Assembly (NCBI GenBank): GCA_007120385.1
Contig: SKNT01000027.1
Coordinates: 1 to 56,794, forward strand
Direction of reading: 5' to 3'
DNA from: Balneolales bacterium
Lineage (GTDB): Bacteria > Bacteroidota > Rhodothermia > Balneolales > Natronogracilivirgulaceae
Length of the DNA stretch: 56,794 nucleotides
Part shown: positions 1 through 56,794 of the stretch, in pieces
Position numbering within the stretch: position 1 is the first letter of the stretch
How the letters are laid out: each line of letters begins with the position of its first letter
Translations under genes and position numbers: made by a program
The notes under the pieces: generated by a model
Told to the model about the DNA's origin: nothing
What the model saw: only the letters and a program-made list of their open reading frames with translations
The model's database searches: none

Positions 1-226
1 CATTAATAGTGATCCAGGCAAAACGGGTATTACGCAGATCATCAATGATGTTGGTGGTCCACCGGAATTCTTCTCCACCAATTTCAGTTACGTATTCAAA
101 AGTTTGTGAGTTCACTTTGTTCACCTCCCTGAGCGAGGACAGGAATTTCGGGAAATCCGTGGGAGAGCTCATCAACTCGTAAACTTTGGCTAGAGGCAGG
201 TCAACTTCGATTCTTTGATGCGCCAT
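1..226 (-). CDS. SRPBCC-family protein, 3' end beyond the window
   Basis: Reading the minus strand from an ATG at 226-224, an open frame runs without a stop off the left edge, giving about 75 residues. It begins MAHQRIEVDLPLAKVYELMS and continues with a proline/phenylalanine segment (SPTDFPKFL) and a WTTNIIDD segment. This is the usual start of polyketide cyclase/START-like (SRPBCC) proteins: a beta strand followed by 'PxxxVYELM' and 'FPxFL'. Such proteins have a hydrophobic cavity, but no ligand can be inferred here. The gene is divergent from the outer-membrane gene at 360, with 133 bases between them and no obvious ribosome-binding site. The C-terminal half is missing, so the family call rests on the N-terminal half only. 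Confidence 0.72.
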   Translation of the reverse strand, partial: MAHQRIEVDLPLAKVYELMSSPTDFPKFLSSLREVNKVNSQTFEYVTEIGGEEFRWTTNIIDDLRNTRFAWITIN

Positions 227-359
227 AATGTACTTGTATACTTCGGTAAAGTTGAATGGTTCGTGTGATTTGTGGCTGGTATCACCGTAGGATTGCACGC
301 AGGACTTTCCAGTTGTCGCACAATAAACTAAAAATAAGCATTTTTCGTAACATCAGCAA

Positions 360-1763
360 TTGAAAATTTACAGTTTAGTCGCTGTGCAAACCCAAAAACC
401 GAAACAGTTTTTTCCTTTTCTGCTTCTTCTGATGACGACAGCGGCCCTGTTGCTGCACCCTGCTCACGCGACTTCACGGCCTGCCCTCACAGGAGATTTC
501 CACCTCCTTTCCGGCATCACGCTCACATCTCCCCACCACCTCACACCCGGTGTGCAGCGCCTCACGGTAAACCTGGATCATAGATTTGACGCTGGACGTT
601 TTTTCGTGCGCAGCGATATCCGCAACCGCTTTGAAGCATCCTCCGATTCCCTGGAATGGACGCTGCCGGAAGCTTGGCTGGAGTTTTACTTTGAATCGGG
701 CGACCTCCGCATCGGCCGACAGATCCTGAAACCCGGTTTATCCCTGATTCAGTCGCCGCTGGACCGGATGCAACCCATGGATCTGAGAAGTTTCCTTCTG
801 GAACCGGAAGACGTCCTGAGGCGCGGCACCGTGGCCCTGGAATACTCCTGGTATTCCGGAGACAGCCGCATCCGAATAATCCTTACTCCCGTTTCCACAA
901 GAACGCTGATGCCCGACCCCGGCAGCCGCTGGTTTTTCCATCTGCCCGTCCCTGCCGGGATTCCGTTTCGCATTGAAAAACCGGACAACCGCCGGCGGGC
1001 CACTCATAAACCGCAGGCAGCACTGCTCTGGAACACCACAAACCCGGGCCGGTATGAACTTCAGGCAGGCCTGCTCTACTGGACCCCGTCCCGGCCGGCG
1101 TACCGCAAACAGGTACTGTTTCCGGATCTGGAGAACCCGCTGCAAACACCCGAGCTCCTGTTCACCGAATCTTACTTTTCAAGCTGGATACTCACCGGCG
1201 CCATCTCATGGGAGTTTTCGGATGCAGTCACTGCCACTGCCGAAGCCGCATGGTTTCATGACAGGGCTTTTGACCGGATCCCCGAAGCGCTGCTTCTGTT
1301 TGACTGGGACAATCCTGACCTGACCCGGATTCCCGGCATCATCCAGATACTTGCAGATGAAGAGGATGATTTCATCTCACGGCACAGCGTCTTCGAAACG
1401 TTGCTCGAGCTGCGTTACTCCGGCTCGCTGCTTACCCTGGGCGCACATTGGAGCACGCAGATCATCCAGAATCCGCATCCCGATGTGATTCAGGATGATA
1501 TTTTCCACCTTCTTGCCGCTACGGCGCGGCGGGATTTTTTCCGCCAGAGGCTCGCCAGTGGCCTCACCGTCGCCTTCCAGCCGAACGGGAACGATTACTG
1601 GATTCGAACCGAACATACTTATGACCTGATGGACAATGTTTCTCTTTCAGCAGGGGCACATTTTTTTGGCGGACCGGTTCCCGAACCGAACTATGGACAT
1701 GCAAGTTTCGGTTCCTATCGCAGCAACAGTCTGGTGCATGCCGGCATCCGCTACTTTTTCTGA
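360..1763 (+). CDS. Predicted outer-membrane beta-barrel protein (DUF1302-like)
   Basis: The protein has 467 residues. A signal peptide covers about residues 1-37: a basic start, then a run of F/L around 17-32, ending HPAHA. The rest alternates polar and aromatic residues as in a beta barrel and ends in Tyr-Phe-Phe, the terminal aromatic typical of BAM-inserted barrels. Residues about 117-165 (GRQILKPG, then PLDRMQPMDLR, then EPEDVLRRG) resemble the early conserved block of DUF1302 porins. The listed start is TTG at 360; a GTG at 384 in the same frame also leaves a full signal peptide, so the start is uncertain. It lies 74 bases upstream of an MMPL exporter. DUF1302-type barrels often sit beside MMPL exporters, which suggests joint work in export. 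The substrate is unknown. Confidence 0.7.
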   Translation: MKIYSLVAVQTQKPKQFFPFLLLLMTTAALLLHPAHATSRPALTGDFHLLSGITLTSPHHLTPGVQRLTVNLDHRFDAGRFFVRSDIRNRFEASSDSLEWTLPEAWLEFYFESGDLRIGRQILKPGLSLIQSPLDRMQPMDLRSFLLEPEDVLRRGTVALEYSWYSGDSRIRIILTPVSTRTLMPDPGSRWFFHLPVPAGIPFRIEKPDNRRRATHKPQAALLWNTTNPGRYELQAGLLYWTPSRPAYRKQVLFPDLENPLQTPELLFTESYFSSWILTGAISWEFSDAVTATAEAAWFHDRAFDRIPEALLLFDWDNPDLTRIPGIIQILADEEDDFISRHSVFETLLELRYSGSLLTLGAHWSTQIIQNPHPDVIQDDIFHLLAATARRDFFRQRLASGLTVAFQPNGNDYWIRTEHTYDLMDNVSLSAGAHFFGGPVPEPNYGHASFGSYRSNSLVHAGIRYFF

Positions 1764-1837
1764 TCCGTGCCGGCCGGATCTGGAGCCCGTGCCGTATCCC
1801 GAATCTTCAAACCGAACCACAAGCCGTATAACCGTCA

Positions 1838-4291
1838 TTGAAACAGCTGGAAAAAAAATATATTTCACCGGTCATCCGGTTTATTCTGTCCCGTCCCCGG
1901 ACATGGCTGGCAGTGGTGGCGGCTCTTGCACTTTTTGCCCTGATCCCGGCCTGGCACATCCAGGCGGATTTTAACCTGGAGGGCTTCTATCCGGATGATG
2001 CAGAAACCATTGTGGCATATCAACGAGTCGCAAGGGAATTCGGCAGGGATGACAACCTGGTGATCATTGCGTTCCGGCACGACTCTCTGTTCACTGTCCA
2101 ACATCTGCTGCGAATCCGGAAAATGGCCGAAGATCTTCAGGCACTGCCCTACCTTGAGGAGGTTCGCAGCATCTGGTCCATAAACGAATTTGTTACTGAA
2201 GACGGTGCCCTGAAAGCACGCCGGTACCTGAACGAGGAATATGTCACTTCCAGGCTGTCCGGGAATATGCTGCCCCCGGGAAGTGCACGGGAGGGCGGAC
2301 TTGACCGCATCCGCGACAGGATGCTGGACGATCCGTTTGTGCAAGGCACTTATCTTGGATCCGGAGGTACGGCTACGGCGCTCTATCTGCGCATCAGCGA
2401 TGATAAGAACACCTTCCCAAATCGCCGCGACCTGCTTTCGCGAATGGATGAAATTCTGGAGTCCTACCGAGCGGATTACCAGCTGAACATTTCGGGGTTG
2501 CCCTACTTCCGGACCCGCTACGTCGAAACCCTCAACAGGGAGATTTTACATTATGTCTCCCTGGCCTCCCTTCTTATCATAATTATTCTCTGGCTGCTTT
2601 TCCGCACCCTGCTAGGCGTAATTCTTCCGATCAGTATCGTCTGGTTGACCATACTGTTTGTAACGGCAATCCTTGTGCTTACCGGCGGCTTTTTCGAGAT
2701 TCTGAGCAGCACCATAGCCCCCATTCTGCTTTGCGTGGGTGTGGCCGACTCCGTGCACATGCTCTCAAAATATCAGGACCTGCGGCTGGATAACAGAACC
2801 AGGGAGCAATCTTTGCGACAGATGATCCTGATTCTTGGCACAGCCACACTTCTTACCAGTGTCACGACGGCCATTGGATTCCTTACGCTGATGACCAGCA
2901 ATGTCATGCCGATGCGTCGATTCGGTGTTTACACTGCCGCCGGGGTGCTGATCGCGTTTTTGATAACCATATTTGTCCTGCCATCCGTACTGAAACTTCT
3001 GCGAAACGCGACACCGGTGGAGGACAAAAGCCGCTATTTCTTCAGGAAGATCGGCTCCATCCTCTCCTCCACTCATCGCATGGCGCGCCTGCATCACCGC
3101 AAGGTCGTAATGATAACACTGCTGATCACCGTGGTATTCTCTCTTGGAATTTCGCAGCTCCGGATCAACAGCCGGGTATTTGATGACATTGGGGAGAACT
3201 CCGAGCTGATTCGCCAAAGCCGATTCATGGATAAACACCTCGCTCCGCAGTTTCCACTTGAGATCATCGTGGACACCGGTCGTGAGGACGGGGTGTACGA
3301 TCCGGATCTGCTGCAACGCATACAGCAGCTGCAAGACCATCTGATGACCTATGATGAGGTGGAGCAGAGCATATCCTTCGCAACCCTCATGTCCCGCATC
3401 GACCATATCATGCGGGGCAGTTCTGCCGGTACGCTTCCTGATTCCCGGCCACTCATTGCGCAGTACGACCTGCTGCTGGAAATGACAGGAGGAACCACCG
3501 CTGACGGCTTCAACGATTTCGACAACCGCCAGACACGCATCATAGCCAGAGCCTACGATGCCGGCTCGTACAGGATAAACCGGATGCGCAACGATCTTGA
3601 GTCGTTTCTCGATGATCTGTTCCCCGTAGAAACCGTACTGTTGACTGGTTCAACCATTCTTTCCGCTGATCTGACCGGCAATATCGTCAAAGCGCTGACC
3701 TGGAGCATTGGACTGGCATTTCTTTTCATATCGCTTGTCATGGCTCTTCTATTCCGGAATGCGAAGCTAGTGCTCATCTCGTTGCTGCCCAACCTTATTC
3801 CGCTGCTGGTTACCGCCGGTTTCATGGGTTTTGCCGGAATCGACATCCGTCCATCTACCGCAGTCATCTTTACCATTGCCTTTGGCATTGCCGTGGATGA
3901 CAGCATTCACTTCCTGGCCCGGTTCCGTATGGAAACATTGCGCGGTTTGCCTCTCGACACTGCTGTCAAAAACACCACCATACACACGGGAAGGGCCATA
4001 GTTCTGACAAGTTTGATCCTGCTTGTTGGTTTTGGCGTCCTGGGGACAAGCTCGTTCGAATCCAACATGCTTATGGGCCTTCTGACCTGCCTGACCATAA
4101 TAACAGCACTGGTTGCTGATCTGATCTTCCTCCCCGCTCTCATTTACTGGACGAACCCGAAAATCACTATCGGGGCAGCTTCTTCTCAAGATGATCAATT
4201 ATCGCCTGAAACGTCTCTTCGGGAGAACGCGACGAATCAAGTGCAACAATCCTTTGCTCGCGAGCGGCCAGGGCATCAAAACCTGCACTGA
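1838..4291 (+). CDS. MMPL/RND-family exporter
   Basis: This 817-residue protein has the duplicated RND layout: one N-terminal membrane helix (about 10-35), a periplasmic domain, a bundle of about six helices (230-400), a second helix near 418-435, a second periplasmic domain, then a second bundle (about 620-770). The motifs GVADSVHML (about 305) and AVDDSIHFL (about 687) are the matching acidic membrane motifs of MMPL/HpnN/Patched-type pumps, which use proton motive force. The listed start is TTG at 1838; no better ATG precedes the first helix. Residues after about 772 form a tail without recognisable domain, and its last 125 bases lie antisense to the end of tmk. No membrane-fusion partner is adjacent. 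Likely cargo is lipid or another hydrophobic molecule, by family only. Confidence 0.85.
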   Translation: MKQLEKKYISPVIRFILSRPRTWLAVVAALALFALIPAWHIQADFNLEGFYPDDAETIVAYQRVAREFGRDDNLVIIAFRHDSLFTVQHLLRIRKMAEDLQALPYLEEVRSIWSINEFVTEDGALKARRYLNEEYVTSRLSGNMLPPGSAREGGLDRIRDRMLDDPFVQGTYLGSGGTATALYLRISDDKNTFPNRRDLLSRMDEILESYRADYQLNISGLPYFRTRYVETLNREILHYVSLASLLIIIILWLLFRTLLGVILPISIVWLTILFVTAILVLTGGFFEILSSTIAPILLCVGVADSVHMLSKYQDLRLDNRTREQSLRQMILILGTATLLTSVTTAIGFLTLMTSNVMPMRRFGVYTAAGVLIAFLITIFVLPSVLKLLRNATPVEDKSRYFFRKIGSILSSTHRMARLHHRKVVMITLLITVVFSLGISQLRINSRVFDDIGENSELIRQSRFMDKHLAPQFPLEIIVDTGREDGVYDPDLLQRIQQLQDHLMTYDEVEQSISFATLMSRIDHIMRGSSAGTLPDSRPLIAQYDLLLEMTGGTTADGFNDFDNRQTRIIARAYDAGSYRINRMRNDLESFLDDLFPVETVLLTGSTILSADLTGNIVKALTWSIGLAFLFISLVMALLFRNAKLVLISLLPNLIPLLVTAGFMGFAGIDIRPSTAVIFTIAFGIAVDDSIHFLARFRMETLRGLPLDTAVKNTTIHTGRAIVLTSLILLVGFGVLGTSSFESNMLMGLLTCLTIITALVADLIFLPALIYWTNPKITIGAASSQDDQLSPETSLRENATNQVQQSFARERPGHQNLH

Positions 4292-4778
4292 CACGCTGGA
4301 AAAAAGCAGGTCCTGCGCGTTCCATGCGGTCTTCCTCGCGGACTTCAAGTCGGCGCCTGTAAGCCATTTCAGGATCTATTTTCAGGTAAATTGTAAGATC
4401 TGGTTCCAGATTTTGTGTAGCCAGTGCATTCAGACGCTCAATGTCGGGAACGGGTATGACCTGCCGGCCATATCCCTGATATGCCGTGGTTGAGTCATAG
4501 AAGCGGTCAAGGATAACGATAGCTCCTTTCTCCAGAAGCGGCCGTATACTGGTTGCAACAAGCTGTGCGCGGGCAGCAGAAAACAGCAGCGACTCGGCCA
4601 GCGGATGGATGTCATCTTTGCTGTTCAGCAGGATGTCGCGAATCTTCTCGGAAACCGGAGTACCTCCCGGTTCGCGAAATACATGCACATCGTATCCCTT
4701 TTCTGTCAAATAGGATTTGACCTTTTCAATATGCGTGGATTTACCGCATCCATCAATACCTTCAAAAGAAATTAGCAC
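4167..4778 (-). CDS. tmk: Thymidylate kinase
   Basis: The enzyme phosphorylates dTMP to dTDP with ATP. The 203-residue product has the P-loop EGIDGCGKST near residues 6-15, the dTMP-binding 'FREPGGTPVSEKIRD' block near 35-49, the DRF motif 'ILDRFYDSTTAYQGYGR' near 90-107, and a lid region with YRRRLEVREEDRME. Length fits the family (about 205-215). The start is GTG (4778-4776), directly before the conserved LISFEGIDG. It converges on the RND gene and the two coding regions overlap by 125 bases. The nearest upstream gene is the PspC-domain gene, 45 bases away, so co-transcription is possible. No missing residue was seen. Confidence 0.96.
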   Translation of the reverse strand: MLISFEGIDGCGKSTHIEKVKSYLTEKGYDVHVFREPGGTPVSEKIRDILLNSKDDIHPLAESLLFSAARAQLVATSIRPLLEKGAIVILDRFYDSTTAYQGYGRQVIPVPDIERLNALATQNLEPDLTIYLKIDPEMAYRRRLEVREEDRMERAGPAFFQRVSAGFDALAAREQRIVALDSSRSPEETFQAIIDHLEKKLPR

Positions 4779-4823
4779 AAGCTTTTACGGCTGGTTTGCA
4801 GAAATTGGCAGACTGGTGCCGGA

Positions 4824-5579
4824 CTACAGCAGGCTGTGTTGCGGTTTTTTCGGCAGGAGCACAGCCAACAGCACGTAAATTACTAAACTGAATCCATAAC
4901 TTAAAAAAGCCAGTGCAAAAAGCGCCCGGACAATGGTTGGATCCATTTCAAGCCGCTCGGCAATGCCTCCGCAAACTCCAAAAAGCATTTTTTCCTCACG
5001 GGACCGGTACCATTTACGGTGCATCTCGTAACCATACGGGTCATCGTGATGGTCCCCGGAGGCGTATTCTTCCGAGGATTTGCCGGCCGATGCGGACTTT
5101 GTCCCCTTTTTTCCTTTTCCGGAAGCGGTTTTCTTTTCCTCAGCACTCCTCTTTTTCTGTGAGGTGTCCGTTTCCTCACCTTCTCCGGAAGCCGCATGCG
5201 CGTAGGCATCCGTATCCGCGAAAGCCGACTCCTCCTCTTTCAATCTCCATCCGGCTGACATGTCTCTCCTTCGTACAGATCGTGCCCGGGTGAGCAATCC
5301 AAGCCCGATAACAAGAACAAGTACAGCCCCCGTAAGGGGAATTGCCCGAAATATGGAGGTCAGGTCCGGACCAATAGGCAGGAAATAGCGCTGCAGGATA
5401 AATAGCATGACCAGCAGCAGGATAATCAGGCCGGCACCTCTGGCAAGTTTTCCCCGTTTGCCTCCATCACCGACTTCGTTTTCGTAATCGAACCGCTTCT
5501 GCTCGAATTCATCGTCAGGCATGTGGAATGCCGGATCCAGATGGTTGTGCAAATGCCCTGAGCTGTATGTTGATTTCAT
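4824..5579 (-). CDS. PspC-domain membrane protein with charged linker
   Basis: I place the start at the ATG 5579-5577 (MKSTYSSGHLHN), preceded by a short AAGG-like site; a longer frame to 5714 has no convincing start. The product is about 251 residues. After a hydrophilic N-terminus come two membrane helices (about residues 50-70 and 80-100). A linker of about 90 residues rich in Lys, Ser, Glu and Gly follows. The C-terminal PspC domain (about 190-245) carries the conserved 'FGVCGGIAERLEMDPTIVRALF' pattern and a last helix. PspC domains sense or transmit envelope stress in the phage-shock response. No pspA or other psp gene is nearby. The role here is inferred only from the domain. Confidence 0.85.
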   Translation of the reverse strand: MKSTYSSGHLHNHLDPAFHMPDDEFEQKRFDYENEVGDGGKRGKLARGAGLIILLLVMLFILQRYFLPIGPDLTSIFRAIPLTGAVLVLVIGLGLLTRARSVRRRDMSAGWRLKEEESAFADTDAYAHAASGEGEETDTSQKKRSAEEKKTASGKGKKGTKSASAGKSSEEYASGDHHDDPYGYEMHRKWYRSREEKMLFGVCGGIAERLEMDPTIVRALFALAFLSYGFSLVIYVLLAVLLPKKPQHSLL

Positions 5580-5636
5580 CGTGTGGCCTTGTTGAAATAC
5601 GTGGTTTCTTCGGTTTTTAACCGGGTGTCGGAAAAC

Positions 5637-5660
5637 AGGGATTGTCGTAATCCCATCCCT
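5637..5660 (-). terminator. Possible weak terminator after the 5-FCL gene
   Basis: On the minus strand, GGGAT and ATCCC arms (5654-5650 and 5642-5638) enclose a 7-base loop. They are followed by TG and a short T run (complement of the A run at 5632-5635). The stem is only 5 bp, so termination strength is doubtful. It sits between the 5-formyl-THF cyclo-ligase stop and the pspC start. Confidence 0.3.
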
Positions 5661-5743
5661 TACGCAGGCATACGATCTGGAACTACATTTGTTTCCATTT
5701 TGGGGAAAGCCCATTGCACCCGCACGTTTCTGTACAGGAGATG

Positions 5744-6313
5744 TCAGGTTTTGCAGGAAAGGATCCCGTTCTCGGTTGCCAGAAAATCGACCGGAACATC
5801 ATGGTCCTCTGCAGGAAGCCGGTTATGCACTAACCGTTCGGGAACCAGCATGACTTTAACAGCCCGTGCAGCGGAAACAAGAAAACGGTCGTAATAACCC
5901 TTGCCATATCCAATGCGATTGCCCTCCCGGTCAGCGGCAAGACCGGGGACCAGGATCAGATCGATATCTGCAACCGCCACTTCTTCCCGGCCTGCCGGTA
6001 CCGGTATACCCCAGGGACCCGGCACAAGATGAGCCGGATCGTGTACCCTGACATGCTTCATCCCGCCTTCACTGTCAGTCACCTTTGGCAGCGCAAGTAC
6101 TTTTCCCGAGGAGACTGCATCACTCAGAATTCTTTCGGTTGGGATCTCTCCCTTTTCGATGACGCCGAAAAAGCAGTGAACACATCGCGCTTCAAGATAC
6201 CATCCGGCACCCAGCACATGACCTGCGATAAGCCCGCCTAGCCGTTCCAGTTCTCCCGAACCCATTTGGCTTCGAATGGCAAGTGCCTGCTTTCTGATAT
6301 CCTGGCGATTCAT
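5744..6313 (-). CDS. 5-formyltetrahydrofolate cyclo-ligase
   Basis: This enzyme converts 5-formyl-THF to 5,10-methenyl-THF using ATP, returning a storage folate to the one-carbon pool. With the start at ATG 6313-6311 (MNRQDIRKQALAIRSQM) the product has 189 residues, normal for the family; a longer frame to 6412 would run into bshC. Diagnostic features are the N-terminal R-K-x-A helix, 'GIPVPAG' near the middle, and the C-terminal 'LILVPGLAADREGNRIGYGK' block followed by GYYDRFL. It lies 23 bases downstream of bshC and is probably in the same transcript. Folate genes folA and thyA are elsewhere in this window. Confidence 0.93.
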   Translation of the reverse strand: MNRQDIRKQALAIRSQMGSGELERLGGLIAGHVLGAGWYLEARCVHCFFGVIEKGEIPTERILSDAVSSGKVLALPKVTDSEGGMKHVRVHDPAHLVPGPWGIPVPAGREEVAVADIDLILVPGLAADREGNRIGYGKGYYDRFLVSAARAVKVMLVPERLVHNRLPAEDHDVPVDFLATENGILSCKT

Positions 6314-6336
6314 TGCGACTGCCGCCTCCCCGGTCG

Positions 6337-7980
6337 TTAGAAACGGATTACCAAATGCCTGTCGAACAGTTTCGGCTCTTCTTCCTCCAGTTCTGCAAGA
6401 AGCCGGTCCCACAGATCCATGCCGAATTTGTTCATATAATATATGAAGGAGATCTCCCTCTCCTGGAGTCTGTCATGCGGGAAAAGGGCATGCTTGGCCT
6501 TCCGGAGACGATTGACCTGCACCTCCTCTTTCTGACGGAGGCCATTTACCACCTTCTTTCTGAGCTTGTCAATGGATTTGGCGTACTCCCTGGTAATTGC
6601 CCTGGCATGTTTCTGCAAGCCTGGTTCATCAATTCCGATTTGGTCTATCATTTCACTGGTAAGCGCATCCACCCGGCTTGTCCATGTTTCAAAATGGCCG
6701 TCCAGTTCGGGATTTCCATGGGTGCGAAGATAGTGCTGCTCCAGATCCTCGAGCCGCTTGCAGTAATCCGCAAACTCGAAGGGAAGCTCATCCAGGATAC
6801 GCTGCACCGACGGCTCGGCCAAAGTGGCGGACAGGCGCGCCGAAATCAGGGGCATTTCCATCCCGAAGAGTTCATAAACCGGTTTCATCTGGCCATAGTA
6901 GGCTATCTCTGCGGGTCCGCCGATGTAGGCGGCATTGGGCAGCAGGCTGTCCTGTATCAGGGGACGCAGAAAAACATTGGGCGAGAACCTCTCCGGCTGC
7001 CTTTCAAGCTGTTCCAAAAGCTCGTCTGTAGAAAGCGAGAGGCCGGAATCCGTCTGCCATATCCCGTTTTCATGCTTCAGCCTCACTCTTCCGTGCTCGT
7101 CGTCGTGCCAGAACAGCAAACTGTCCGCGATTTGCACCTGCTGGTGGTACCGATCTCCGAGCTGCTCGCTTTGCCTGACAAGCGCATCCCTTATTTCATC
7201 AGCTTTAACCACAGCCTTGCGGATACATCCCGAGACATGTTTTTTTGCAACGGGTTCATTGCTTCCGGCAAATATGAGACCATGGCGGGAGAAAAGCCGG
7301 GACAGCAGGACCCCGAACGCCTCGCGATAACTGCGGCCGGGTGCGTAGGCCTCATCCAGCAATGCGGTCACCTGGGAATGGAAATCCGTGGGTTGCAGCG
7401 ACTCGTAAACGTCGGAGCGAAATTTTTCGAAAGCATCATCCACCCGGATGGTTCCGGCCGCATGCCGGGCGCAGGTTTCACAGGGCAGTGTTATCTGCCT
7501 TACGGCATCACGTCCGGGCACGGACACAACCGCAATCTCATCAAAGTCATGGTCTTCGTCGGCGAGCCAGAAGACAGGGATCACCTTCTTTCCGGTATCA
7601 CGAGTCAGCGAGCGGGCCAGGTGAATGGCCGAGATCGTTTTGAAAACGGTGTACAGAGGGCCACCGAAAATACTAAGCTGCTGTCCGGTGGTTATGGTTA
7701 CCGTATCCTCATGGGCGAGAAGCGTGGCAAGTTCGTCAACGGTTTGTTCCTGCAGGAACGGTTTGTTGAATTCAGCCACGATCCGCGCCGCTTCTTTGAG
7801 GTCACCGTGCCCTTTAAAGGACTCTACGGCCTGTTTCAGGGCATCATATGTGTGCTGATGGGCATAGAAGCCGGAAAGGGTGTCGCTGTTCCCGATGTAA
7901 TCACAGAACAGTTTGGATAATGGCAGATTGCGGAAATCCAGCGATTCGATATCCAATTTCTTTTTCTTTGTGGATGTCAT
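6337..7980 (-). CDS. bshC: Bacillithiol biosynthesis cysteine-adding enzyme BshC
   Basis: BshC adds cysteine to glucosaminyl-malate in the last step of bacillithiol synthesis. The 547-residue product matches the family length (about 540). Recognisable blocks are TGQQLSIFGGPLYTVFKT (about 97-114), the 'VFWLADEDHDFDEI' segment (about 135-148), and 'AAYIGGPAEIAYYGQ' in the centre. A charged coiled coil follows (about 430-500, rich in R, K, L and E). The ATG at 7980-7978 overlaps the stop of the upstream nuclease-domain gene by 4 nt (ATGA), suggesting coupled translation. bshA and bshB are not in the window. Bacillithiol enzymes are typical of Firmicutes and of the Bacteroidota/Balneolota group. 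Confidence 0.94.
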   Translation of the reverse strand: MTSTKKKKLDIESLDFRNLPLSKLFCDYIGNSDTLSGFYAHQHTYDALKQAVESFKGHGDLKEAARIVAEFNKPFLQEQTVDELATLLAHEDTVTITTGQQLSIFGGPLYTVFKTISAIHLARSLTRDTGKKVIPVFWLADEDHDFDEIAVVSVPGRDAVRQITLPCETCARHAAGTIRVDDAFEKFRSDVYESLQPTDFHSQVTALLDEAYAPGRSYREAFGVLLSRLFSRHGLIFAGSNEPVAKKHVSGCIRKAVVKADEIRDALVRQSEQLGDRYHQQVQIADSLLFWHDDEHGRVRLKHENGIWQTDSGLSLSTDELLEQLERQPERFSPNVFLRPLIQDSLLPNAAYIGGPAEIAYYGQMKPVYELFGMEMPLISARLSATLAEPSVQRILDELPFEFADYCKRLEDLEQHYLRTHGNPELDGHFETWTSRVDALTSEMIDQIGIDEPGLQKHARAITREYAKSIDKLRKKVVNGLRQKEEVQVNRLRKAKHALFPHDRLQEREISFIYYMNKFGMDLWDRLLAELEEEEPKLFDRHLVIRF

Positions 7981-8585
7981 CCCTTCAGGCGGTTCAGCTC
8001 GTCCCGTATTTTGGCCGCCTTTTCGTAATCCTCTTCGGCAATGGCTGCCGTCAGGTTTTTTTCCAGCATGCGGATCCGGCTTTCCCTGCTTGTTGTGGAT
8101 GACGGTTCCTCTGGTACTTCGGATTCCCCCGGCGGCTCTGTCATGGATGGTCCCTCCTCCTGCTCCTCCATCTGGGGATCTGTCTCAATGCCGGCTTCCT
8201 CCACGATGTGGTCCGAAACAAAAATGGGTGCATTGAATCGAATAGCCAGGGCAATGGCATCGCTGGGCCGGGAGTCCTGGGTCAGGGTTTCCCCGTTATT
8301 CTCATAAATGATCTGCGCATAAAAAGTGCCTTCCCTGAGATCATTTATGTAGATCTCCTTTACAAAAGTATTGAAGCTCTGGATGATGTTACGCATCAGA
8401 TCATGCGTCATGGGCCTTGGGGGCTTGATGTTCTCAAGCTCCAGGGCGATGGCCTGGGCCTCAAATGTTCCGATTATGATGGGAAGCCTGCGCTTGCCAT
8501 CGGTTTCATTCAAAATGAGTGCATAAGCTCCGCCGCTGCTGGGACTGGTGGAAAGCCCCAGTATGTCCATCTGAATCTTGTTCAA
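7977..8585 (-). CDS. Bifunctional nuclease (BFN/DUF151) domain protein with UVR motif
   Basis: This protein has 202 residues. Residues 1-130 form a BFN domain: MDILGLSTSPSSGGAYALIL, then RLPIIIGTFEAQAIALELE, then RPSDAIALAIRFNAPIFV. BFN proteins have been reported to have both RNase and DNase activity in plants and a structurally related thermophile protein; activity here is inferred. An acidic, Pro/Glu-rich linker (about 130-165) leads to a C-terminal UVR motif (about 168-200, YEKAAKIRDELNRLK), the helix pair found in UvrB/UvrC and McsA-like proteins. The start is TTG at 8585-8583, which preserves the conserved MNKIQxDILGLS beginning; an ATG at 8570 would cut it. It is the first gene of the leftward unit that includes bshC. 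Confidence 0.88.
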   Translation of the reverse strand: MNKIQMDILGLSTSPSSGGAYALILNETDGKRRLPIIIGTFEAQAIALELENIKPPRPMTHDLMRNIIQSFNTFVKEIYINDLREGTFYAQIIYENNGETLTQDSRPSDAIALAIRFNAPIFVSDHIVEEAGIETDPQMEEQEEGPSMTEPPGESEVPEEPSSTTSRESRIRMLEKNLTAAIAEEDYEKAAKIRDELNRLKG

Positions 8586-8809
8586 AACCGCTCAGAATTA
8601 ATAAGTTAATAAATTGGTTGGTACGTGACTTCTACTCTTTATTGCCATCAATGATAACGATTATATCATAACTGGTCTTATATTAAAGCAAGGTAACGAT
8701 TTTTCACACTCTCTTAAACAGTCAAAACCATCTCAGCGTTGCCTGTGAAGGCAAATTGGTGCAGAAAAGCACTTTTTTTGAAAAGACCCCGGCATATTGT
8801 CTGTTTTGA

Positions 8810-8838
8810 TTGACATTAGCCCATATCGGAAGTAATTT
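8810..8838 (+). promoter_or_regulatory. Sigma-70-type promoter for the nuo operon
   Basis: TTGACA at 8810-8815 and TAATTT at 8833-8838 are separated by exactly 17 bases, a near-consensus -35/-10 pair. The predicted start near 8845 gives a leader of about 36 bases before nuoA. The whole gap 8586-8880 is 295 bases and separates divergent genes. Apart from this pair it is AT-rich with no further gene seen. No Shine-Dalgarno sequence precedes the nuoA ATG, as is common in this lineage. Confidence 0.55.
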
Positions 8839-8880
8839 TAGGGCCAAAATTCTGCCTCATATCCATCTCTGTAACGGAAA

Positions 8881-9288
8881 ATGCTAGAACAATACATCCC
8901 TGTTCTCCTGCTCATTGCCCTGGCTGTTGTAACTGCCGTGGCATTCATCGTGTTATCACGACTGCTCGGACCGCAACGCCCGGCTTCCAACAAGCTCGGT
9001 GCCTATGAAAGCGGGATGGATCCGATTGGCCAGGCCCGGGACCGATACTCCGTAAGTTTCTACATTATAGCCATGGAGTTTATCGTCTTCGACCTGGAAG
9101 TGATCTTCCTGTTTCCCTGGGCGGTTCGTTTTCACGAATTCGGCGCGGGAACGTTCTGGGCAATGATGCTATTTATTTTCATACTATTCCTGGGCCTCGT
9201 TTATACCATGAAAAAAGGCAGCTTTGACTGGGCTTCCGAACCGATCCAGCACAGGAATAGCCGGGAAAAGAGTTACGAAATTTCTTGA
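8881..9288 (+). CDS. nuoA: NADH-quinone oxidoreductase subunit A
   Basis: NuoA is a small membrane subunit of respiratory complex I. The 135-residue product has three membrane helices (about 7-28, 62-80 and 90-110). The conserved loop YESGMDPIG lies near residue 43, and the acidic motif 'AMEFIVFDLEVIFLFPWA' spans helix 2, including the Asp/Glu pair. It opens an operon of eight nuo genes in the order A-B-C-D-E-F-G-H with 0-21 bases between genes. Start is ATG at 8881, shortly after a near-consensus promoter. Confidence 0.96.
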   Translation: MLEQYIPVLLLIALAVVTAVAFIVLSRLLGPQRPASNKLGAYESGMDPIGQARDRYSVSFYIIAMEFIVFDLEVIFLFPWAVRFHEFGAGTFWAMMLFIFILFLGLVYTMKKGSFDWASEPIQHRNSREKSYEIS

Positions 9289-9297
9289 ATTTGAATT

Positions 9298-9780
9298 ATG
9301 AGTCTTGATCGTGTAATGGGTGAAGGCTATTTCACCACAACTGTTGACGCACTGACCAAGTGGGGCCGGGCCAATTCCGTCTGGCCGATGCCCATGGGTC
9401 TGGCCTGCTGCGCTATTGAAATGATGGCTTTTGCAGGTCCCAAGTATGACGCAGCACGTTTCGGATCAGAAGTGTTCCGTTTCTCCCCCCGGCAGAGCGA
9501 TGTGATGATCGTAGCCGGCTGGTGTACCTACAAAATGTCCCATGCCATCCGCCGTATCTGGGACCAGATGCCCGATCCCAAGTGGTGTATCGCCATGGGC
9601 GCCTGCGCATCCACCGGCGGAATGCACCGCTGCTACGGCGTGGTTCAGGGCGTGGACAACTTCCTTCCGGTAGACTACTACATATCCGGGTGTCCGCCAC
9701 GGCCCGAATCCATAATCAATGCGGTCCTGAAAATACAGGACAAGATCAAGGAGCAACAATCCTTCAAGCTCGACAGTTAG
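9298..9780 (+). CDS. nuoB: NADH-quinone oxidoreductase subunit B
   Basis: NuoB carries iron-sulfur cluster N2, which passes electrons to quinone. The 160-residue protein shows all four ligands: the adjacent cysteines in '[11 protein letters not shown]' (about 37-47), the cysteine of '[10 protein letters not shown]' (about 100-109), and that of '[10 protein letters not shown]' (about 129-138). Length is typical. It lies 9 bases after nuoA and 9 before nuoC, inside the nuo operon, and acts in the peripheral arm at the membrane junction. Confidence 0.97.
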
Positions 9781-9789
9781 GCACGAATC

Positions 9790-10293
9790 ATGAATACCGA
9801 TATCAGAGACAATCTGCTGCAGGATATCCGCGAATACCTTGGCGACGGCCTCCTTGAGGTGTACCTTGATTACAAACATCCGCTGCTGCTGATTGAGCGG
9901 GATCGCCTGCATGATACCTGCCGTTTCCTGAAAAACACCATGCATTTCATTTATCTGAATGAAATCATTGGTACCGACCGCTTCACCTCCGAAGATCGGT
10001 TTGAAGTGATTTACCACCTGGTTTCCCTCAGGGACCGCCAGCGGCTATTTGTAAAAGTGCGGGTGGATGAGGAGCTTCCTGTACTTCCCACCGTAACTGA
10101 CATCTGGAAAGGTGCCAACTGGAACGAACGTGAAGTCTATGACATGTTCGGAATCCGGTTCGAAGGCCACCCGGACCTGCGCAGAATTTTCCTCCCCGAA
10201 GATTTCAAATACTACCCCCTTCGCAAGGAGTTTCCGCTGCTCGGAGTTCCGGGTTCTCTTGAAATGCCAAATTCAACTCCAGATCACGACTGA
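9790..10293 (+). CDS. nuoC: NADH-quinone oxidoreductase subunit C
   Basis: NuoC is the 30-kDa-type scaffold subunit of the peripheral arm of complex I. The 167-residue product contains the family signature 'ANWNEREVYDMFGIRFEGHP' (about 113-132), followed by RRIFLPEDF and YPLRKEFPL. It is a separate gene, not fused to nuoD as in enterobacteria. Start is ATG at 9790; it is 9 bases after nuoB and 11 before nuoD. Confidence 0.96.
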   Translation: MNTDIRDNLLQDIREYLGDGLLEVYLDYKHPLLLIERDRLHDTCRFLKNTMHFIYLNEIIGTDRFTSEDRFEVIYHLVSLRDRQRLFVKVRVDEELPVLPTVTDIWKGANWNEREVYDMFGIRFEGHPDLRRIFLPEDFKYYPLRKEFPLLGVPGSLEMPNSTPDHD

Positions 10294-10304
10294 CGATCCG
10301 CGCC

Positions 10305-11600
10305 ATGATGCAACCCGATCCCACCATTTCCCGAAAGAAACCGACCTACTTCAAGGAACACCAGGAAGCGATCTACAAGAGTCTGGAAGACAAGCACGCT
10401 ACGGTCGAAATAGACCACAGCGACCCGCTTGCCACCCGAATGACCCTCAACATGGGACCCCAGCACCCCGCAACTCACGGTGTTCTTCGGGTGCTTATGG
10501 AACTTGACGGGGAAGTCATTACAAAATGCCGCCTTGATACCGGTTATCTGCACCGTGGCATCGAAAAAATGGCGGAGAACAAAACGTATCAGGAGTTCAT
10601 GCCCTATACAGACCGCATGGACTACCTCTCCCCGTACAGCAACAACGTTGCCCTGTGCCTGGCAGTGGAGAAGATTGCCAACATCCAAGTGCCCGTTCGA
10701 GCCAGTTATATTCGCATGATATGCTGTGAGTTATCCCGAATCTCCTCACATCTTTTATGGCTAGGTACCATGATCATGGACGCCGGCGCACTCTCTTTCT
10801 TCCTGTGGACTTTCCGCGAAAGGGAAAAGATCTACGACATCTTTGATGAGGTGGCCGGTCACCGGTTTACCGTCTCTCACTCTCGCATCGGTGGAGTCAA
10901 CAATGACTTCACTCCCGTTGCTGAGGAAAAGATCCGGAAATTTGTCCGGGAATTTCCCGATGAACTCAAGGGCTGGCACAAGATTCTCGACCGTAACAGA
11001 ATATTCGTAGACCGGAACAACGGCGTTGGGGCAATCGGGCACGAAGATGCCATAGCGATCGGTCTGGCAGGACCGTCCCTGAGAGCAACAGGTATCGCCT
11101 ACGACATCCGTAGATTTGAGCCATACATGCTCTATGATGAAATGGATTTCATGGTGCCAACGCGCACTGAAGGCGACAATCTGGCCCGGTACTACTGCCG
11201 GATGGAGGAAATGTCCGAGTCCATCCGGATTATTGAACAGTGCTTTGACAGAATGCCTAAAAAGGGTCCCATCCGCGTTGATGACGCCAAGAAAAGCTAC
11301 CCCTCAAAGGATGAAGTCTACTACTCAATGGAAGGGCTGATCCATGATTTCATGATGACCGACACCGGTGTGTGTCCGCCGGAAGGCGCCGAAAGCTACC
11401 TGGCTATTGAAGCGCCCAAAGGAGAGCTGGGTTTTTACATACAGAGCGACGGCACGGGACACCCCTGGCGCCTTAAAATCAAATCCCCGTCCTTCAGCAA
11501 CCTGCAGGGACTGGAAACCATATTGGACGGAGAAATGGTCGCTGATACGGTTGTATTAATCGGCGGAATGGATCCGGTAATGGGAGACTCAGACAAGTAA
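10305..11600 (+). CDS. nuoD: NADH-quinone oxidoreductase subunit D
   Basis: NuoD forms the quinone-binding pocket together with NuoB and is distantly related to the large subunit of NiFe hydrogenases. The product has 431 residues. It shows the conserved 'NMGPQHPATHGVLR' block (about 49-62) with the pocket His, 'LDTGYLHRGIEKMAE' (about 77-91), 'EISRISSHLLWLG'-type residues near 140, and a C-terminal '...GGMDPVMGDSDK' close to the usual '..DpvmGevDR' ending. The first 30 residues are a variable extension rich in Lys and Pro. It is in operon with nuoC and nuoE (2 bases downstream). Confidence 0.97.
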   Translation: MMQPDPTISRKKPTYFKEHQEAIYKSLEDKHATVEIDHSDPLATRMTLNMGPQHPATHGVLRVLMELDGEVITKCRLDTGYLHRGIEKMAENKTYQEFMPYTDRMDYLSPYSNNVALCLAVEKIANIQVPVRASYIRMICCELSRISSHLLWLGTMIMDAGALSFFLWTFREREKIYDIFDEVAGHRFTVSHSRIGGVNNDFTPVAEEKIRKFVREFPDELKGWHKILDRNRIFVDRNNGVGAIGHEDAIAIGLAGPSLRATGIAYDIRRFEPYMLYDEMDFMVPTRTEGDNLARYYCRMEEMSESIRIIEQCFDRMPKKGPIRVDDAKKSYPSKDEVYYSMEGLIHDFMMTDTGVCPPEGAESYLAIEAPKGELGFYIQSDGTGHPWRLKIKSPSFSNLQGLETILDGEMVADTVVLIGGMDPVMGDSDK

Positions 11601-11602
11601 TT

Positions 11603-12142
11603 ATGGCTGATACGTACACATTTGATGCCAAGGATCTCGCAGAGATCAAAAAAATCACGGATAAATACCCTGAGAAGCAGGCGGCTGTACTTCCGGTGTT
11701 GTGGTATGCCCAGGACAAGTTCGGGCACACCGACTCTTCCGTGCAGCAGCTCGTAGCCGGAACGCTGGGAGTCCCGGAGGCGCACATCAGGGGTGTGGTC
11801 TCCTTTTACACCCAGTATTACGAGAATCCGATGGGCAGGAACGTCCTGGATGTCTGCACCTGTCTGAGCTGCCAGGTATGCGGCGGATACGACATGCTGC
11901 ACTATATTGAAGAGAAACTGGGCATCAAGGCAGGGGAAACCACACCAGACGGCGAGTTCTCGCTTCAATCTGTTGAATGCCTGGGAGCCTGCGGTTATGC
12001 CCCCATGCTCCAGGTAACCAACGACAAGTTTGTCAACCACCTGACCCGTGAGAAAGTGGACAAACTGATTGATGACTTGCGGGCCGGCAAACAACCGGAA
12101 TTCGAATCAAACCCCATGCCCCAACACGAAAAAGGTTCCTGA
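11603..12142 (+). CDS. nuoE: NADH-quinone oxidoreductase subunit E
   Basis: NuoE is a thioredoxin-fold subunit that binds the [2Fe-2S] cluster N1a next to the NADH site. The 179-residue protein has the ligand pairs CTCLSC (near residue 90) and CLGACG (near 130), in the C-x4-C and C-x3-C spacing of the family. An extra cysteine within the first pair and one just after (QVCGG) are unusual but do not disturb it. The N-terminal helical part contains 'VLPVLWYAQDKFGH'. The C-terminal 15 residues are a short polar tail. It lies between nuoD and nuoF. Confidence 0.95.
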   Translation: MADTYTFDAKDLAEIKKITDKYPEKQAAVLPVLWYAQDKFGHTDSSVQQLVAGTLGVPEAHIRGVVSFYTQYYENPMGRNVLDVCTCLSCQVCGGYDMLHYIEEKLGIKAGETTPDGEFSLQSVECLGACGYAPMLQVTNDKFVNHLTREKVDKLIDDLRAGKQPEFESNPMPQHEKGS

Positions 12143-12150
12143 CATCCGCA

Positions 12151-13440
12151 ATGAACAACGACTGGAAATCATACCAACCCCTTCTTGTGCCGGCTATCCC
12201 GGACCTGCATGACATATCAGTTTACGAGAAAAACAACGGCTACCAGGCTCTTAAAAAGATCCTCTCGGACGCGAAGACCTGGAACCCGGCAAATGTAATA
12301 AACGAAGTGAAGACGGCCAATATCCGTGGACGCGGCGGTGCCGGTTTCAATGCCGGACTTAAATGGTCGTTCATGCCGGAACCGGACGGCAAGCCGCGCT
12401 ATCTTGCCTGCAACGGCGACGAATCTGAGCCGGGTACATTCAAGGACCGGAAAATCTTCGAATTCAATCCGCATCAGTTTATTGAAGGCGCCATCATTGC
12501 CGCCTATGCCATGCAAATTGAAGTTATCTACGTTTACATTCGCGGGGAATACCGGCCGTTTGTCCAGAAACTGCAGCGAGCCATTGACCAGGCGTATGAA
12601 AAGGGCTATCTGGGAAAAAACATCCTGAAATCCAAATTCAGTGTGGAAATGTACACCCATATGGGTGCCGGTGCCTATATATGCGGAGAGGAATCCTCCC
12701 TGATGGAGTCACTGGAAGGCAAACGGGGCTATCCTAGAGTGAAACCGCCCTTCCCTGCTCAGCGCGGACTCTGGGGACGGCCCACCACCATCAACAACAT
12801 TGAAACTCTGGCCAACGTCCCGCTTGTGATGAACCATGGCGCGGACTGGTACCTTGCCATCGGACCATCCACCCATCCCGGACCCGTGCTTTATGGCATT
12901 TCGGGACATGTCAACCGTCCGGGCGTTTACGAATATCCCGCCGGAATGAATATTATGACCCTGATCAACGAAGTTGCCGGAGGGGTGCGCGGAGGAAAAA
13001 AACTCAAGGCGCTGATACCTGGCGGTTCATCCACCCCACCCCTGAGGGCCGACATGCTGGAAGGGGTCACCATGGATTCCGACTCCCTTCGCCAGGCCGG
13101 ATCCATGATGGGAACGGCCGGTATGGTGGTGCTGGATGAGGATACGGATATGGTGGAGCTGATCTGGAGAATTTCCTATTTCTATGATCATGAGTCGTGC
13201 GGTCAGTGCACGCCCTGCCGTGATGGTACCGGATGGCTGGAAAAAACACTGCGAAAGATAAAGGATGGCAACGGTGAAATGCGGGATCTGGATCTGCTTC
13301 TTGCAATCTGCTATCGGATGGAGGGTCGCACCATCTGCGCCCTGGCCGATGCAGCCGCCTGGCCTGTTCGCTACTCCATTGATCGGTTCCGGGATGAATT
13401 TGAAAAGAAATGCAAAAAAACGGTCTATGCCGTCGCCTGA
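12151..13440 (+). CDS. nuoF: NADH-quinone oxidoreductase subunit F
   Basis: NuoF is the NADH-oxidising subunit; it binds FMN and the [4Fe-4S] cluster N3. The 429-residue product shows the flavin/NADH glycine-rich block GRGGAGFNAGLKWSF (about 59-73), 'CNGDESEPGTFKDR' (about 87-100), 'GAGAYICGEESSLMESLEG' (about 171-189), and the cluster motif SCGQCTPCRDG (about 350-360) with the fourth Cys in 'TICALADAAAWPV' (about 394-406). Everything expected is present. It follows nuoE by 8 bases. Confidence 0.97.
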   Translation: MNNDWKSYQPLLVPAIPDLHDISVYEKNNGYQALKKILSDAKTWNPANVINEVKTANIRGRGGAGFNAGLKWSFMPEPDGKPRYLACNGDESEPGTFKDRKIFEFNPHQFIEGAIIAAYAMQIEVIYVYIRGEYRPFVQKLQRAIDQAYEKGYLGKNILKSKFSVEMYTHMGAGAYICGEESSLMESLEGKRGYPRVKPPFPAQRGLWGRPTTINNIETLANVPLVMNHGADWYLAIGPSTHPGPVLYGISGHVNRPGVYEYPAGMNIMTLINEVAGGVRGGKKLKALIPGGSSTPPLRADMLEGVTMDSDSLRQAGSMMGTAGMVVLDEDTDMVELIWRISYFYDHESCGQCTPCRDGTGWLEKTLRKIKDGNGEMRDLDLLLAICYRMEGRTICALADAAAWPVRYSIDRFRDEFEKKCKKTVYAVA

Positions 13441-13461
13441 TGTAACATCATAAGATCAGAC

Positions 13462-15204
13462 ATGCCTGAAATTTTTATAGATAACAAACGATACGAATTT
13501 GAAGAGCCGGGGAAAGTGCTTCAGTTCATGCTCGACAATGGCCTGGACCTGCCTTTTTTCTGCTATCATCCCTCTCTTTCCATTCCGGCAAACTGTCGTC
13601 AGTGCATGGTCAAGGCCGGTATGCCGGTATATGACCGGGAGAAAGGCACCTTTGAGATTGATGAAAACGGCGAACGGGTAATCCGCTTTTTCCCGAAGCT
13701 CATGACCGCCTGCAGTCTGGATCTTGCCGATGGCATGGTCGTCCTCACCCACCATACCGATGAACTGGTGAAGCAGGCACAGGCCGACAACCTCGAATTC
13801 ATTCTCATCAACCATCCGCTTGACTGTCCCATATGCGACCAGGCCGGTGAATGTCCCCTGCAGATACTGACCTACAAATACGGACCCGAAGGAAGCCGTT
13901 TCGAGCACAAAAAAGTACACAAGCCCAAAGCCATCCAGCTCGGACCGCGCGTCATTCTGGATGCCGAACGCTGCATAAACTGCACCCGGTGCGTCCGATT
14001 CACTGATGAGATCAGCAAAACCCATCAGCTTACCATCATCTCACGGGGCGATAAAAATTACCCGATGACCGCCCATGGACAGATATTTGACGATCCTTAT
14101 TCCCTGAATACCGTTGACATATGTCCGGTCGGAGCGCTGACTTCTGCCGACTTCCGTTTCAAGGCGCGGGTTTGGGAAATGAACCAGACCCCGAGCATAG
14201 ACATTTCCAACGGAAAAGGCTGCAGCACCTGGATGTGGACCCGCGACAATCTTGTAATGCGTGTCACCCCGCGTTTCAATGAGGCGGTCAACGATCACTG
14301 GATGCCGGATGCCGGGCGACTCGCTTACCGGAGATTCAATGAAAACCGGATATCCAAACCGCAACTGCGTCTCGATGATGCCGAACAGGTACGCACCTCC
14401 TGGAACAATGCCCAACTCACTCTCCTGGAGGAACTGGAAAAAATTTCCGCCGGGGATATCCTGGTCATCGGCAGCGCACACGCATCCGTTGAAGATAATT
14501 ATGCCCTGCGCACTTTCTTCAGCAATAAGGGTGTTTCGGAATTCCGTTTTCTGCCACATATCATTCCGGGGTCCGGAGACGGTTACCTGATTTCCGACGA
14601 CCAGGCGCCGAATACCAACGGGGTCCGGGCGCTAGGCTTCCAGGAAACTGATGAAAAGACGCTCATCAAGCTGATAAAATCCACAAAACCGAAAATGATC
14701 GTCATACTGGATGATGATCTTCTGGGACGCACCTCGCTGACTCCGGACCATCTTTCCGGCGCATGGACCATCGTGTTTGGTACAAACCACGACGAAACGA
14801 CCCGCACCGCCAACCTGGTTGTACCTGTGACAACCGCTGCCGAGCACGCCGCCTCCTACGTCAACGTGGACGGCCGCATTCAGCGCACGGTTCCGGCAAA
14901 GGAAACCCTGTATACCAACCGCCGGCTGAACCTGGAGATGTCCATGGGCCGTCTGGACCATTACGGAACAAAGTTTGACAACTGGGTGACTGATGCAAAC
15001 CGGGTGGACTGCATCTCCGCCTGGGAGTTCTTCATTCGCCTGGAACATGACGGTGATGCACCGAAATGGGAATCATCACGGCAGATCATGGAAGAGATAG
15101 CCGGGTTGTTCTCCACATTCCGTCAGGTGTCCTACGACCGCATGGATGAAGAAAACGGCATTCAACTGAAACTGGAACAAGACACGGAAGTTAAACCTGC
15201 ATAA
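13462..15204 (+). CDS. nuoG: NADH-quinone oxidoreductase subunit G, short form
   Basis: NuoG carries electrons from NuoE/F towards NuoB. At 580 residues it is much shorter than the roughly 900-residue enterobacterial form. The N-terminal ferredoxin-like part is intact: FFCYH...ANCRQCMV (about 33-52) for N1b, HPLDCPICDQAGECPLQ (about 119-135), and RCINCTRCVRF plus VDICPVGAL (about 171-181 and 216-224) for the [4Fe-4S] clusters. The remaining 350 residues are a reduced molybdopterin-oxidoreductase-like domain with no visible cofactor site. Its stop directly abuts the nuoH start at 15205. Confidence 0.94.
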   Translation: MPEIFIDNKRYEFEEPGKVLQFMLDNGLDLPFFCYHPSLSIPANCRQCMVKAGMPVYDREKGTFEIDENGERVIRFFPKLMTACSLDLADGMVVLTHHTDELVKQAQADNLEFILINHPLDCPICDQAGECPLQILTYKYGPEGSRFEHKKVHKPKAIQLGPRVILDAERCINCTRCVRFTDEISKTHQLTIISRGDKNYPMTAHGQIFDDPYSLNTVDICPVGALTSADFRFKARVWEMNQTPSIDISNGKGCSTWMWTRDNLVMRVTPRFNEAVNDHWMPDAGRLAYRRFNENRISKPQLRLDDAEQVRTSWNNAQLTLLEELEKISAGDILVIGSAHASVEDNYALRTFFSNKGVSEFRFLPHIIPGSGDGYLISDDQAPNTNGVRALGFQETDEKTLIKLIKSTKPKMIVILDDDLLGRTSLTPDHLSGAWTIVFGTNHDETTRTANLVVPVTTAAEHAASYVNVDGRIQRTVPAKETLYTNRRLNLEMSMGRLDHYGTKFDNWVTDANRVDCISAWEFFIRLEHDGDAPKWESSRQIMEEIAGLFSTFRQVSYDRMDEENGIQLKLEQDTEVKPA

Positions 15205-16203
15205 ATGGATCCCTTACTTTTTTCAATTTTGGTCATGCTGGCCGTGGTTCTGTTTTTTCTGCTCCCATCGGCTGCCGTTGCCGTATACGCCGAGCGTCGC
15301 GTTTCTGCATTCATCCAGAACCGTTACGGACCTAACAGAGTGGGGCCGCTGGGGCTCTTCCAGCCATTTTCGGATGTGATCAAACTCTTTCTGAAAGAGG
15401 ATATTGTACCCGAAAAAGCCAACCGGTTCCTTTATACCCTGGCACCCATGATTCCGGTAAGCACGGCCATCATCACCGTTGCAATCATACCCTTCAGTGA
15501 ATTTGTGTACATCACCGATTTGAACGTGGGTGTCCTTTACCTGCTTGCCGTCGCATCACTGGCTGTCTATGGAGTAACCCTGGCGGGATGGGCATCCAAC
15601 AGCAAATACTCCCTGCTTGGAGGATTGCGCGCCGCTGCCCAGATGATCAGTTACGAGCTACCAATGGGTGTTGCCCTGGCGTCAGTCATCCTGTTTGCCG
15701 GCTCGCTTAGCCTGCTGGAAATCGTCCATTCACAGGAGTTCTGGTGGAATATCTTCCGAAATCCCCTGGGATTCTTCATTTTTACCATTGCGGCATTTGC
15801 CGAAGCCAACCGGGCACCGTTTGACCTGGTTGAGGCCGAACAGGAACTGGTGGGCGGTTTTCACACCGAGTACAGTTCCATGAAATTCGGGACCTTCTTC
15901 CTTGCTGAATACATGCATGTTGTGATCGGAAGCATGCTCATCACCGTATTCTTCTTCGGCGGGTATCACCTGCCGTTTGCCGGCTACTGGCTCCCCGAAA
16001 TGAGCCCGGTCTGGAAATCCATCCTCGATATACACGTCTTTATCTTAAAGACCGTATTCTTCGCCTTCGTTTTCATCTGGGTGCGATGGACACTTCCGCG
16101 GTTCAAATACAGTCAGCTTATGCGACTTGGCTGGACCAGGATGCTTCCACTGGCAATCATCAATTTTGTGGTGATAGCCATTATCCTGTACTATCTGCCC
16201 TGA
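15205..16203 (+). CDS. nuoH: NADH-quinone oxidoreductase subunit H
   Basis: NuoH is the membrane subunit at the entrance of the quinone channel. The 332-residue protein has about eight membrane helices. Conserved loops are 'YAERRVSAFIQNRYGPNRVG' (about 28-47), 'LGGLRAAAQMISYELPMG' (about 139-156), 'EANRAPFDLVEAEQELVGG' (about 196-214) and 'TEYSSMKFG' (about 217-225), all with intact charged residues. It starts immediately at the nuoG stop. It is the last nuo gene here: nuoI, J, K, L, M and N do not follow, so the complex must be completed from another locus. Confidence 0.96.
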   Translation: MDPLLFSILVMLAVVLFFLLPSAAVAVYAERRVSAFIQNRYGPNRVGPLGLFQPFSDVIKLFLKEDIVPEKANRFLYTLAPMIPVSTAIITVAIIPFSEFVYITDLNVGVLYLLAVASLAVYGVTLAGWASNSKYSLLGGLRAAAQMISYELPMGVALASVILFAGSLSLLEIVHSQEFWWNIFRNPLGFFIFTIAAFAEANRAPFDLVEAEQELVGGFHTEYSSMKFGTFFLAEYMHVVIGSMLITVFFFGGYHLPFAGYWLPEMSPVWKSILDIHVFILKTVFFAFVFIWVRWTLPRFKYSQLMRLGWTRMLPLAIINFVVIAIILYYLP

Positions 16204-16285
16204 GAAATTACCCTCTGATCCGATACCTTCCGGGAAAATATCCTTGCCGGCCGGGCCGTTTGTACCGGTTGCAAGCTTTATTATC

Positions 16286-17692
16286 ATGACTGACCGTAAA
16301 CCTGCCCATAACTCCAGCACGTCCCGGAGCGTGGCCTTCTGCACGCTTGGCTGCAAGCTGAACTTCGCTGAGACATCCACTCTCAAGCGCCATTTCAGCG
16401 GAATGAATTTCTCTATTGTTCCCTTTGAGCGGAAGGCCGATGTATATGTGGTCAATACCTGTTCTGTGACGCAAGATGCCAACAGGGACTGCCGAAAGGC
16501 CGTGCGCCGGGCACAGCGCCTGAACCCCGATGCCTTTATTGCGGTCACAGGATGCTATGCACAGCTTGAACCTGATGAAATTGCGTCAATTGAAGGTGTC
16601 GACCTGGTGGTCGGGGCGCGTGACAAATTCGACATCCTCTCTCTTGCCGGCAACTTTGAGAAGCCGGATAAAACCATTATCCATCGAACTGATGTTAACG
16701 AAGCCGTTGACTTCCACCACGCCTTCTCCGCCAATGACCGCACACGTGCTTTTTTAAAGGTGCAGGACGGATGCGACTACAAGTGCAGCTTCTGCACCAT
16801 CCCGCTGGCGCGAGGTAAAAGCCGCAGCCCATCGGTCGCCGATGTGCTCGCAAATGCCAGAAGTGTCGTCGCCGGCGGATATCGTGAAATCGTACTCACC
16901 GGTGTAAATGTCGGTGATTTCGGGCATCAGAACGGTGAAACCTTCCTGGATTTGCTCAGACAGCTGGACCGCCTGCCAGGGCTGGACCGCATCCGGATAT
17001 CCTCCATTGAACCCAACCTGCTCTCCGACAAGATCATTGCCTTCGCGGCTCAATCGGATACCGTGCAGCCCCACTTCCATATCCCTCTTCAAAGCGGATC
17101 GGACGAAGTGCTTCAATTGATGAAGCGAAGGTATCGGACCGACCTTTACCGGCGCCGTGTACACACCATCCTGGATGCCATGCCCCATGCCTGCATCGGT
17201 GTTGATGTGATAACGGGTCATCCCGGCGAGACGGACGCGCACTTCCGTACAACAATGGACTTCCTGCAGTCACTGCCAGTGGGTTACCTGCATGTATTCA
17301 CCTATTCCGAACGGCCCAATACCGCAGCCATGGAAATGGATGGTCAAATTGCAAAAAAGATTCGCAAGGAGAGAACGCACAAACTTCGCCGCATATCGGA
17401 TCAGAAACGCTTTGATTTTGACAGCCGGCATCTTGGTTCAGTGCGGCCGGTTCTTGTAGAGCAGGAAGTACAGAACGGAAGAATTCTCGGCTGGACCGAC
17501 AATTACATCCGGGTTTCGCTGCCACATGATCCCTCGCTTGTAAATGAGATTGTTCACTGCCGACTGGTTGCGCGCGCCCCTTCCGAAGCGGTTCAGGGCT
17601 CCATTCTGAACGGAAGCGCCGGATCCAGTATCGAATACATCCATGACAGGCGCGAAGTCCGGGCTTCCATCCCTGCCGGTCCGGATGCCTGA
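16286..17692 (+). CDS. mtaB: tRNA (N6-threonylcarbamoyladenosine(37)-C2)-methylthiotransferase MtaB
   Basis: MtaB is a radical-SAM enzyme that converts t6A37 to ms2t6A37 in ANN-decoding tRNAs. I choose ATG 16286 (MTDRKPAHN); an upstream in-frame TTG at 16244 would add 14 unconvincing residues. The product has 468 residues. The N-terminal cluster cysteines lie in 'FCTLGCKLNFAET', 'NTCSVTQDAN' and 'VTGCYAQ', and the radical-SAM motif C-x3-C-x2-C lies in 'QDGCDYKCSFCTIP' (about 166-179). A TRAM-like C-terminal region follows 'RPVLVEQEVQNG'. The missing long TRAM extension and 'CKLN' (not 'CQMN') favour MtaB over MiaB. It follows nuoH by 82 bases. Confidence 0.92.
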   Translation: MTDRKPAHNSSTSRSVAFCTLGCKLNFAETSTLKRHFSGMNFSIVPFERKADVYVVNTCSVTQDANRDCRKAVRRAQRLNPDAFIAVTGCYAQLEPDEIASIEGVDLVVGARDKFDILSLAGNFEKPDKTIIHRTDVNEAVDFHHAFSANDRTRAFLKVQDGCDYKCSFCTIPLARGKSRSPSVADVLANARSVVAGGYREIVLTGVNVGDFGHQNGETFLDLLRQLDRLPGLDRIRISSIEPNLLSDKIIAFAAQSDTVQPHFHIPLQSGSDEVLQLMKRRYRTDLYRRRVHTILDAMPHACIGVDVITGHPGETDAHFRTTMDFLQSLPVGYLHVFTYSERPNTAAMEMDGQIAKKIRKERTHKLRRISDQKRFDFDSRHLGSVRPVLVEQEVQNGRILGWTDNYIRVSLPHDPSLVNEIVHCRLVARAPSEAVQGSILNGSAGSSIEYIHDRREVRASIPAGPDA

Positions 17693-17747
17693 AAGCAACC
17701 GTATTGACGGAATCATCCAAATAACCACTCAACGGAAATCCGAACTC

Positions 17748-18689
17748 ATGTCGCATAACAAGGAAAAGAAGGATCACGGCCAGTACGGAAACGCGGACAA
17801 GGCGGAGCGGAATCATGCAACCAGTAGCGACATGGCAGATCAGGGACACGGTTCCCTGTTTCAATCGGTTCGATCTTTTCTGAAACAGGAAGAAGAGACC
17901 TACGGACATTTTCAGATACCGGAACTTCCGCAAAAAAAAGCACCCGCATCGGCAATAGATACAACACCAGAACCGGCCACGGCACTCGAACCGGCCACGA
18001 CTCTCGAACCGGACCCGGAATTCTTACCTGAGAAGTCACCTGCCGGCGGGAGCATGACCGCCGATGCAATCGATGAACGCCCTGTTTACCATAAGGGGGA
18101 GTCAGGCGGCCCTGAAGCCGCGCGCACTCTGGATGAGCTTTTCGAGATATGCCTCAACGCGGACGTGCTTCGTACCGATCTGGCTGACACCAGACTGGTA
18201 TTCGGAACGGGAAACCCGGGTGCCGACCTTATGCTCATCGGAGAAGCGCCGGGTTTACAGGAGGACAAGCAGGGCGAGCCATTCGTCGGAAGGGCGGGCC
18301 AGCTGCTCAACAAGATCCTTGAGGCCATCTCCTTCCGCAGGGAAGATGTGTATATCGCCAACATCCTCAAACACAGACCTCCAAACAACCGGGACCCTCT
18401 TCCTGAAGAGCGAGACCGCAGCCTGCCCTATCTGTACCGGCAGATCGAACTCATCAAGCCGAAACTCATACTCTGCCTTGGCCGAATTTCCGCTCAGACG
18501 CTCCTCAACACTGCGGAGCCAATGAAAAATCTTCGTGGCAGGTTCCATCCATTCCTTGACGGCATTGAGCTCATGGTCACCTTCCATCCTGCTGCACTTC
18601 TGCGAAATCCGGCATGGAAACGCGATACATGGGAGGATGTGCAACTGCTTCGCAAACGGTATGACGAACTGACAGACAGTATCAGGTAA
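17748..18689 (+). CDS. Family 4-like uracil-DNA glycosylase lacking most Fe-S ligands
   Basis: The enzyme would remove uracil from DNA. I choose ATG 17748 (MSHNKEKKD), 55 bases after mtaB; earlier starts overlap mtaB. The product has 313 residues. A disordered acidic, Pro/Glu-rich N-terminus of about 120 residues includes a small repeat. The glycosylase domain follows, with motif A GEAPG at 165-169, EPFVGRAGQLLNKIL, 'RPPNNRDPLPEE', and motif B FHPAALLRNP near 280. Of the four [4Fe-4S] cysteines of classical family 4 enzymes only Cys135 aligns; the others read Ala138, His209 and Arg224/Ser225. This is an alignment by eye. Active-site motifs remain, so activity without a cluster is plausible. 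Confidence 0.88.
   Translation: MSHNKEKKDHGQYGNADKAERNHATSSDMADQGHGSLFQSVRSFLKQEEETYGHFQIPELPQKKAPASAIDTTPEPATALEPATTLEPDPEFLPEKSPAGGSMTADAIDERPVYHKGESGGPEAARTLDELFEICLNADVLRTDLADTRLVFGTGNPGADLMLIGEAPGLQEDKQGEPFVGRAGQLLNKILEAISFRREDVYIANILKHRPPNNRDPLPEERDRSLPYLYRQIELIKPKLILCLGRISAQTLLNTAEPMKNLRGRFHPFLDGIELMVTFHPAALLRNPAWKRDTWEDVQLLRKRYDELTDSIR
17970..18017 (+). repeat. In-frame 18-bp tandem repeat in the UDG linker
   Basis: Two near-identical 18-base units (17970-17987 and 17988-18005) and a partial third (18006-18017) each begin GAACCGG. They encode EPATAL, EPATTL and EPDPEF in the disordered N-terminal region of the glycosylase. The units are whole codons, so copy-number change would keep the frame. 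Confidence 0.7.
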
Positions 18690-18860
18690 TTTTTTCAATC
18701 CGGATAAAGCACGCTTCCCGTTTTTTTTATACCTTTTCCTTCCGGCATTAATGCTGTCGGGAAATCCGGCGATGCACCTCTTTACGGGCAAACCGTCCCT
18801 GAAAACAATTGTGCACAAATCCTTTAAAATCACATCCATGATATTGCATATCATTTAGTT

Positions 18861-20411
18861 ATGGCTAATAAACCGCAAAACAAAACAAGCCGGACTGACA
18901 GTTATGCAAAACTGGAGGTGCAGGGACGCATTCCTCCGCAGGCCGTTGAAATTGAAGAAGCCGTCCTCGGCAGCATGCTGATAGAAGAGCAGGCGGCTTC
19001 GGTTGCCATTGAGATGCTGGAAGAGGATGATTTCTACAAACCGGCCCACCGGTCCATATTCGAAGTGCTTTGCAAGCTATATGAGCGGGACAACCCCCTG
19101 GATCTTCTTACGGTAGAAAACGAATTGCGGGACAGGAATCTGCTTGATACTATCGGTGGAAGCGGCTATCTCACAGATTTGACCCGGTCGGTTAGTTCGG
19201 CTGCAAACATTGAGTACCACTGCCAGATCATAGCCGAAAAAGCTTTGAAAAGGCACCTGATTGTGAGCTGTTCTGATATCATTCAGAATGCCTATGACAG
19301 CACGACTGACTCTTTTGAGGTCCTGGACGGAGCCGAACAGAAAATCTATGACATCACGAACGCCAAAGCACGCGGCGGAAATCGTCCACTGGTTGAAATA
19401 CTCAAAACCACGATCTCATACCTGGAGGAAATCCGGGGCAAGAAACAGGGTATTACGGGGGTTCCAACCGGGCTTGATGTCGACAGCATAACTGCTGGCT
19501 GGCAGAGGGGCGACCTCATCATCATAGCCGCCCGGCCATCCATGGGTAAAACGGCATTTACACTGACCGTTGCCAGAAATGCGGCCCTTAATCAGGACCC
19601 TGACAAGAGAACACCAGTGGCCGTTTTCAGCCTTGAAATGTCAGACCAGGCCCTGGTGCAGCGATTGTTAACCATGGAAGCCCGTGTTGACGCACAAAAG
19701 GCACGAACCGGGAAGCTGGATGACAACGAGTTCAAAAAACTGCTGGAAGCCGCCGGCCGTCTTCACACGGCCCCGATTTTCATTGATGACACGCCCTCCA
19801 TAAGTATCATGGAACTCCGGTCCAAGTGCCGCAGGCTTAAAAGTGAGCATGATGTGGGATTGATCGTTGTCGATTACCTGCAACTGATGACCGGCATGCA
19901 GAACGACCGCCAGAACAGGGAACAGGAGATTGCCGGCATCTCCCGCGGATTGAAAGCACTGGCAAAAGAGATCAATGTGCCGGTGATCGGCCTTTCCCAG
20001 CTCAGCAGGGCTGTGGAACAGCGAGGCGGTGACAAACGTCCACAACTCAGTGACCTGCGCGAATCCGGCTCCATTGAGCAGGATGCTGACGTGGTTTGTT
20101 TCCTGTACCGCCCGGAATACTATAAGATCACTACCGACGACCAGGGCAACTCCACGGAAGGTGTTGCGGAACTGATCGTGGGTAAGCAGCGAAACGGACC
20201 GGTCGGAACGGTGAACCTGCACTTCGTGAAACAATATGCCCGTTTCGAGAATCTGTCACGCGCCTACGGCGATTCATCCTATCTGGCTTCAGATCCATCG
20301 GAAGGTGCCGAGAAGCTGACCGAAGTATCGCAGAATGATGGATCTGATGAAAAAAGAGTCAGGAAAACTGGATTCACCCCTCCTCCCGACGACGAGGAAA
20401 GTCCTTTCTGA
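18861..20411 (+). CDS. dnaB: Replicative DNA helicase DnaB
   Basis: DnaB is the hexameric helicase that unwinds DNA at the replication fork. The 516-residue protein has the N-terminal domain (about 25-130, starting 'PPQAVEIEEAVLGSML') and a RecA-like C-terminal domain. The latter contains Walker A ARPSMGKTA (about 225-233), Walker B 'LIVVDYLQLM' (about 334-343) and the DnaB motif 'LSDLRESGSIEQDADVV' (about 394-410). No intein interrupts it. The last 50 residues are a charged tail. The gap 18690-18860 upstream (171 bases) has a run of eight T at about 18719-18727 but no clear hairpin. The 3' end overlaps the convergent glycosyltransferase by 38 bases. Confidence 0.97.
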   Translation: MANKPQNKTSRTDSYAKLEVQGRIPPQAVEIEEAVLGSMLIEEQAASVAIEMLEEDDFYKPAHRSIFEVLCKLYERDNPLDLLTVENELRDRNLLDTIGGSGYLTDLTRSVSSAANIEYHCQIIAEKALKRHLIVSCSDIIQNAYDSTTDSFEVLDGAEQKIYDITNAKARGGNRPLVEILKTTISYLEEIRGKKQGITGVPTGLDVDSITAGWQRGDLIIIAARPSMGKTAFTLTVARNAALNQDPDKRTPVAVFSLEMSDQALVQRLLTMEARVDAQKARTGKLDDNEFKKLLEAAGRLHTAPIFIDDTPSISIMELRSKCRRLKSEHDVGLIVVDYLQLMTGMQNDRQNREQEIAGISRGLKALAKEINVPVIGLSQLSRAVEQRGGDKRPQLSDLRESGSIEQDADVVCFLYRPEYYKITTDDQGNSTEGVAELIVGKQRNGPVGTVNLHFVKQYARFENLSRAYGDSSYLASDPSEGAEKLTEVSQNDGSDEKRVRKTGFTPPPDDEESPF

Positions 20412-21519
20412 TTCGTTCGAAAATCTCGTCGTATTTTTCAATGAATCGGCTCCAGTCCAGATCCCGGTTCACCGACTGAAGTGTTGACAGAGGCAGCTTC
20501 TTGTATGTGCCGTCCAGCAGTTTTTTCATTTTCCGGAAAAGATCCGTTTCATCATCATAGAATACCGGGCCGTGCAGCAGTGGCTCCTGCAGGGTCTTGG
20601 GAATCACTTCAGGATAAGTCAGGCTTCGCGGAAGCATGGGATGGCAGCCGCAGTAGACGGCTTCCATTATAGCCGTACAGAAGAATTCATGCTGCGAAGT
20701 GGAAACCACAAAATCCCCCTTCTGCAGCAATTCGGCATAATGGTCCGTGTTCTCGACAAACCCGAAGTGGAGAATCCGGCTTCCGTAACGTTTCCAGGCC
20801 TGTTCAAACAATTCTGCATGGTCGTGGTGATGGTCCCCGGCCAGAATCAGGTCAAACATGCATTCGGCATCATCAAGCTTGTCTATCACCCTGAAAAATT
20901 TCTCCGGGTCCTTGTCAAATGACCAGCGCTGATTCCACACAACCACCGGCCGCGCATTCGGCGCTCTGCGCCGGCGCTTTTGCACGGCACCATCAAATAC
21001 TTTCAGATTCAGCCCCGGATAAAGCAGGTCTGACTTCGCGGCAATTTTTCCTATGGATTCCGACTGCTGATAATCCGGAAAACGAGCCAGGAGACCCGGC
21101 AAGGCATCCAGAAATGACTTTTTGTGGAAATTGGAATTAAAATATACATAATCCGCGGCAAGAACACTCAGATAGTTGATGTAACAATAGGTAATGTCCC
21201 GCTCTTCTGATTCCGGAACCGGCTGTGTCAGCTGATTTTCATGCATGTACAGCACAATAGGGACTGAGGCAAATCTCGGATTTGTCAGGGCGATGAAAGC
21301 CGGGAGATTGGTCATGCTGCTTGCAAAGACAAGGTCAATATCCTCCCGGATCAGTTCGGTTTTTTCAGCAAGGGTTACGGCGCCTCCGCTCATCCGCCAT
21401 TTCCAGTGGCTGCCCTTCATGGTAGCCGTGAAAATACGATGGCGGGAGTGCTCCCGGAGTCCTTCAATGAAAGCACGGTGCGATCCTCCGAGAAAGGGCT
21501 CAACCAGCAGGATGTTCAT
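20374..21519 (-). CDS. DUF3524 glycosyltransferase, tRNA-queuosine mannosyltransferase-like
   Basis: The protein has 381 residues. The N-terminal DUF3524 domain (about 1-165) starts MNILLVEPFLGGSHRAFIEG and contains 'HWKWRMSGGA', 'MHENQLTQPV' and 'FNSNFHKKSFLDALP'. A GT4-type C-terminal domain has 'WNQRWSFDKDPEKFFRVI' and 'STSQHEFFCTAIMEAVYCG', with the Glu pair used to bind the sugar nucleotide. The same architecture defines animal GTDC1/QTMAN, shown to mannosylate queuosine in tRNA-Asp. Bacterial members are widespread and usually named by similarity. Queuosine synthesis genes are not visible here, so the substrate is inferred. It lies 6 bases after the nucleotidase stop, in one leftward unit with it, glgC and glgA. 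Confidence 0.85.
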   Translation of the reverse strand: MNILLVEPFLGGSHRAFIEGLREHSRHRIFTATMKGSHWKWRMSGGAVTLAEKTELIREDIDLVFASSMTNLPAFIALTNPRFASVPIVLYMHENQLTQPVPESEERDITYCYINYLSVLAADYVYFNSNFHKKSFLDALPGLLARFPDYQQSESIGKIAAKSDLLYPGLNLKVFDGAVQKRRRRAPNARPVVVWNQRWSFDKDPEKFFRVIDKLDDAECMFDLILAGDHHHDHAELFEQAWKRYGSRILHFGFVENTDHYAELLQKGDFVVSTSQHEFFCTAIMEAVYCGCHPMLPRSLTYPEVIPKTLQEPLLHGPVFYDDETDLFRKMKKLLDGTYKKLPLSTLQSVNRDLDWSRFIEKYDEIFERIRKDFPRRREEG

Positions 21520-21525
21520 GTGATG

Positions 21526-23292
21526 TCAGTATGCAAGATGCCAGTTTTCTTCGAATACGTCATCGTGCTGCAGGACTTCTTTCTCCTGGATAAATTCAAG
21601 TATCATATCACCAACGGAACGGTCTATGGTCATGAGCACAGGTGCATCCTGAAGCATATCAAATCCGCCGCCGCCTTCGGCCCGGTAGGAATTGACGGCA
21701 AGGGTGAAGCGGTCATCATCGGCAACAGGTTCTTCTTCATACGTCAGTTTTGTGACACGTTCCCCCGGAGGGTTTCTCAGGTCCAGCACATAGTGCACTC
21801 CGGCCAGCATGTCAAAGTTGAAACCCGGCCATCCCCTGTTCACAACCGGCCTCCCATGCTCATCGGTTTCACTGGTGTAATATTGGGATGTGTGTTCCAG
21901 AAAACTCCTTATCTGCTCTCCCGTAACCTCAAGCTTGTAAAGTGTGTTGTAATACGGGTAGAGCAGGGCAATGTCGCCACGTGTTACAGCCCCGGGTCCG
22001 AAAGTTACCGATGTGTTGAATGCGGCTGCCGCGGAAAGCTGCGCACCGGTCTGCTTTTTCTGTACGGTCTGGATGAGATCGATGATCGGGGTGTCTGTAC
22101 GCCGTGCTTCCCGGGCTGACCAGACGTCATCAGTCTCGGCCATGGTCTCGGTTACAAAAGCAACCACATCCTCATGCGCTTCACGGGTCAGGGCAACGAT
22201 ATCCGGATGTTCCCTGACATTTTCCACACTGTGATTGACTGTCGAAATACCGGCAACCCGGACCGATCCGTCCTCATTCCGGACCAGTTTCAACTCTGCA
22301 ACACCCAGATGCGAGGCCCATCTTCCAGGCTGAATTACCCCCACTTCTCTTCCTTCGGCACCTTCCAGCACAACATCATCTATGGTGCGGTGCGTATGCC
22401 CGAGCACCAGCAGGTCCACACCCGGCACCTGTTCACCCACAGCCCTACCGAAATTCTCGTCTCCAAGATCTTCGCGATGATAACTTGTGCCGCCATCCAG
22501 TCCGGAGTGAGCAAGAATGATGACCAAATCAGCCCGGTGCTCCTCCCGCACTTCCTGCACAAACCGATGGGCCGCTTCCAGCCCGTCACCAAAATCCAGT
22601 ATTCCTTCAACACGGGGCCTGTCCCAGACGGCGGATCCGGGTGTTGTAAGTCCGACAACAGCAACGCGGATTCCCGCCATATCCCTGATGACATAGGGCG
22701 GATAGGCTGGCTCATCGGTGCCGTGATGGTATATGTTTGCGCCAATAACTGGTGTGCTGGTCATTCCGATTTGCCTGTTCAGATAATCCAGACCGAAGTT
22801 GAACTCGTGATTACCCAGGACAATGGCATCAAATTCCAAGTGGTCGGTTACCGCCAGAAACGGGTAGTGACGATTCAGTGGATCGTGCATGGCAAAAAAC
22901 TCGGCGAAAGGATTGCCCTGAAGCCAGTCGCCAGCATCAAGCAGCAACGTATGTTCGTGAACCGATCGAACGGAGTCCACCAGCGTGGCAACTTTGGAGA
23001 GTGCATAGCGGACTTCCTCCCTGTCGCGGTAATAGTCCCAGGCTCTCACCCATCCATGCACATCAGCCGTTGCCATCACCGTAATTTTCAGGGAATCCCC
23101 GCTTTCCGGAAACCCGCTTTGATGGGCGCTCTGCTCCTGGCCGCAGTTTGCCAGACCGGCAAGCAAGAAAAGACAGACCGGCACTCGAAACACGTGTTTC
23201 CATGTAACAGGAAACAATGCTGCTGTCATCAGGATTATTTTCAAAACCTTGCAGTTTGTCATTACAGCTTCCAAAGATTTCGGCTCATTCAA
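21526..23292 (-). CDS. 5'-nucleotidase / 2',3'-cyclic phosphodiesterase family lipoprotein
   Basis: This 588-residue protein has a lipobox (LAGLANC, Cys about 50), so it is likely anchored to a membrane outside the cytoplasm. The metallophosphoesterase domain shows all metal motifs: TADVHGW, DAGDWLQGN, GNHEFNFG, LAHSGLDGG and GHTHRT. The C-terminal 5'-nucleotidase domain has 'GDIALLYPYYNTLYKLEVTG' and 'GWPGFNFDMLAGVHYVLDL'. It would release phosphate from extracellular nucleotides or nucleotide sugars. The listed start is TTG at 23292, overlapping the glgC stop by 4 nt. ATG codons at 23262 and 23229 are in frame, and the latter gives the most normal lipoprotein signal. Confidence 0.9.
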   Translation of the reverse strand: MNEPKSLEAVMTNCKVLKIILMTAALFPVTWKHVFRVPVCLFLLAGLANCGQEQSAHQSGFPESGDSLKITVMATADVHGWVRAWDYYRDREEVRYALSKVATLVDSVRSVHEHTLLLDAGDWLQGNPFAEFFAMHDPLNRHYPFLAVTDHLEFDAIVLGNHEFNFGLDYLNRQIGMTSTPVIGANIYHHGTDEPAYPPYVIRDMAGIRVAVVGLTTPGSAVWDRPRVEGILDFGDGLEAAHRFVQEVREEHRADLVIILAHSGLDGGTSYHREDLGDENFGRAVGEQVPGVDLLVLGHTHRTIDDVVLEGAEGREVGVIQPGRWASHLGVAELKLVRNEDGSVRVAGISTVNHSVENVREHPDIVALTREAHEDVVAFVTETMAETDDVWSAREARRTDTPIIDLIQTVQKKQTGAQLSAAAAFNTSVTFGPGAVTRGDIALLYPYYNTLYKLEVTGEQIRSFLEHTSQYYTSETDEHGRPVVNRGWPGFNFDMLAGVHYVLDLRNPPGERVTKLTYEEEPVADDDRFTLAVNSYRAEGGGGFDMLQDAPVLMTIDRSVGDMILEFIQEKEVLQHDDVFEENWHLAY

Positions 23293-24560
23293 ATAACCGT
23301 TCCGTCTTTGATGATTCCATTTTTTTCGACCACTACTATCCCGTCTACAATGGAGTAGTTGTCATTACGAGAATTCTCCAGGTGATCTCCACCGACAATC
23401 CTGACATTGTTACCGATGCGGGCATTTTTGTCTATAATGGCGCGCTCTATGTAGCAGCTGGCTCCGATTCCACGACCAGGCATTTCGGGATTATATTCTT
23501 GAATTTCTTCAATGGACGGATACATGTCGTTACCCATGATAATTGATTCCTTTATCTCAGTCTTTAAACCGATACGCGAGCGGATACCAATAACGGAGTG
23601 TGTAATGGACTCTGCTTCTATGACACATCCTTCGGCAATTAGGGAGCGATCCGTGCTGGTTCCAAACATTTTCGTGGGCGGAAGCAGCCGGGGTCTGGTA
23701 AAGATTCTTTTGCCTGTGGCATAGAGATCAAACTGTGGAAGCGGATCCGCAAGTTCCAGATTGGCATCATAAAAGGACCGGATGGTTCCAATATCGGTCC
23801 AATAGCCGGTGTATTTGTAACTTGCCACACTCATTTTGGAAGTTATGGCCTGGGGGATGATCTCCTTTCCGAAATCAAGTGCTTCGGGACTATCGTTGAG
23901 AAGGTTCCACAGAGTCTCCTTGTTGAAGACATAAATACCCATTGAAGCCAGATATACCTTGCCTTGTGCTTTCATTTCATCCGGCACCTCAGACTCCCAA
24001 CCGGGTAGCTGATCTGCGGTCGGTTTCTCGATGAAACTGGTGATCATTCCATTGTCATCGGTTTTCATAATGCCGAAACTCGTGGCATCGCTGGCATTTA
24101 CGGGAATGGTACCGATGGTCACCTCTGCATTGTGATCATTGTGCTCTTTCATCATCTCCCGGTAGTCCATCTGATAGAGCTGGTCTCCGGAAAGAATGAG
24201 TATCTTGTCGGCCCTGTGGTTTTGCAGGTAGCGAAAGGTCTGCCTGACGGCGTCCGCCGTTCCCTGGTACCACTGATGTGAGCTTGGAGTTTGTTCTGCC
24301 GCAAGGATATCAACAAATCCTCTTGAGAAATGATCGAAGTGAAATGTGTTTTTAATGTGCTGATTCAGCGATGCGGAGTTGAACTGGGTGAGTACATAGA
24401 TCTGGCGGATATCTGAGTGGAGGCAATTAGAAATGGGAATGTCCACAAGCCGGTATTTTCCGCCGACCGGCACGGCGGGTTTGGACCTGTTTTTCGTCAA
24501 TGGAAACAGACGGCTTCCTGCTCCGCCACCCAAAATTACAGCTATCGTTGATTCCTTCAT
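23289..24560 (-). CDS. glgC: Glucose-1-phosphate adenylyltransferase
   Basis: GlgC makes ADP-glucose from glucose-1-phosphate and ATP, the committed step of glycogen synthesis. I start at ATG 24560-24558 because GGAGAAG lies 5 bases upstream, one of the few clear Shine-Dalgarno sites here; a GTG two codons earlier is also open. The product has 423 residues. The nucleotide-binding block reads 'ILGGGAGSRLFPLTKNRSKP', followed by 'VGGKYRLVDIPISNCLHS', 'WYQGTADAVRQ', 'ILSGDQLYQMDY' and 'FIEKP'. A left-handed beta-helix domain follows at the C-terminus. It is next to glgA (2-base gap). Confidence 0.96.
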   Translation of the reverse strand: MKESTIAVILGGGAGSRLFPLTKNRSKPAVPVGGKYRLVDIPISNCLHSDIRQIYVLTQFNSASLNQHIKNTFHFDHFSRGFVDILAAEQTPSSHQWYQGTADAVRQTFRYLQNHRADKILILSGDQLYQMDYREMMKEHNDHNAEVTIGTIPVNASDATSFGIMKTDDNGMITSFIEKPTADQLPGWESEVPDEMKAQGKVYLASMGIYVFNKETLWNLLNDSPEALDFGKEIIPQAITSKMSVASYKYTGYWTDIGTIRSFYDANLELADPLPQFDLYATGKRIFTRPRLLPPTKMFGTSTDRSLIAEGCVIEAESITHSVIGIRSRIGLKTEIKESIIMGNDMYPSIEEIQEYNPEMPGRGIGASCYIERAIIDKNARIGNNVRIVGGDHLENSRNDNYSIVDGIVVVEKNGIIKDGTVI

Positions 24561-24562
24561 GA

Positions 24563-26005
24563 TCACTTCTCCTTGATTAATGATGTGTACAGGTTATGAT
24601 ACTTTCCGGCTGAGCTATGCCAGGAGAAATCTTTGGATATTGCTCTTTTCTGAAGATTGCTCATGAGGTGTTTGTCATGAAAAATGCTTGCTGCCCTGCT
24701 GATAGCCTGAAAGGCATCATCCAGATTGAATTGATCAAACAAAATTCCGTAACCGTCCGGCTGTGAAAAATCCTTAACCGTATCCCTGAGCCCCCCGATG
24801 CTTCTTACGATGGGCAGGGTTCCATATCTCATAGCGTACATCTGATTAAGGCCGCAGGGCTCCACTCTTGAGGGCATGATCAGGAAGTCACTGCCCGCAT
24901 ACATGCGATGCGCAAGCTGTTCGTTATAGGTCAGCGAAGCATCAAAAAAGTTCACATATCGACCTTTCATTTCCCTGAACCTGTTGTGGAGCCATGGCTC
25001 GCCGGTTCCAAGAATGAGAAAACTGCCTTTCAGTCCGGTCTCAAGAAAACGGATGATCAGGTCTGGCAGCAGATCGGCTCCCTTTTCATCCACCAGCCTT
25101 CCAATAAATGAAAAAAGAGGAAGGTTCGGGTCAAATCCAAACTCATTGCAAATCCATTCCTTGTTTCTTGCCTTTCCCCCGGTAAATGTCTCCTGGTCAA
25201 AGTTTTCGACGATCAGCGGATCCGATTCCGGATTCCATACATCCGTATCTATTCCGTTGATGATTCCGTGAGATTTCTTCTGTTCATAGGAAAGCAATGG
25301 CTCCAGACCTTTGCAGGAGTGCTGGAGTTCGTGAAGATAGGATTCCGAAACCGTAGTAATGCTCCAGGCAGTCCGGATACCGGCTGAGAGGGCGTTCATC
25401 CGTCCGTTCCAGTATAGAAACCCTTCCCGTTCCGAGTCGATTTTAGGCAGGAGAAATCGCTTCTGAGGATCATACCATCCCTGGTAATGGCCATTGTGAA
25501 TGGTGAGCACCGAGGGGATGGTGCGAAATTCGTGATAAACCGGGGAGCTGTTCATCAGAAACGGGATCAATGCAGTATGATGATCATGGCAATGTATGAT
25601 ATCCGGTTTTTTACTGAACGATTTAAGCCAGTCCAGCACCGCAATTTGAAATGCAGCAAAACGCTCGAACTCATCCCAGTACGGATAGTCGCTATTCGGA
25701 TCGATATAAATCCCCGGTCTGTCAAGACGGCCAGGGATATCCACGAGATATATTGGAAAACCAAGCACCCCACCCGCTTCCCGGACAATCCGGTATTCAA
25801 ATCGTTCCTCACCTAACAGGGCAACACCACTGTGTACGGTGTCCAGCTGGTGATTGCGCACCCATTCATTGTCAAAATGCGGCATGACAACCCATGAATC
25901 GACATCAAACTGCTGCAAATATTTTGGAAGCGCACCTACCACATCGGCAAGGCCTCCGGCTTTGGCAACCGGGTAACACTCAAAACTTATATGAATTACC
26001 TGCAT
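24563..26005 (-). CDS. glgA: Glycogen synthase (ADP-glucose)
   Basis: GlgA (family GT5) extends alpha-1,4-glucan from ADP-glucose. The 480-residue protein begins with 'HISFECYPVAKAGGLADVVG', which contains the ADP-glucose-binding KxGGL motif at about 15-19. It also has 'HCHDHHTALIP' (about 141-151), 'GIINGIDTDVWNPESD' (about 247-262), 'IGRLVDEKGADLLPDLI', and the C-terminal 'MPSRVEPCGLNQMYAMRYGT' with the catalytic Glu. Start is ATG 26005. It heads the leftward unit with glgC. A branching enzyme is not in the window. The 207-base gap to the divergent ABC gene (26006-26212) is AT-rich and should hold both promoters, but I see no convincing match. Confidence 0.95.
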   Translation of the reverse strand: MQVIHISFECYPVAKAGGLADVVGALPKYLQQFDVDSWVVMPHFDNEWVRNHQLDTVHSGVALLGEERFEYRIVREAGGVLGFPIYLVDIPGRLDRPGIYIDPNSDYPYWDEFERFAAFQIAVLDWLKSFSKKPDIIHCHDHHTALIPFLMNSSPVYHEFRTIPSVLTIHNGHYQGWYDPQKRFLLPKIDSEREGFLYWNGRMNALSAGIRTAWSITTVSESYLHELQHSCKGLEPLLSYEQKKSHGIINGIDTDVWNPESDPLIVENFDQETFTGGKARNKEWICNEFGFDPNLPLFSFIGRLVDEKGADLLPDLIIRFLETGLKGSFLILGTGEPWLHNRFREMKGRYVNFFDASLTYNEQLAHRMYAGSDFLIMPSRVEPCGLNQMYAMRYGTLPIVRSIGGLRDTVKDFSQPDGYGILFDQFNLDDAFQAISRAASIFHDKHLMSNLQKRAISKDFSWHSSAGKYHNLYTSLIKEK

Positions 26006-26212
26006 GTGAAACTTTTTACTGTAAAAACCGTAATTATTGGGTTAATCGAACAAAATCCGGAAAAACAGGCTGATTGAAAAACAGCCGCCACCGGTCAGGA
26101 GGCAATCTCAGATGCCCCATTTTACAGGTATATAAGAAATTCAAAGACTATCTTACAAACTTTATTTTCCCGATTTTTTCATGCTTCATACAACTTATAA
26201 CAGTTACCATCC

Positions 26213-27124
26213 ATGAGTGATTCCATAGTCGAGTTTGATGGTGTTACAAAGCAGTTTGGCGACTATCGTGCTGTTGACAACGTTAGCTTTGAGGTAAAAA
26301 AGGGTCGTATTTTCGGCCTGCTTGGCCCCAATGGCGCAGGCAAAACCACCAGTATCCGAATGCTGACCTGTATTCTCAAGCAGGATTCCGGCAGCATTCG
26401 GCTGTTCGGCATCCATGCAGGACCTGAAACCCAGGCCCGGCTGGGCTATCTTCCGGAAGAACGTGGTTTGTACAAGAAAATGAAGGTCGGCGAACAGCTG
26501 GTCTATCTTGCCCGTCTGCGCGGGCTCTCCTACCAAGATGCAAAGCAACGCATTCGTTACTGGCTCGAACGCTTTGAAGCATACGGCTGGATTGGGCAGG
26601 AAGTAGGTGAACTCTCCAAGGGTATGCAGCAAAAAATCCAGTTTGTGGCCACTATTGCCCATGATCCCGACTGTCTCATTTTTGACGAACCGTTCAGCGG
26701 TCTGGACCCAATCAACAGTGAAATGCTCAAGGAAGTGATCCTGGAGCTCAGAGATGCCGGCAAAACCATTTTATTCGCCACTCACAGAATGGAACAGGTG
26801 GAGCAGCTGTGCGACGACATCGCACTGTTCAACAAGGGTCGGCTTATCCTCAATGGCGATCTGAATGAGATTCGTGCTTCTTATGGCCATAACAGTATCA
26901 AATTGCGGTTTACTGGTGACAGCCGGTTCCTGTCCGATCTCAAATATGTACGCATTAACAACAGATCCACCAACTTTGCGGAAATAAGACTGCTGGATGG
27001 TGCCGATGATCAGGTCATTTTGCGCGAAGCCCAGAAACATGTGCGAATCAAGGGTTTTGAACTTGTACAGCCAAGCATACAGGAAATATTCATCGACTCG
27101 GTGTCGAGGGAGGTGTCGTCATGA
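26213..27124 (+). CDS. ABC transporter ATP-binding protein (NatA type)
   Basis: This 303-residue ATPase has Walker A GPNGAGKTT (about 39-47), the signature ELSKGMQQK (about 131-139), Walker B 'CLIFDEPFSGLDP' (about 154-166) and the switch His in 'FATHRMEQ'. A C-terminal DUF4162-type domain (about 215-300) is typical of ATPases paired with Nat/ABC-2 permeases. It is coupled to the permease gene by a 4-nt ATGA overlap at 27121-27124. Family members export sodium, drugs or lipids; the cargo cannot be read from sequence. Confidence 0.93.
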   Translation: MSDSIVEFDGVTKQFGDYRAVDNVSFEVKKGRIFGLLGPNGAGKTTSIRMLTCILKQDSGSIRLFGIHAGPETQARLGYLPEERGLYKKMKVGEQLVYLARLRGLSYQDAKQRIRYWLERFEAYGWIGQEVGELSKGMQQKIQFVATIAHDPDCLIFDEPFSGLDPINSEMLKEVILELRDAGKTILFATHRMEQVEQLCDDIALFNKGRLILNGDLNEIRASYGHNSIKLRFTGDSRFLSDLKYVRINNRSTNFAEIRLLDGADDQVILREAQKHVRIKGFELVQPSIQEIFIDSVSREVSS

Positions 27125-28404
27125 TACAAAAAGAGAAATTGCTCTTGATAATCAAAAGAGAGTATTTCACTCGGCTGAAGAGCAAGATATTCATCGTATC
27201 AACCATCCTTGCACCGGTGGTCATGATTCTGCTGCTGGTTTTGCCTGCCGTCATTCAAACGATGTCCGGCGACCGTGTCCGGCAATTTCATGTCTACGAT
27301 GAAACCGGTGCCGTTGGCCAGGGACTGGTGGCAAGCGACTCGGTCTACTACCAGATCACCGAAATAAGTCCGGATACCCTTCGGGAATCCCTGATGCGTG
27401 GTGAGATAGAAGGGTATCTGGTCATTCCGCACGAGATTCTGGATGGGCAGGGCAAGACCTTGTTCTATCACGGAGGCACTGCCGGAATGACGGTAACATC
27501 CCGGATTCACTCGGATGTGCAGCGGGTTGTTCGGGACATCCGGCTCGACCGGCTCGATACACCGGCAGAAGTGCGACAGGTTCTGGCAGACCGGGTTCAG
27601 ACCGAACACCTCACCATTTCAGCCGAAGGTGAGGAAGCGGCCGACACTGGTTTCTACATGATCCTCGGTTTCATTATGGGTTTCATTATTTACGGAGCCA
27701 TGTTCGGATACGGAGCTGTCATCATGCGCAGTGTCATGGAGGAAAAAACAAGCCGTATCGTAGAGGTAATCGCTTCATCGGTCCGGCCTTTTGAGCTGCT
27801 CATGGGCAAGGTAGCCGGCGTGGCCCTTCTTGGTCTCACGCAGTTTGCCATCTGGGCGGTTGCCGGTGCGGTGCTTATGGCTGCAGCCGGACCCGTATTG
27901 GCTTATTTTACTGCTTCTGGTCCAGAAACGGCACAAGCAGCGGAAGCTGCTGCAGAAGCGGCCGCCTTCAGTATCCCCCCAATCAGCCCGATGATCTGGA
28001 TCGGCTTCGTGCTTTTCTTCCTGCTCGGTTTTCTGATCTACAGCGCACTTTATGCCGCCGTAGGCTCAGCCGTCGATCAGGAGTCTGACAGCCAGCAGCT
28101 GCAGCTTCCCATCATCATGCTGATCATCGTTCCGATCATGTTCCTCTTTCCGGTTTCGGACGACCCGTCATCAACCCTTGCCGTGGTACTGTCCATGATC
28201 CCATTTTTCGCACCCATATTGATGCCGGTACGCATGGCGGTGCTCCAAATTCCGTTCTGGCAACTGGGTGCCACCATCGTACTTATGATCCTGACTTTTG
28301 TGATCCTGATCTGGATGAGTGCCAGAATCTACCGGACAGGCATTCTCATGTACGGTAAAAAGGCAAGTTTCCGAGAACTCTGGAGGTGGATGAGGGAGAG
28401 CTGA
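27121..28404 (+). CDS. ABC-2 type permease (NatB type)
   Basis: The permease has 427 residues. A first membrane helix (about 20-40) is followed by a large extracytoplasmic domain (about 45-170). Five or so helices then lie between about 178 and 410. The 'MEEKTSRIVEVIASSVRP' block (about 203-220), directly after the second helix, is the signature of NatB-type ABC-2 permeases. An Ala/Glu-rich insert (about 258-282) lies between two membrane helices. It forms a complete exporter with the preceding ATPase. The gene is followed by 115 bases without a clear terminator before the convergent small gene at 28520. Confidence 0.9.
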   Translation: MIQKEKLLLIIKREYFTRLKSKIFIVSTILAPVVMILLLVLPAVIQTMSGDRVRQFHVYDETGAVGQGLVASDSVYYQITEISPDTLRESLMRGEIEGYLVIPHEILDGQGKTLFYHGGTAGMTVTSRIHSDVQRVVRDIRLDRLDTPAEVRQVLADRVQTEHLTISAEGEEAADTGFYMILGFIMGFIIYGAMFGYGAVIMRSVMEEKTSRIVEVIASSVRPFELLMGKVAGVALLGLTQFAIWAVAGAVLMAAAGPVLAYFTASGPETAQAAEAAAEAAAFSIPPISPMIWIGFVLFFLLGFLIYSALYAAVGSAVDQESDSQQLQLPIIMLIIVPIMFLFPVSDDPSSTLAVVLSMIPFFAPILMPVRMAVLQIPFWQLGATIVLMILTFVILIWMSARIYRTGILMYGKKASFRELWRWMRES

Positions 28405-28519
28405 CAGCGGGTGATATCGCCTCAGACAGCTGCACGATTGATGCGCGGCAGTACAGTTTTTGCTTGAATGCATTACCTGGTTGCAGGGCTTCCTGGCCCC
28501 TATTGAACCGGCCGGCCTG

Positions 28520-28783
28520 TCAATTGAGGCAGATCGGATTACTGAAGGCGATTTCCGCAAGTTCGTATCGCGATTGCTGGACAATTTTCTTGCACGCTAT
28601 CTCGTGCGTTGTGCGGTGCAGATACATGAACATGACACCATCCCTGTTGAATCCGCTTTCAATCAGGTGGTTGAGTGTGGCTCTCAACCTGCTGTAATCG
28701 TGATCATGCATGACATCATTGACCCAGGCGTCAATGATGTCATCACGCTTTGACTTTGGCGGTAGTTTGATGATGTAATTCAT
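28520..28783 (-). CDS. Small protein of unknown function
   Basis: This is an 87-residue hydrophilic protein that I do not recognise. It starts at ATG 28783, 21 bases after the stop of the M1-like gene and in the same direction. It has a mix of charged and aromatic residues, two His-Asp/Arg-Thr clusters (MHDHDY; HRTTHE) and no membrane helix or signal. The opposite strand also has open frames here, so the coding status rests mainly on position and plausible amino-acid composition. A perfect 14-bp inverted repeat lies within its coding sequence. Confidence 0.55.
   Translation of the reverse strand: MNYIIKLPPKSKRDDIIDAWVNDVMHDHDYSRLRATLNHLIESGFNRDGVMFMYLHRTTHEIACKKIVQQSRYELAEIAFSNPICLN
28710..28743. 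repeat. Perfect 14-bp inverted repeat with 6-base spacer
   Basis: ATGACATCATTGAC at 28710-28723 is exactly complementary to GTCAATGATGTCAT at 28730-28743, with CCAGGC between. In RNA from either strand this folds into a strong hairpin. No T run follows, so it is not a classical terminator. It lies inside the small gene at 28520-28783, encoding the region DDIIDAWVNDVMH. Confidence 0.85.
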
Positions 28784-28804
28784 AAAACGGGTACTGGTAT
28801 GGTG

Positions 28805-31153
28805 TTAATTCGACGAAGCGAACTCGCTTGCCAATTTCAATATACGAATATCATACTCAACCAACATACGGGAGGATAAAAAAGGTCCCCGATTTTCATA
28901 ATCCATCCTTGGGACGGAAAAAAGAGTGATAAAACGGATTCTCGGATCGGCATCATCTGAAAATTCAGTGACAAAATCCTGTTGCCAGCCGGCATCTGCA
29001 GCGTGTTTTCTCAGTTGGCTGTATGCCAGCCACCGGAGTTCAAATGAGTAGCCAGGATTCAGATACTCACGCACGGCATTCACAGCTGATTCATCAGCAG
29101 GTATGGAAAACAGCTCTTGGATCAGGGTCCTTGTGAACAACTGATCCTGGCGATCTTCCCTTAGAAACCGGATGGCAAAATCACGAAATTGGTCTTCCGG
29201 AATGAGTTCACGGTATGTGCGAATCGCCTCATTGACAAATGCCATGTCATCGGAGCCCTGAATAATGGCGAAAACTTCATTCTCAACCCGGGTGTTGCCT
29301 CTGTAGGCGCGGAGTGCCTTCAGGGATTCAAACCTAACCTGTTCATGCCGGGAACTGAGGCCGTCGAGGAACCTTCGTTCTGTACCGCTTGCCCCCGCAG
29401 TGAGCTCCGCCATGAGTTCAACCATGGCCGCAAGCACTTCCGGATTCTCTTCCCGGTTTAACAGATCCTGAACGGCCAGTTGCAGATCCGGGTCAGAGGA
29501 ATAGTTCCTGAGTGCCAGTGCCGCCTCCCTCCTGCGCTCCGGATACTCATCCCTGCGCAGCTGGTAAAGCCAGTGGGAGAAGGGCTTGTCCATTTCGAAG
29601 CGGATATTTTTCTTGCCGGCTGCTTCGACCCACAGGTTGTTTACAAATCCGCCCGGGGTTACATCCACATTGTCACCGCTGCCCGAAAACGTTACAGGAG
29701 TTTCATGAATCTGGCCATCACGGACCCACCGAACCTGTACTGTAATTGAATCTTCAGTAATATCCTCAAGAGGCAGGAACTCCAGGGTAATCCGGTCCGA
29801 TCCCCTGACTTCTCCTGCAATCACCTTGTAGCGCAGTGCTGGATCCGGATCCGGCGCTCTGATTACTGGCACATCCATCCACTTGCCCGTTTTTTCATAC
29901 ATCAGTGCGGAAAAATGAGTGGCTGTAAACACGCCTCTTTTCGCAGCCAGTGACCGGAATGAATCGTCGAGTGCATCCGAAAGAACGGGCATGGTATTTG
30001 CACTTAAAAAGTGACGCGCCCACTGCCAGTGGTCCATGTTCCTGAGCTGGTAAACCGTTTCGGGTATGACAAAGGCCTCTCCGACCGGATCCGCCTGTGC
30101 CTGCCAATCCGGCTCGTCCAGTTTCTCTGCCGCCAACGCCTGCAGCAGCGTAATGTGGCTGGATTCTTTCCATTGTTCCGGCCTGAGTGCAATACCAAAC
30201 CATTGTGCGGTTATGGCACGGGTAATTACGGTCCTTGCCTGATCCTGGCCGCCATGAACGATTGCCGCACCGGCGTAATATGGACGCGTCTCCCACATGT
30301 TGTCTGAAAGCAGCACGGCGTGAAAAGCCGGCACCGGCAACTCACTCTGAAGCAACCGTTCGTATTCCCGTACCCGCCTGGTCATGAAGGACAGCAGTTC
30401 CTGCATGTTATTCCGGCTGGAAACACCTTTTTCACGGTAGATTCTCAGGCTCTTGGTTCCGGAAAAGGATTCTTCCACTTCAAAGTCACCAATGGCAAAG
30501 AAAAGATCTGCTAAGGAGACATCAACTTCTGTCCGGAAGACGAACAGCCGTCCTTTGTTGGTGGATGTCTGGCGTTCAAAGGCGCCGCTGGCAACTCCCG
30601 TCATATTCTCCGGCACCTCCAGCCTCACGATAACAGGCATTGCAGCCCACGGATGAATCGGTCCGGGAATCCAATGGGCGCTGCTGCCGGGTAAAGCTGA
30701 GGTAAAAATGGTTCCATTATACCGGAAATGAACGCCAAACCCCGGTTCGGTGGCGTACGCCACCGTAATAGTGTGCTCCCTGGCAGGGTCGGGTGCACCG
30801 GGAAAAGAGATGACAAGTGAATCGTCCTCAATTTGGTACGGTACCTGTTCCCCGTTCAGCAAAAGCTCCCGGATCGTCATGCCCGGTGCCGCCCAGACCA
30901 CTTTTTCTACATGGGCGTTCCTGGTGCGAAACCGGTATTGGGCCGTACCCCGAATTGTTCCATCATCAAAACCCGCCTCTATCTGAAGATCCAACCCCAA
31001 AAAATGCAGTTCGTTGTCGGGACGGAAAGGATAATCGGCCATCCCGTCCGGCTTCCTGTCCGGCAGTGGAGATTCGCGGGCAAGTACCTGGCCAGCAAAT
31101 ACCAGCAAAACCGCCAGCAAAATTATATTCAATGGAACAGTCAATCTTCCCAT
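28805..31153 (-). CDS. M1-aminopeptidase-like protein without zinc ligands, HEAT-like C-terminus
   Basis: This 782-residue protein has a signal peptide (about 1-25, ending VLARE), so it is exported. Residues about 45-240 form an M1-type N-terminal beta domain (for example 'GTAQYRFRTRNAHVEKVVWA'), followed by a gluzincin-like region. Where active enzymes have HExxH, this one reads R312-A313-I-T-A316 directly before the conserved QWFG, and the distal Glu position is also not Glu. The GAMEN segment is degenerate (MWETRPYYAGAAIV). The C-terminal 250 residues are helical repeats of HEAT type (for example 'RREAALALRNYSSDP'). It is likely a binding or scaffold protein rather than a peptidase. An intact M1 enzyme is at 50226-51941. 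Confidence 0.82.
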   Translation of the reverse strand: MGRLTVPLNIILLAVLLVFAGQVLARESPLPDRKPDGMADYPFRPDNELHFLGLDLQIEAGFDDGTIRGTAQYRFRTRNAHVEKVVWAAPGMTIRELLLNGEQVPYQIEDDSLVISFPGAPDPAREHTITVAYATEPGFGVHFRYNGTIFTSALPGSSAHWIPGPIHPWAAMPVIVRLEVPENMTGVASGAFERQTSTNKGRLFVFRTEVDVSLADLFFAIGDFEVEESFSGTKSLRIYREKGVSSRNNMQELLSFMTRRVREYERLLQSELPVPAFHAVLLSDNMWETRPYYAGAAIVHGGQDQARTVITRAITAQWFGIALRPEQWKESSHITLLQALAAEKLDEPDWQAQADPVGEAFVIPETVYQLRNMDHWQWARHFLSANTMPVLSDALDDSFRSLAAKRGVFTATHFSALMYEKTGKWMDVPVIRAPDPDPALRYKVIAGEVRGSDRITLEFLPLEDITEDSITVQVRWVRDGQIHETPVTFSGSGDNVDVTPGGFVNNLWVEAAGKKNIRFEMDKPFSHWLYQLRRDEYPERRREAALALRNYSSDPDLQLAVQDLLNREENPEVLAAMVELMAELTAGASGTERRFLDGLSSRHEQVRFESLKALRAYRGNTRVENEVFAIIQGSDDMAFVNEAIRTYRELIPEDQFRDFAIRFLREDRQDQLFTRTLIQELFSIPADESAVNAVREYLNPGYSFELRWLAYSQLRKHAADAGWQQDFVTEFSDDADPRIRFITLFSVPRMDYENRGPFLSSRMLVEYDIRILKLASEFASSN

Positions 31154-31180
31154 ATTTCTTCGGAGTAGGGTTTTTAGTGA

Positions 31181-31960
31181 TCAGCGTGCAGATTCCATGG
31201 CGGATAATACGACAGGGGCCAGTTTCTCATTGGTTGAGAATCCGTGTCCGCTGTCAATGGTCGCGTTGCCGGCAAAATCCAGAAAAACACCGCCGGATTC
31301 CTGCATTACAGGCAAAAGTGCCGCCGCATCCCAGATATTCAGAACAGGGTCAAACATGATGTCGGCCCGGCCGGTTGCAACCATCATGTGTCCATAGGCA
31401 TCCCCCCAAGTACGATGCAGGCGGCATTCATCCAGAAGTACCCGGAACTGGTTTTCCAGTCCCTCGCTGATAATAGTGGTCAGATCGGTGCTCAGCAAAG
31501 TGGCCTTTCGCATCAGGGATGTTTCGGAAACACGGCAGTCCTGCCCGTTATACCGCGCACCCAGGCCAATGGCGGCCTCGCACAGCTCGTCGGTTGCAGG
31601 AGCATAGATTACCCCAATCTCGGGCTCGCCATCTATTGTGACACCAAGAAGAGTCGTGTACAGCGGAATGCCGTGGATGAACGACAAGGTCCCGTCCACC
31701 GGATCAATTATCCATCGGATGGATGCCGTTTCATTGTGTGTACCGAACTCTTCCCCGACGATGCCGTGACCGGGAAATTGTTCTTCAATTCGCTCGCGAA
31801 TCCACTTTTCTGCCTCCCGGTCGGCTATGGTGACGGGAGAATCATCGCCCTTTCGTTCGATATCAACATTCTTTTTGAAGTGGTTGAGCGTTTTTTTTCC
31901 GGCCGTCCGTGCCAGATAAATGGCAAACTGTAACAGTTCCTCTTTTGTGCTTTGTTTCAT
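31181..31960 (-). CDS. Inositol monophosphatase family phosphatase, probably histidinol-phosphatase
   Basis: The 259-residue product has the metal-binding Glu-Glu of 'GEEFGT' (about 67-72), the motif WIIDPVDGTLSFIHGIP (about 81-97) and the C-terminal 'NIWDAAALLPVMQESGG' (about 209-225). The 'DGTxSFIxGxP' variant, with Ser-Phe in place of Asn-Phe, is the form seen in HisN-type histidinol-phosphate phosphatases, which act in histidine synthesis. Inositol-phosphate or other sugar-phosphate activity remains possible. No his genes are adjacent. It is upstream of the M1-like gene by 27 bases in the same direction and divergent from tex, 234 bases away. Confidence 0.85.
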   Translation of the reverse strand: MKQSTKEELLQFAIYLARTAGKKTLNHFKKNVDIERKGDDSPVTIADREAEKWIRERIEEQFPGHGIVGEEFGTHNETASIRWIIDPVDGTLSFIHGIPLYTTLLGVTIDGEPEIGVIYAPATDELCEAAIGLGARYNGQDCRVSETSLMRKATLLSTDLTTIISEGLENQFRVLLDECRLHRTWGDAYGHMMVATGRADIMFDPVLNIWDAAALLPVMQESGGVFLDFAGNATIDSGHGFSTNEKLAPVVLSAMESAR

Positions 31961-32143
31961 TGGAAATAGATCATACGTCTGATATATTTGGCACTTGCCG
32001 GCAATTGGCAGTCAGTGAGCCGTTGTATTGAAAGAACCAGTGTCATGTTACGTATCGATGCATGTGTATCGGGTTTTGAGGATACGGCACATGCTGTTTT
32101 TCTCTACGTTTCATAACGACTGAAATACCGGTTTGGTTTTGTC

Positions 32144-32156
32144 GCTGCCTGGCAGC
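32144..32156. repeat. Short palindrome in the tex leader
   Basis: GCTGCC and GGCAGC flank a single T, forming a 13-base palindrome 38 bases upstream of the tex start in the 234-base divergent gap 31961-32194. It could be an operator for a dimeric regulator, but no second copy was seen. Nothing else is recognisable in the gap. Confidence 0.3.
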
Positions 32157-32194
32157 CAGCTAGTGTTGCAAGAACTGATAAAATAGCAAAAAAG

Positions 32195-34393
32195 ATGTCA
32201 TCAGACGGAATATTTTCTGCAATAGCGAAAGAACTTTTACTTTCCAGGGGACAAGTATCGGCAGTTGTCTCCCTGCTTGACGAAGGTGCCACCATACCGT
32301 TCATAGCACGCTATCGCCAGGAACGCACCGGCGGACTCGACGAAGAGATTCTGCGCGGCATCCGGGACAGGATGGAGTACCTGCGGCTTCTCGGAGACCG
32401 CAAGGAGACGATTCTGGCATCCATTCGCGATCAGGATAAACTGACCGGGGAACTGGAGGAGCAAATTCGAGCATGCGCCACGCTAAAGGATCTCGAGGAT
32501 CTCTATCTGCCTTACAAGCCAAAGCGGAAAACGCGGGCAAGCGCAGCCAGGGAGAAAGGCCTGGAACCTCTGGCAGAACTGATGTGGGAAGAGGATACCG
32601 AATGCGGGTCCGCCGAGGCACTGGCCCTTTCTTTTGTCGATTCCGAAAAGGACGTTTCCGATGTTGAAGAAGCGCTTCAGGGCGCGCGCGATATCTGTGC
32701 GGAATGGATAAACGAGGAAGTGGATCTGCGCAACGGAATCCGGAATCAGATTCAGCGGCATGGCATGTTGCAGGTCACCCGCTCTTCGGAACCGGATGAG
32801 CGCGAGACTTACCGGGAGTATTACGAGTTCAGCAGCAAGATCAGTTACATCAGACCTCACCAGGTTCTTGCCATTAACCGCGGCGAACGGGAGGGCATTC
32901 TCTCCGTGAGGCTAGAAATTTTAGAGGGGAAGGCCCTTGAGCGTATGGAGCACTTTGTTATAACAAACCGCAGGTCTGTGTTTTCAGATCATCTCTCACA
33001 GGCTGTGCGTGACAGTTTCCGGCGTCTGCTGTTTCCGGCACTGGAGAGGGAAGCCCGCAAGGAGCTTACGGAAAAAGCCGAGGAGCATGCCATCCATACG
33101 TTTGCAGAAAACCTTCGAAACCTTTTACTGCAGCCACCGCTTTCTGCGCAGACGGTGATGGGCATTGATCCGGGTTACCGCACCGGCTGCAAAGTTGCCG
33201 TGGTTGACGGGACCGGCAAATACCTGGACGGTACCACGATATATCCAACACCTCCACAGAAAAAAGTACGGGAATCCATGGAGACAATGGACCGGCTGAT
33301 AGACCGGTACGGAATCACGCTCATTGCAATCGGCAACGGTACAGGCAGCCGGGAAACCGAGCAGGTTGTTGCCGAGCTTATTTCGGAACGCAAGATCCGG
33401 CACGATAACGAAGATCTCCATTACCTTATCGTGAATGAGGCCGGAGCTTCTGTCTATTCCGCATCCCCGCTGGCCAAACAGGAATTTCCGGACCTGGATG
33501 CTCCCATGCGGGGAAACATATCCATAGCTCGACGGGTGCAGGATCCGCTGGCAGAGCTGGTCAAGATCGATCCGAAATCGATTGGCGTTGGCCTGTACCA
33601 GCACGATGTCAACCAGACAAACCTTTCACGAAAACTGGACGATGTGGTGGAAAGCTGCGTCAACAGTGTGGGTGTAAACCTGAACTCGGCCAGTTCATCA
33701 CTGCTGACATATGTATCCGGCCTCAGCCGCACCATAGCGGAAAAAGTTGTGACATACCGCAATGAAAACGGTCCCTTCCGTGACCGCCAGGAGCTGCTGA
33801 AGGTTTCCGGACTTGGTGCATTCCGTTTCCAGCAGGCGGCCGGGTTTCTTCGCATACCGGATTCACCCAATCCGCTCGACAACACCGCCATCCACCCTGA
33901 AAGCTACGAAGCCGCACTGAATCTGTGCGCTTCCATCGGTGTGACGCCGCAGGAAATACCGGAATCCGTAATGCTTTTCCCTGTAAAATTCCAAAGTATA
34001 AAGCCGGAAAAGACGGCTGAGGAGCTGGGAATCGGGGTTCCCACGCTGGAGCTGATCATGGAAAACCTTCAGAAACCGGGACGAGATCCCAGGGAATCAC
34101 TTCCCAAGCCGCTGCTGCGACAGGAAATACTGTCCATGAGTGACCTCAAGGAAGGTCTTGAGCTGGAGGGCACCGTCCGCAATGTTGTCGATTTCGGAGC
34201 TTTTGTCGATATAGGCGTCAAGCAGGACGGGCTTTTGCACATATCAAAAATGGGCAGTGGGAGACGTGTCACCAATCCGCATGATGTGGTTTCGGTAGGT
34301 GATATTATTCAAGTAAGAGTCATCGCGGTCGACGATAAGCGCGGGCGCATCAGTCTGGAGCTGGCAGAGCGTCATTCCCGAGAAGTTCTCTGA
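32195..34393 (+). CDS. tex: Tex family RNA-binding transcription accessory protein
   Basis: Tex is the bacterial relative of eukaryotic Spt6 and binds RNA/DNA near RNA polymerase. The 732-residue protein has the N-terminal helical domain with 'GATIPFIARYRQERTGGLDE' and 'LYLPYKPKRKTRA'. A YqgF-like RNase H fold begins 'GIDPGYRTGCKVAVVD' (about 325). A helix-hairpin-helix region contains 'NSASSSLLTYVSGLSRTIAE' and 'GPFRDRQELLKVSGLG'. A C-terminal S1 domain (about 650-725, 'LEGTVRNVVDFGAFVDIGVK') completes it. Length matches the family (about 720-780). The end overlaps convergent trmH by 44 bases. Confidence 0.95.
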   Translation: MSSDGIFSAIAKELLLSRGQVSAVVSLLDEGATIPFIARYRQERTGGLDEEILRGIRDRMEYLRLLGDRKETILASIRDQDKLTGELEEQIRACATLKDLEDLYLPYKPKRKTRASAAREKGLEPLAELMWEEDTECGSAEALALSFVDSEKDVSDVEEALQGARDICAEWINEEVDLRNGIRNQIQRHGMLQVTRSSEPDERETYREYYEFSSKISYIRPHQVLAINRGEREGILSVRLEILEGKALERMEHFVITNRRSVFSDHLSQAVRDSFRRLLFPALEREARKELTEKAEEHAIHTFAENLRNLLLQPPLSAQTVMGIDPGYRTGCKVAVVDGTGKYLDGTTIYPTPPQKKVRESMETMDRLIDRYGITLIAIGNGTGSRETEQVVAELISERKIRHDNEDLHYLIVNEAGASVYSASPLAKQEFPDLDAPMRGNISIARRVQDPLAELVKIDPKSIGVGLYQHDVNQTNLSRKLDDVVESCVNSVGVNLNSASSSLLTYVSGLSRTIAEKVVTYRNENGPFRDRQELLKVSGLGAFRFQQAAGFLRIPDSPNPLDNTAIHPESYEAALNLCASIGVTPQEIPESVMLFPVKFQSIKPEKTAEELGIGVPTLELIMENLQKPGRDPRESLPKPLLRQEILSMSDLKEGLELEGTVRNVVDFGAFVDIGVKQDGLLHISKMGSGRRVTNPHDVVSVGDIIQVRVIAVDDKRGRISLELAERHSREVL

Positions 34394-35069
34394 ATTTCCG
34401 GTCAAGCGCCGGCAGCCGGTGAACGGATATCCGAAGCCATTGCAGGTAGAGCGCTTCTTTTTCTTCGGCTGACAGGCTCCAGATGCGTTTGCTTCTCTCA
34501 AGATATCTCCGAAGATGATAGAGGCACAGCGCCACACTTACCGAAATGTTGAAACTCTCACTGAATCCGTGCATGGGTATGTACAGCCATTCATCGGCGT
34601 TTTCTATGGCGTAGGGGGTCAATCCCAGTTTTTCTGTTCCGAAAACCAGAGCCACAGGCTTATCAGGTTGGAATTCAGGCAGATCAACCTGCTTTTCATG
34701 AGGTGTCGTTGCAACAATCCGGTACCCTTTCTCCCGAAGCTTCCGGTACGCCGCCTCCGTGTTGTTGATTTCCTTGATGCGGTAGCGGTTGACACTGAGC
34801 CATTTGTCCGATCCAATGGTGACACCTTTATCCACATCAAAAACATTACGGTTTTCAATGACATGCACATCCTGGATTCCGAATGCATCGCAACTGCGGA
34901 GTACAGCCGAAGCGTTTTGCGACTGGTAGATATCTTCCAGCACAACTGTGACAAAACGGGTCCGGTTATCCAGGATCTGCTGGAAAAGCTTTTTTTTGTG
35001 CTCGCTTACATACTGTGAGAAAAAAGCCGTCTCCAGCTTTCTGATTCTGCTTTCCGGTATAGCAGCCAT
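34350..35069 (-). CDS. SPOUT tRNA (guanosine-2'-O-)-methyltransferase, TrmH type
   Basis: TrmH-type enzymes 2'-O-methylate G18 in the tRNA D-loop using S-adenosylmethionine. The 239-residue protein has SPOUT motif 1 'SQNASAVLRSCDAFGI' (about 49-64, with the catalytic Asn and Arg), motif 2 'ALVFGTEKLGLT' (about 144-155) and motif 3 'IPMHGFSESFNISVSVAL' (about 168-185), which forms the SAM-binding knot. The C-terminal extension of about 45 residues after 'RRYLERSKR' fits TrmH better than the rRNA enzyme RlmB. The gene converges with tex and is 15 bases upstream of nothing else in its direction before the regulator gene begins. Confidence 0.87.
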   Translation of the reverse strand: MAAIPESRIRKLETAFFSQYVSEHKKKLFQQILDNRTRFVTVVLEDIYQSQNASAVLRSCDAFGIQDVHVIENRNVFDVDKGVTIGSDKWLSVNRYRIKEINNTEAAYRKLREKGYRIVATTPHEKQVDLPEFQPDKPVALVFGTEKLGLTPYAIENADEWLYIPMHGFSESFNISVSVALCLYHLRRYLERSKRIWSLSAEEKEALYLQWLRISVHRLPALDRKFRELLGNDALPAPD

Positions 35070-35084
35070 TGGGTCGGGATGGTC

Positions 35085-35780
35085 CTAGTCGTATTCCTCG
35101 ACCGGATTGCTGTTGAGTTTGAAACCTTTTTTCCGAACAGTCTGTATGTAATTTACCGGTGTGATTTCCTCGATTTTTTTTCTGATATAGCTGATATAAA
35201 CATTGAGGAAGTTGGTATTGGTATCAAAATTGATATCCCAGACATTATTCGTGAGTTCGTCCTTGTAAAGAATCCGGTCGGGATTCTTCATGAAGTAGGC
35301 CATCAGATTGAATTCATTGTTTGTGAGCATCACCTTGGTGTCGCGGACATAAAATTCCCGGTTCACCAGATCTATTTTCAACTCACCACACTCATACAGA
35401 TTGTTGGTCTCATCCCCTTTTTTGACCCGGCGGATGATGGCATTGATGCGTGCCAGCAGTTCCTTGTTGTCAAATGGCTTGGTGAGATAGTCATCGGCAC
35501 CGGTATTGAGGCCCGCAATTTTGGTGTCGGTATTCTGATACGCCGAAAGAATGAGGATCGGGGTTTTTATCTTGTTGTCACGCAGTGTCTTGCACACCTC
35601 CAATCCGCTTTTGTCAGGCAAACCCAGGTCGAGGATGATGATTTCAAAATCATCCTCAAGCGCCATCTTTTCACCGGTATCGGCCCTGTCAGCGACCGTC
35701 ACTTCGTGCCCCTCATTCTCCAGAACGTGTTTAACCAGGGTACGAACGATTCTGTCGTCTTCAATAACAAGTATTTTCAT
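35085..35780 (-). CDS. OmpR/PhoB-family response regulator (orphan)
   Basis: This 231-residue regulator has a receiver domain (1-120) with the acidic pair E7-D8-D9, phosphoacceptor D51 in 'IIILDLGLPD', Ser in 'LILSAY' and Lys in 'LTKPF'. A winged-helix DNA-binding domain follows (about 130-225), with 'LTNNEFNLMAYFMKNPDRIL' and the ending 'YIQTVRKKGFKL'. No histidine kinase is adjacent, so its partner lies elsewhere. The 149-base gap on its 5' side (35781-35929) is AT-rich and probably holds its promoter. The gene lies just upstream (15 bases) of the trmH start in the same direction and may share its transcript. Confidence 0.94.
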   Translation of the reverse strand: MKILVIEDDRIVRTLVKHVLENEGHEVTVADRADTGEKMALEDDFEIIILDLGLPDKSGLEVCKTLRDNKIKTPILILSAYQNTDTKIAGLNTGADDYLTKPFDNKELLARINAIIRRVKKGDETNNLYECGELKIDLVNREFYVRDTKVMLTNNEFNLMAYFMKNPDRILYKDELTNNVWDINFDTNTNFLNVYISYIRKKIEEITPVNYIQTVRKKGFKLNSNPVEEYD

Positions 35781-35929
35781 AGAAACTCGTGATGTGCTGT
35801 TCTGATGTGAAACAATGCCGACGGAATGCTGACATTCATTTTTGTTAAACCATTACCACACGCATACAAATCAACAAGAAAAATACAGAAAAATCCAAAT
35901 TAAATAACAAGTTTTTACAGATGTTGCTG

Positions 35930-36535
35930 TTATACGGATAATTTGTCATGCTCGCCACCCTGAATCCATCGTTGGATGGTCCTGGCAGTTTCTTCAGTAA
36001 TATCGGCATCCTTGCCCGAAAGACCCAGCATTCTGAGATGTTTGTACCGGGTACTGTCCTGTTCCATCCACGACCTGTTGACCGATCCGCCGAACAGGAT
36101 CATTTCATTGATATAGTGCGGTCTGGTGGCGCAAAAATAGGATACCTGGTTCCGGGATCCCTCCCATCCTACCAGGACCAGCCTCCCGGCTTTGATGTGA
36201 GGAAGCAGGCCGTCTATCACTTCCTGCAGGAATTCCGATACGTATTCCCGGGCGGCCGTGATCGTCTGCTCGTCCGTATGATTCGGGATCCAGTAAAATG
36301 AGCGGTCCTCACTATCCGGTAAAACATCGGGGTATGGTGCCTGGATAAGCAAATGATATCCGGGAAGGGCCCTGAGCGGAGCGATTGTGGTTTCAACATT
36401 GGCCAGGTTGCGGCCGGTTTCATGGAGATACACGTACAGGGGCTGTTTGTCTTCATTTCCTGTGCGATAAAGTCGGTATGGCACTTCAAGGTAAAATGAG
36501 GCTTTGCCAGACAGGATCAATTCTTGCTTGCTCAT
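35930..36535 (-). CDS. Alpha/beta-hydrolase (phospholipase/carboxylesterase-like) protein, nucleophile missing
   Basis: The product has 201 residues. The layout is that of small serine esterases: a strand with 'PLYVYLHETGRNLA' (about 32-45) at the oxyanion position, 'YHLLIQAPYPD', a helix, then the nucleophile elbow. The elbow reads V-G-W-E125-G-S instead of GxSxG, so the serine is replaced by Glu. The later strand 'RMLGLSGKDADI' keeps an Asp, but the terminal His is not in a clear motif. It is probably inactive as an esterase or works differently. It is co-directional with the MFS gene 10 bases upstream, so both may be one unit. Confidence 0.68.
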   Translation of the reverse strand: MSKQELILSGKASFYLEVPYRLYRTGNEDKQPLYVYLHETGRNLANVETTIAPLRALPGYHLLIQAPYPDVLPDSEDRSFYWIPNHTDEQTITAAREYVSEFLQEVIDGLLPHIKAGRLVLVGWEGSRNQVSYFCATRPHYINEMILFGGSVNRSWMEQDSTRYKHLRMLGLSGKDADITEETARTIQRWIQGGEHDKLSV

Positions 36536-36544
36536 GGTTATGGG

Positions 36545-37774
36545 TTATGAGGTGGTTTTTCGGGCTTCACGGAATATAAAAATAGCAAGGAAAATGGATA
36601 TTGTCACAAATACCAGCGCTCCTTTTATTATAATTTCAAAGGAATGGCCTGCATCAAGCAAAAGTCCGAAGAGCACCGGGCTGACGGCTGTGCTGATAAC
36701 CATAAACATGGTCATCATGCTGCGAATGGCCCCAAGGTTCGCGGTTCCATAGAGTTCGGCGTAGAGAGAAGTGGTAATGTTGAATGCCGCCCCCATGGAA
36801 ATTCCAGCCAGGAACATGTATATGAAGACGGTGGACGGATCGGAAAAACTGATGAGGGCGAACAGGCCAAACAACAGCGGGATCAGGAAAAAAGGATAAA
36901 GGCGGCATGCAGTGAACCGGTCTATCAAAGAGCCCGAAAGCAGTGAAGCCCCGGATTTGGACAGTGCAAAGGCAATAAAAGAGGTAGCCATGATTTCCAT
37001 ATCCCACCCTCTGAAGCCGGCAAGCTGAGTCTGATACAGAAAGAAACCCGTAAGCAGAAACGGAGCGGCGATTGCGGCGGGCAGGAGGAGGTAAAAGCGG
37101 GGATCCCTGAGCACCAGGCGGCGGCGCCATTGCTGACCCGGTTCAGAACCGGATTTCCCGTCTGTGTCGCGAATCCCCTCCTCTGCATACTCCATGGGGT
37201 CCCTGCCAAGAGTAAAGATGATCAGAACGGGCAACAGCAACAATACAAACAAACTGATGGTACCCAAACTCAACCGCCATCCAACCACTCCGATAAGTGC
37301 TGTTACGGTAATGGGAAGGATGGCCTCTCCAAAGGAGAATCCGAGATTGGACAGGCTTAACGCCCGGCCTCGCATGGTTACGAAATAACGAGCCATCGTA
37401 GTATGCGCCGTATGGCCGAACAGGCCCTGACCGAAAAGCCGGATGCCAAGAAGCCCGAGGAAGAGCATCCAGATCCAGACAGACAGGGCGGTCGTCCAAA
37501 GAGCCGCAACATACCCTGCCGTGACCGCCAGGGCGAACTTCTTTAATGGAACCCTGTCAATCCACGCACCGGCCCAGGCCAGAATAAAGGCACTTCCAAG
37601 TGTTGCAGCAGAATACAGGGATCCAAAATAGGCATAGGAAATTCCGAAAGAGTCCAGAAAGCCGGGGACGAAGAGTGACACCAGAAAGGTCTGGCCAAAA
37701 CTGGAAAAAAAGGTCAGTGCAAATCCGAACAGGATGAGTCGATTGTAACGGGTTGCAAACTGAATGATATTCAC
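36545..37774 (-). CDS. MFS transporter
   Basis: This 409-residue membrane protein has about 12 helices in two halves. The loop after helix 2 ('WAGAWIDRVPLKKF', about 65-78) is the MFS motif A region, with Asp and Arg kept. The loop between the sixth and seventh helices (about 190-225) is hydrophilic and contains 'LGRDPMEYAEEGIRDTDG'. Start is GTG at 37774-37772, just before the hydrophobic 'IIQFATRYNRLILFGFA'. The substrate is unknown; members of this branch carry small anions, amino acids or drugs. It follows the threonine aldolase gene by 12 bases. Confidence 0.88.
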   Translation of the reverse strand: MNIIQFATRYNRLILFGFALTFFSSFGQTFLVSLFVPGFLDSFGISYAYFGSLYSAATLGSAFILAWAGAWIDRVPLKKFALAVTAGYVAALWTTALSVWIWMLFLGLLGIRLFGQGLFGHTAHTTMARYFVTMRGRALSLSNLGFSFGEAILPITVTALIGVVGWRLSLGTISLFVLLLLPVLIIFTLGRDPMEYAEEGIRDTDGKSGSEPGQQWRRRLVLRDPRFYLLLPAAIAAPFLLTGFFLYQTQLAGFRGWDMEIMATSFIAFALSKSGASLLSGSLIDRFTACRLYPFFLIPLLFGLFALISFSDPSTVFIYMFLAGISMGAAFNITTSLYAELYGTANLGAIRSMMTMFMVISTAVSPVLFGLLLDAGHSFEIIIKGALVFVTISIFLAIFIFREARKTTS

Positions 37775-37786
37775 TGAATCCCGGAC

Positions 37787-38809
37787 TTATTCGCCTTTAT
37801 ATGATGCTACGGCCCTCATGGCCTTCTCCAGGTCCGATTCACTGATTTGAAAGTGAAATGTGGCACGTATGGTGTTTTCGCCGAACGGAATCATGGCCAC
37901 ATCCTGGCTGAGGAACCACGCCAGCGCATTCTCAACGGAGCCCCTGATTACCCGGAAAAGCACAATGTTGGTCTCGACATGGGAGGGTTCCACTTCAAAA
38001 AAGGGTGACGATACTACCGTTTCTGCCAGTTTTTTTGCTTTTCTGTGATCATGTTCGAGTTTTTCATAATGATGATCCACGGCATAGGATGCGGCGGCGG
38101 CCAGCATGCCGGCCTGTCTCATTCCTCCACCGAGAATCTTGCGAAACCTTCGTGCTTTTTTTATCACATCCCGGCTCCCCAGCAGCATGGAACCGACAGG
38201 CGCCCCCAGCCCTTTGCTGAAACATACGGAAATGGTGTCGCAAAGCGAGCCATAATCCGCGAGTTGGGTTCCGGTGGCAACGGCTGCGTTCCAGATCCTG
38301 GCTCCGTCCAGATGCAGTGCCAGCTCCTTTTCCCGGGTAAAGTGAAATATCTCTCTGATCGTTTCCAAAGGATAGCAGGTGCCTCCTCCCTTGTTCGAAG
38401 TGTTTTCAAGAGCCACAACACGGCTGTGCGGGTCCCAGTCGTTTTGCTCGCGGACTGCCGCATTTACCTGTGCGGCAGTGAGGACGCCGCGCTCACCGCG
38501 AACAGGTCGCAGCTGAATGCCGGATATAAGGCCGCCGGCGGCACCTTCAGAGTGGTAGATATGCGCATTCTCGTCAATGATCACCTCGTCAGCCGGCTGG
38601 GTATGCACCTTGAGCCCGATCTGGTTGCCCATGGTGCCGCTGGGCACAAAAACACCGCCCTCCATTCCAAACAGACGTGCAATTTTCTCTTCCAGCGCCT
38701 TAAGGCCAGGGTCCTCACCGAACACATCATCGCCCACAGGCGCCTTGTACATGGCATCCCACATGCCCTCTGTGGGCGTGGTCACGGTATCACTTCGCAG
38801 ATCGATCAT
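37787..38809 (-). CDS. Low-specificity threonine aldolase
   Basis: This PLP enzyme cleaves L-threonine and allo-threonine to glycine and acetaldehyde. The 340-residue protein starts with the family signature 'MIDLRSDTVTTPTEGM'. It also has 'PVGDDVFGEDPGLKALEE', 'FVPSGTMGNQIGL', 'LHLDGARIWNAAVA' (about 168-181) and the PLP-lysine motif 'SVCFSKGLGAPVGSMLLG' (about 196-213, Lys about 201). All appear intact. Its ATG (38809-38807) overlaps the lysA stop by 4 nt, so translation is probably coupled to lysA. Confidence 0.94.
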   Translation of the reverse strand: MIDLRSDTVTTPTEGMWDAMYKAPVGDDVFGEDPGLKALEEKIARLFGMEGGVFVPSGTMGNQIGLKVHTQPADEVIIDENAHIYHSEGAAGGLISGIQLRPVRGERGVLTAAQVNAAVREQNDWDPHSRVVALENTSNKGGGTCYPLETIREIFHFTREKELALHLDGARIWNAAVATGTQLADYGSLCDTISVCFSKGLGAPVGSMLLGSRDVIKKARRFRKILGGGMRQAGMLAAAASYAVDHHYEKLEHDHRKAKKLAETVVSSPFFEVEPSHVETNIVLFRVIRGSVENALAWFLSQDVAMIPFGENTIRATFHFQISESDLEKAMRAVASYKGE

Positions 38810-40074
38810 GACACACCGTCGGGTTGTGCGGCAGCCATGCCGGTTTCCCTCAGAAAGTCATCCACGGTTTCCTCGGGTGATTTCCTGCTTCTTATGGTCT
38901 TGTGGTATCCTTCGGTGGTGATGAGCACCTCTGCCGGAAGCGCCCGGCGGTTGTACTGCGAGGCCATGGTCATGCCGTAGGCACCCGCATCCAGAACGGC
39001 CAGGTAGTCACCGGGCCTGGTTTCGGGCAGGGTTCTGTCAAGCGCGAGCATGTCACCGCTCTCACAGATATTCCCGGCGATGTGATAGGTTTTATCCTCT
39101 TCCCTGCCGGTTGTGCCGCTCAGATTGACAACCATATGGTAAGCATCGTAGAGCGCCGGACGCAGCAGATGGTTGAAGCCGGTATCCGTCCCTATAAAAG
39201 ACTTGCGCCCCTGGTCCTTGACCGTGTTCGCCTGGGTAAGAAGTACACCCGCCGGACCTACAATCCATCGGCCGGGTTCAAAGAAGAACGACACCGGATT
39301 CTTTGCACCTGCCAGAAATTTTTTCAGCCGGTCTGATGCCAGATCGGCAAACCGTTCCAGGTCAAACGGTGATTCGCCCGGACGGTAAGGTATGGGGATT
39401 CCGCCGCCAAAGTTGATGAAAGCAATATCCTGCAGATTTACGGATGATTTCAGAAGCACTTCGATTTCGGCAAGCAGGTTTTCAGGTTCCTGGATGCCGC
39501 TTCCAATGTGCGCGTGAATCCCGCGGATCCGAACCCCGTGCTTGCGGGCAATGTTCACTGCTTCCGGAACTAGGTCCAGCCGGATGCCAAACTTGCTGTC
39601 CTGGTTGCCGGTATCCACTTTGGCATGATGTCCGTCACTTATATCGGGTTTGATGCGGATGCTGCACTCTGTTCCGGGATATGCCTTACAAAAGGCCGCT
39701 AGGCGCCCAAGAGAACCGATATTGAGGATGACACCCTGGCTGGCCGCACCGTGCATTTCTGCATCGGTCATGTTATTTTCAGTGTAGAAAATGTTTCTCG
39801 GATCAGTGCCAAGCTTAAGGCATAAAAGAACCTCCTCATAACTGACCGTATCGAATCCGAACCCTTCTCCGGCAATGATCCGGATGACATGAGGATTATC
39901 ATTGGCCTTGACGGCATACAACCATGAAACCGGCATTTCCGGAAACAGACTCTTCAGCGACCGGCAACGTTCCCGAATCATTGCCTCCAGGTAAACATAG
40001 GTGGGCGTCCCCCATTTTTCCGCAATGGCTAGCAGTCGGTCGGGGTCAACCGGTAGTGGATGATTGGCTTGCAT
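38806..40074 (-). CDS. lysA: Diaminopimelate decarboxylase
   Basis: LysA decarboxylates meso-diaminopimelate to L-lysine with PLP. The 422-residue product has the PLP-lysine motif 'YAVKANDNPHVIRI' (about 48-61), 'GFGFDTVSYEEVLLCLKLG', 'HAHIGSGIQ' (about 190-198), 'INFGGGIPIPY' (about 222-232), 'CESGD' (about 335-339) and 'DAGAYGMTMASQYNRR' (about 357-372). All catalytic positions are recognisable. It is divergent from the acylase-like gene with an 81-base shared upstream region (40075-40155), and is coupled to the threonine aldolase by an ATGA overlap. Confidence 0.95.
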   Translation of the reverse strand: MQANHPLPVDPDRLLAIAEKWGTPTYVYLEAMIRERCRSLKSLFPEMPVSWLYAVKANDNPHVIRIIAGEGFGFDTVSYEEVLLCLKLGTDPRNIFYTENNMTDAEMHGAASQGVILNIGSLGRLAAFCKAYPGTECSIRIKPDISDGHHAKVDTGNQDSKFGIRLDLVPEAVNIARKHGVRIRGIHAHIGSGIQEPENLLAEIEVLLKSSVNLQDIAFINFGGGIPIPYRPGESPFDLERFADLASDRLKKFLAGAKNPVSFFFEPGRWIVGPAGVLLTQANTVKDQGRKSFIGTDTGFNHLLRPALYDAYHMVVNLSGTTGREEDKTYHIAGNICESGDMLALDRTLPETRPGDYLAVLDAGAYGMTMASQYNRRALPAEVLITTEGYHKTIRSRKSPEETVDDFLRETGMAAAQPDGVS

Positions 40075-40155
40075 TTATTGGAACTGTTCTGGTATAGAAT
40101 TCGTAATTTGAACATTACTTCTGAAACCCTAAACTTACATATATTTTCCTGTTTG

Positions 40156-42594
40156 ATGAAATGTTCATCACAGTCTTCGGCAGTCAGGATCGCCGTGCTA
40201 TTTATTCTTCTCATAGCGGTGATTGCCGGCTTGGCGGTATATTGGACCTTTTACCGTGTTGTTCCATCCCTGGAAGGGAACATTGCCATACCGGAACTGC
40301 AAAACGAAGTGCTCGTCAACTGGGACTCCTACCAGGTACCTCATATCATTGCAAATCAGGAAACGGATCTATATTTGGTGATGGGATATCTCCATGCCCG
40401 GGATCGTCTCTGGCAAATGACACGTCAGCAGTACAAACTTGAGGGTCTCCACTCAAGGGAAATCGGGGAGGCGATGCTGGATATGGACCGCTTCTACCTC
40501 ACGCTTTCATTCGGCCGGGCTGCGAAAGATGCCTATGCAAATCTGCCTGGTCAACAGAAAGAGCTGCTGCAATCTTACGCAAACGGTGTAAATGCATTCG
40601 TCAGAGAACATCACAGACATCTGCCGCCCGAATTTGCCCTGAGTGATGTAAAGCCGCTTGAATGGGAGCCATGGCACTCCGTAGGTGTGCTTATCCTCTG
40701 GAACTGGGAGCATCAACAGGCATTCTGGTCCAAACCAGCCCTTTCTGCCCTCCATTTCGTTCGGGATGATACCATCACCAGTGCCCTGACCGGACTGGAT
40801 GTGCCCGGGGAGGTTCTCTTCGGCATTGGTGAACCGTCTTTGGAAAAGCCGGTATGGCAGGCGCTTCTGGATGATTACCATCTTTTTTCAAGTCCTGCAG
40901 CACCATTGAATTCCGGATTCACGGGAACCGGCCTTGCCATGGCGTCGCAAGGAGACGGTCCACCCGGTTTCCTTTTTCATTCCAGAGAATCTTTGCTGAC
41001 ATTGCCGGACCAGGGCTATGAAATGGTGCTTCAGAGCAACCAGGGATGGCGTTCCGGGACAACCCTGCCCGGCCTTCCGGTATTGTTGAGCGGTCAAAAT
41101 CAATATATGGCATGGGCGATCATGCCCCTGGTTTCTGATGACGGGGATTTCTATACCGGCAGGCTTTTCCACGAGGACCCTTCTCTCCCGGTGCAATGGG
41201 AACTTGATCCCGATATTCTGTCCCTGCTGGATGAAAGCCTGAGTGTGGAACGACACATCCTTTCCCTGAAAAATGGTGATGAAAAGCAGATTCTTTTGAA
41301 GCGGGCCAATCATATGCCCGTCGTAGCCATTTCGGAAAAACACAACCGGTTTCTCGCATTTGACTGGACCGGACTCCGGTATCCGGCAGACATCGGGGAA
41401 CTCATGAACCTCTCGCGGACCCGTAATCCCGACCAGCTAAACCTTTTTACAGAATCGCTCTCCATGCCGGCCATTCAAGTCCTTTTTGTAACTACTGACG
41501 GTCAAACGGGACGTTTTACGGGAGGAAGGTTGTTCACAGACCCCTACCCGCTCAGGATAAAAGATATTCAATCATTCAACAGACCGCATTCATCGGCACC
41601 CGCATCACAAATTGTTCCAAACAGGCAGCATCTATATGGAAATCCGGTAACATTTCTCGACCGGGTGCCGTCATCCCGAATTGCTGTTGCCGGGAAGTGC
41701 CTCTACGCCCCGCCCTGGGAAAGATCCGACCGATTTCTGCAGTTGCTTGACCGGACGGCGTCCGACCGGTTGATTCCAGCTCTGACGCTTCAATGGCACA
41801 ACGACACCTACTCCAGTTTTGCCGCCGACCTCACGCCTCTTATTACGGGCTCCCTGGAGACCGAATCCCGTTCATTCAATCCGGATTTGCCTGCGGATCA
41901 TATCATACCCTATTTCAATAACTGGAATTACGAATTCGGCACGAATGAAACGGCTGCGACTCTTTTTCAGCTTTTTTTCAAACACGCAGCCATAAACCTC
42001 TATACACCCTGGCTCAGTGAGCGCGAAACAGATATGCTTTTCCGTACGCCAAACGTGACTTACTCGGCAGTGTCCAGGCTCCTTGCCGACCCGATGCTGT
42101 GGCCCGGCAGCCATCCCTACACATACCAGGAATGGATCGCCAAAAGTATCAACGAAACGGCCGGGCACTTGTCAGCCGGATTTGGGCATGAACCCTATGA
42201 CTGGCAGTGGAACAGGGTCGTCCGGGCCGAATTTTCCCCCGTGCTGTTTGATGAGACCCGCAGAAACAGCCACCCTGCCCGGCTCGCTGAAAAAAACCTG
42301 TTCCAGCCGCCGCAAATTGTGGTTTCGGGGGCTCCCCATTCCATAAATGCCATGCATCCTGCTCACAACCACCCGGTTACAGCTGCCGGAGCAACAACAA
42401 TGAAACGAATCATGCTTGTTCAGACGCAACAAGCGAGTTATTCCATTCTGAGCACCGGTCAATCCGGCAATCTCTTTTCCGATCATTACCATGATCAGTT
42501 TGAACTCTGGAACCAGGGATTGATGAAAATGCCCGTGCCGCTTCCACCCGCCCAAACAGATAATATTACACATACTCAACGCTTCAGACCATGA
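40156..42594 (+). CDS. Penicillin-acylase-like membrane-anchored protein with altered active site
   Basis: I start at ATG 40156 (MKCSSQSS); an earlier frame to 40060 would overlap lysA. The product has 812 residues: a membrane helix (about 14-34), then the alpha-chain region ('GYLHARDRLWQMTRQQYKLE', about 99-118) and the beta-chain region, as in Ntn-hydrolase acylases. The autocleavage site normally reads GSNNW with the Ser nucleophile; here the region is N252-S-G-F-T-G-T258-G with no Trp. The later strand keeps 'TLPGLPVLLSGQNQYMAWAI' but reads P324 in the segment after it, and the oxyanion-Asn region reads A-G513-K-C. It is probably not a normal acylase. It is coupled to the GH3 gene by ATGA. 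Confidence 0.82.
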   Translation: MKCSSQSSAVRIAVLFILLIAVIAGLAVYWTFYRVVPSLEGNIAIPELQNEVLVNWDSYQVPHIIANQETDLYLVMGYLHARDRLWQMTRQQYKLEGLHSREIGEAMLDMDRFYLTLSFGRAAKDAYANLPGQQKELLQSYANGVNAFVREHHRHLPPEFALSDVKPLEWEPWHSVGVLILWNWEHQQAFWSKPALSALHFVRDDTITSALTGLDVPGEVLFGIGEPSLEKPVWQALLDDYHLFSSPAAPLNSGFTGTGLAMASQGDGPPGFLFHSRESLLTLPDQGYEMVLQSNQGWRSGTTLPGLPVLLSGQNQYMAWAIMPLVSDDGDFYTGRLFHEDPSLPVQWELDPDILSLLDESLSVERHILSLKNGDEKQILLKRANHMPVVAISEKHNRFLAFDWTGLRYPADIGELMNLSRTRNPDQLNLFTESLSMPAIQVLFVTTDGQTGRFTGGRLFTDPYPLRIKDIQSFNRPHSSAPASQIVPNRQHLYGNPVTFLDRVPSSRIAVAGKCLYAPPWERSDRFLQLLDRTASDRLIPALTLQWHNDTYSSFAADLTPLITGSLETESRSFNPDLPADHIIPYFNNWNYEFGTNETAATLFQLFFKHAAINLYTPWLSERETDMLFRTPNVTYSAVSRLLADPMLWPGSHPYTYQEWIAKSINETAGHLSAGFGHEPYDWQWNRVVRAEFSPVLFDETRRNSHPARLAEKNLFQPPQIVVSGAPHSINAMHPAHNHPVTAAGATTMKRIMLVQTQQASYSILSTGQSGNLFSDHYHDQFELWNQGLMKMPVPLPPAQTDNITHTQRFRP

Positions 42595-44420
42595 TTCAGA
42601 GAATTCCTCGCAGACCTTTCCCGTCTGTCCTGTTTTTACATGCAATTGTTATTCTGATCTTCGTACAGGCACTGGCTTCATGCCGCCCTTCCGAAAAACT
42701 GTCCGGCGACATCGGGCCGGCGACTGCCGGAATGACGGCATCTGGTCTTCTTCAACCGGAAGAGGTGACAGACCCGGACGTGCTGCTTACCACTATGACA
42801 CTGAGGCAAAAGATTGGCCAGATGTTTCTTGTTGCGGCACGCGGCGGATTCTATCCGGACGATGACCGCATGTGGCAGCGCATGTCCGAGGCGGTTGAAC
42901 AGCAGGAAGTTGGCGGCATCATGTTTTTCAGCGGCAACATCTACGATCAGGCGATCGTCACCAATCGTCTGCAGAAGAAAAGCCGCATTCCCTTGTGGGT
43001 CAGCCAGGACATGGAGTTCGGGGCTGCCATGAGAATTCCGCAGGCCACCTACATCACTCCGGCCATGGGTATTGCGGCAACGGGTAATCCAAACTATGCG
43101 TATCAGAAGGGATACATTACTGCCAAAGAGGCGTCGGCCCTCGGCATCCACCAGATTTATGCACCGGTGCTGGATGTAAACAACAATCCGCTCAACCCGG
43201 TCATCAACGTACGATCCTACTCCGAAAATCCAGATACTGTAGCCCGGTATGGCATAGCGTTTATGGAGGGTGTACGGGACGCCGGCGTGATGTCCACCGC
43301 CAAGCATTTTCCGGGACACGGAGACACGGACGTTGACTCCCACCTGGATCTTCCCGTGCTTCCTTTTGACTATCATCGCCTGTCCACAATGGAACTCATC
43401 CCGTTCCGGAAAGCGATTCGGGCAGGTCTGCCAAGTGTGATGACAGCACATATCGCCCTTCCTGAAATTGCCTGGAATTCCGGCTATCCGGGAACTCTGG
43501 ATCCTTACATCACCGGGTCACTGTTGCGCGATTCACTTGCCTTCGAGGGTCTTATTGTCACAGACGGCATGGGCATGCGAGGAATCCGCAACTTTTTCGA
43601 GTCCGGGGAAGCGGCTGTTCTTGCTGTCAAGGCAGGCATTGACCAGATACTGCTCCCCGTTAATCTTCTTGAGGCCATGGATGCGGTACATCTGGCTGTG
43701 CTGTCCGGTGAAATTCCTGAGGAACGCATAGACGATTCCGTCCGGAGGATACTGAATGAAAAAATCCGTGCCGGGCTCTTCAGGCAGCCTCCGGTCGTGG
43801 ACCTTGAGCGGCTGCCTTACCGCATCAACACCCGCGAGCACCGGCTGATAGCGGATCATATCGCCAGGGAGTCCATTACCCTGCTTAAGAATACGGAGCA
43901 ACTGCTGCCCATAGATTCCACACGGTTCGTAAAAGTCAGCATCGTCAACATATCGGACGGAAGAAGAAGCACTGACGACCAGATTTCCCGTGAAATCGCA
44001 GATTACTTCCATAAAGTCCGTTCCGTTCAGATGTATCCCGGACAATGCGTGCGAGACAGTCTGGACGCCGTGGATGCTGTCATGTCGGCCGACCTGGTCA
44101 TTGCCGTATCACATGTCGCCATACGCACGGCGGAGGATATCAATCTGGATGACACCGTGGGCCCTGTTATGGATCATCTATTCCGTACAGGGAGTCCGGT
44201 GATTGGCATTTCGCTCGGAACGCCCTATGCCATCCTGAACATGGCAAAAGCGGATGCGCACATTCTGGGATGGTCGCCAGACCGGCGTCAGCAGACTGCC
44301 GTTTCCAATGCCCTGCTGGGCAAGGCCCCGGTCACCGGACGCCTGCAGGTTTCCATACCTCCCTTGTACACCATCGGTGACGGAATCCGGCTGCATCCAG
44401 AACCAATACTCAACCAATGA
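42591..44420 (+). CDS. Glycoside hydrolase family 3 lipoprotein (beta-N-acetylhexosaminidase-like)
   Basis: The protein has 609 residues. The signal ends in a lipobox (ALASC, Cys about 30). The GH3 barrel (about 60-400) has 'VSQDMEFGAAMRI', the NagZ-type loop KHFPGHGDTDVDSHLDLP (about 238-255; its His/Asp pair is the acid/base in NagZ) and the nucleophile Asp in 'LIVTDGMGM' (about 322). A C-terminal alpha/beta domain (about 410-600) follows. This form lacks the beta-lactamase domain seen in some Bacteroidota NagZ proteins. It probably cleaves terminal GlcNAc from cell-wall or other glycans outside the cytoplasm. The motifs appear intact. It overlaps both neighbours by 4 nt. Confidence 0.9.
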   Translation: MIQRIPRRPFPSVLFLHAIVILIFVQALASCRPSEKLSGDIGPATAGMTASGLLQPEEVTDPDVLLTTMTLRQKIGQMFLVAARGGFYPDDDRMWQRMSEAVEQQEVGGIMFFSGNIYDQAIVTNRLQKKSRIPLWVSQDMEFGAAMRIPQATYITPAMGIAATGNPNYAYQKGYITAKEASALGIHQIYAPVLDVNNNPLNPVINVRSYSENPDTVARYGIAFMEGVRDAGVMSTAKHFPGHGDTDVDSHLDLPVLPFDYHRLSTMELIPFRKAIRAGLPSVMTAHIALPEIAWNSGYPGTLDPYITGSLLRDSLAFEGLIVTDGMGMRGIRNFFESGEAAVLAVKAGIDQILLPVNLLEAMDAVHLAVLSGEIPEERIDDSVRRILNEKIRAGLFRQPPVVDLERLPYRINTREHRLIADHIARESITLLKNTEQLLPIDSTRFVKVSIVNISDGRRSTDDQISREIADYFHKVRSVQMYPGQCVRDSLDAVDAVMSADLVIAVSHVAIRTAEDINLDDTVGPVMDHLFRTGSPVIGISLGTPYAILNMAKADAHILGWSPDRRQQTAVSNALLGKAPVTGRLQVSIPPLYTIGDGIRLHPEPILNQ

Positions 44421-45223
44421 ACCATATGACCTGGAAAGATCTGCAATCTCGTTGCTATGCTCCCTATTCCGGCAGGAATGATGTCTGTATGGTGCAAGGG
44501 GCATCCGGCACCTTGTACCCGGGTGTCAGAGTGGAAAACATCTCATTCCCGCTCACTGTAGATGCCGTGCAGGCAGCCCTGTTTTCGTGCCTGAGCGAGG
44601 GTGACACTCCCCGGAAATTGATAATGCCGGCAAGCTCCAATCAGGAACAGGACGGTGAAAGCTCCGGCAGTGCTGGCAAAATTCCCGCATCAGACCCGGC
44701 TGATCATTCTGCAGCGCACGTTTGCTCTGCTGCGGAGTTGCGCTACTGGTGCGATCAGTTTAAGCTTGCCTGCAACCAGCATGAGCAACCCGAGGGCGGA
44801 CATCCCTCCCGCACATTCCGGACTTCAGAAAATCAAACCGGTATTCAAAGACTCAAGGAGCTGACCACCAGGTGCGTCATCCCCTACTCTTTCTTCCCCG
44901 TCACCGCCCTGCTTGTTTCCGACGCCGGAATTTTCTCCGGTGTAAACATTGAAGTGAGCGACTGGCAGAAGGGACTCTGTGCCGAACGCGTGGCCATGGC
45001 CAAGGCCCGGGCTGCCGGTGCCGCCTCCTTCCGCGAAATACATGTGTATGCACCACAAAGTGACTATGTGAGTCCATGCGGTGCCTGCCGACAGATCTTA
45101 ATCGAACACATGGCTGACGGCTCAATGTATATGCACCACAACGATTCTGAAATCACAAGACTTTCAATAGCCGACTTGCTTCCCTACCAGTTTAAAGCCG
45201 GACAGCTTGGCCAGCAATCCTGA
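44417..45223 (+). CDS. Two-lobed cytidine deaminase with degenerate N-terminal lobe
   Basis: Cytidine deaminase converts cytidine and deoxycytidine to uridines. The product has 268 residues. The C-terminal lobe (about 150-262) has the zinc motif L-C188-A-E190-R and P-C221-G-A-C224, preceded by 'SGVNIEVSDW'. The N-terminal lobe (about 5-80) has the same outline ('CYAPYSGRNDV', 'LYPGVRVENISFPLTVDA'), but the C-A-E position reads D49-A-V51 and no PCxxC follows. A polar linker of about 60 residues joins them. E. coli Cdd has an active and an inactive lobe in the opposite order. Its start overlaps the GH3 stop by 4 nt. Confidence 0.87.
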   Translation: MNHMTWKDLQSRCYAPYSGRNDVCMVQGASGTLYPGVRVENISFPLTVDAVQAALFSCLSEGDTPRKLIMPASSNQEQDGESSGSAGKIPASDPADHSAAHVCSAAELRYWCDQFKLACNQHEQPEGGHPSRTFRTSENQTGIQRLKELTTRCVIPYSFFPVTALLVSDAGIFSGVNIEVSDWQKGLCAERVAMAKARAAGAASFREIHVYAPQSDYVSPCGACRQILIEHMADGSMYMHHNDSEITRLSIADLLPYQFKAGQLGQQS

Positions 45224-45367
45224 TTCCATGAAACGAACATGACAGCCTCCTACTGGCACACAGGAGGATAACTGCATTCTGCAATGTGAGTTCATTCTGA
45301 CCATAGAACCGATGGTCACTAAGTGCCCAGTGAAACGCTTAAGTGAAATCGAAATTGATTAAAACAC

Positions 45368-46015
45368 GTGAAATACATAGCCATCCTCGATTATCTGCGA
45401 CTTGACAACGGCATGTTCATGAAGTCATTTTCAGAAGCCATGGGCCGTCAGAGTGGTTGCTCCGGCATCATCATACACGGCGACAGCGGGTACACGGAAC
45501 GCCTGATCCAGACGGGTATAATGAGGGAGGATGCGATATTACGCAGCACCAGGGATCTGAATCACAGAATTGTGGCTCTTCTTGCCGACAGCGGAGTTTC
45601 CGGCATAGGTGTCAACGGATATCAGAAAAAAATCGTCCGCCTCACCGGCCGGGATATCCTGGTGGATCGGGACTGGCTTGAGGTACGTCCACCCGGTACA
45701 CATATCATTCTTTCCAACCTTGCCTGGGATGATGCACATCAAAAGGCAGCCCCGGTGCCCCTTCCCGTGCTTGCCGATGCGCTCAGCACCCAGCTGAATC
45801 GACAGACCGTGATCATTTTTTCACTCAATGACAGTGGTGATCCTGTTATTTTCAAAAAAAACAGCGGCCATGATTCTAATAGCAACTCAAAACAGGAACT
45901 TTTAGAATTGGTTCCTGATGACCTTCGTCCCCTGCCCAAAAACTGCTATTTAGGCACTACAGAGGCCTTTGGAAACCTTCCTGACAAGTCGGGCCTGCGA
46001 CATTTCTCATCATAA
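45368..46015 (+). CDS. Divergent amino-acid-kinase-fold protein (acetylglutamate-kinase-like)
   Basis: This is a 215-residue protein with no confident family. It begins with GTG at 45368. The order of segments resembles N-acetylglutamate kinase: 'GIIIHGDSGYTERLIQTGI' (about 33-51) at the place of the HGGG substrate loop, 'STRDLNHRIVALLADSGVSG' (about 61-80), and 'PVLADALSTQLNRQTVIIFS' (about 136-155) at the place of the nucleotide-binding 'AxxxAxxLxAxxLIxLTD'. The N-terminal KxGG is missing and HGGG has become HGDS. It is therefore either an inactive relative or a false resemblance. The 144 bases upstream contain a CCTCCT/AGGAGG hairpin without a T run. Confidence 0.6.
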   Translation: MKYIAILDYLRLDNGMFMKSFSEAMGRQSGCSGIIIHGDSGYTERLIQTGIMREDAILRSTRDLNHRIVALLADSGVSGIGVNGYQKKIVRLTGRDILVDRDWLEVRPPGTHIILSNLAWDDAHQKAAPVPLPVLADALSTQLNRQTVIIFSLNDSGDPVIFKKNSGHDSNSNSKQELLELVPDDLRPLPKNCYLGTTEAFGNLPDKSGLRHFSS

Positions 46016-46087
46016 CATATCCAAATCGGACCTCATTTATGAGATTTTTTAAAAAAATCTGCTTTTTAATAACGTAATTAGCGATTT

Positions 46088-46116
46088 TTAACTTGACATG
46101 TTGGATTGCTTATAAT
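46088..46116 (+). promoter_or_regulatory. Promoter of the H1-like gene
   Basis: A consensus -10 hexamer TATAAT lies at 46111-46116, 73 bases before the gene. At 17-base spacing the -35 position is TTAACT (46088-46093). A perfect TTGACA at 46093-46098 is only 12 bases from the -10, too close for standard use. The leader of about 65 bases is AT-rich and ends ATAACGGAGTTAATTC before the ATG, with GGAG 7 bases upstream. Confidence 0.5.
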
Positions 46117-46189
46117 TAGCTTCTATCGAACGGAGGCGAGACGTCTTCTTGTAACATGTAATTCAATTGAAAAATAACGGAGTTAATTC

Positions 46190-46363
46190 ATGAACAGATT
46201 CAACGAAATAAAAGCTTTGGTTGATGATTTAGAGGTGGATATGGAGAAGTTCTACAGCAAAGGCAACAAAACTGCTGGAACTCGCGCAAGGAAAACACTC
46301 CAGGATCTTAAAAAATTGTCCCAGGATATCCGTGTTGATATCCAGAACAGCAAAAAGCAGTAA
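46190..46363 (+). CDS. Histone H1-like small DNA-binding protein (Hc1 type)
   Basis: This is a 57-residue, helix-forming protein starting MNRFNEIKALVDDLEVDMEK and ending SKKQ. The pattern 'FYSKGNKTAGTRARKTLQDL' followed by a short Lys/Gln helix is that of the small H1-like proteins of Bacteroidota and relatives, which share the N-terminal part of chlamydial Hc1. It is expected to bind DNA and help compact the nucleoid. It has its own consensus-type -10 box, a GGAG site and a strong terminator, so it is likely a single-gene, highly expressed unit. Confidence 0.9.
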   Translation: MNRFNEIKALVDDLEVDMEKFYSKGNKTAGTRARKTLQDLKKLSQDIRVDIQNSKKQ

Positions 46364-46394
46364 AGGAAGCTTTACTTACTTTTTAATGTTTTAG

Positions 46395-46428
46395 AAAGCC
46401 ATTTCGAGCAATCGATATGGCTTTTTTT
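46395..46428 (+). terminator. Rho-independent terminator of the H1-like gene
   Basis: AAAGCCAT (46395-46402) pairs with ATGGCTTT (46417-46424). Inside, TCGA pairs with TCGA across a GCAA tetraloop (GNRA type), with one T-T mismatch between the two helices. A run of seven T closes it (46422-46428). It lies 31 bases after the stop codon and 29 before the end of the convergent M42 gene, where the complementary A run could also serve in part. Confidence 0.9.
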
Positions 46429-46456
46429 ATTGCTGTACCGCGGGTGTATTGCGCAG

Positions 46457-47530
46457 TTAGAAAAGAGAGAAACGCTGCTCAACCTGCAGGGCCAGTACAG
46501 ACTCCGCAAGAAAATCCGTGAGATGTGACACATCAGCAAGGGATGCCATCTCAACCGGGCTGTGCATGTAGCGCAACGGAAGGGACACCAGCCCGATCGG
46601 AATTCCCCTTTTTTGATAAAAAATGCTGTCCGCATCCGTTCCGGTTCGCGACCCGGAAGCCTCCCTCTGAATTGGAATGCCCGTTTTTTCCGCTATTTTT
46701 TCGAAATGTTCCAACACGACAGGATGGTTGGCTCCGCCATGGTTGATCACCGGTCCCATACCCAGTTTTACAAGGCCATGCTGCTTGTGGTTGATTCCCG
46801 GGGTGTCTGTGGCATGGGTTACATCAGTAACGAATGCCACATCCGGTTCATAGCGGTAGGCCATCATCCTGGCCCCGAAACCGCCAACCTCTTCCTGCAC
46901 CGCATTCAGCACTATGACATTAACGTTCAGCTCCGAACGCCTGATATTGAGGATCTCGAGAACCCGTGCAATGACAAACCCTCCTATTCTGTTATCAAGC
47001 GCACGACCGCAAATCAGTTCATCGGAAAGAAATTCAAACTGCTCGGCCAGTGTTACCGGGTCCCCGATCCGTATCATTCCAAGCGCCTCTTCCCTGTTCG
47101 AGGCCCCTATGTCAATGAACAGGTCACTCCATTTCGGCAATTTGTTGTTTTCACGATCCTGAAGATGTATCGCTGTATTGCCGATGATACCGCTCACAAT
47201 TCCATCCCGGCTGTGAATAAACACCTTGCGCGCTCTTGCAATGCCCGGATCACTGCCACCTACCCTGTTGATGTACAAGAAACCGGATTCGTCAACATAC
47301 TGTACGATCATCCCGATTTCATCACAATGTGCTTCCAGCATGACCGTGATTGCAGACGGGTCCACATCAAGCCTGGCTGCCGCCGAACCGTAAGCATCGG
47401 TCTCTACCTTGTCGGCAACAGAACTAACAAAATCCAGCCAGACCTGCTGACCTGCTTTTTCGAACCCTGTCGGACTGGGAGTCACCAGCAGATTTTCCAA
47501 AAACTCTTCCGTTCTTTTGTCAAATGTCAT
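46457..47530 (-). CDS. M42 family metallopeptidase (glutamyl aminopeptidase-like)
   Basis: This 357-residue cytoplasmic peptidase has the two-zinc site motifs of family M42: 'EAHCDEIGM' (about 67-75), 'CGRALDNRIGGF' (about 173-184), 'AVQEEVGGFGAR' (about 209-220) with the catalytic Glu pair, 'DVTHATDTPG' (about 235-244) and the final zinc His in 'LRYMHSPVE' (about 321-329). Such enzymes form dodecameric shells and remove N-terminal residues from peptides. Start is ATG 47530; the 182-base gap to the divergent HD gene (47531-47712) has no clear promoter match. It stands alone. Confidence 0.95.
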   Translation of the reverse strand: MTFDKRTEEFLENLLVTPSPTGFEKAGQQVWLDFVSSVADKVETDAYGSAAARLDVDPSAITVMLEAHCDEIGMIVQYVDESGFLYINRVGGSDPGIARARKVFIHSRDGIVSGIIGNTAIHLQDRENNKLPKWSDLFIDIGASNREEALGMIRIGDPVTLAEQFEFLSDELICGRALDNRIGGFVIARVLEILNIRRSELNVNVIVLNAVQEEVGGFGARMMAYRYEPDVAFVTDVTHATDTPGINHKQHGLVKLGMGPVINHGGANHPVVLEHFEKIAEKTGIPIQREASGSRTGTDADSIFYQKRGIPIGLVSLPLRYMHSPVEMASLADVSHLTDFLAESVLALQVEQRFSLF

Positions 47531-47712
47531 GATTATTGCGGTTTGGATGTTTAAGACTTCAAATAATACTTATTTTCACAGACCATTTCAGTACTTTATG
47601 CCACCCGATTTCATTGCATTGGGCATCCCTGGCTGGAAAACACGGTGAAGACCGTTGGCAGATGGTAGATAGCAAACACACCGGGCCGGTGATCACGCCC
47701 TAAACAACAATT

Positions 47713-48972
47713 ATGGATAAATCCACACAATACAAAATTTTTACGGATCCGGTTCACGGCTTCATCCATGTACCCAAGGGCATCGTGCTGAAGCTGCTGG
47801 ACCACCCTTTTGTGCAGCGATTACGCAGAATACGGCAACTTGGTTTGGCGAACACCGTGTTTCCGGGTGCCGAGCACTCACGTTTTTCACATGCCCTCGG
47901 CGCACTCGGCCTCATGCAGCGGGTGCTGCTTCACCTGCGGGAACGGGACACCACCATAACCCACAGGGAATTTGAAAGCACACTCATTGCCATTCTCCTG
48001 CACGATATTGGCCATGGCCCGTTCTCTCACACACTGGAGAAAAGCATTATCCGCAATACCCACCATGAAGAGCTTACATTGCTGCTCATGGAGGAGCTCA
48101 ACCGCCAGTTTGAAGGGCAGCTGGATATGGCCATTGCAATCTTTACGGGAAATTATCCCAAAAAATTCCTTCATCAGCTGATTGCTTCCCAACTCGACAT
48201 CGACCGACTTGACTATATCAGGCGTGATGGTATGTTTACGGGCGTTCAGGAAGGAGCCATTGGAATCGACCGGATCATACGGACCATGAGGGTGCACCAG
48301 GGCAATATTGTCATCGACAAAAAGGGGATATACGCCATTGAGAACTACATCGTTGCCCGGCGCCTGATGTACATGCAGGTCTATCTTCACAAAACCGTTC
48401 TGGGCGGTGACAAGCTGCTCCTCGCCATACTTCAGCGGGTCCGGCAACTCCTGGATCAGGGTGTTGACCTTCCATTTTATTCACCGGCGCTGGAGTTTTT
48501 CTTCAAGGATAAAAAGGCGGCATCCCAAAAAGTAACCAAAAAGGCACTAAATTCTTTTGTTGATCTGGATGATAATGATATCTTGATTAATCTGAAGTAC
48601 TGGCAGCATTTGGACCATGCCGTATTGCGTGATTTGTGCCATCGTTTCCTGAACCGTGATTTCTTCCGCACCACTTTTCTTGACAGGAAGCCATCCCAAA
48701 AACAACTTGCACGTTGGAAAGAACGCACGGCCGAAGCTCTTGATCGCATGGGCCTGCCTCATGACGAAGATACCGTTGGTTGCTATCTGTTTTACGACTT
48801 CAGCCAGAGTGAGGCTTATACATATCACAGCGACGGAATCTGGATTCTGCAGCATGATGACATCGCGGTCGAATTTTCAAAAGCTTCTGACAATCAACAT
48901 ATACTGGCACTCACCAAGCCCGTTATCAAGTATTACATCGTACACCTTAAAGAAGTCTCCCTGCATTCCTGA
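47713..48972 (+). CDS. HD-domain phosphohydrolase (SAMHD1/dGTPase-like)
   Basis: The protein has 419 residues. The HD metal site is complete: 'HSRFSHALGALGLM' (about 56-69, first His), 'LLHDIGHGPFSHTLE' (about 96-110, His-Asp) and 'ASQLDIDRLDYIRRDG' (about 158-173, second Asp). Layout and length match the bacterial SAMHD1-like group (YwfO type) rather than E. coli Dgt. Members hydrolyse dNTPs or related nucleotides to nucleosides and triphosphate. The 'DPVHGFIHVP' start (about 12-21) is typical. The downstream FecR-like gene starts 6 bases after its stop. Confidence 0.92.
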   Translation: MDKSTQYKIFTDPVHGFIHVPKGIVLKLLDHPFVQRLRRIRQLGLANTVFPGAEHSRFSHALGALGLMQRVLLHLRERDTTITHREFESTLIAILLHDIGHGPFSHTLEKSIIRNTHHEELTLLLMEELNRQFEGQLDMAIAIFTGNYPKKFLHQLIASQLDIDRLDYIRRDGMFTGVQEGAIGIDRIIRTMRVHQGNIVIDKKGIYAIENYIVARRLMYMQVYLHKTVLGGDKLLLAILQRVRQLLDQGVDLPFYSPALEFFFKDKKAASQKVTKKALNSFVDLDDNDILINLKYWQHLDHAVLRDLCHRFLNRDFFRTTFLDRKPSQKQLARWKERTAEALDRMGLPHDEDTVGCYLFYDFSQSEAYTYHSDGIWILQHDDIAVEFSKASDNQHILALTKPVIKYYIVHLKEVSLHS

Positions 48973-48978
48973 ATTTTT

Positions 48979-50163
48979 ATGAATTACCGATATAAAGCAC
49001 TTGTGATGGCCACCGCGCTGCTGGCTGTTCTACCGGGAACGGTGTTGTTTGGGCTGCTGCAAGGGCCGGACGCCGGATTAGCCAGCACAGAAGCTGCGCT
49101 TCTCCCTGAGAACGAAGCAGAAGCACGTCTGACTTCTCATAACGAAACAATTCCGGATACCTCAGCGAAGTCTGATACAGCATCGGTGCATGAGTCCATA
49201 CAGAACCAGCCCCGGAAGACAATTATTCCTCCAGACACAACCCGCGTCGAAGAGGCTTCTTTTGCCCGCATCACTTTATCGCATCCGGGCCTCAGGGTCA
49301 AGCGCAATGGCAAGCCTGTCGATATCACCGAGGACACGAACCTGCTCCCGGGCGATGAATTGGAGACCTGTGCCAGACACTTTGCTGTCATTGAATTCCA
49401 TCCGGCAGGAACAATGATCCTCTACCCCGCATCCAAAGTCATATTTGACCCGGATGGCTCATATCTTGCCCTTAAAAGTGCGGAAATTCTCTATGAAAAC
49501 GGTACCGGGGAATCCTCCTTTCCTGATATTGTCCACTGTTTTGACGATTCGCTGTATCAAAACCATGACACCCTGCCGGTATCATTCGGTATCCACTGCC
49601 GCGGAGAGTCGGGCATGATACTCACATCCAAATCGGGAACCATGTGGTGGAGCTGCAAGGGCGCGCCTTGCGAGGTGCTTGCCGGAGAGGGGCTCATGGG
49701 ACGGATTACCACAGCCAACTATTCCACAATTACTCCTCCGTCGCAGCCAAACATAACCACCGCATACGTAGTACCCCGGATAATAACGGATAATCCCGAG
49801 ACCGGCCGGCAGGACAAAATCGATTATTCGGCTACCATTATGTGGAATCCGGTTGCCATGGCAGACCAGTACCTGGTCCATATTTATCAGGATAACGATG
49901 ACCGGAGCCACCAGACGATCACTCTCCATCACCGGAACCAGATCACCACTGATCTGCCCGGTCCCGGCAGTTATATAGCTAGGATCATGGCAGTCGATTA
50001 TTATGGCGTCTCCGGAGTCTGGTCAGATCCGCTCTCTTTCACGGCACAACCACACTCTGAAGATGAGTACCCGGATCTGGAACCCGAATCCCCCCAGCCT
50101 GAAGACACTCTTTCTCCCAATCAGGGTGAAACAGCCGGATCTTTCAATATCATGAACATGTAG
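48979..50163 (+). CDS. Secreted FecR-like domain protein with fibronectin-like C-terminus
   Basis: This 394-residue protein has an N-terminal signal or anchor helix (about 5-27) and a low-complexity region (about 28-90). A FecR-type beta domain (about 92-225) follows, with 'GLRVKRNGKPVDITEDTNLL' and 'GDELETCARHFAVIEFHPAG'. An all-beta segment (about 275-360, 'ATIMWNPVAMADQYLVHIYQ') resembles a fibronectin type III fold. The tail is acidic and Pro-rich. FecR domains usually belong to anti-sigma factors, but no sigma gene or cytoplasmic anti-sigma part exists here, so a structural or binding role is more likely. The four paired cysteines in the FecR part could form disulfides. Function unknown. 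Confidence 0.75.
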   Translation: MNYRYKALVMATALLAVLPGTVLFGLLQGPDAGLASTEAALLPENEAEARLTSHNETIPDTSAKSDTASVHESIQNQPRKTIIPPDTTRVEEASFARITLSHPGLRVKRNGKPVDITEDTNLLPGDELETCARHFAVIEFHPAGTMILYPASKVIFDPDGSYLALKSAEILYENGTGESSFPDIVHCFDDSLYQNHDTLPVSFGIHCRGESGMILTSKSGTMWWSCKGAPCEVLAGEGLMGRITTANYSTITPPSQPNITTAYVVPRIITDNPETGRQDKIDYSATIMWNPVAMADQYLVHIYQDNDDRSHQTITLHHRNQITTDLPGPGSYIARIMAVDYYGVSGVWSDPLSFTAQPHSEDEYPDLEPESPQPEDTLSPNQGETAGSFNIMNM

Positions 50164-50225
50164 TCTTATGAAGGTTGGATGTGCTGCCGGGTTCTTCATT
50201 AAGCCGCAAACAGCCATCCGGGTAT

Positions 50226-51941
50226 TCATTGGAACATGTTGGCCCTGAGCACCCTGTTATATGGATCAATCCTCAGCTTGTCCGGCCCGGGCAATGGTAT
50301 CACTGTTTTACCGTCAGGAACAACGCTCTTCAGCTCCTCCCCATCCCAGATTTCCACCGGCATGGGAAACTCGCGTCCGGATGGCACAGACCATGATAGC
50401 AGCACTCCCCCATCCGTTTTTTTCTTCTTAAGGACGGGAAGGTTGCTGTAACGCAAATATGCGTCAAAAAACCAGTCCAGATCCCTTTCCGCAATCCGCT
50501 CAACAATGGACAGGTACTCACTGGTATTTGTAAACCTGGCCGGAACAGTATCAGCGTCCCCCTTTTCAGATATGCCACCCGGATAGACCATTTCCCTGAG
50601 AGATGCAAAAAAAAGCTCATCCCCAATCAACTTGCGTAACGTGTGCAACACCCAGGCTCCTTTCATGTAGATGTCCCTCCCCTCGAACATTTCCCTGGTG
50701 GACCGGGACTGTTCCGGAGCGATCGGTATGTTGTTCTCAATGCGCTCGTAAAGGCGCTTCATGAAATACCGGTACTGCTCCTTTCCGTGGAGATGTTCTG
50801 CATAAAGCGGCTGCATGTAGGTGCCGAATCCTTCATGTATCCAGAAGTCTTTCCAGTCATACGCTGTCACAAAATTCCCCCACCATTCATGTGACAGTTC
50901 ATGGTGATGCAAATCATCAAAGCCTGAATCCGTGTCAAAGACCGTATCGTCCTGGTAACCGGCGCCATAGGCGATGATCGTCTGATGCTCCATGCCAAAG
51001 AATGGGGCTTCGGCTATGCCATATTTTTCATGCCTGTAGGGATACGGGCCAAGCAACTCCTCGAAAAAACGCATGTGATCCACTACCTGTCCCATCAGTA
51101 TCTCCGCTTTTCCCCTGTTCTCCGGCAGCGCCCAGAATATAACCGGAAAAACATCCCCGGTTACGCTCTCATAGTGCCTGGTGATCTCAACATAGGGACC
51201 AATGTTGATGCTCACGGCATAGTTGCTTATGGGTGCGTTTGTAACCCAGTGAAAGGTGCGAGAGCCGGGACGGTACTGGTCCACCGAACGCAACAAGCCG
51301 TTGGAAACCGCCACAACATCTTCGGGAACAGTAATCCGCAGTGATACAGAATCTGGCCGGTCTGATGGATGGTCCTTTACCGGCCACCAGATATCTGCTC
51401 CGTTCACCTGGCATGACACGCCAATCCAGGGCATTCCATCCTGTGTCCGTTGCCAGGTGAATCCCCCCTCCCATGGAGGATTGGGGGCTTCCCTGGGTTT
51501 GCCGGCATAATGGACGGAAACACTCAGATGTTCGCCCGGTGTCAGTTTTTCAGGCAACGGTGCCACTATCAAACCATTTTTGTGTTCAAAAGCAAGAAGC
51601 TGGTCGTCCGCTCCACCGGAACGGTGAAATACCACTTTGTCAACATCGAATACGGTGTCCAGATGTACGACATACCTGCAGGTTTCCCGGATAACATGAG
51701 CCTGCATGTTTACCGAACCGGATATGGTACTGTCAGCCGGGCTCACAGTCAGTTCCAGATCATAGAAGTACACATTCAGTGCAGCCTGCTCCTTCAGCAG
51801 CATTCCACCGGAGTCGAGAATGTTGTTTTCATACTCGCTCAACGGCACTGTTACCGGGATATCTGCCAGGGCAATTGTGGCTGAAGCGAGTAAGATCAGC
51901 TGAAAACAAATCAGTTTTGACAGCGGGATACGAACCGTCAT
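50226..51941 (-). CDS. M1 family zinc aminopeptidase, secreted
   Basis: The protein has 571 residues and a signal peptide (about 1-27, ending TIALA). The N-terminal beta domain includes 'STISGSVNMQAHVIRETCRY'. The catalytic domain has the GAMEN-equivalent 'FFGMEHQT', H347-E348-L-S-H351 followed by EWWGN, and E370 in 'WIHEGFGTY', the exact HExxH-18-E zinc site, with a Tyr further on ('RDIYMKGAWVL'). There is no C-terminal HEAT domain, so it is a short bacterial type. It would trim N-terminal residues from peptides in the periplasm. Start overlaps the folA stop by 4 nt (51938-51941). Confidence 0.94.
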   Translation of the reverse strand: MTVRIPLSKLICFQLILLASATIALADIPVTVPLSEYENNILDSGGMLLKEQAALNVYFYDLELTVSPADSTISGSVNMQAHVIRETCRYVVHLDTVFDVDKVVFHRSGGADDQLLAFEHKNGLIVAPLPEKLTPGEHLSVSVHYAGKPREAPNPPWEGGFTWQRTQDGMPWIGVSCQVNGADIWWPVKDHPSDRPDSVSLRITVPEDVVAVSNGLLRSVDQYRPGSRTFHWVTNAPISNYAVSINIGPYVEITRHYESVTGDVFPVIFWALPENRGKAEILMGQVVDHMRFFEELLGPYPYRHEKYGIAEAPFFGMEHQTIIAYGAGYQDDTVFDTDSGFDDLHHHELSHEWWGNFVTAYDWKDFWIHEGFGTYMQPLYAEHLHGKEQYRYFMKRLYERIENNIPIAPEQSRSTREMFEGRDIYMKGAWVLHTLRKLIGDELFFASLREMVYPGGISEKGDADTVPARFTNTSEYLSIVERIAERDLDWFFDAYLRYSNLPVLKKKKTDGGVLLSWSVPSGREFPMPVEIWDGEELKSVVPDGKTVIPLPGPDKLRIDPYNRVLRANMFQ

Positions 51942-52417
51942 GGTTTGCGGATTCGTTCATAGTCAACAAAAGCGAAATCCTCCTGCTCCTCCCTGGCAAC
52001 CTCTTTCCAGACTGTACCGATTTCGTGCCGGTATTCCGGAAAAAAGGTATCCCCCTGATAAATCTGGTGGATGTGAGTCATCTCAAGGCGGTCACAGGAC
52101 GGATAAAAGAGCCGGTATATCTCAGCACCACCGATGATGTAGATTTTCTCTTCATCGCGAAGCAGCTTCAGGACCTGCTCCTTGTTCCGGCAAACTTCCA
52201 CATTCTCATAATTTCTGGATCGTGTAAGTATTATGTTGCGACGGCCTGGCAACGGTTTCTCACTGAGTTCGTCAAACACTCCCCTGCCCATGACCACGCA
52301 ATGGCCCCGGGTACGGTTTTTGAAATGTGCCAGATCCTCCGGGATGTGCCAGGGCAAAGAACCTTTCCTGCCGATCACCAGATTTGGATCATGCGCGGCT
52401 ATCATGCTGATTGTCAT
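51938..52417 (-). CDS. folA: Dihydrofolate reductase
   Basis: DHFR reduces dihydrofolate to tetrahydrofolate with NADPH, regenerating the cofactor used by thymidylate synthase. The 159-residue product has 'MIAAHDPNLVIGRKGSLPWH' (about 5-24), the catalytic Asp in 'PEDLAHFKNRTRG' (about 26-38), 'VVMGRGVFDEL', 'RRNIILTR' and 'IIGGAEIYRLF' (about 93-103). All key residues are present. It follows thyA by 12 bases, the classic thyA-folA pair, and is coupled to the M1 peptidase gene. Confidence 0.97.
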   Translation of the reverse strand: MTISMIAAHDPNLVIGRKGSLPWHIPEDLAHFKNRTRGHCVVMGRGVFDELSEKPLPGRRNIILTRSRNYENVEVCRNKEQVLKLLRDEEKIYIIGGAEIYRLFYPSCDRLEMTHIHQIYQGDTFFPEYRHEIGTVWKEVAREEQEDFAFVDYERIRKP

Positions 52418-52429
52418 GGCATCAGTGAA

Positions 52430-53278
52430 TTAAACCGCAACCTCAAATGGTATGCGTGGATGTGGGTTGTAATCTATCAGATGGAAGTCTTCAAAGGTAA
52501 GTTCATCAATGTCTTTCGCAGCGACCTCAAGACGCGGGAGCGGACGCGGGTGCCGTTTGAGCTGTTCCTTCAGCCCATCAACATGGTTCACGTAGATATG
52601 GGCATCCACAATCGTGTGGGCAAAAATGCCAGGTTCCAGTCCGGTGAGTTTCGCCATGACGATGGTCAGCGCCGAATAGCAGGCCAGGTTGAACGGGATC
52701 CCCAGGGCAATGTCACCGGAACGCTGGGTGAGGTGGCAGTTCAGCCTCCCGTCGGCCACATTGAAAATAAACATGACATGGCAGGGAGGCAGTGCCATCT
52801 TTCCCAGAAGACCGGGATGCCAGGCACTGATCACTATGCGCCTGCTATGCGGATCGGTGCGCAGCAGTTTCAGGGCGTTACGGATCTGATCATACTCCAT
52901 ATTCTTGTAAACCGTCTGCCGGAGCGTTCCGGCATCCCCTTCCAGATCAATCTCCTCCTCGTCGAAATAGGGAAAGCGCCGCCACATGACCGGATAAATG
53001 GGACCTACATGACCGTCCTCCCGGGCCCAGGCATCCCAGATATGGCAGTCGTTCTCATCTCGCAACCATCGGATGTGGTCTTCTCCCCTTAGATACCACA
53101 ACAGTTCCAGTATAACCGACCGAAACGGAACTTTCTTGGTCGTCAGAAGCGGGTACCCATCCGCCAGGTCAACCTTGTAGAATTCACTGAATGAAGATAT
53201 GGTATCAACGCCGGTGCGGTTCTTTTTTCGAATGCCATTGCTGAGAACACGGTCGACCAGATCCAGGTATGCCTTCAT
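52430..53278 (-). CDS. thyA: Thymidylate synthase
   Basis: ThyA methylates dUMP to dTMP with methylene-THF. The 282-residue protein has 'GVDTISSFSEFYKVDLADGY' near the start and 'KVPFRSVILELLWYLRG' (about 49-65). The catalytic Cys lies in 'LPPCHVMFIF' (about 167-176), with 'LTQRSGDIALGIPFNLACYS' after it. 'HTIVDAHIYVNHVDGLKEQL' and the ending 'IPFEVAV' complete it. It is about 18 residues longer than E. coli ThyA. It heads the thyA-folA-M1 unit and lies 30 bases downstream of the ilvE stop. Confidence 0.97.
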   Translation of the reverse strand: MKAYLDLVDRVLSNGIRKKNRTGVDTISSFSEFYKVDLADGYPLLTTKKVPFRSVILELLWYLRGEDHIRWLRDENDCHIWDAWAREDGHVGPIYPVMWRRFPYFDEEEIDLEGDAGTLRQTVYKNMEYDQIRNALKLLRTDPHSRRIVISAWHPGLLGKMALPPCHVMFIFNVADGRLNCHLTQRSGDIALGIPFNLACYSALTIVMAKLTGLEPGIFAHTIVDAHIYVNHVDGLKEQLKRHPRPLPRLEVAAKDIDELTFEDFHLIDYNPHPRIPFEVAV

Positions 53279-53308
53279 GAAAACTCCGTTTCAGATTCAT
53301 ATATCAAT

Positions 53309-54379
53309 TCAAAGCAGGGTACACCACCCACCCGGATCAGCCACATCGCCATGCTGTATTCCGGTGATATTGTCATAAAACCATCTTGAGACAGGACCCA
53401 TCTCATTGGAACCGAGAGCAATCTGATACTCTTCATGATGGATCAGACCAACCGGCGATATCACGGCAGCCGTCCCTGCACCAAATATCTCTTTCAACTT
53501 GCCCTGCCTGTGGAAACCAGCCAATTCATCAATGGTAACAGGCCGCTCTTCCAGAGCCATTCCCTTTGCTTTTGCCAGTTCAAGGACACTGTTGCGTGTG
53601 ATTCCCGGCAAGATGCTGCCGTTGAGCGGCGGGGTCACCAATACATCATCGATCACGAAAAAGATGTTCATGCTGCCGACTTCTTCAATGTACCTGTGCT
53701 CAATGGCATCAAGCCACAGCACCTGGGTATATCCGAGCTGCTGGGCTTTTGTCGTTGGCTGCAGGCTTGCGGCGTAATTCCCAGGTACTTTCACGTCGCC
53801 AACTCCGCCCAGTACGGCCCGGACATATTTGGGCATGGTGGTAAGGCGTATGGGCTTGATACCCTCGGCGTAGTAGTTGCCAACCGGGCTGCAGATGATG
53901 TAAAAACGGTAATTTCTGGATGCCCTCAGGCCAAGTGTCTGGTCGGATGCAAATACAATGGGCCTGATGTAGAGTGACTTGTACCTGGAACCAGGCACCC
54001 AATCCCTGTCCGTTTCTATGAGCACCTTCATTCCCTCCTTGAATATCTCTTCGGGAACCCCGGGAATGCAAACTCGCTCACAGGACCTCCGGAATCTCTC
54101 AAAGTGCTTGTCCAGCCGGAAAATGTTTACTTTCCCGTCCTTGTACCGGAACGCCTTCATCCCTTCGAATACCGCCTGACCGTAATGGAGTGTGGAAACT
54201 GCCGGGTACATGGGGATCTGGCCGTATGGCAGGATCAAGGGGTCTCGCCAGCCTCCTTCACTGTAACGGACCTCAAGCATGTGATCGGAGAATTGTTCAC
54301 CAAACGCAAGGTTGTCGAAATCGATCTCTGAAATCCGTGAATGAGGTGTCTTGTTTATTTCTATTGTCAACTTTGACAT
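53309..54379 (-). CDS. ilvE: Branched-chain-amino-acid aminotransferase
   Basis: The enzyme transfers the amino group between branched-chain amino acids and 2-oxoglutarate using PLP (fold type IV). The 356-residue length marks the long BCAT type found in eukaryotes and many Bacteroidota. Motifs: 'LHYGQAVFEGMKAFRYKDG' (about 64-82), 'RFRRSCERVCIP', 'YIRPIVFASD' (about 136-145), the PLP Lys in 'GDVKVPGNYAASL' (about 194-206), 'YIEEVGSMNIFFV' (about 230-242) and 'GILPGITRNSVLEL' type residues. Start is ATG 54379. The 74-base gap to rnc contains a possible Bacteroidota-type promoter. Confidence 0.95.
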   Translation of the reverse strand: MSKLTIEINKTPHSRISEIDFDNLAFGEQFSDHMLEVRYSEGGWRDPLILPYGQIPMYPAVSTLHYGQAVFEGMKAFRYKDGKVNIFRLDKHFERFRRSCERVCIPGVPEEIFKEGMKVLIETDRDWVPGSRYKSLYIRPIVFASDQTLGLRASRNYRFYIICSPVGNYYAEGIKPIRLTTMPKYVRAVLGGVGDVKVPGNYAASLQPTTKAQQLGYTQVLWLDAIEHRYIEEVGSMNIFFVIDDVLVTPPLNGSILPGITRNSVLELAKAKGMALEERPVTIDELAGFHRQGKLKEIFGAGTAAVISPVGLIHHEEYQIALGSNEMGPVSRWFYDNITGIQHGDVADPGGWCTLL

Positions 54380-54415
54380 ATACTGCCGGAAATTATTGTG
54401 ATATGTTCCAACATG

Positions 54416-54446
54416 AAAACCTAATAGTGTTGTGTGGAAGATACAA
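54416..54446 (-). promoter_or_regulatory. Possible Bacteroidota-type promoter of ilvE
   Basis: On the minus strand TTG (54446-54444) is followed after 20 bases by TAGGTTTT (54423-54416), close to the TTG / TAnnTTTG pair of the Bacteroidota primary sigma factor. The start would lie about 30 bases before the ilvE ATG. One base of the -7 box differs from consensus. Confidence 0.33.
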
Positions 54447-54453
54447 CTATTAA

Positions 54454-55200
54454 CTACATGTTTTTCAGGATATTCAGAGCCTCCCGGGCGGCTGCCTGTT
54501 CGGCTTTCTTCTTGTTTTTACCACTTCCGGCGCCCAACACATTGCCGTTTACATGGACTTCCACATAGAAAACTTTTTCATGTCCCGGACCCGATTCCCT
54601 CACTATGCGATAGACCGGAGCCGGCATTTTTTTCGCTTGGGCTGCTTCAAGAAGCATGCTCTTGAAATTGTCGCGGGCAGATATCAGTTCATCCATATTG
54701 ACGTACCGGCTGTAAAGCCGCACCACAAAATCCCGGCATTTTTCATAGCCATGGTCCTGGTAGACAGCACCAACCAGTGCTTCAAAAGCATCAGCAAGAA
54801 CACTTTCAGAGTGTTCAACACCTTGATTCTTTACTCTGTCACCAAGTTCGATATAATCCATCAGCTGAATGTTCCGGCCGATCTGTGCCAGCATTTCCCC
54901 TTTCACCAACCGGGATCGCAGCTGGGTCAGCAACCCTTCTCCGGCATCCGGATATTTTTTGAAAATAATTTCGGAAACAATGAGGTCCAGAACAGCATCC
55001 CCCATAAACTCGAGTTGTTCGTAAGACTCCGTTGCCGCCAATTTCTTCTCAGCAACCAGAGATCTGTGGCGTAGAGCTTTCAGATAAAGAGCCGGACGGA
55101 GTGCGGGCAGACCAGTAACTTTACTGATGGCTTTAACTTTCTTTTTTTGCTCAGAATCGAGCTGCTTCCGCTCAAGCAAAGCCCGAATTCGTTTAATCAC
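54454..55200 (-). CDS. rnc: Ribonuclease III
   Basis: RNase III cuts double-stranded RNA in rRNA and mRNA processing. The 248-residue protein has the catalytic motif YEQLEFMGDAVLDLIVSEII (about 60-79), then 'ADAFEALVGAVYQDHGYEKC' (about 131-150) with the second Asp/Glu pair, and a dsRNA-binding domain (about 170-247, ending 'KKKAEQAAAREALNIL'). Phe-Met replaces the more usual Arg/Phe-Leu before GDA. The first 35 residues are a basic extension. Start is GTG (55200-55198), overlapping the fabF TAG by one base. Confidence 0.96.
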   Translation of the reverse strand: MIKRIRALLERKQLDSEQKKKVKAISKVTGLPALRPALYLKALRHRSLVAEKKLAATESYEQLEFMGDAVLDLIVSEIIFKKYPDAGEGLLTQLRSRLVKGEMLAQIGRNIQLMDYIELGDRVKNQGVEHSESVLADAFEALVGAVYQDHGYEKCRDFVVRLYSRYVNMDELISARDNFKSMLLEAAQAKKMPAPVYRIVRESGPGHEKVFYVEVHVNGNVLGAGSGKNKKKAEQAAAREALNILKNM

Positions 55201-56444
55201 TATTCCACAAATTTTTTGAATACCACGGTTGTGTTATGGCCCCCAAACCCGAACGCATTGTTCAGTCCGTATGTAATATCCCTTACCTCCGCCTCATTGG
55301 TGGTATAGTTCAGATCACAGTCCGGGTCTGGATGTGTATAGTTGATTGTCGGAGGGATTATACCGTGATAAATCGCCAGAATGGTGGCAATGGACTCAAC
55401 GGCACCGGCTGCGCCGAGTGTATGTCCTGTCATCGATTTGGTTGAATTCAGGTTTATTTTGTAGGCATGATCCCCGAAAACCTTTTTGATGGAACGTGTT
55501 TCAGCTATATCACCCAACGGTGTGGATGTTCCATGCATATTGATATGATGTACGTCCTCCAGCTTTATACCGGCCGATTTCAGAGCACTTGTCATGGCCA
55601 GGATTACCCCTTTCCCCTCCGGGTCGGGTGCCGTTATGTGATGGGCATCTGCTGAAAATCCATAGCCGCAGATTTCTCCGTAGATCCTGGCACCGCGCTG
55701 TACTGCAGAATCATATGATTCCAGCAACAACATACCGGCACCTTCTCCCAGGACAAATCCATCCCGGGTCTTGTCAAAAGGCCGGGAAGCCGTTTCCGGA
55801 CTGTCGTTTCGTGTCGACATTGCCCTCACGGCATTGAAACCGGCAAGTCCCATTCCAAAAACGGAAGCCTCCGCCCCACCGGTAACGGCATAGTCTGCAT
55901 GTTCATTGACGATGGTGTCATATGCCAGACCAATGTTGTGCGAACCTGTCGCACATGCCGAAACGGCACAAAAATTCGGTCCGCGGAATCCGTACTTAAT
56001 GGAAATCTGACCGGCAGCCATGTCCGGAATCAGCATGGGGATAAAGAAAGGCGAAACAGCCCGCTGTCCTTTCAGATGAAACTCAACAGACTGCTGATAG
56101 AAGGTTTGCATACCGCCAATGCCACTTCCAATGATCACTGCAACCCTGTTCCTGTCAATCAGATCCAGATCAATACCGGAATCCCTGAGAGCCTCATCAG
56201 CAGTGATCATCGCATATTGACAGAACTTGTCCATACGACGTGCTTCTTTGGAATTCATGTATTCCGATGCATCATAATCTTCGATCTGTGCAGCGAACTT
56301 TGTGGGAAAATTGCTGACATCGAAATTATCAATCGATTTGGCACCGCTTTTTCCTGATATCAAACCATTCCAAAACTCGGGGGCACCTTTACCAACAGGT
56401 GTAAGGGCCCCTATGCCGGTAATAACTACTCTGCGTTTAGACAT
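55200..56444 (-). CDS. fabF: 3-oxoacyl-ACP synthase II
   Basis: FabF condenses malonyl-ACP with acyl-ACP in fatty acid elongation. The 414-residue product starts 'RRVVITGIGALTPVGKG' and has the Cys-His-His triad: Cys in 'VSACATGSHNIGLA' (about 160-173), His in 'NMHGTSTPLGD' (about 300-310) and His in 'STKSMTGHTLGAAGAVE' (about 330-346), plus 'LGEGAGMLLLE'. The gene lies 21 bases after acpP and runs directly into rnc, an order common in Bacteroidota and other bacteria. Confidence 0.97.
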   Translation of the reverse strand: MSKRRVVITGIGALTPVGKGAPEFWNGLISGKSGAKSIDNFDVSNFPTKFAAQIEDYDASEYMNSKEARRMDKFCQYAMITADEALRDSGIDLDLIDRNRVAVIIGSGIGGMQTFYQQSVEFHLKGQRAVSPFFIPMLIPDMAAGQISIKYGFRGPNFCAVSACATGSHNIGLAYDTIVNEHADYAVTGGAEASVFGMGLAGFNAVRAMSTRNDSPETASRPFDKTRDGFVLGEGAGMLLLESYDSAVQRGARIYGEICGYGFSADAHHITAPDPEGKGVILAMTSALKSAGIKLEDVHHINMHGTSTPLGDIAETRSIKKVFGDHAYKINLNSTKSMTGHTLGAAGAVESIATILAIYHGIIPPTINYTHPDPDCDLNYTTNEAEVRDITYGLNNAFGFGGHNTTVVFKKFVE

Positions 56445-56465
56445 TAAACAAAATAAAGGTGACTG

Positions 56466-56705
56466 TTAGGATATTTTTCCCTTCAGATATTCAACGGCAT
56501 CACCGACGGTTGCGATATTCTCTGCATCCTCATCGGGAATACTGATGTCGAATTCCTTTTCGAACTCCATGATAAGTTCCACGGTATCAAGAGAATCTGC
56601 TCCGAGATCGTTGGTGAAATTGGCATCATTGTTCACTTCGGATTCATCGACCCCAAGCTTGTCAACGATGATTGCTTTTACTTTTGCATCGATATCTTTC
56701 GACAT
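56466..56705 (-). CDS. acpP: Acyl carrier protein
   Basis: ACP carries growing acyl chains on 4'-phosphopantetheine. The 79-residue acidic protein has the attachment Ser in '[17 protein letters not shown]' (about 33-49) and the typical four-helix pattern, ending '[13 protein letters not shown]'. Start is ATG 56705. It is directly upstream of fabF. The remaining 89 bases to the window edge (56706-56794) should hold its leader or promoter; I see no further gene there. Confidence 0.97.
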
Positions 56706-56794
56706 AATGTGTTACCTGTTTGTTGTGAGTTATCTGTTTGATTTCGCGATTCTTGGAATTTACCAATGGGCTCGCTTAAACGCCTTTTATAATA

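Follow-up and report, generated by a model that had tools for sequence, protein, structure and literature searches.

The window, that is, the whole 56,794-nucleotide stretch of Balneolales DNA analysed here (contig SKNT01000027.1), encodes a penicillin-acylase-like protein which is probably an uncleaved, membrane-anchored pseudoenzyme with a binding or scaffold role, descended vertically from a catalytically complete Balneolales acylase. We put the probability of this reading at roughly 0.68. The protein belongs to an enzyme family but lacks nearly all of its catalytic residues, and it has been kept by selection: the GSN nucleophile motif was found in none of the 16 orthologs, proline occupied the oxyanion position B69 in all of them, and the oxyanion Asn at B241 was present in none. 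The suspicion of the initial annotation, that the Ntn-hydrolase catalytic centre is gone from an otherwise acylase-like fold, was borne out in substance. The features discussed are listed in Table 1.

Table 1. Positions of the pseudo-acylase gene, its altered active-site segments and neighbouring genes in the window
Feature	Coordinates	Strand	Basis or remark
lysA (diaminopimelate decarboxylase), divergent neighbour	38806..40074	-	TIGR01048, synteny
Pseudo-acylase gene, 812 aa plus stop	40156..42594	+	PF01804 over residues 51-789
Predicted single N-terminal anchor helix, residues 5-35	40168..40260	+	model and alignment
Degenerate nucleophile/autocleavage segment N252-SGFTGTGLA-M262, in place of xxGSNAWVV	40909..40941	+	alignments, model strands
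R277-E278-S279, in place of P-H-L of DPHL; E278 at B23	40984..40992	+	alignment
P324 at the AlaB69 position of penicillin G acylase (PGA)	41125..41127	+	W320+4 = W65+4 of PGA, gap-free
V498-TFLD-R503, in place of I-A-N-x-N-N; D502 at AsnB241	41647..41664	+	alignments, hhalign
R523 at ArgB263 of PGA	41722..41724	+	alignment
GH3 (NagZ-like) lipoprotein gene	42591..44420	+	overlaps the pseudo-acylase stop by ATGA (4 bases)
Cytidine deaminase	44417-45223
215-aa open reading frame	45368-46015

Predicted fold and membrane anchor

The start at 40156 is supported by close orthologs, whose genes start at the same point, and the reading frame, coordinates, anchor helix and residue numbering (N252-S-G-F-T-G-T; A512-G513-K-C) given by the initial annotation were all correct. 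The protein matched the PF01804 profile over its full length (E 5.3e-87, 293.9 bits), as expected of a member of PF01804 and MEROPS family S45. A confident AlphaFold model was obtained for the 812-aa protein (pLDDT 90.8, pTM 0.91), and its best Foldseek match among solved structures was the Ntn acylase D-succinylase 7eby (E 2.5e-36, TM 0.73/0.78 across the whole chain). On these grounds the S45 acylase architecture is predicted to be intact, as had been proposed. The D-succinylase structures (PDB 7eby, 7ea4) represent the closest solved fold, but the enzyme shares 17% identity with the window protein and carries GSNNW and DPH.

Membrane anchoring by one N-terminal helix was likewise predicted, which would place the acylase domain of a single-chain protein outside the cytoplasm. 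Y29 and T31 within the helix are invariant, in active orthologs too. The single-chain S45 fold is represented by the uncleaved precursors of cephalosporin acylase (1keh) and MacQ (5c9i), and this is the state expected of the window protein. Those structures come from active enzymes, captured as precursors or as engineered mutants, whereas the uncleaved state of the window protein would be natural and permanent.

Residues of the catalytic centre

In a search of 60 related genomes, orthologs (35-61% identity) were confined to the family of the window itself, a soda-lake family of the Balneolales, and were present in 16 genomes; in one of them (G003) the gene is split across two contig ends. The named records comprise Balneolales metagenome-assembled genomes, of which many bear CSSed16 isolate names, as well as one cultured strain, ANBcel3 (L041). 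A published phylogeny placed ANBcel3, which originates from Siberian soda lakes, in the Cyclonatronaceae (PMC11700989), and the family is taken to be the Cyclonatronaceae on the basis of this placement. The 16 pseudo-acylases were aligned with 19 active Balneolota-type orthologs and 65 other S45 proteins, 100 sequences in total. Alignment columns were tied to PGA via PDB alignments, and SerB1, AlaB69 (W65+4) and AsnB241 were counted along the printed chain.

The loss of the catalytic centre recurred in every ortholog found, which excludes sequencing error or chance as its cause. The initial annotation had asked whether the substituted positions are conserved across Balneolota. They are confined to a single lineage, the family described above; GSN, DPH and the oxyanion Asn were retained in each of the 19 further Balneolota-type orthologs examined.

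In PGA, one of the two legs of the oxyanion hole is the backbone NH of AlaB69, a group that proline does not have. The proline at B69, a feature that the initial annotation had not mentioned, would therefore remove a usual oxyanion donor at B69/B70. It occurred in 0/19 active orthologs, where Asn, Ser or Ala is found, and in 1/65 of the other proteins. We regard it as the strongest single sign of lost catalysis, since its assignment needs no gap and does not depend on the alignment of the nucleophile loop. The neighbouring Thr at B68, present in 19/19 active orthologs and 62/65 others, is replaced by varied residues in the pseudo-acylases.

AsnB241 provides the side-chain leg of the oxyanion hole. 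An earlier assignment of this segment to A-G513-K-C was rejected: three alignments, including hhalign, agreed on D502, about 11 residues earlier, and this column was anchored on PGA AsnB241. The column contained an acid in 13/16 pseudo-acylases (Glu in ten, Asp in three) and Gly, Val and Thr in one each, while Asn was present in 19/19 active Balneolota-type orthologs and 62/65 others. With proline at B69 and no Asn at B241, both legs of the oxyanion hole are lost throughout the clade.

At B23, where active S45 Ntn hydrolases have His or Gln, the window protein has E278. Glu was found in 14/16 pseudo-acylases, with His and Gly in one each; His was present in 19/19 active Balneolota-type orthologs and 64/65 others, and E. 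coli PGA has Gln. The only tested active-site residue kept in the window protein is R523; Arg at B263 was found in 15/16 pseudo-acylases and 19/19 active orthologs. The same set of residues is known from PvdQ, with Val B70, Asn B269 at the position of PGA B241, and His B23 (PMC5566955).

The replacement of the nucleophile motif GSNNW by N252-S-G-F-T-G-T, as originally read by eye, was confirmed. No conserved Ser, Thr or Cys was found at the nucleophile site in any alignment register of the 16 orthologs. Position 256 is occupied by Ser (7), Thr (5), Ala (2), Pro (1) and Gln (1), position 257 by Gly (14), Gln (1) and Asn (1), and position 258 by Thr (11), Val (2), Ser (2) and Ile (1). The proposed new catalytic use of Ser253, Thr256 or Thr258 was rejected accordingly, as these positions vary within the clade. 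The B1 column itself is ambiguous by one residue: one alignment gave T256, another G257, and the flanking Gly suggested T258 by eye; hhalign opened gaps at this site. In the AlphaFold models the first strand spans residues 257-262 in the window protein and 260-263 in the active ortholog L019, and the second strand begins 12 residues ahead of a shared Pro in both. The nucleophile loop is thus one residue shorter in the window protein model, and the strand and loop lengths of these two models favour G257 as the B1 residue.

These observations bear on the possibility of a slow Thr-type Ntn hydrolase, in which the window protein would autocleave at Thr256 or Thr258 and retain weak activity. Threonine is a legitimate Ntn nucleophile, and one alignment sets T256 exactly on the Ser column. 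We nevertheless consider such an enzyme quite unlikely, given that some close relatives have Ala, Pro, Gln, Val or Ile at 256 or 258, that both oxyanion positions are altered in all 16 proteins, and that the model strands point to G257.

A change of chemistry is a somewhat less remote, though still doubtful, alternative. The clade might then represent re-purposed S45 proteins in which the remodelled cleft forms a new, conserved ligand or active site (Gly257/Gly259, Glu278-Ser279, Pro324 and the acid at 502) with a new reaction or sensing role, for example through an acid pair of E278 and D/E502, at a locus that resembles one for cell-wall recycling. The frequency of both acids agrees with this proposal, as do the further clade-specific invariant polar residues H99, E598 and H728. 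The tryptophans W173, W182, W547, W649 and W660 are invariant and specific to the clade as well. E278 is, however, lost in G010 and G014 and the acid at 502 in G001, G003 and G005; as the exceptions fall in different species, the pair has not been maintained together. The proline at B69 would also deprive such an enzyme of a usual oxyanion donor. Activity in the absence of the family Ser has a precedent in the uncleaved MacQ variant S210A, which was reported to retain activity on several AHLs (PMC5566955), so that a missing Ser is by itself no proof of inactivity.

The MacQ variant, which is the chief reason for caution, the two nucleophile registers that give Thr in the window protein and the retained Arg at B263 all count against the pseudoenzyme reading as well. 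Given the absence of a conserved nucleophile, the Glu at B23, the Pro at B69 and the mostly acidic B241, the window protein is very likely inactive as an Ntn amidase. Neither autocleavage nor amide hydrolysis by the family mechanism would be expected from these substitutions, and by that mechanism the protein probably stays uncleaved.

Ancestry, locus and selection

In a quick tree, the 16 pseudo-acylases were monophyletic (SH-aLRT 100, stem 1.23) and branched from within the catalytically complete Balneolota-type orthologs; their sister group, with weak support (90), consisted of the complete copies from G016 and G018. The copy adjoining lysA is catalytically complete in G015, G016 and G018, which belong to the same family as the pseudo-acylase clade. 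The complete Balneolales orthologs (L017-L030, L045, L121, L122) occupy the corresponding locus and resemble the window protein in length, anchor and fold at about 24-31% identity; unlike it, they keep GSN, DPH, Thr at B68, Ser, Asn or Ala at B69, and Asn at B241. The divergent neighbour lysA, retained at the pseudo-acylase loci and at several active loci, marks a shared locus. Complete orthologs from other families share the gene order lysA, acylase, GH3, cytidine deaminase, with exceptions among the loci examined. The shared gene order indicates that the pseudo-acylase is the same gene in altered form and not a new arrival. The alterations have a single origin along the stem branch leading to the Cyclonatronaceae clade, where Ntn chemistry would have been lost once in a complete acylase transmitted vertically at this locus.

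Three further S45 proteins were observed. The host genome encodes a second one of 915 aa (L146, G000:C197:5500-9800) with the full motif set (GSNSW, DPH, SAN), which implies that the host has not wholly lost S45 chemistry. An odd paralog in G016 (L128, C477) has HSNALMA and VDLHS, no ANxN and a very long branch. A protein from a Caldithrix sp. metagenome-assembled genome (L051, DYKB01000032.1, 7956-10325) is a second degenerate S45 protein, without DPH; it is the sole other sequence of the 100 with Pro at B69 and also lacks the B23 His and the oxyanion Asn. It shares 23% identity with the window protein, still carries an ASN string close to the nucleophile site and falls in another part of the tree, at the end of a very long branch; it may reflect an independent loss of the catalytic centre.

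The initial annotation described the gene as translationally coupled to a GH3 lipoprotein. The ATGA overlap in the window agrees with this, but functional coupling is weak: an intact GH3 gene is missing from the locus in 7/16 genomes (absent in G003, G005, G011, G012, G014 and G017, decayed in G001), and the pseudo-acylase persists there. An obligate partnership was therefore rejected; other GH3 genes occur elsewhere in these genomes. In G001, where the pseudo-acylase is intact, the decaying GH3 gene next to it (L148, G001:C71) matches GH3 residues 56-181 and 361-599 only. The GH3 protein of the window has an intact KHFPGHGDTDVDSH motif and no beta-lactamase-type C-terminal domain. GH3 reading frames in families f3 and f5 comprise 960-1011 aa. 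Of these long proteins L143 alone was scanned, and Pfam assigned its extension to a beta-lactamase domain.

In L137 and L138, which belong to the window's family (f1) and carry a complete acylase, and in L043 (f5), the acylase and GH3 genes are separated by one for a BadF-family ATPase (PF01869). With the G015 kinase as query, strong matches were obtained only in G015, G016 and G018, and elsewhere in the family E was near 1e-4 at best; the absence of the kinase together with the pseudo-acylase clade counts as one correlated change in a single lineage, and several of the genomes are incomplete. Downstream of GH3, the cytidine deaminase of the window is extended at its N-terminus by about 140 aa and is kept as a neighbour in most of the clade loci examined. 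The 215-aa reading frame, which had no match in Pfam or NCBIfam, is conserved next to the deaminase gene in the majority of the Balneolales loci examined.

The loss of other genes of the ancestral locus, namely the BadF kinase and GH3, could suggest that the pseudo-acylase is a functionless gene in decay, or else an artefact of metagenome assembly. We consider either very improbable. The gene has an open frame of normal length in 16 species, 99 columns are invariant among 15 aligned members, and it is present in the cultured isolate ANBcel3. Close pseudo-acylase pairs with unsaturated dS gave omega values of 0.18-0.23, and purifying selection at omega of about 0.2 thus acts on the gene; a pseudogene was rejected on omega and frame integrity, and the decay or artefact reading is largely refuted. 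Relative to lysA, dN was 2.1-3.2 in pseudo-acylase pairs and 1.9-2.3 in the two active pairs for which lysA was measured. Constraint is similar in both groups by that measure, which lends no support to faster evolution after the loss of catalysis. Two other active pairs had omega near 0.05, a soft contrast in view of their dS of 1.1 and 3.0.

Implications for the acylase family

Under the favoured reading of an uncleaved pseudoenzyme, purifying selection would maintain a periplasmic ligand-binding or scaffolding protein with a remodelled cleft; the conservation of the clade points to a binding or scaffold role as the most likely one. No natural pseudoenzymes of the penicillin acylase family (S45) were found in the open-licence literature searched. 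The finding is also a warning that naming such proteins by profile only, as penicillin or quorum-quenching acylases, would assign wrong functions. A clade in which both oxyanion legs are gone, with complete relatives at the same locus, offers a system for studying the role of an acylase fold deprived of its chemistry, and such questions are testable because a cultured strain, ANBcel3, carries the gene.
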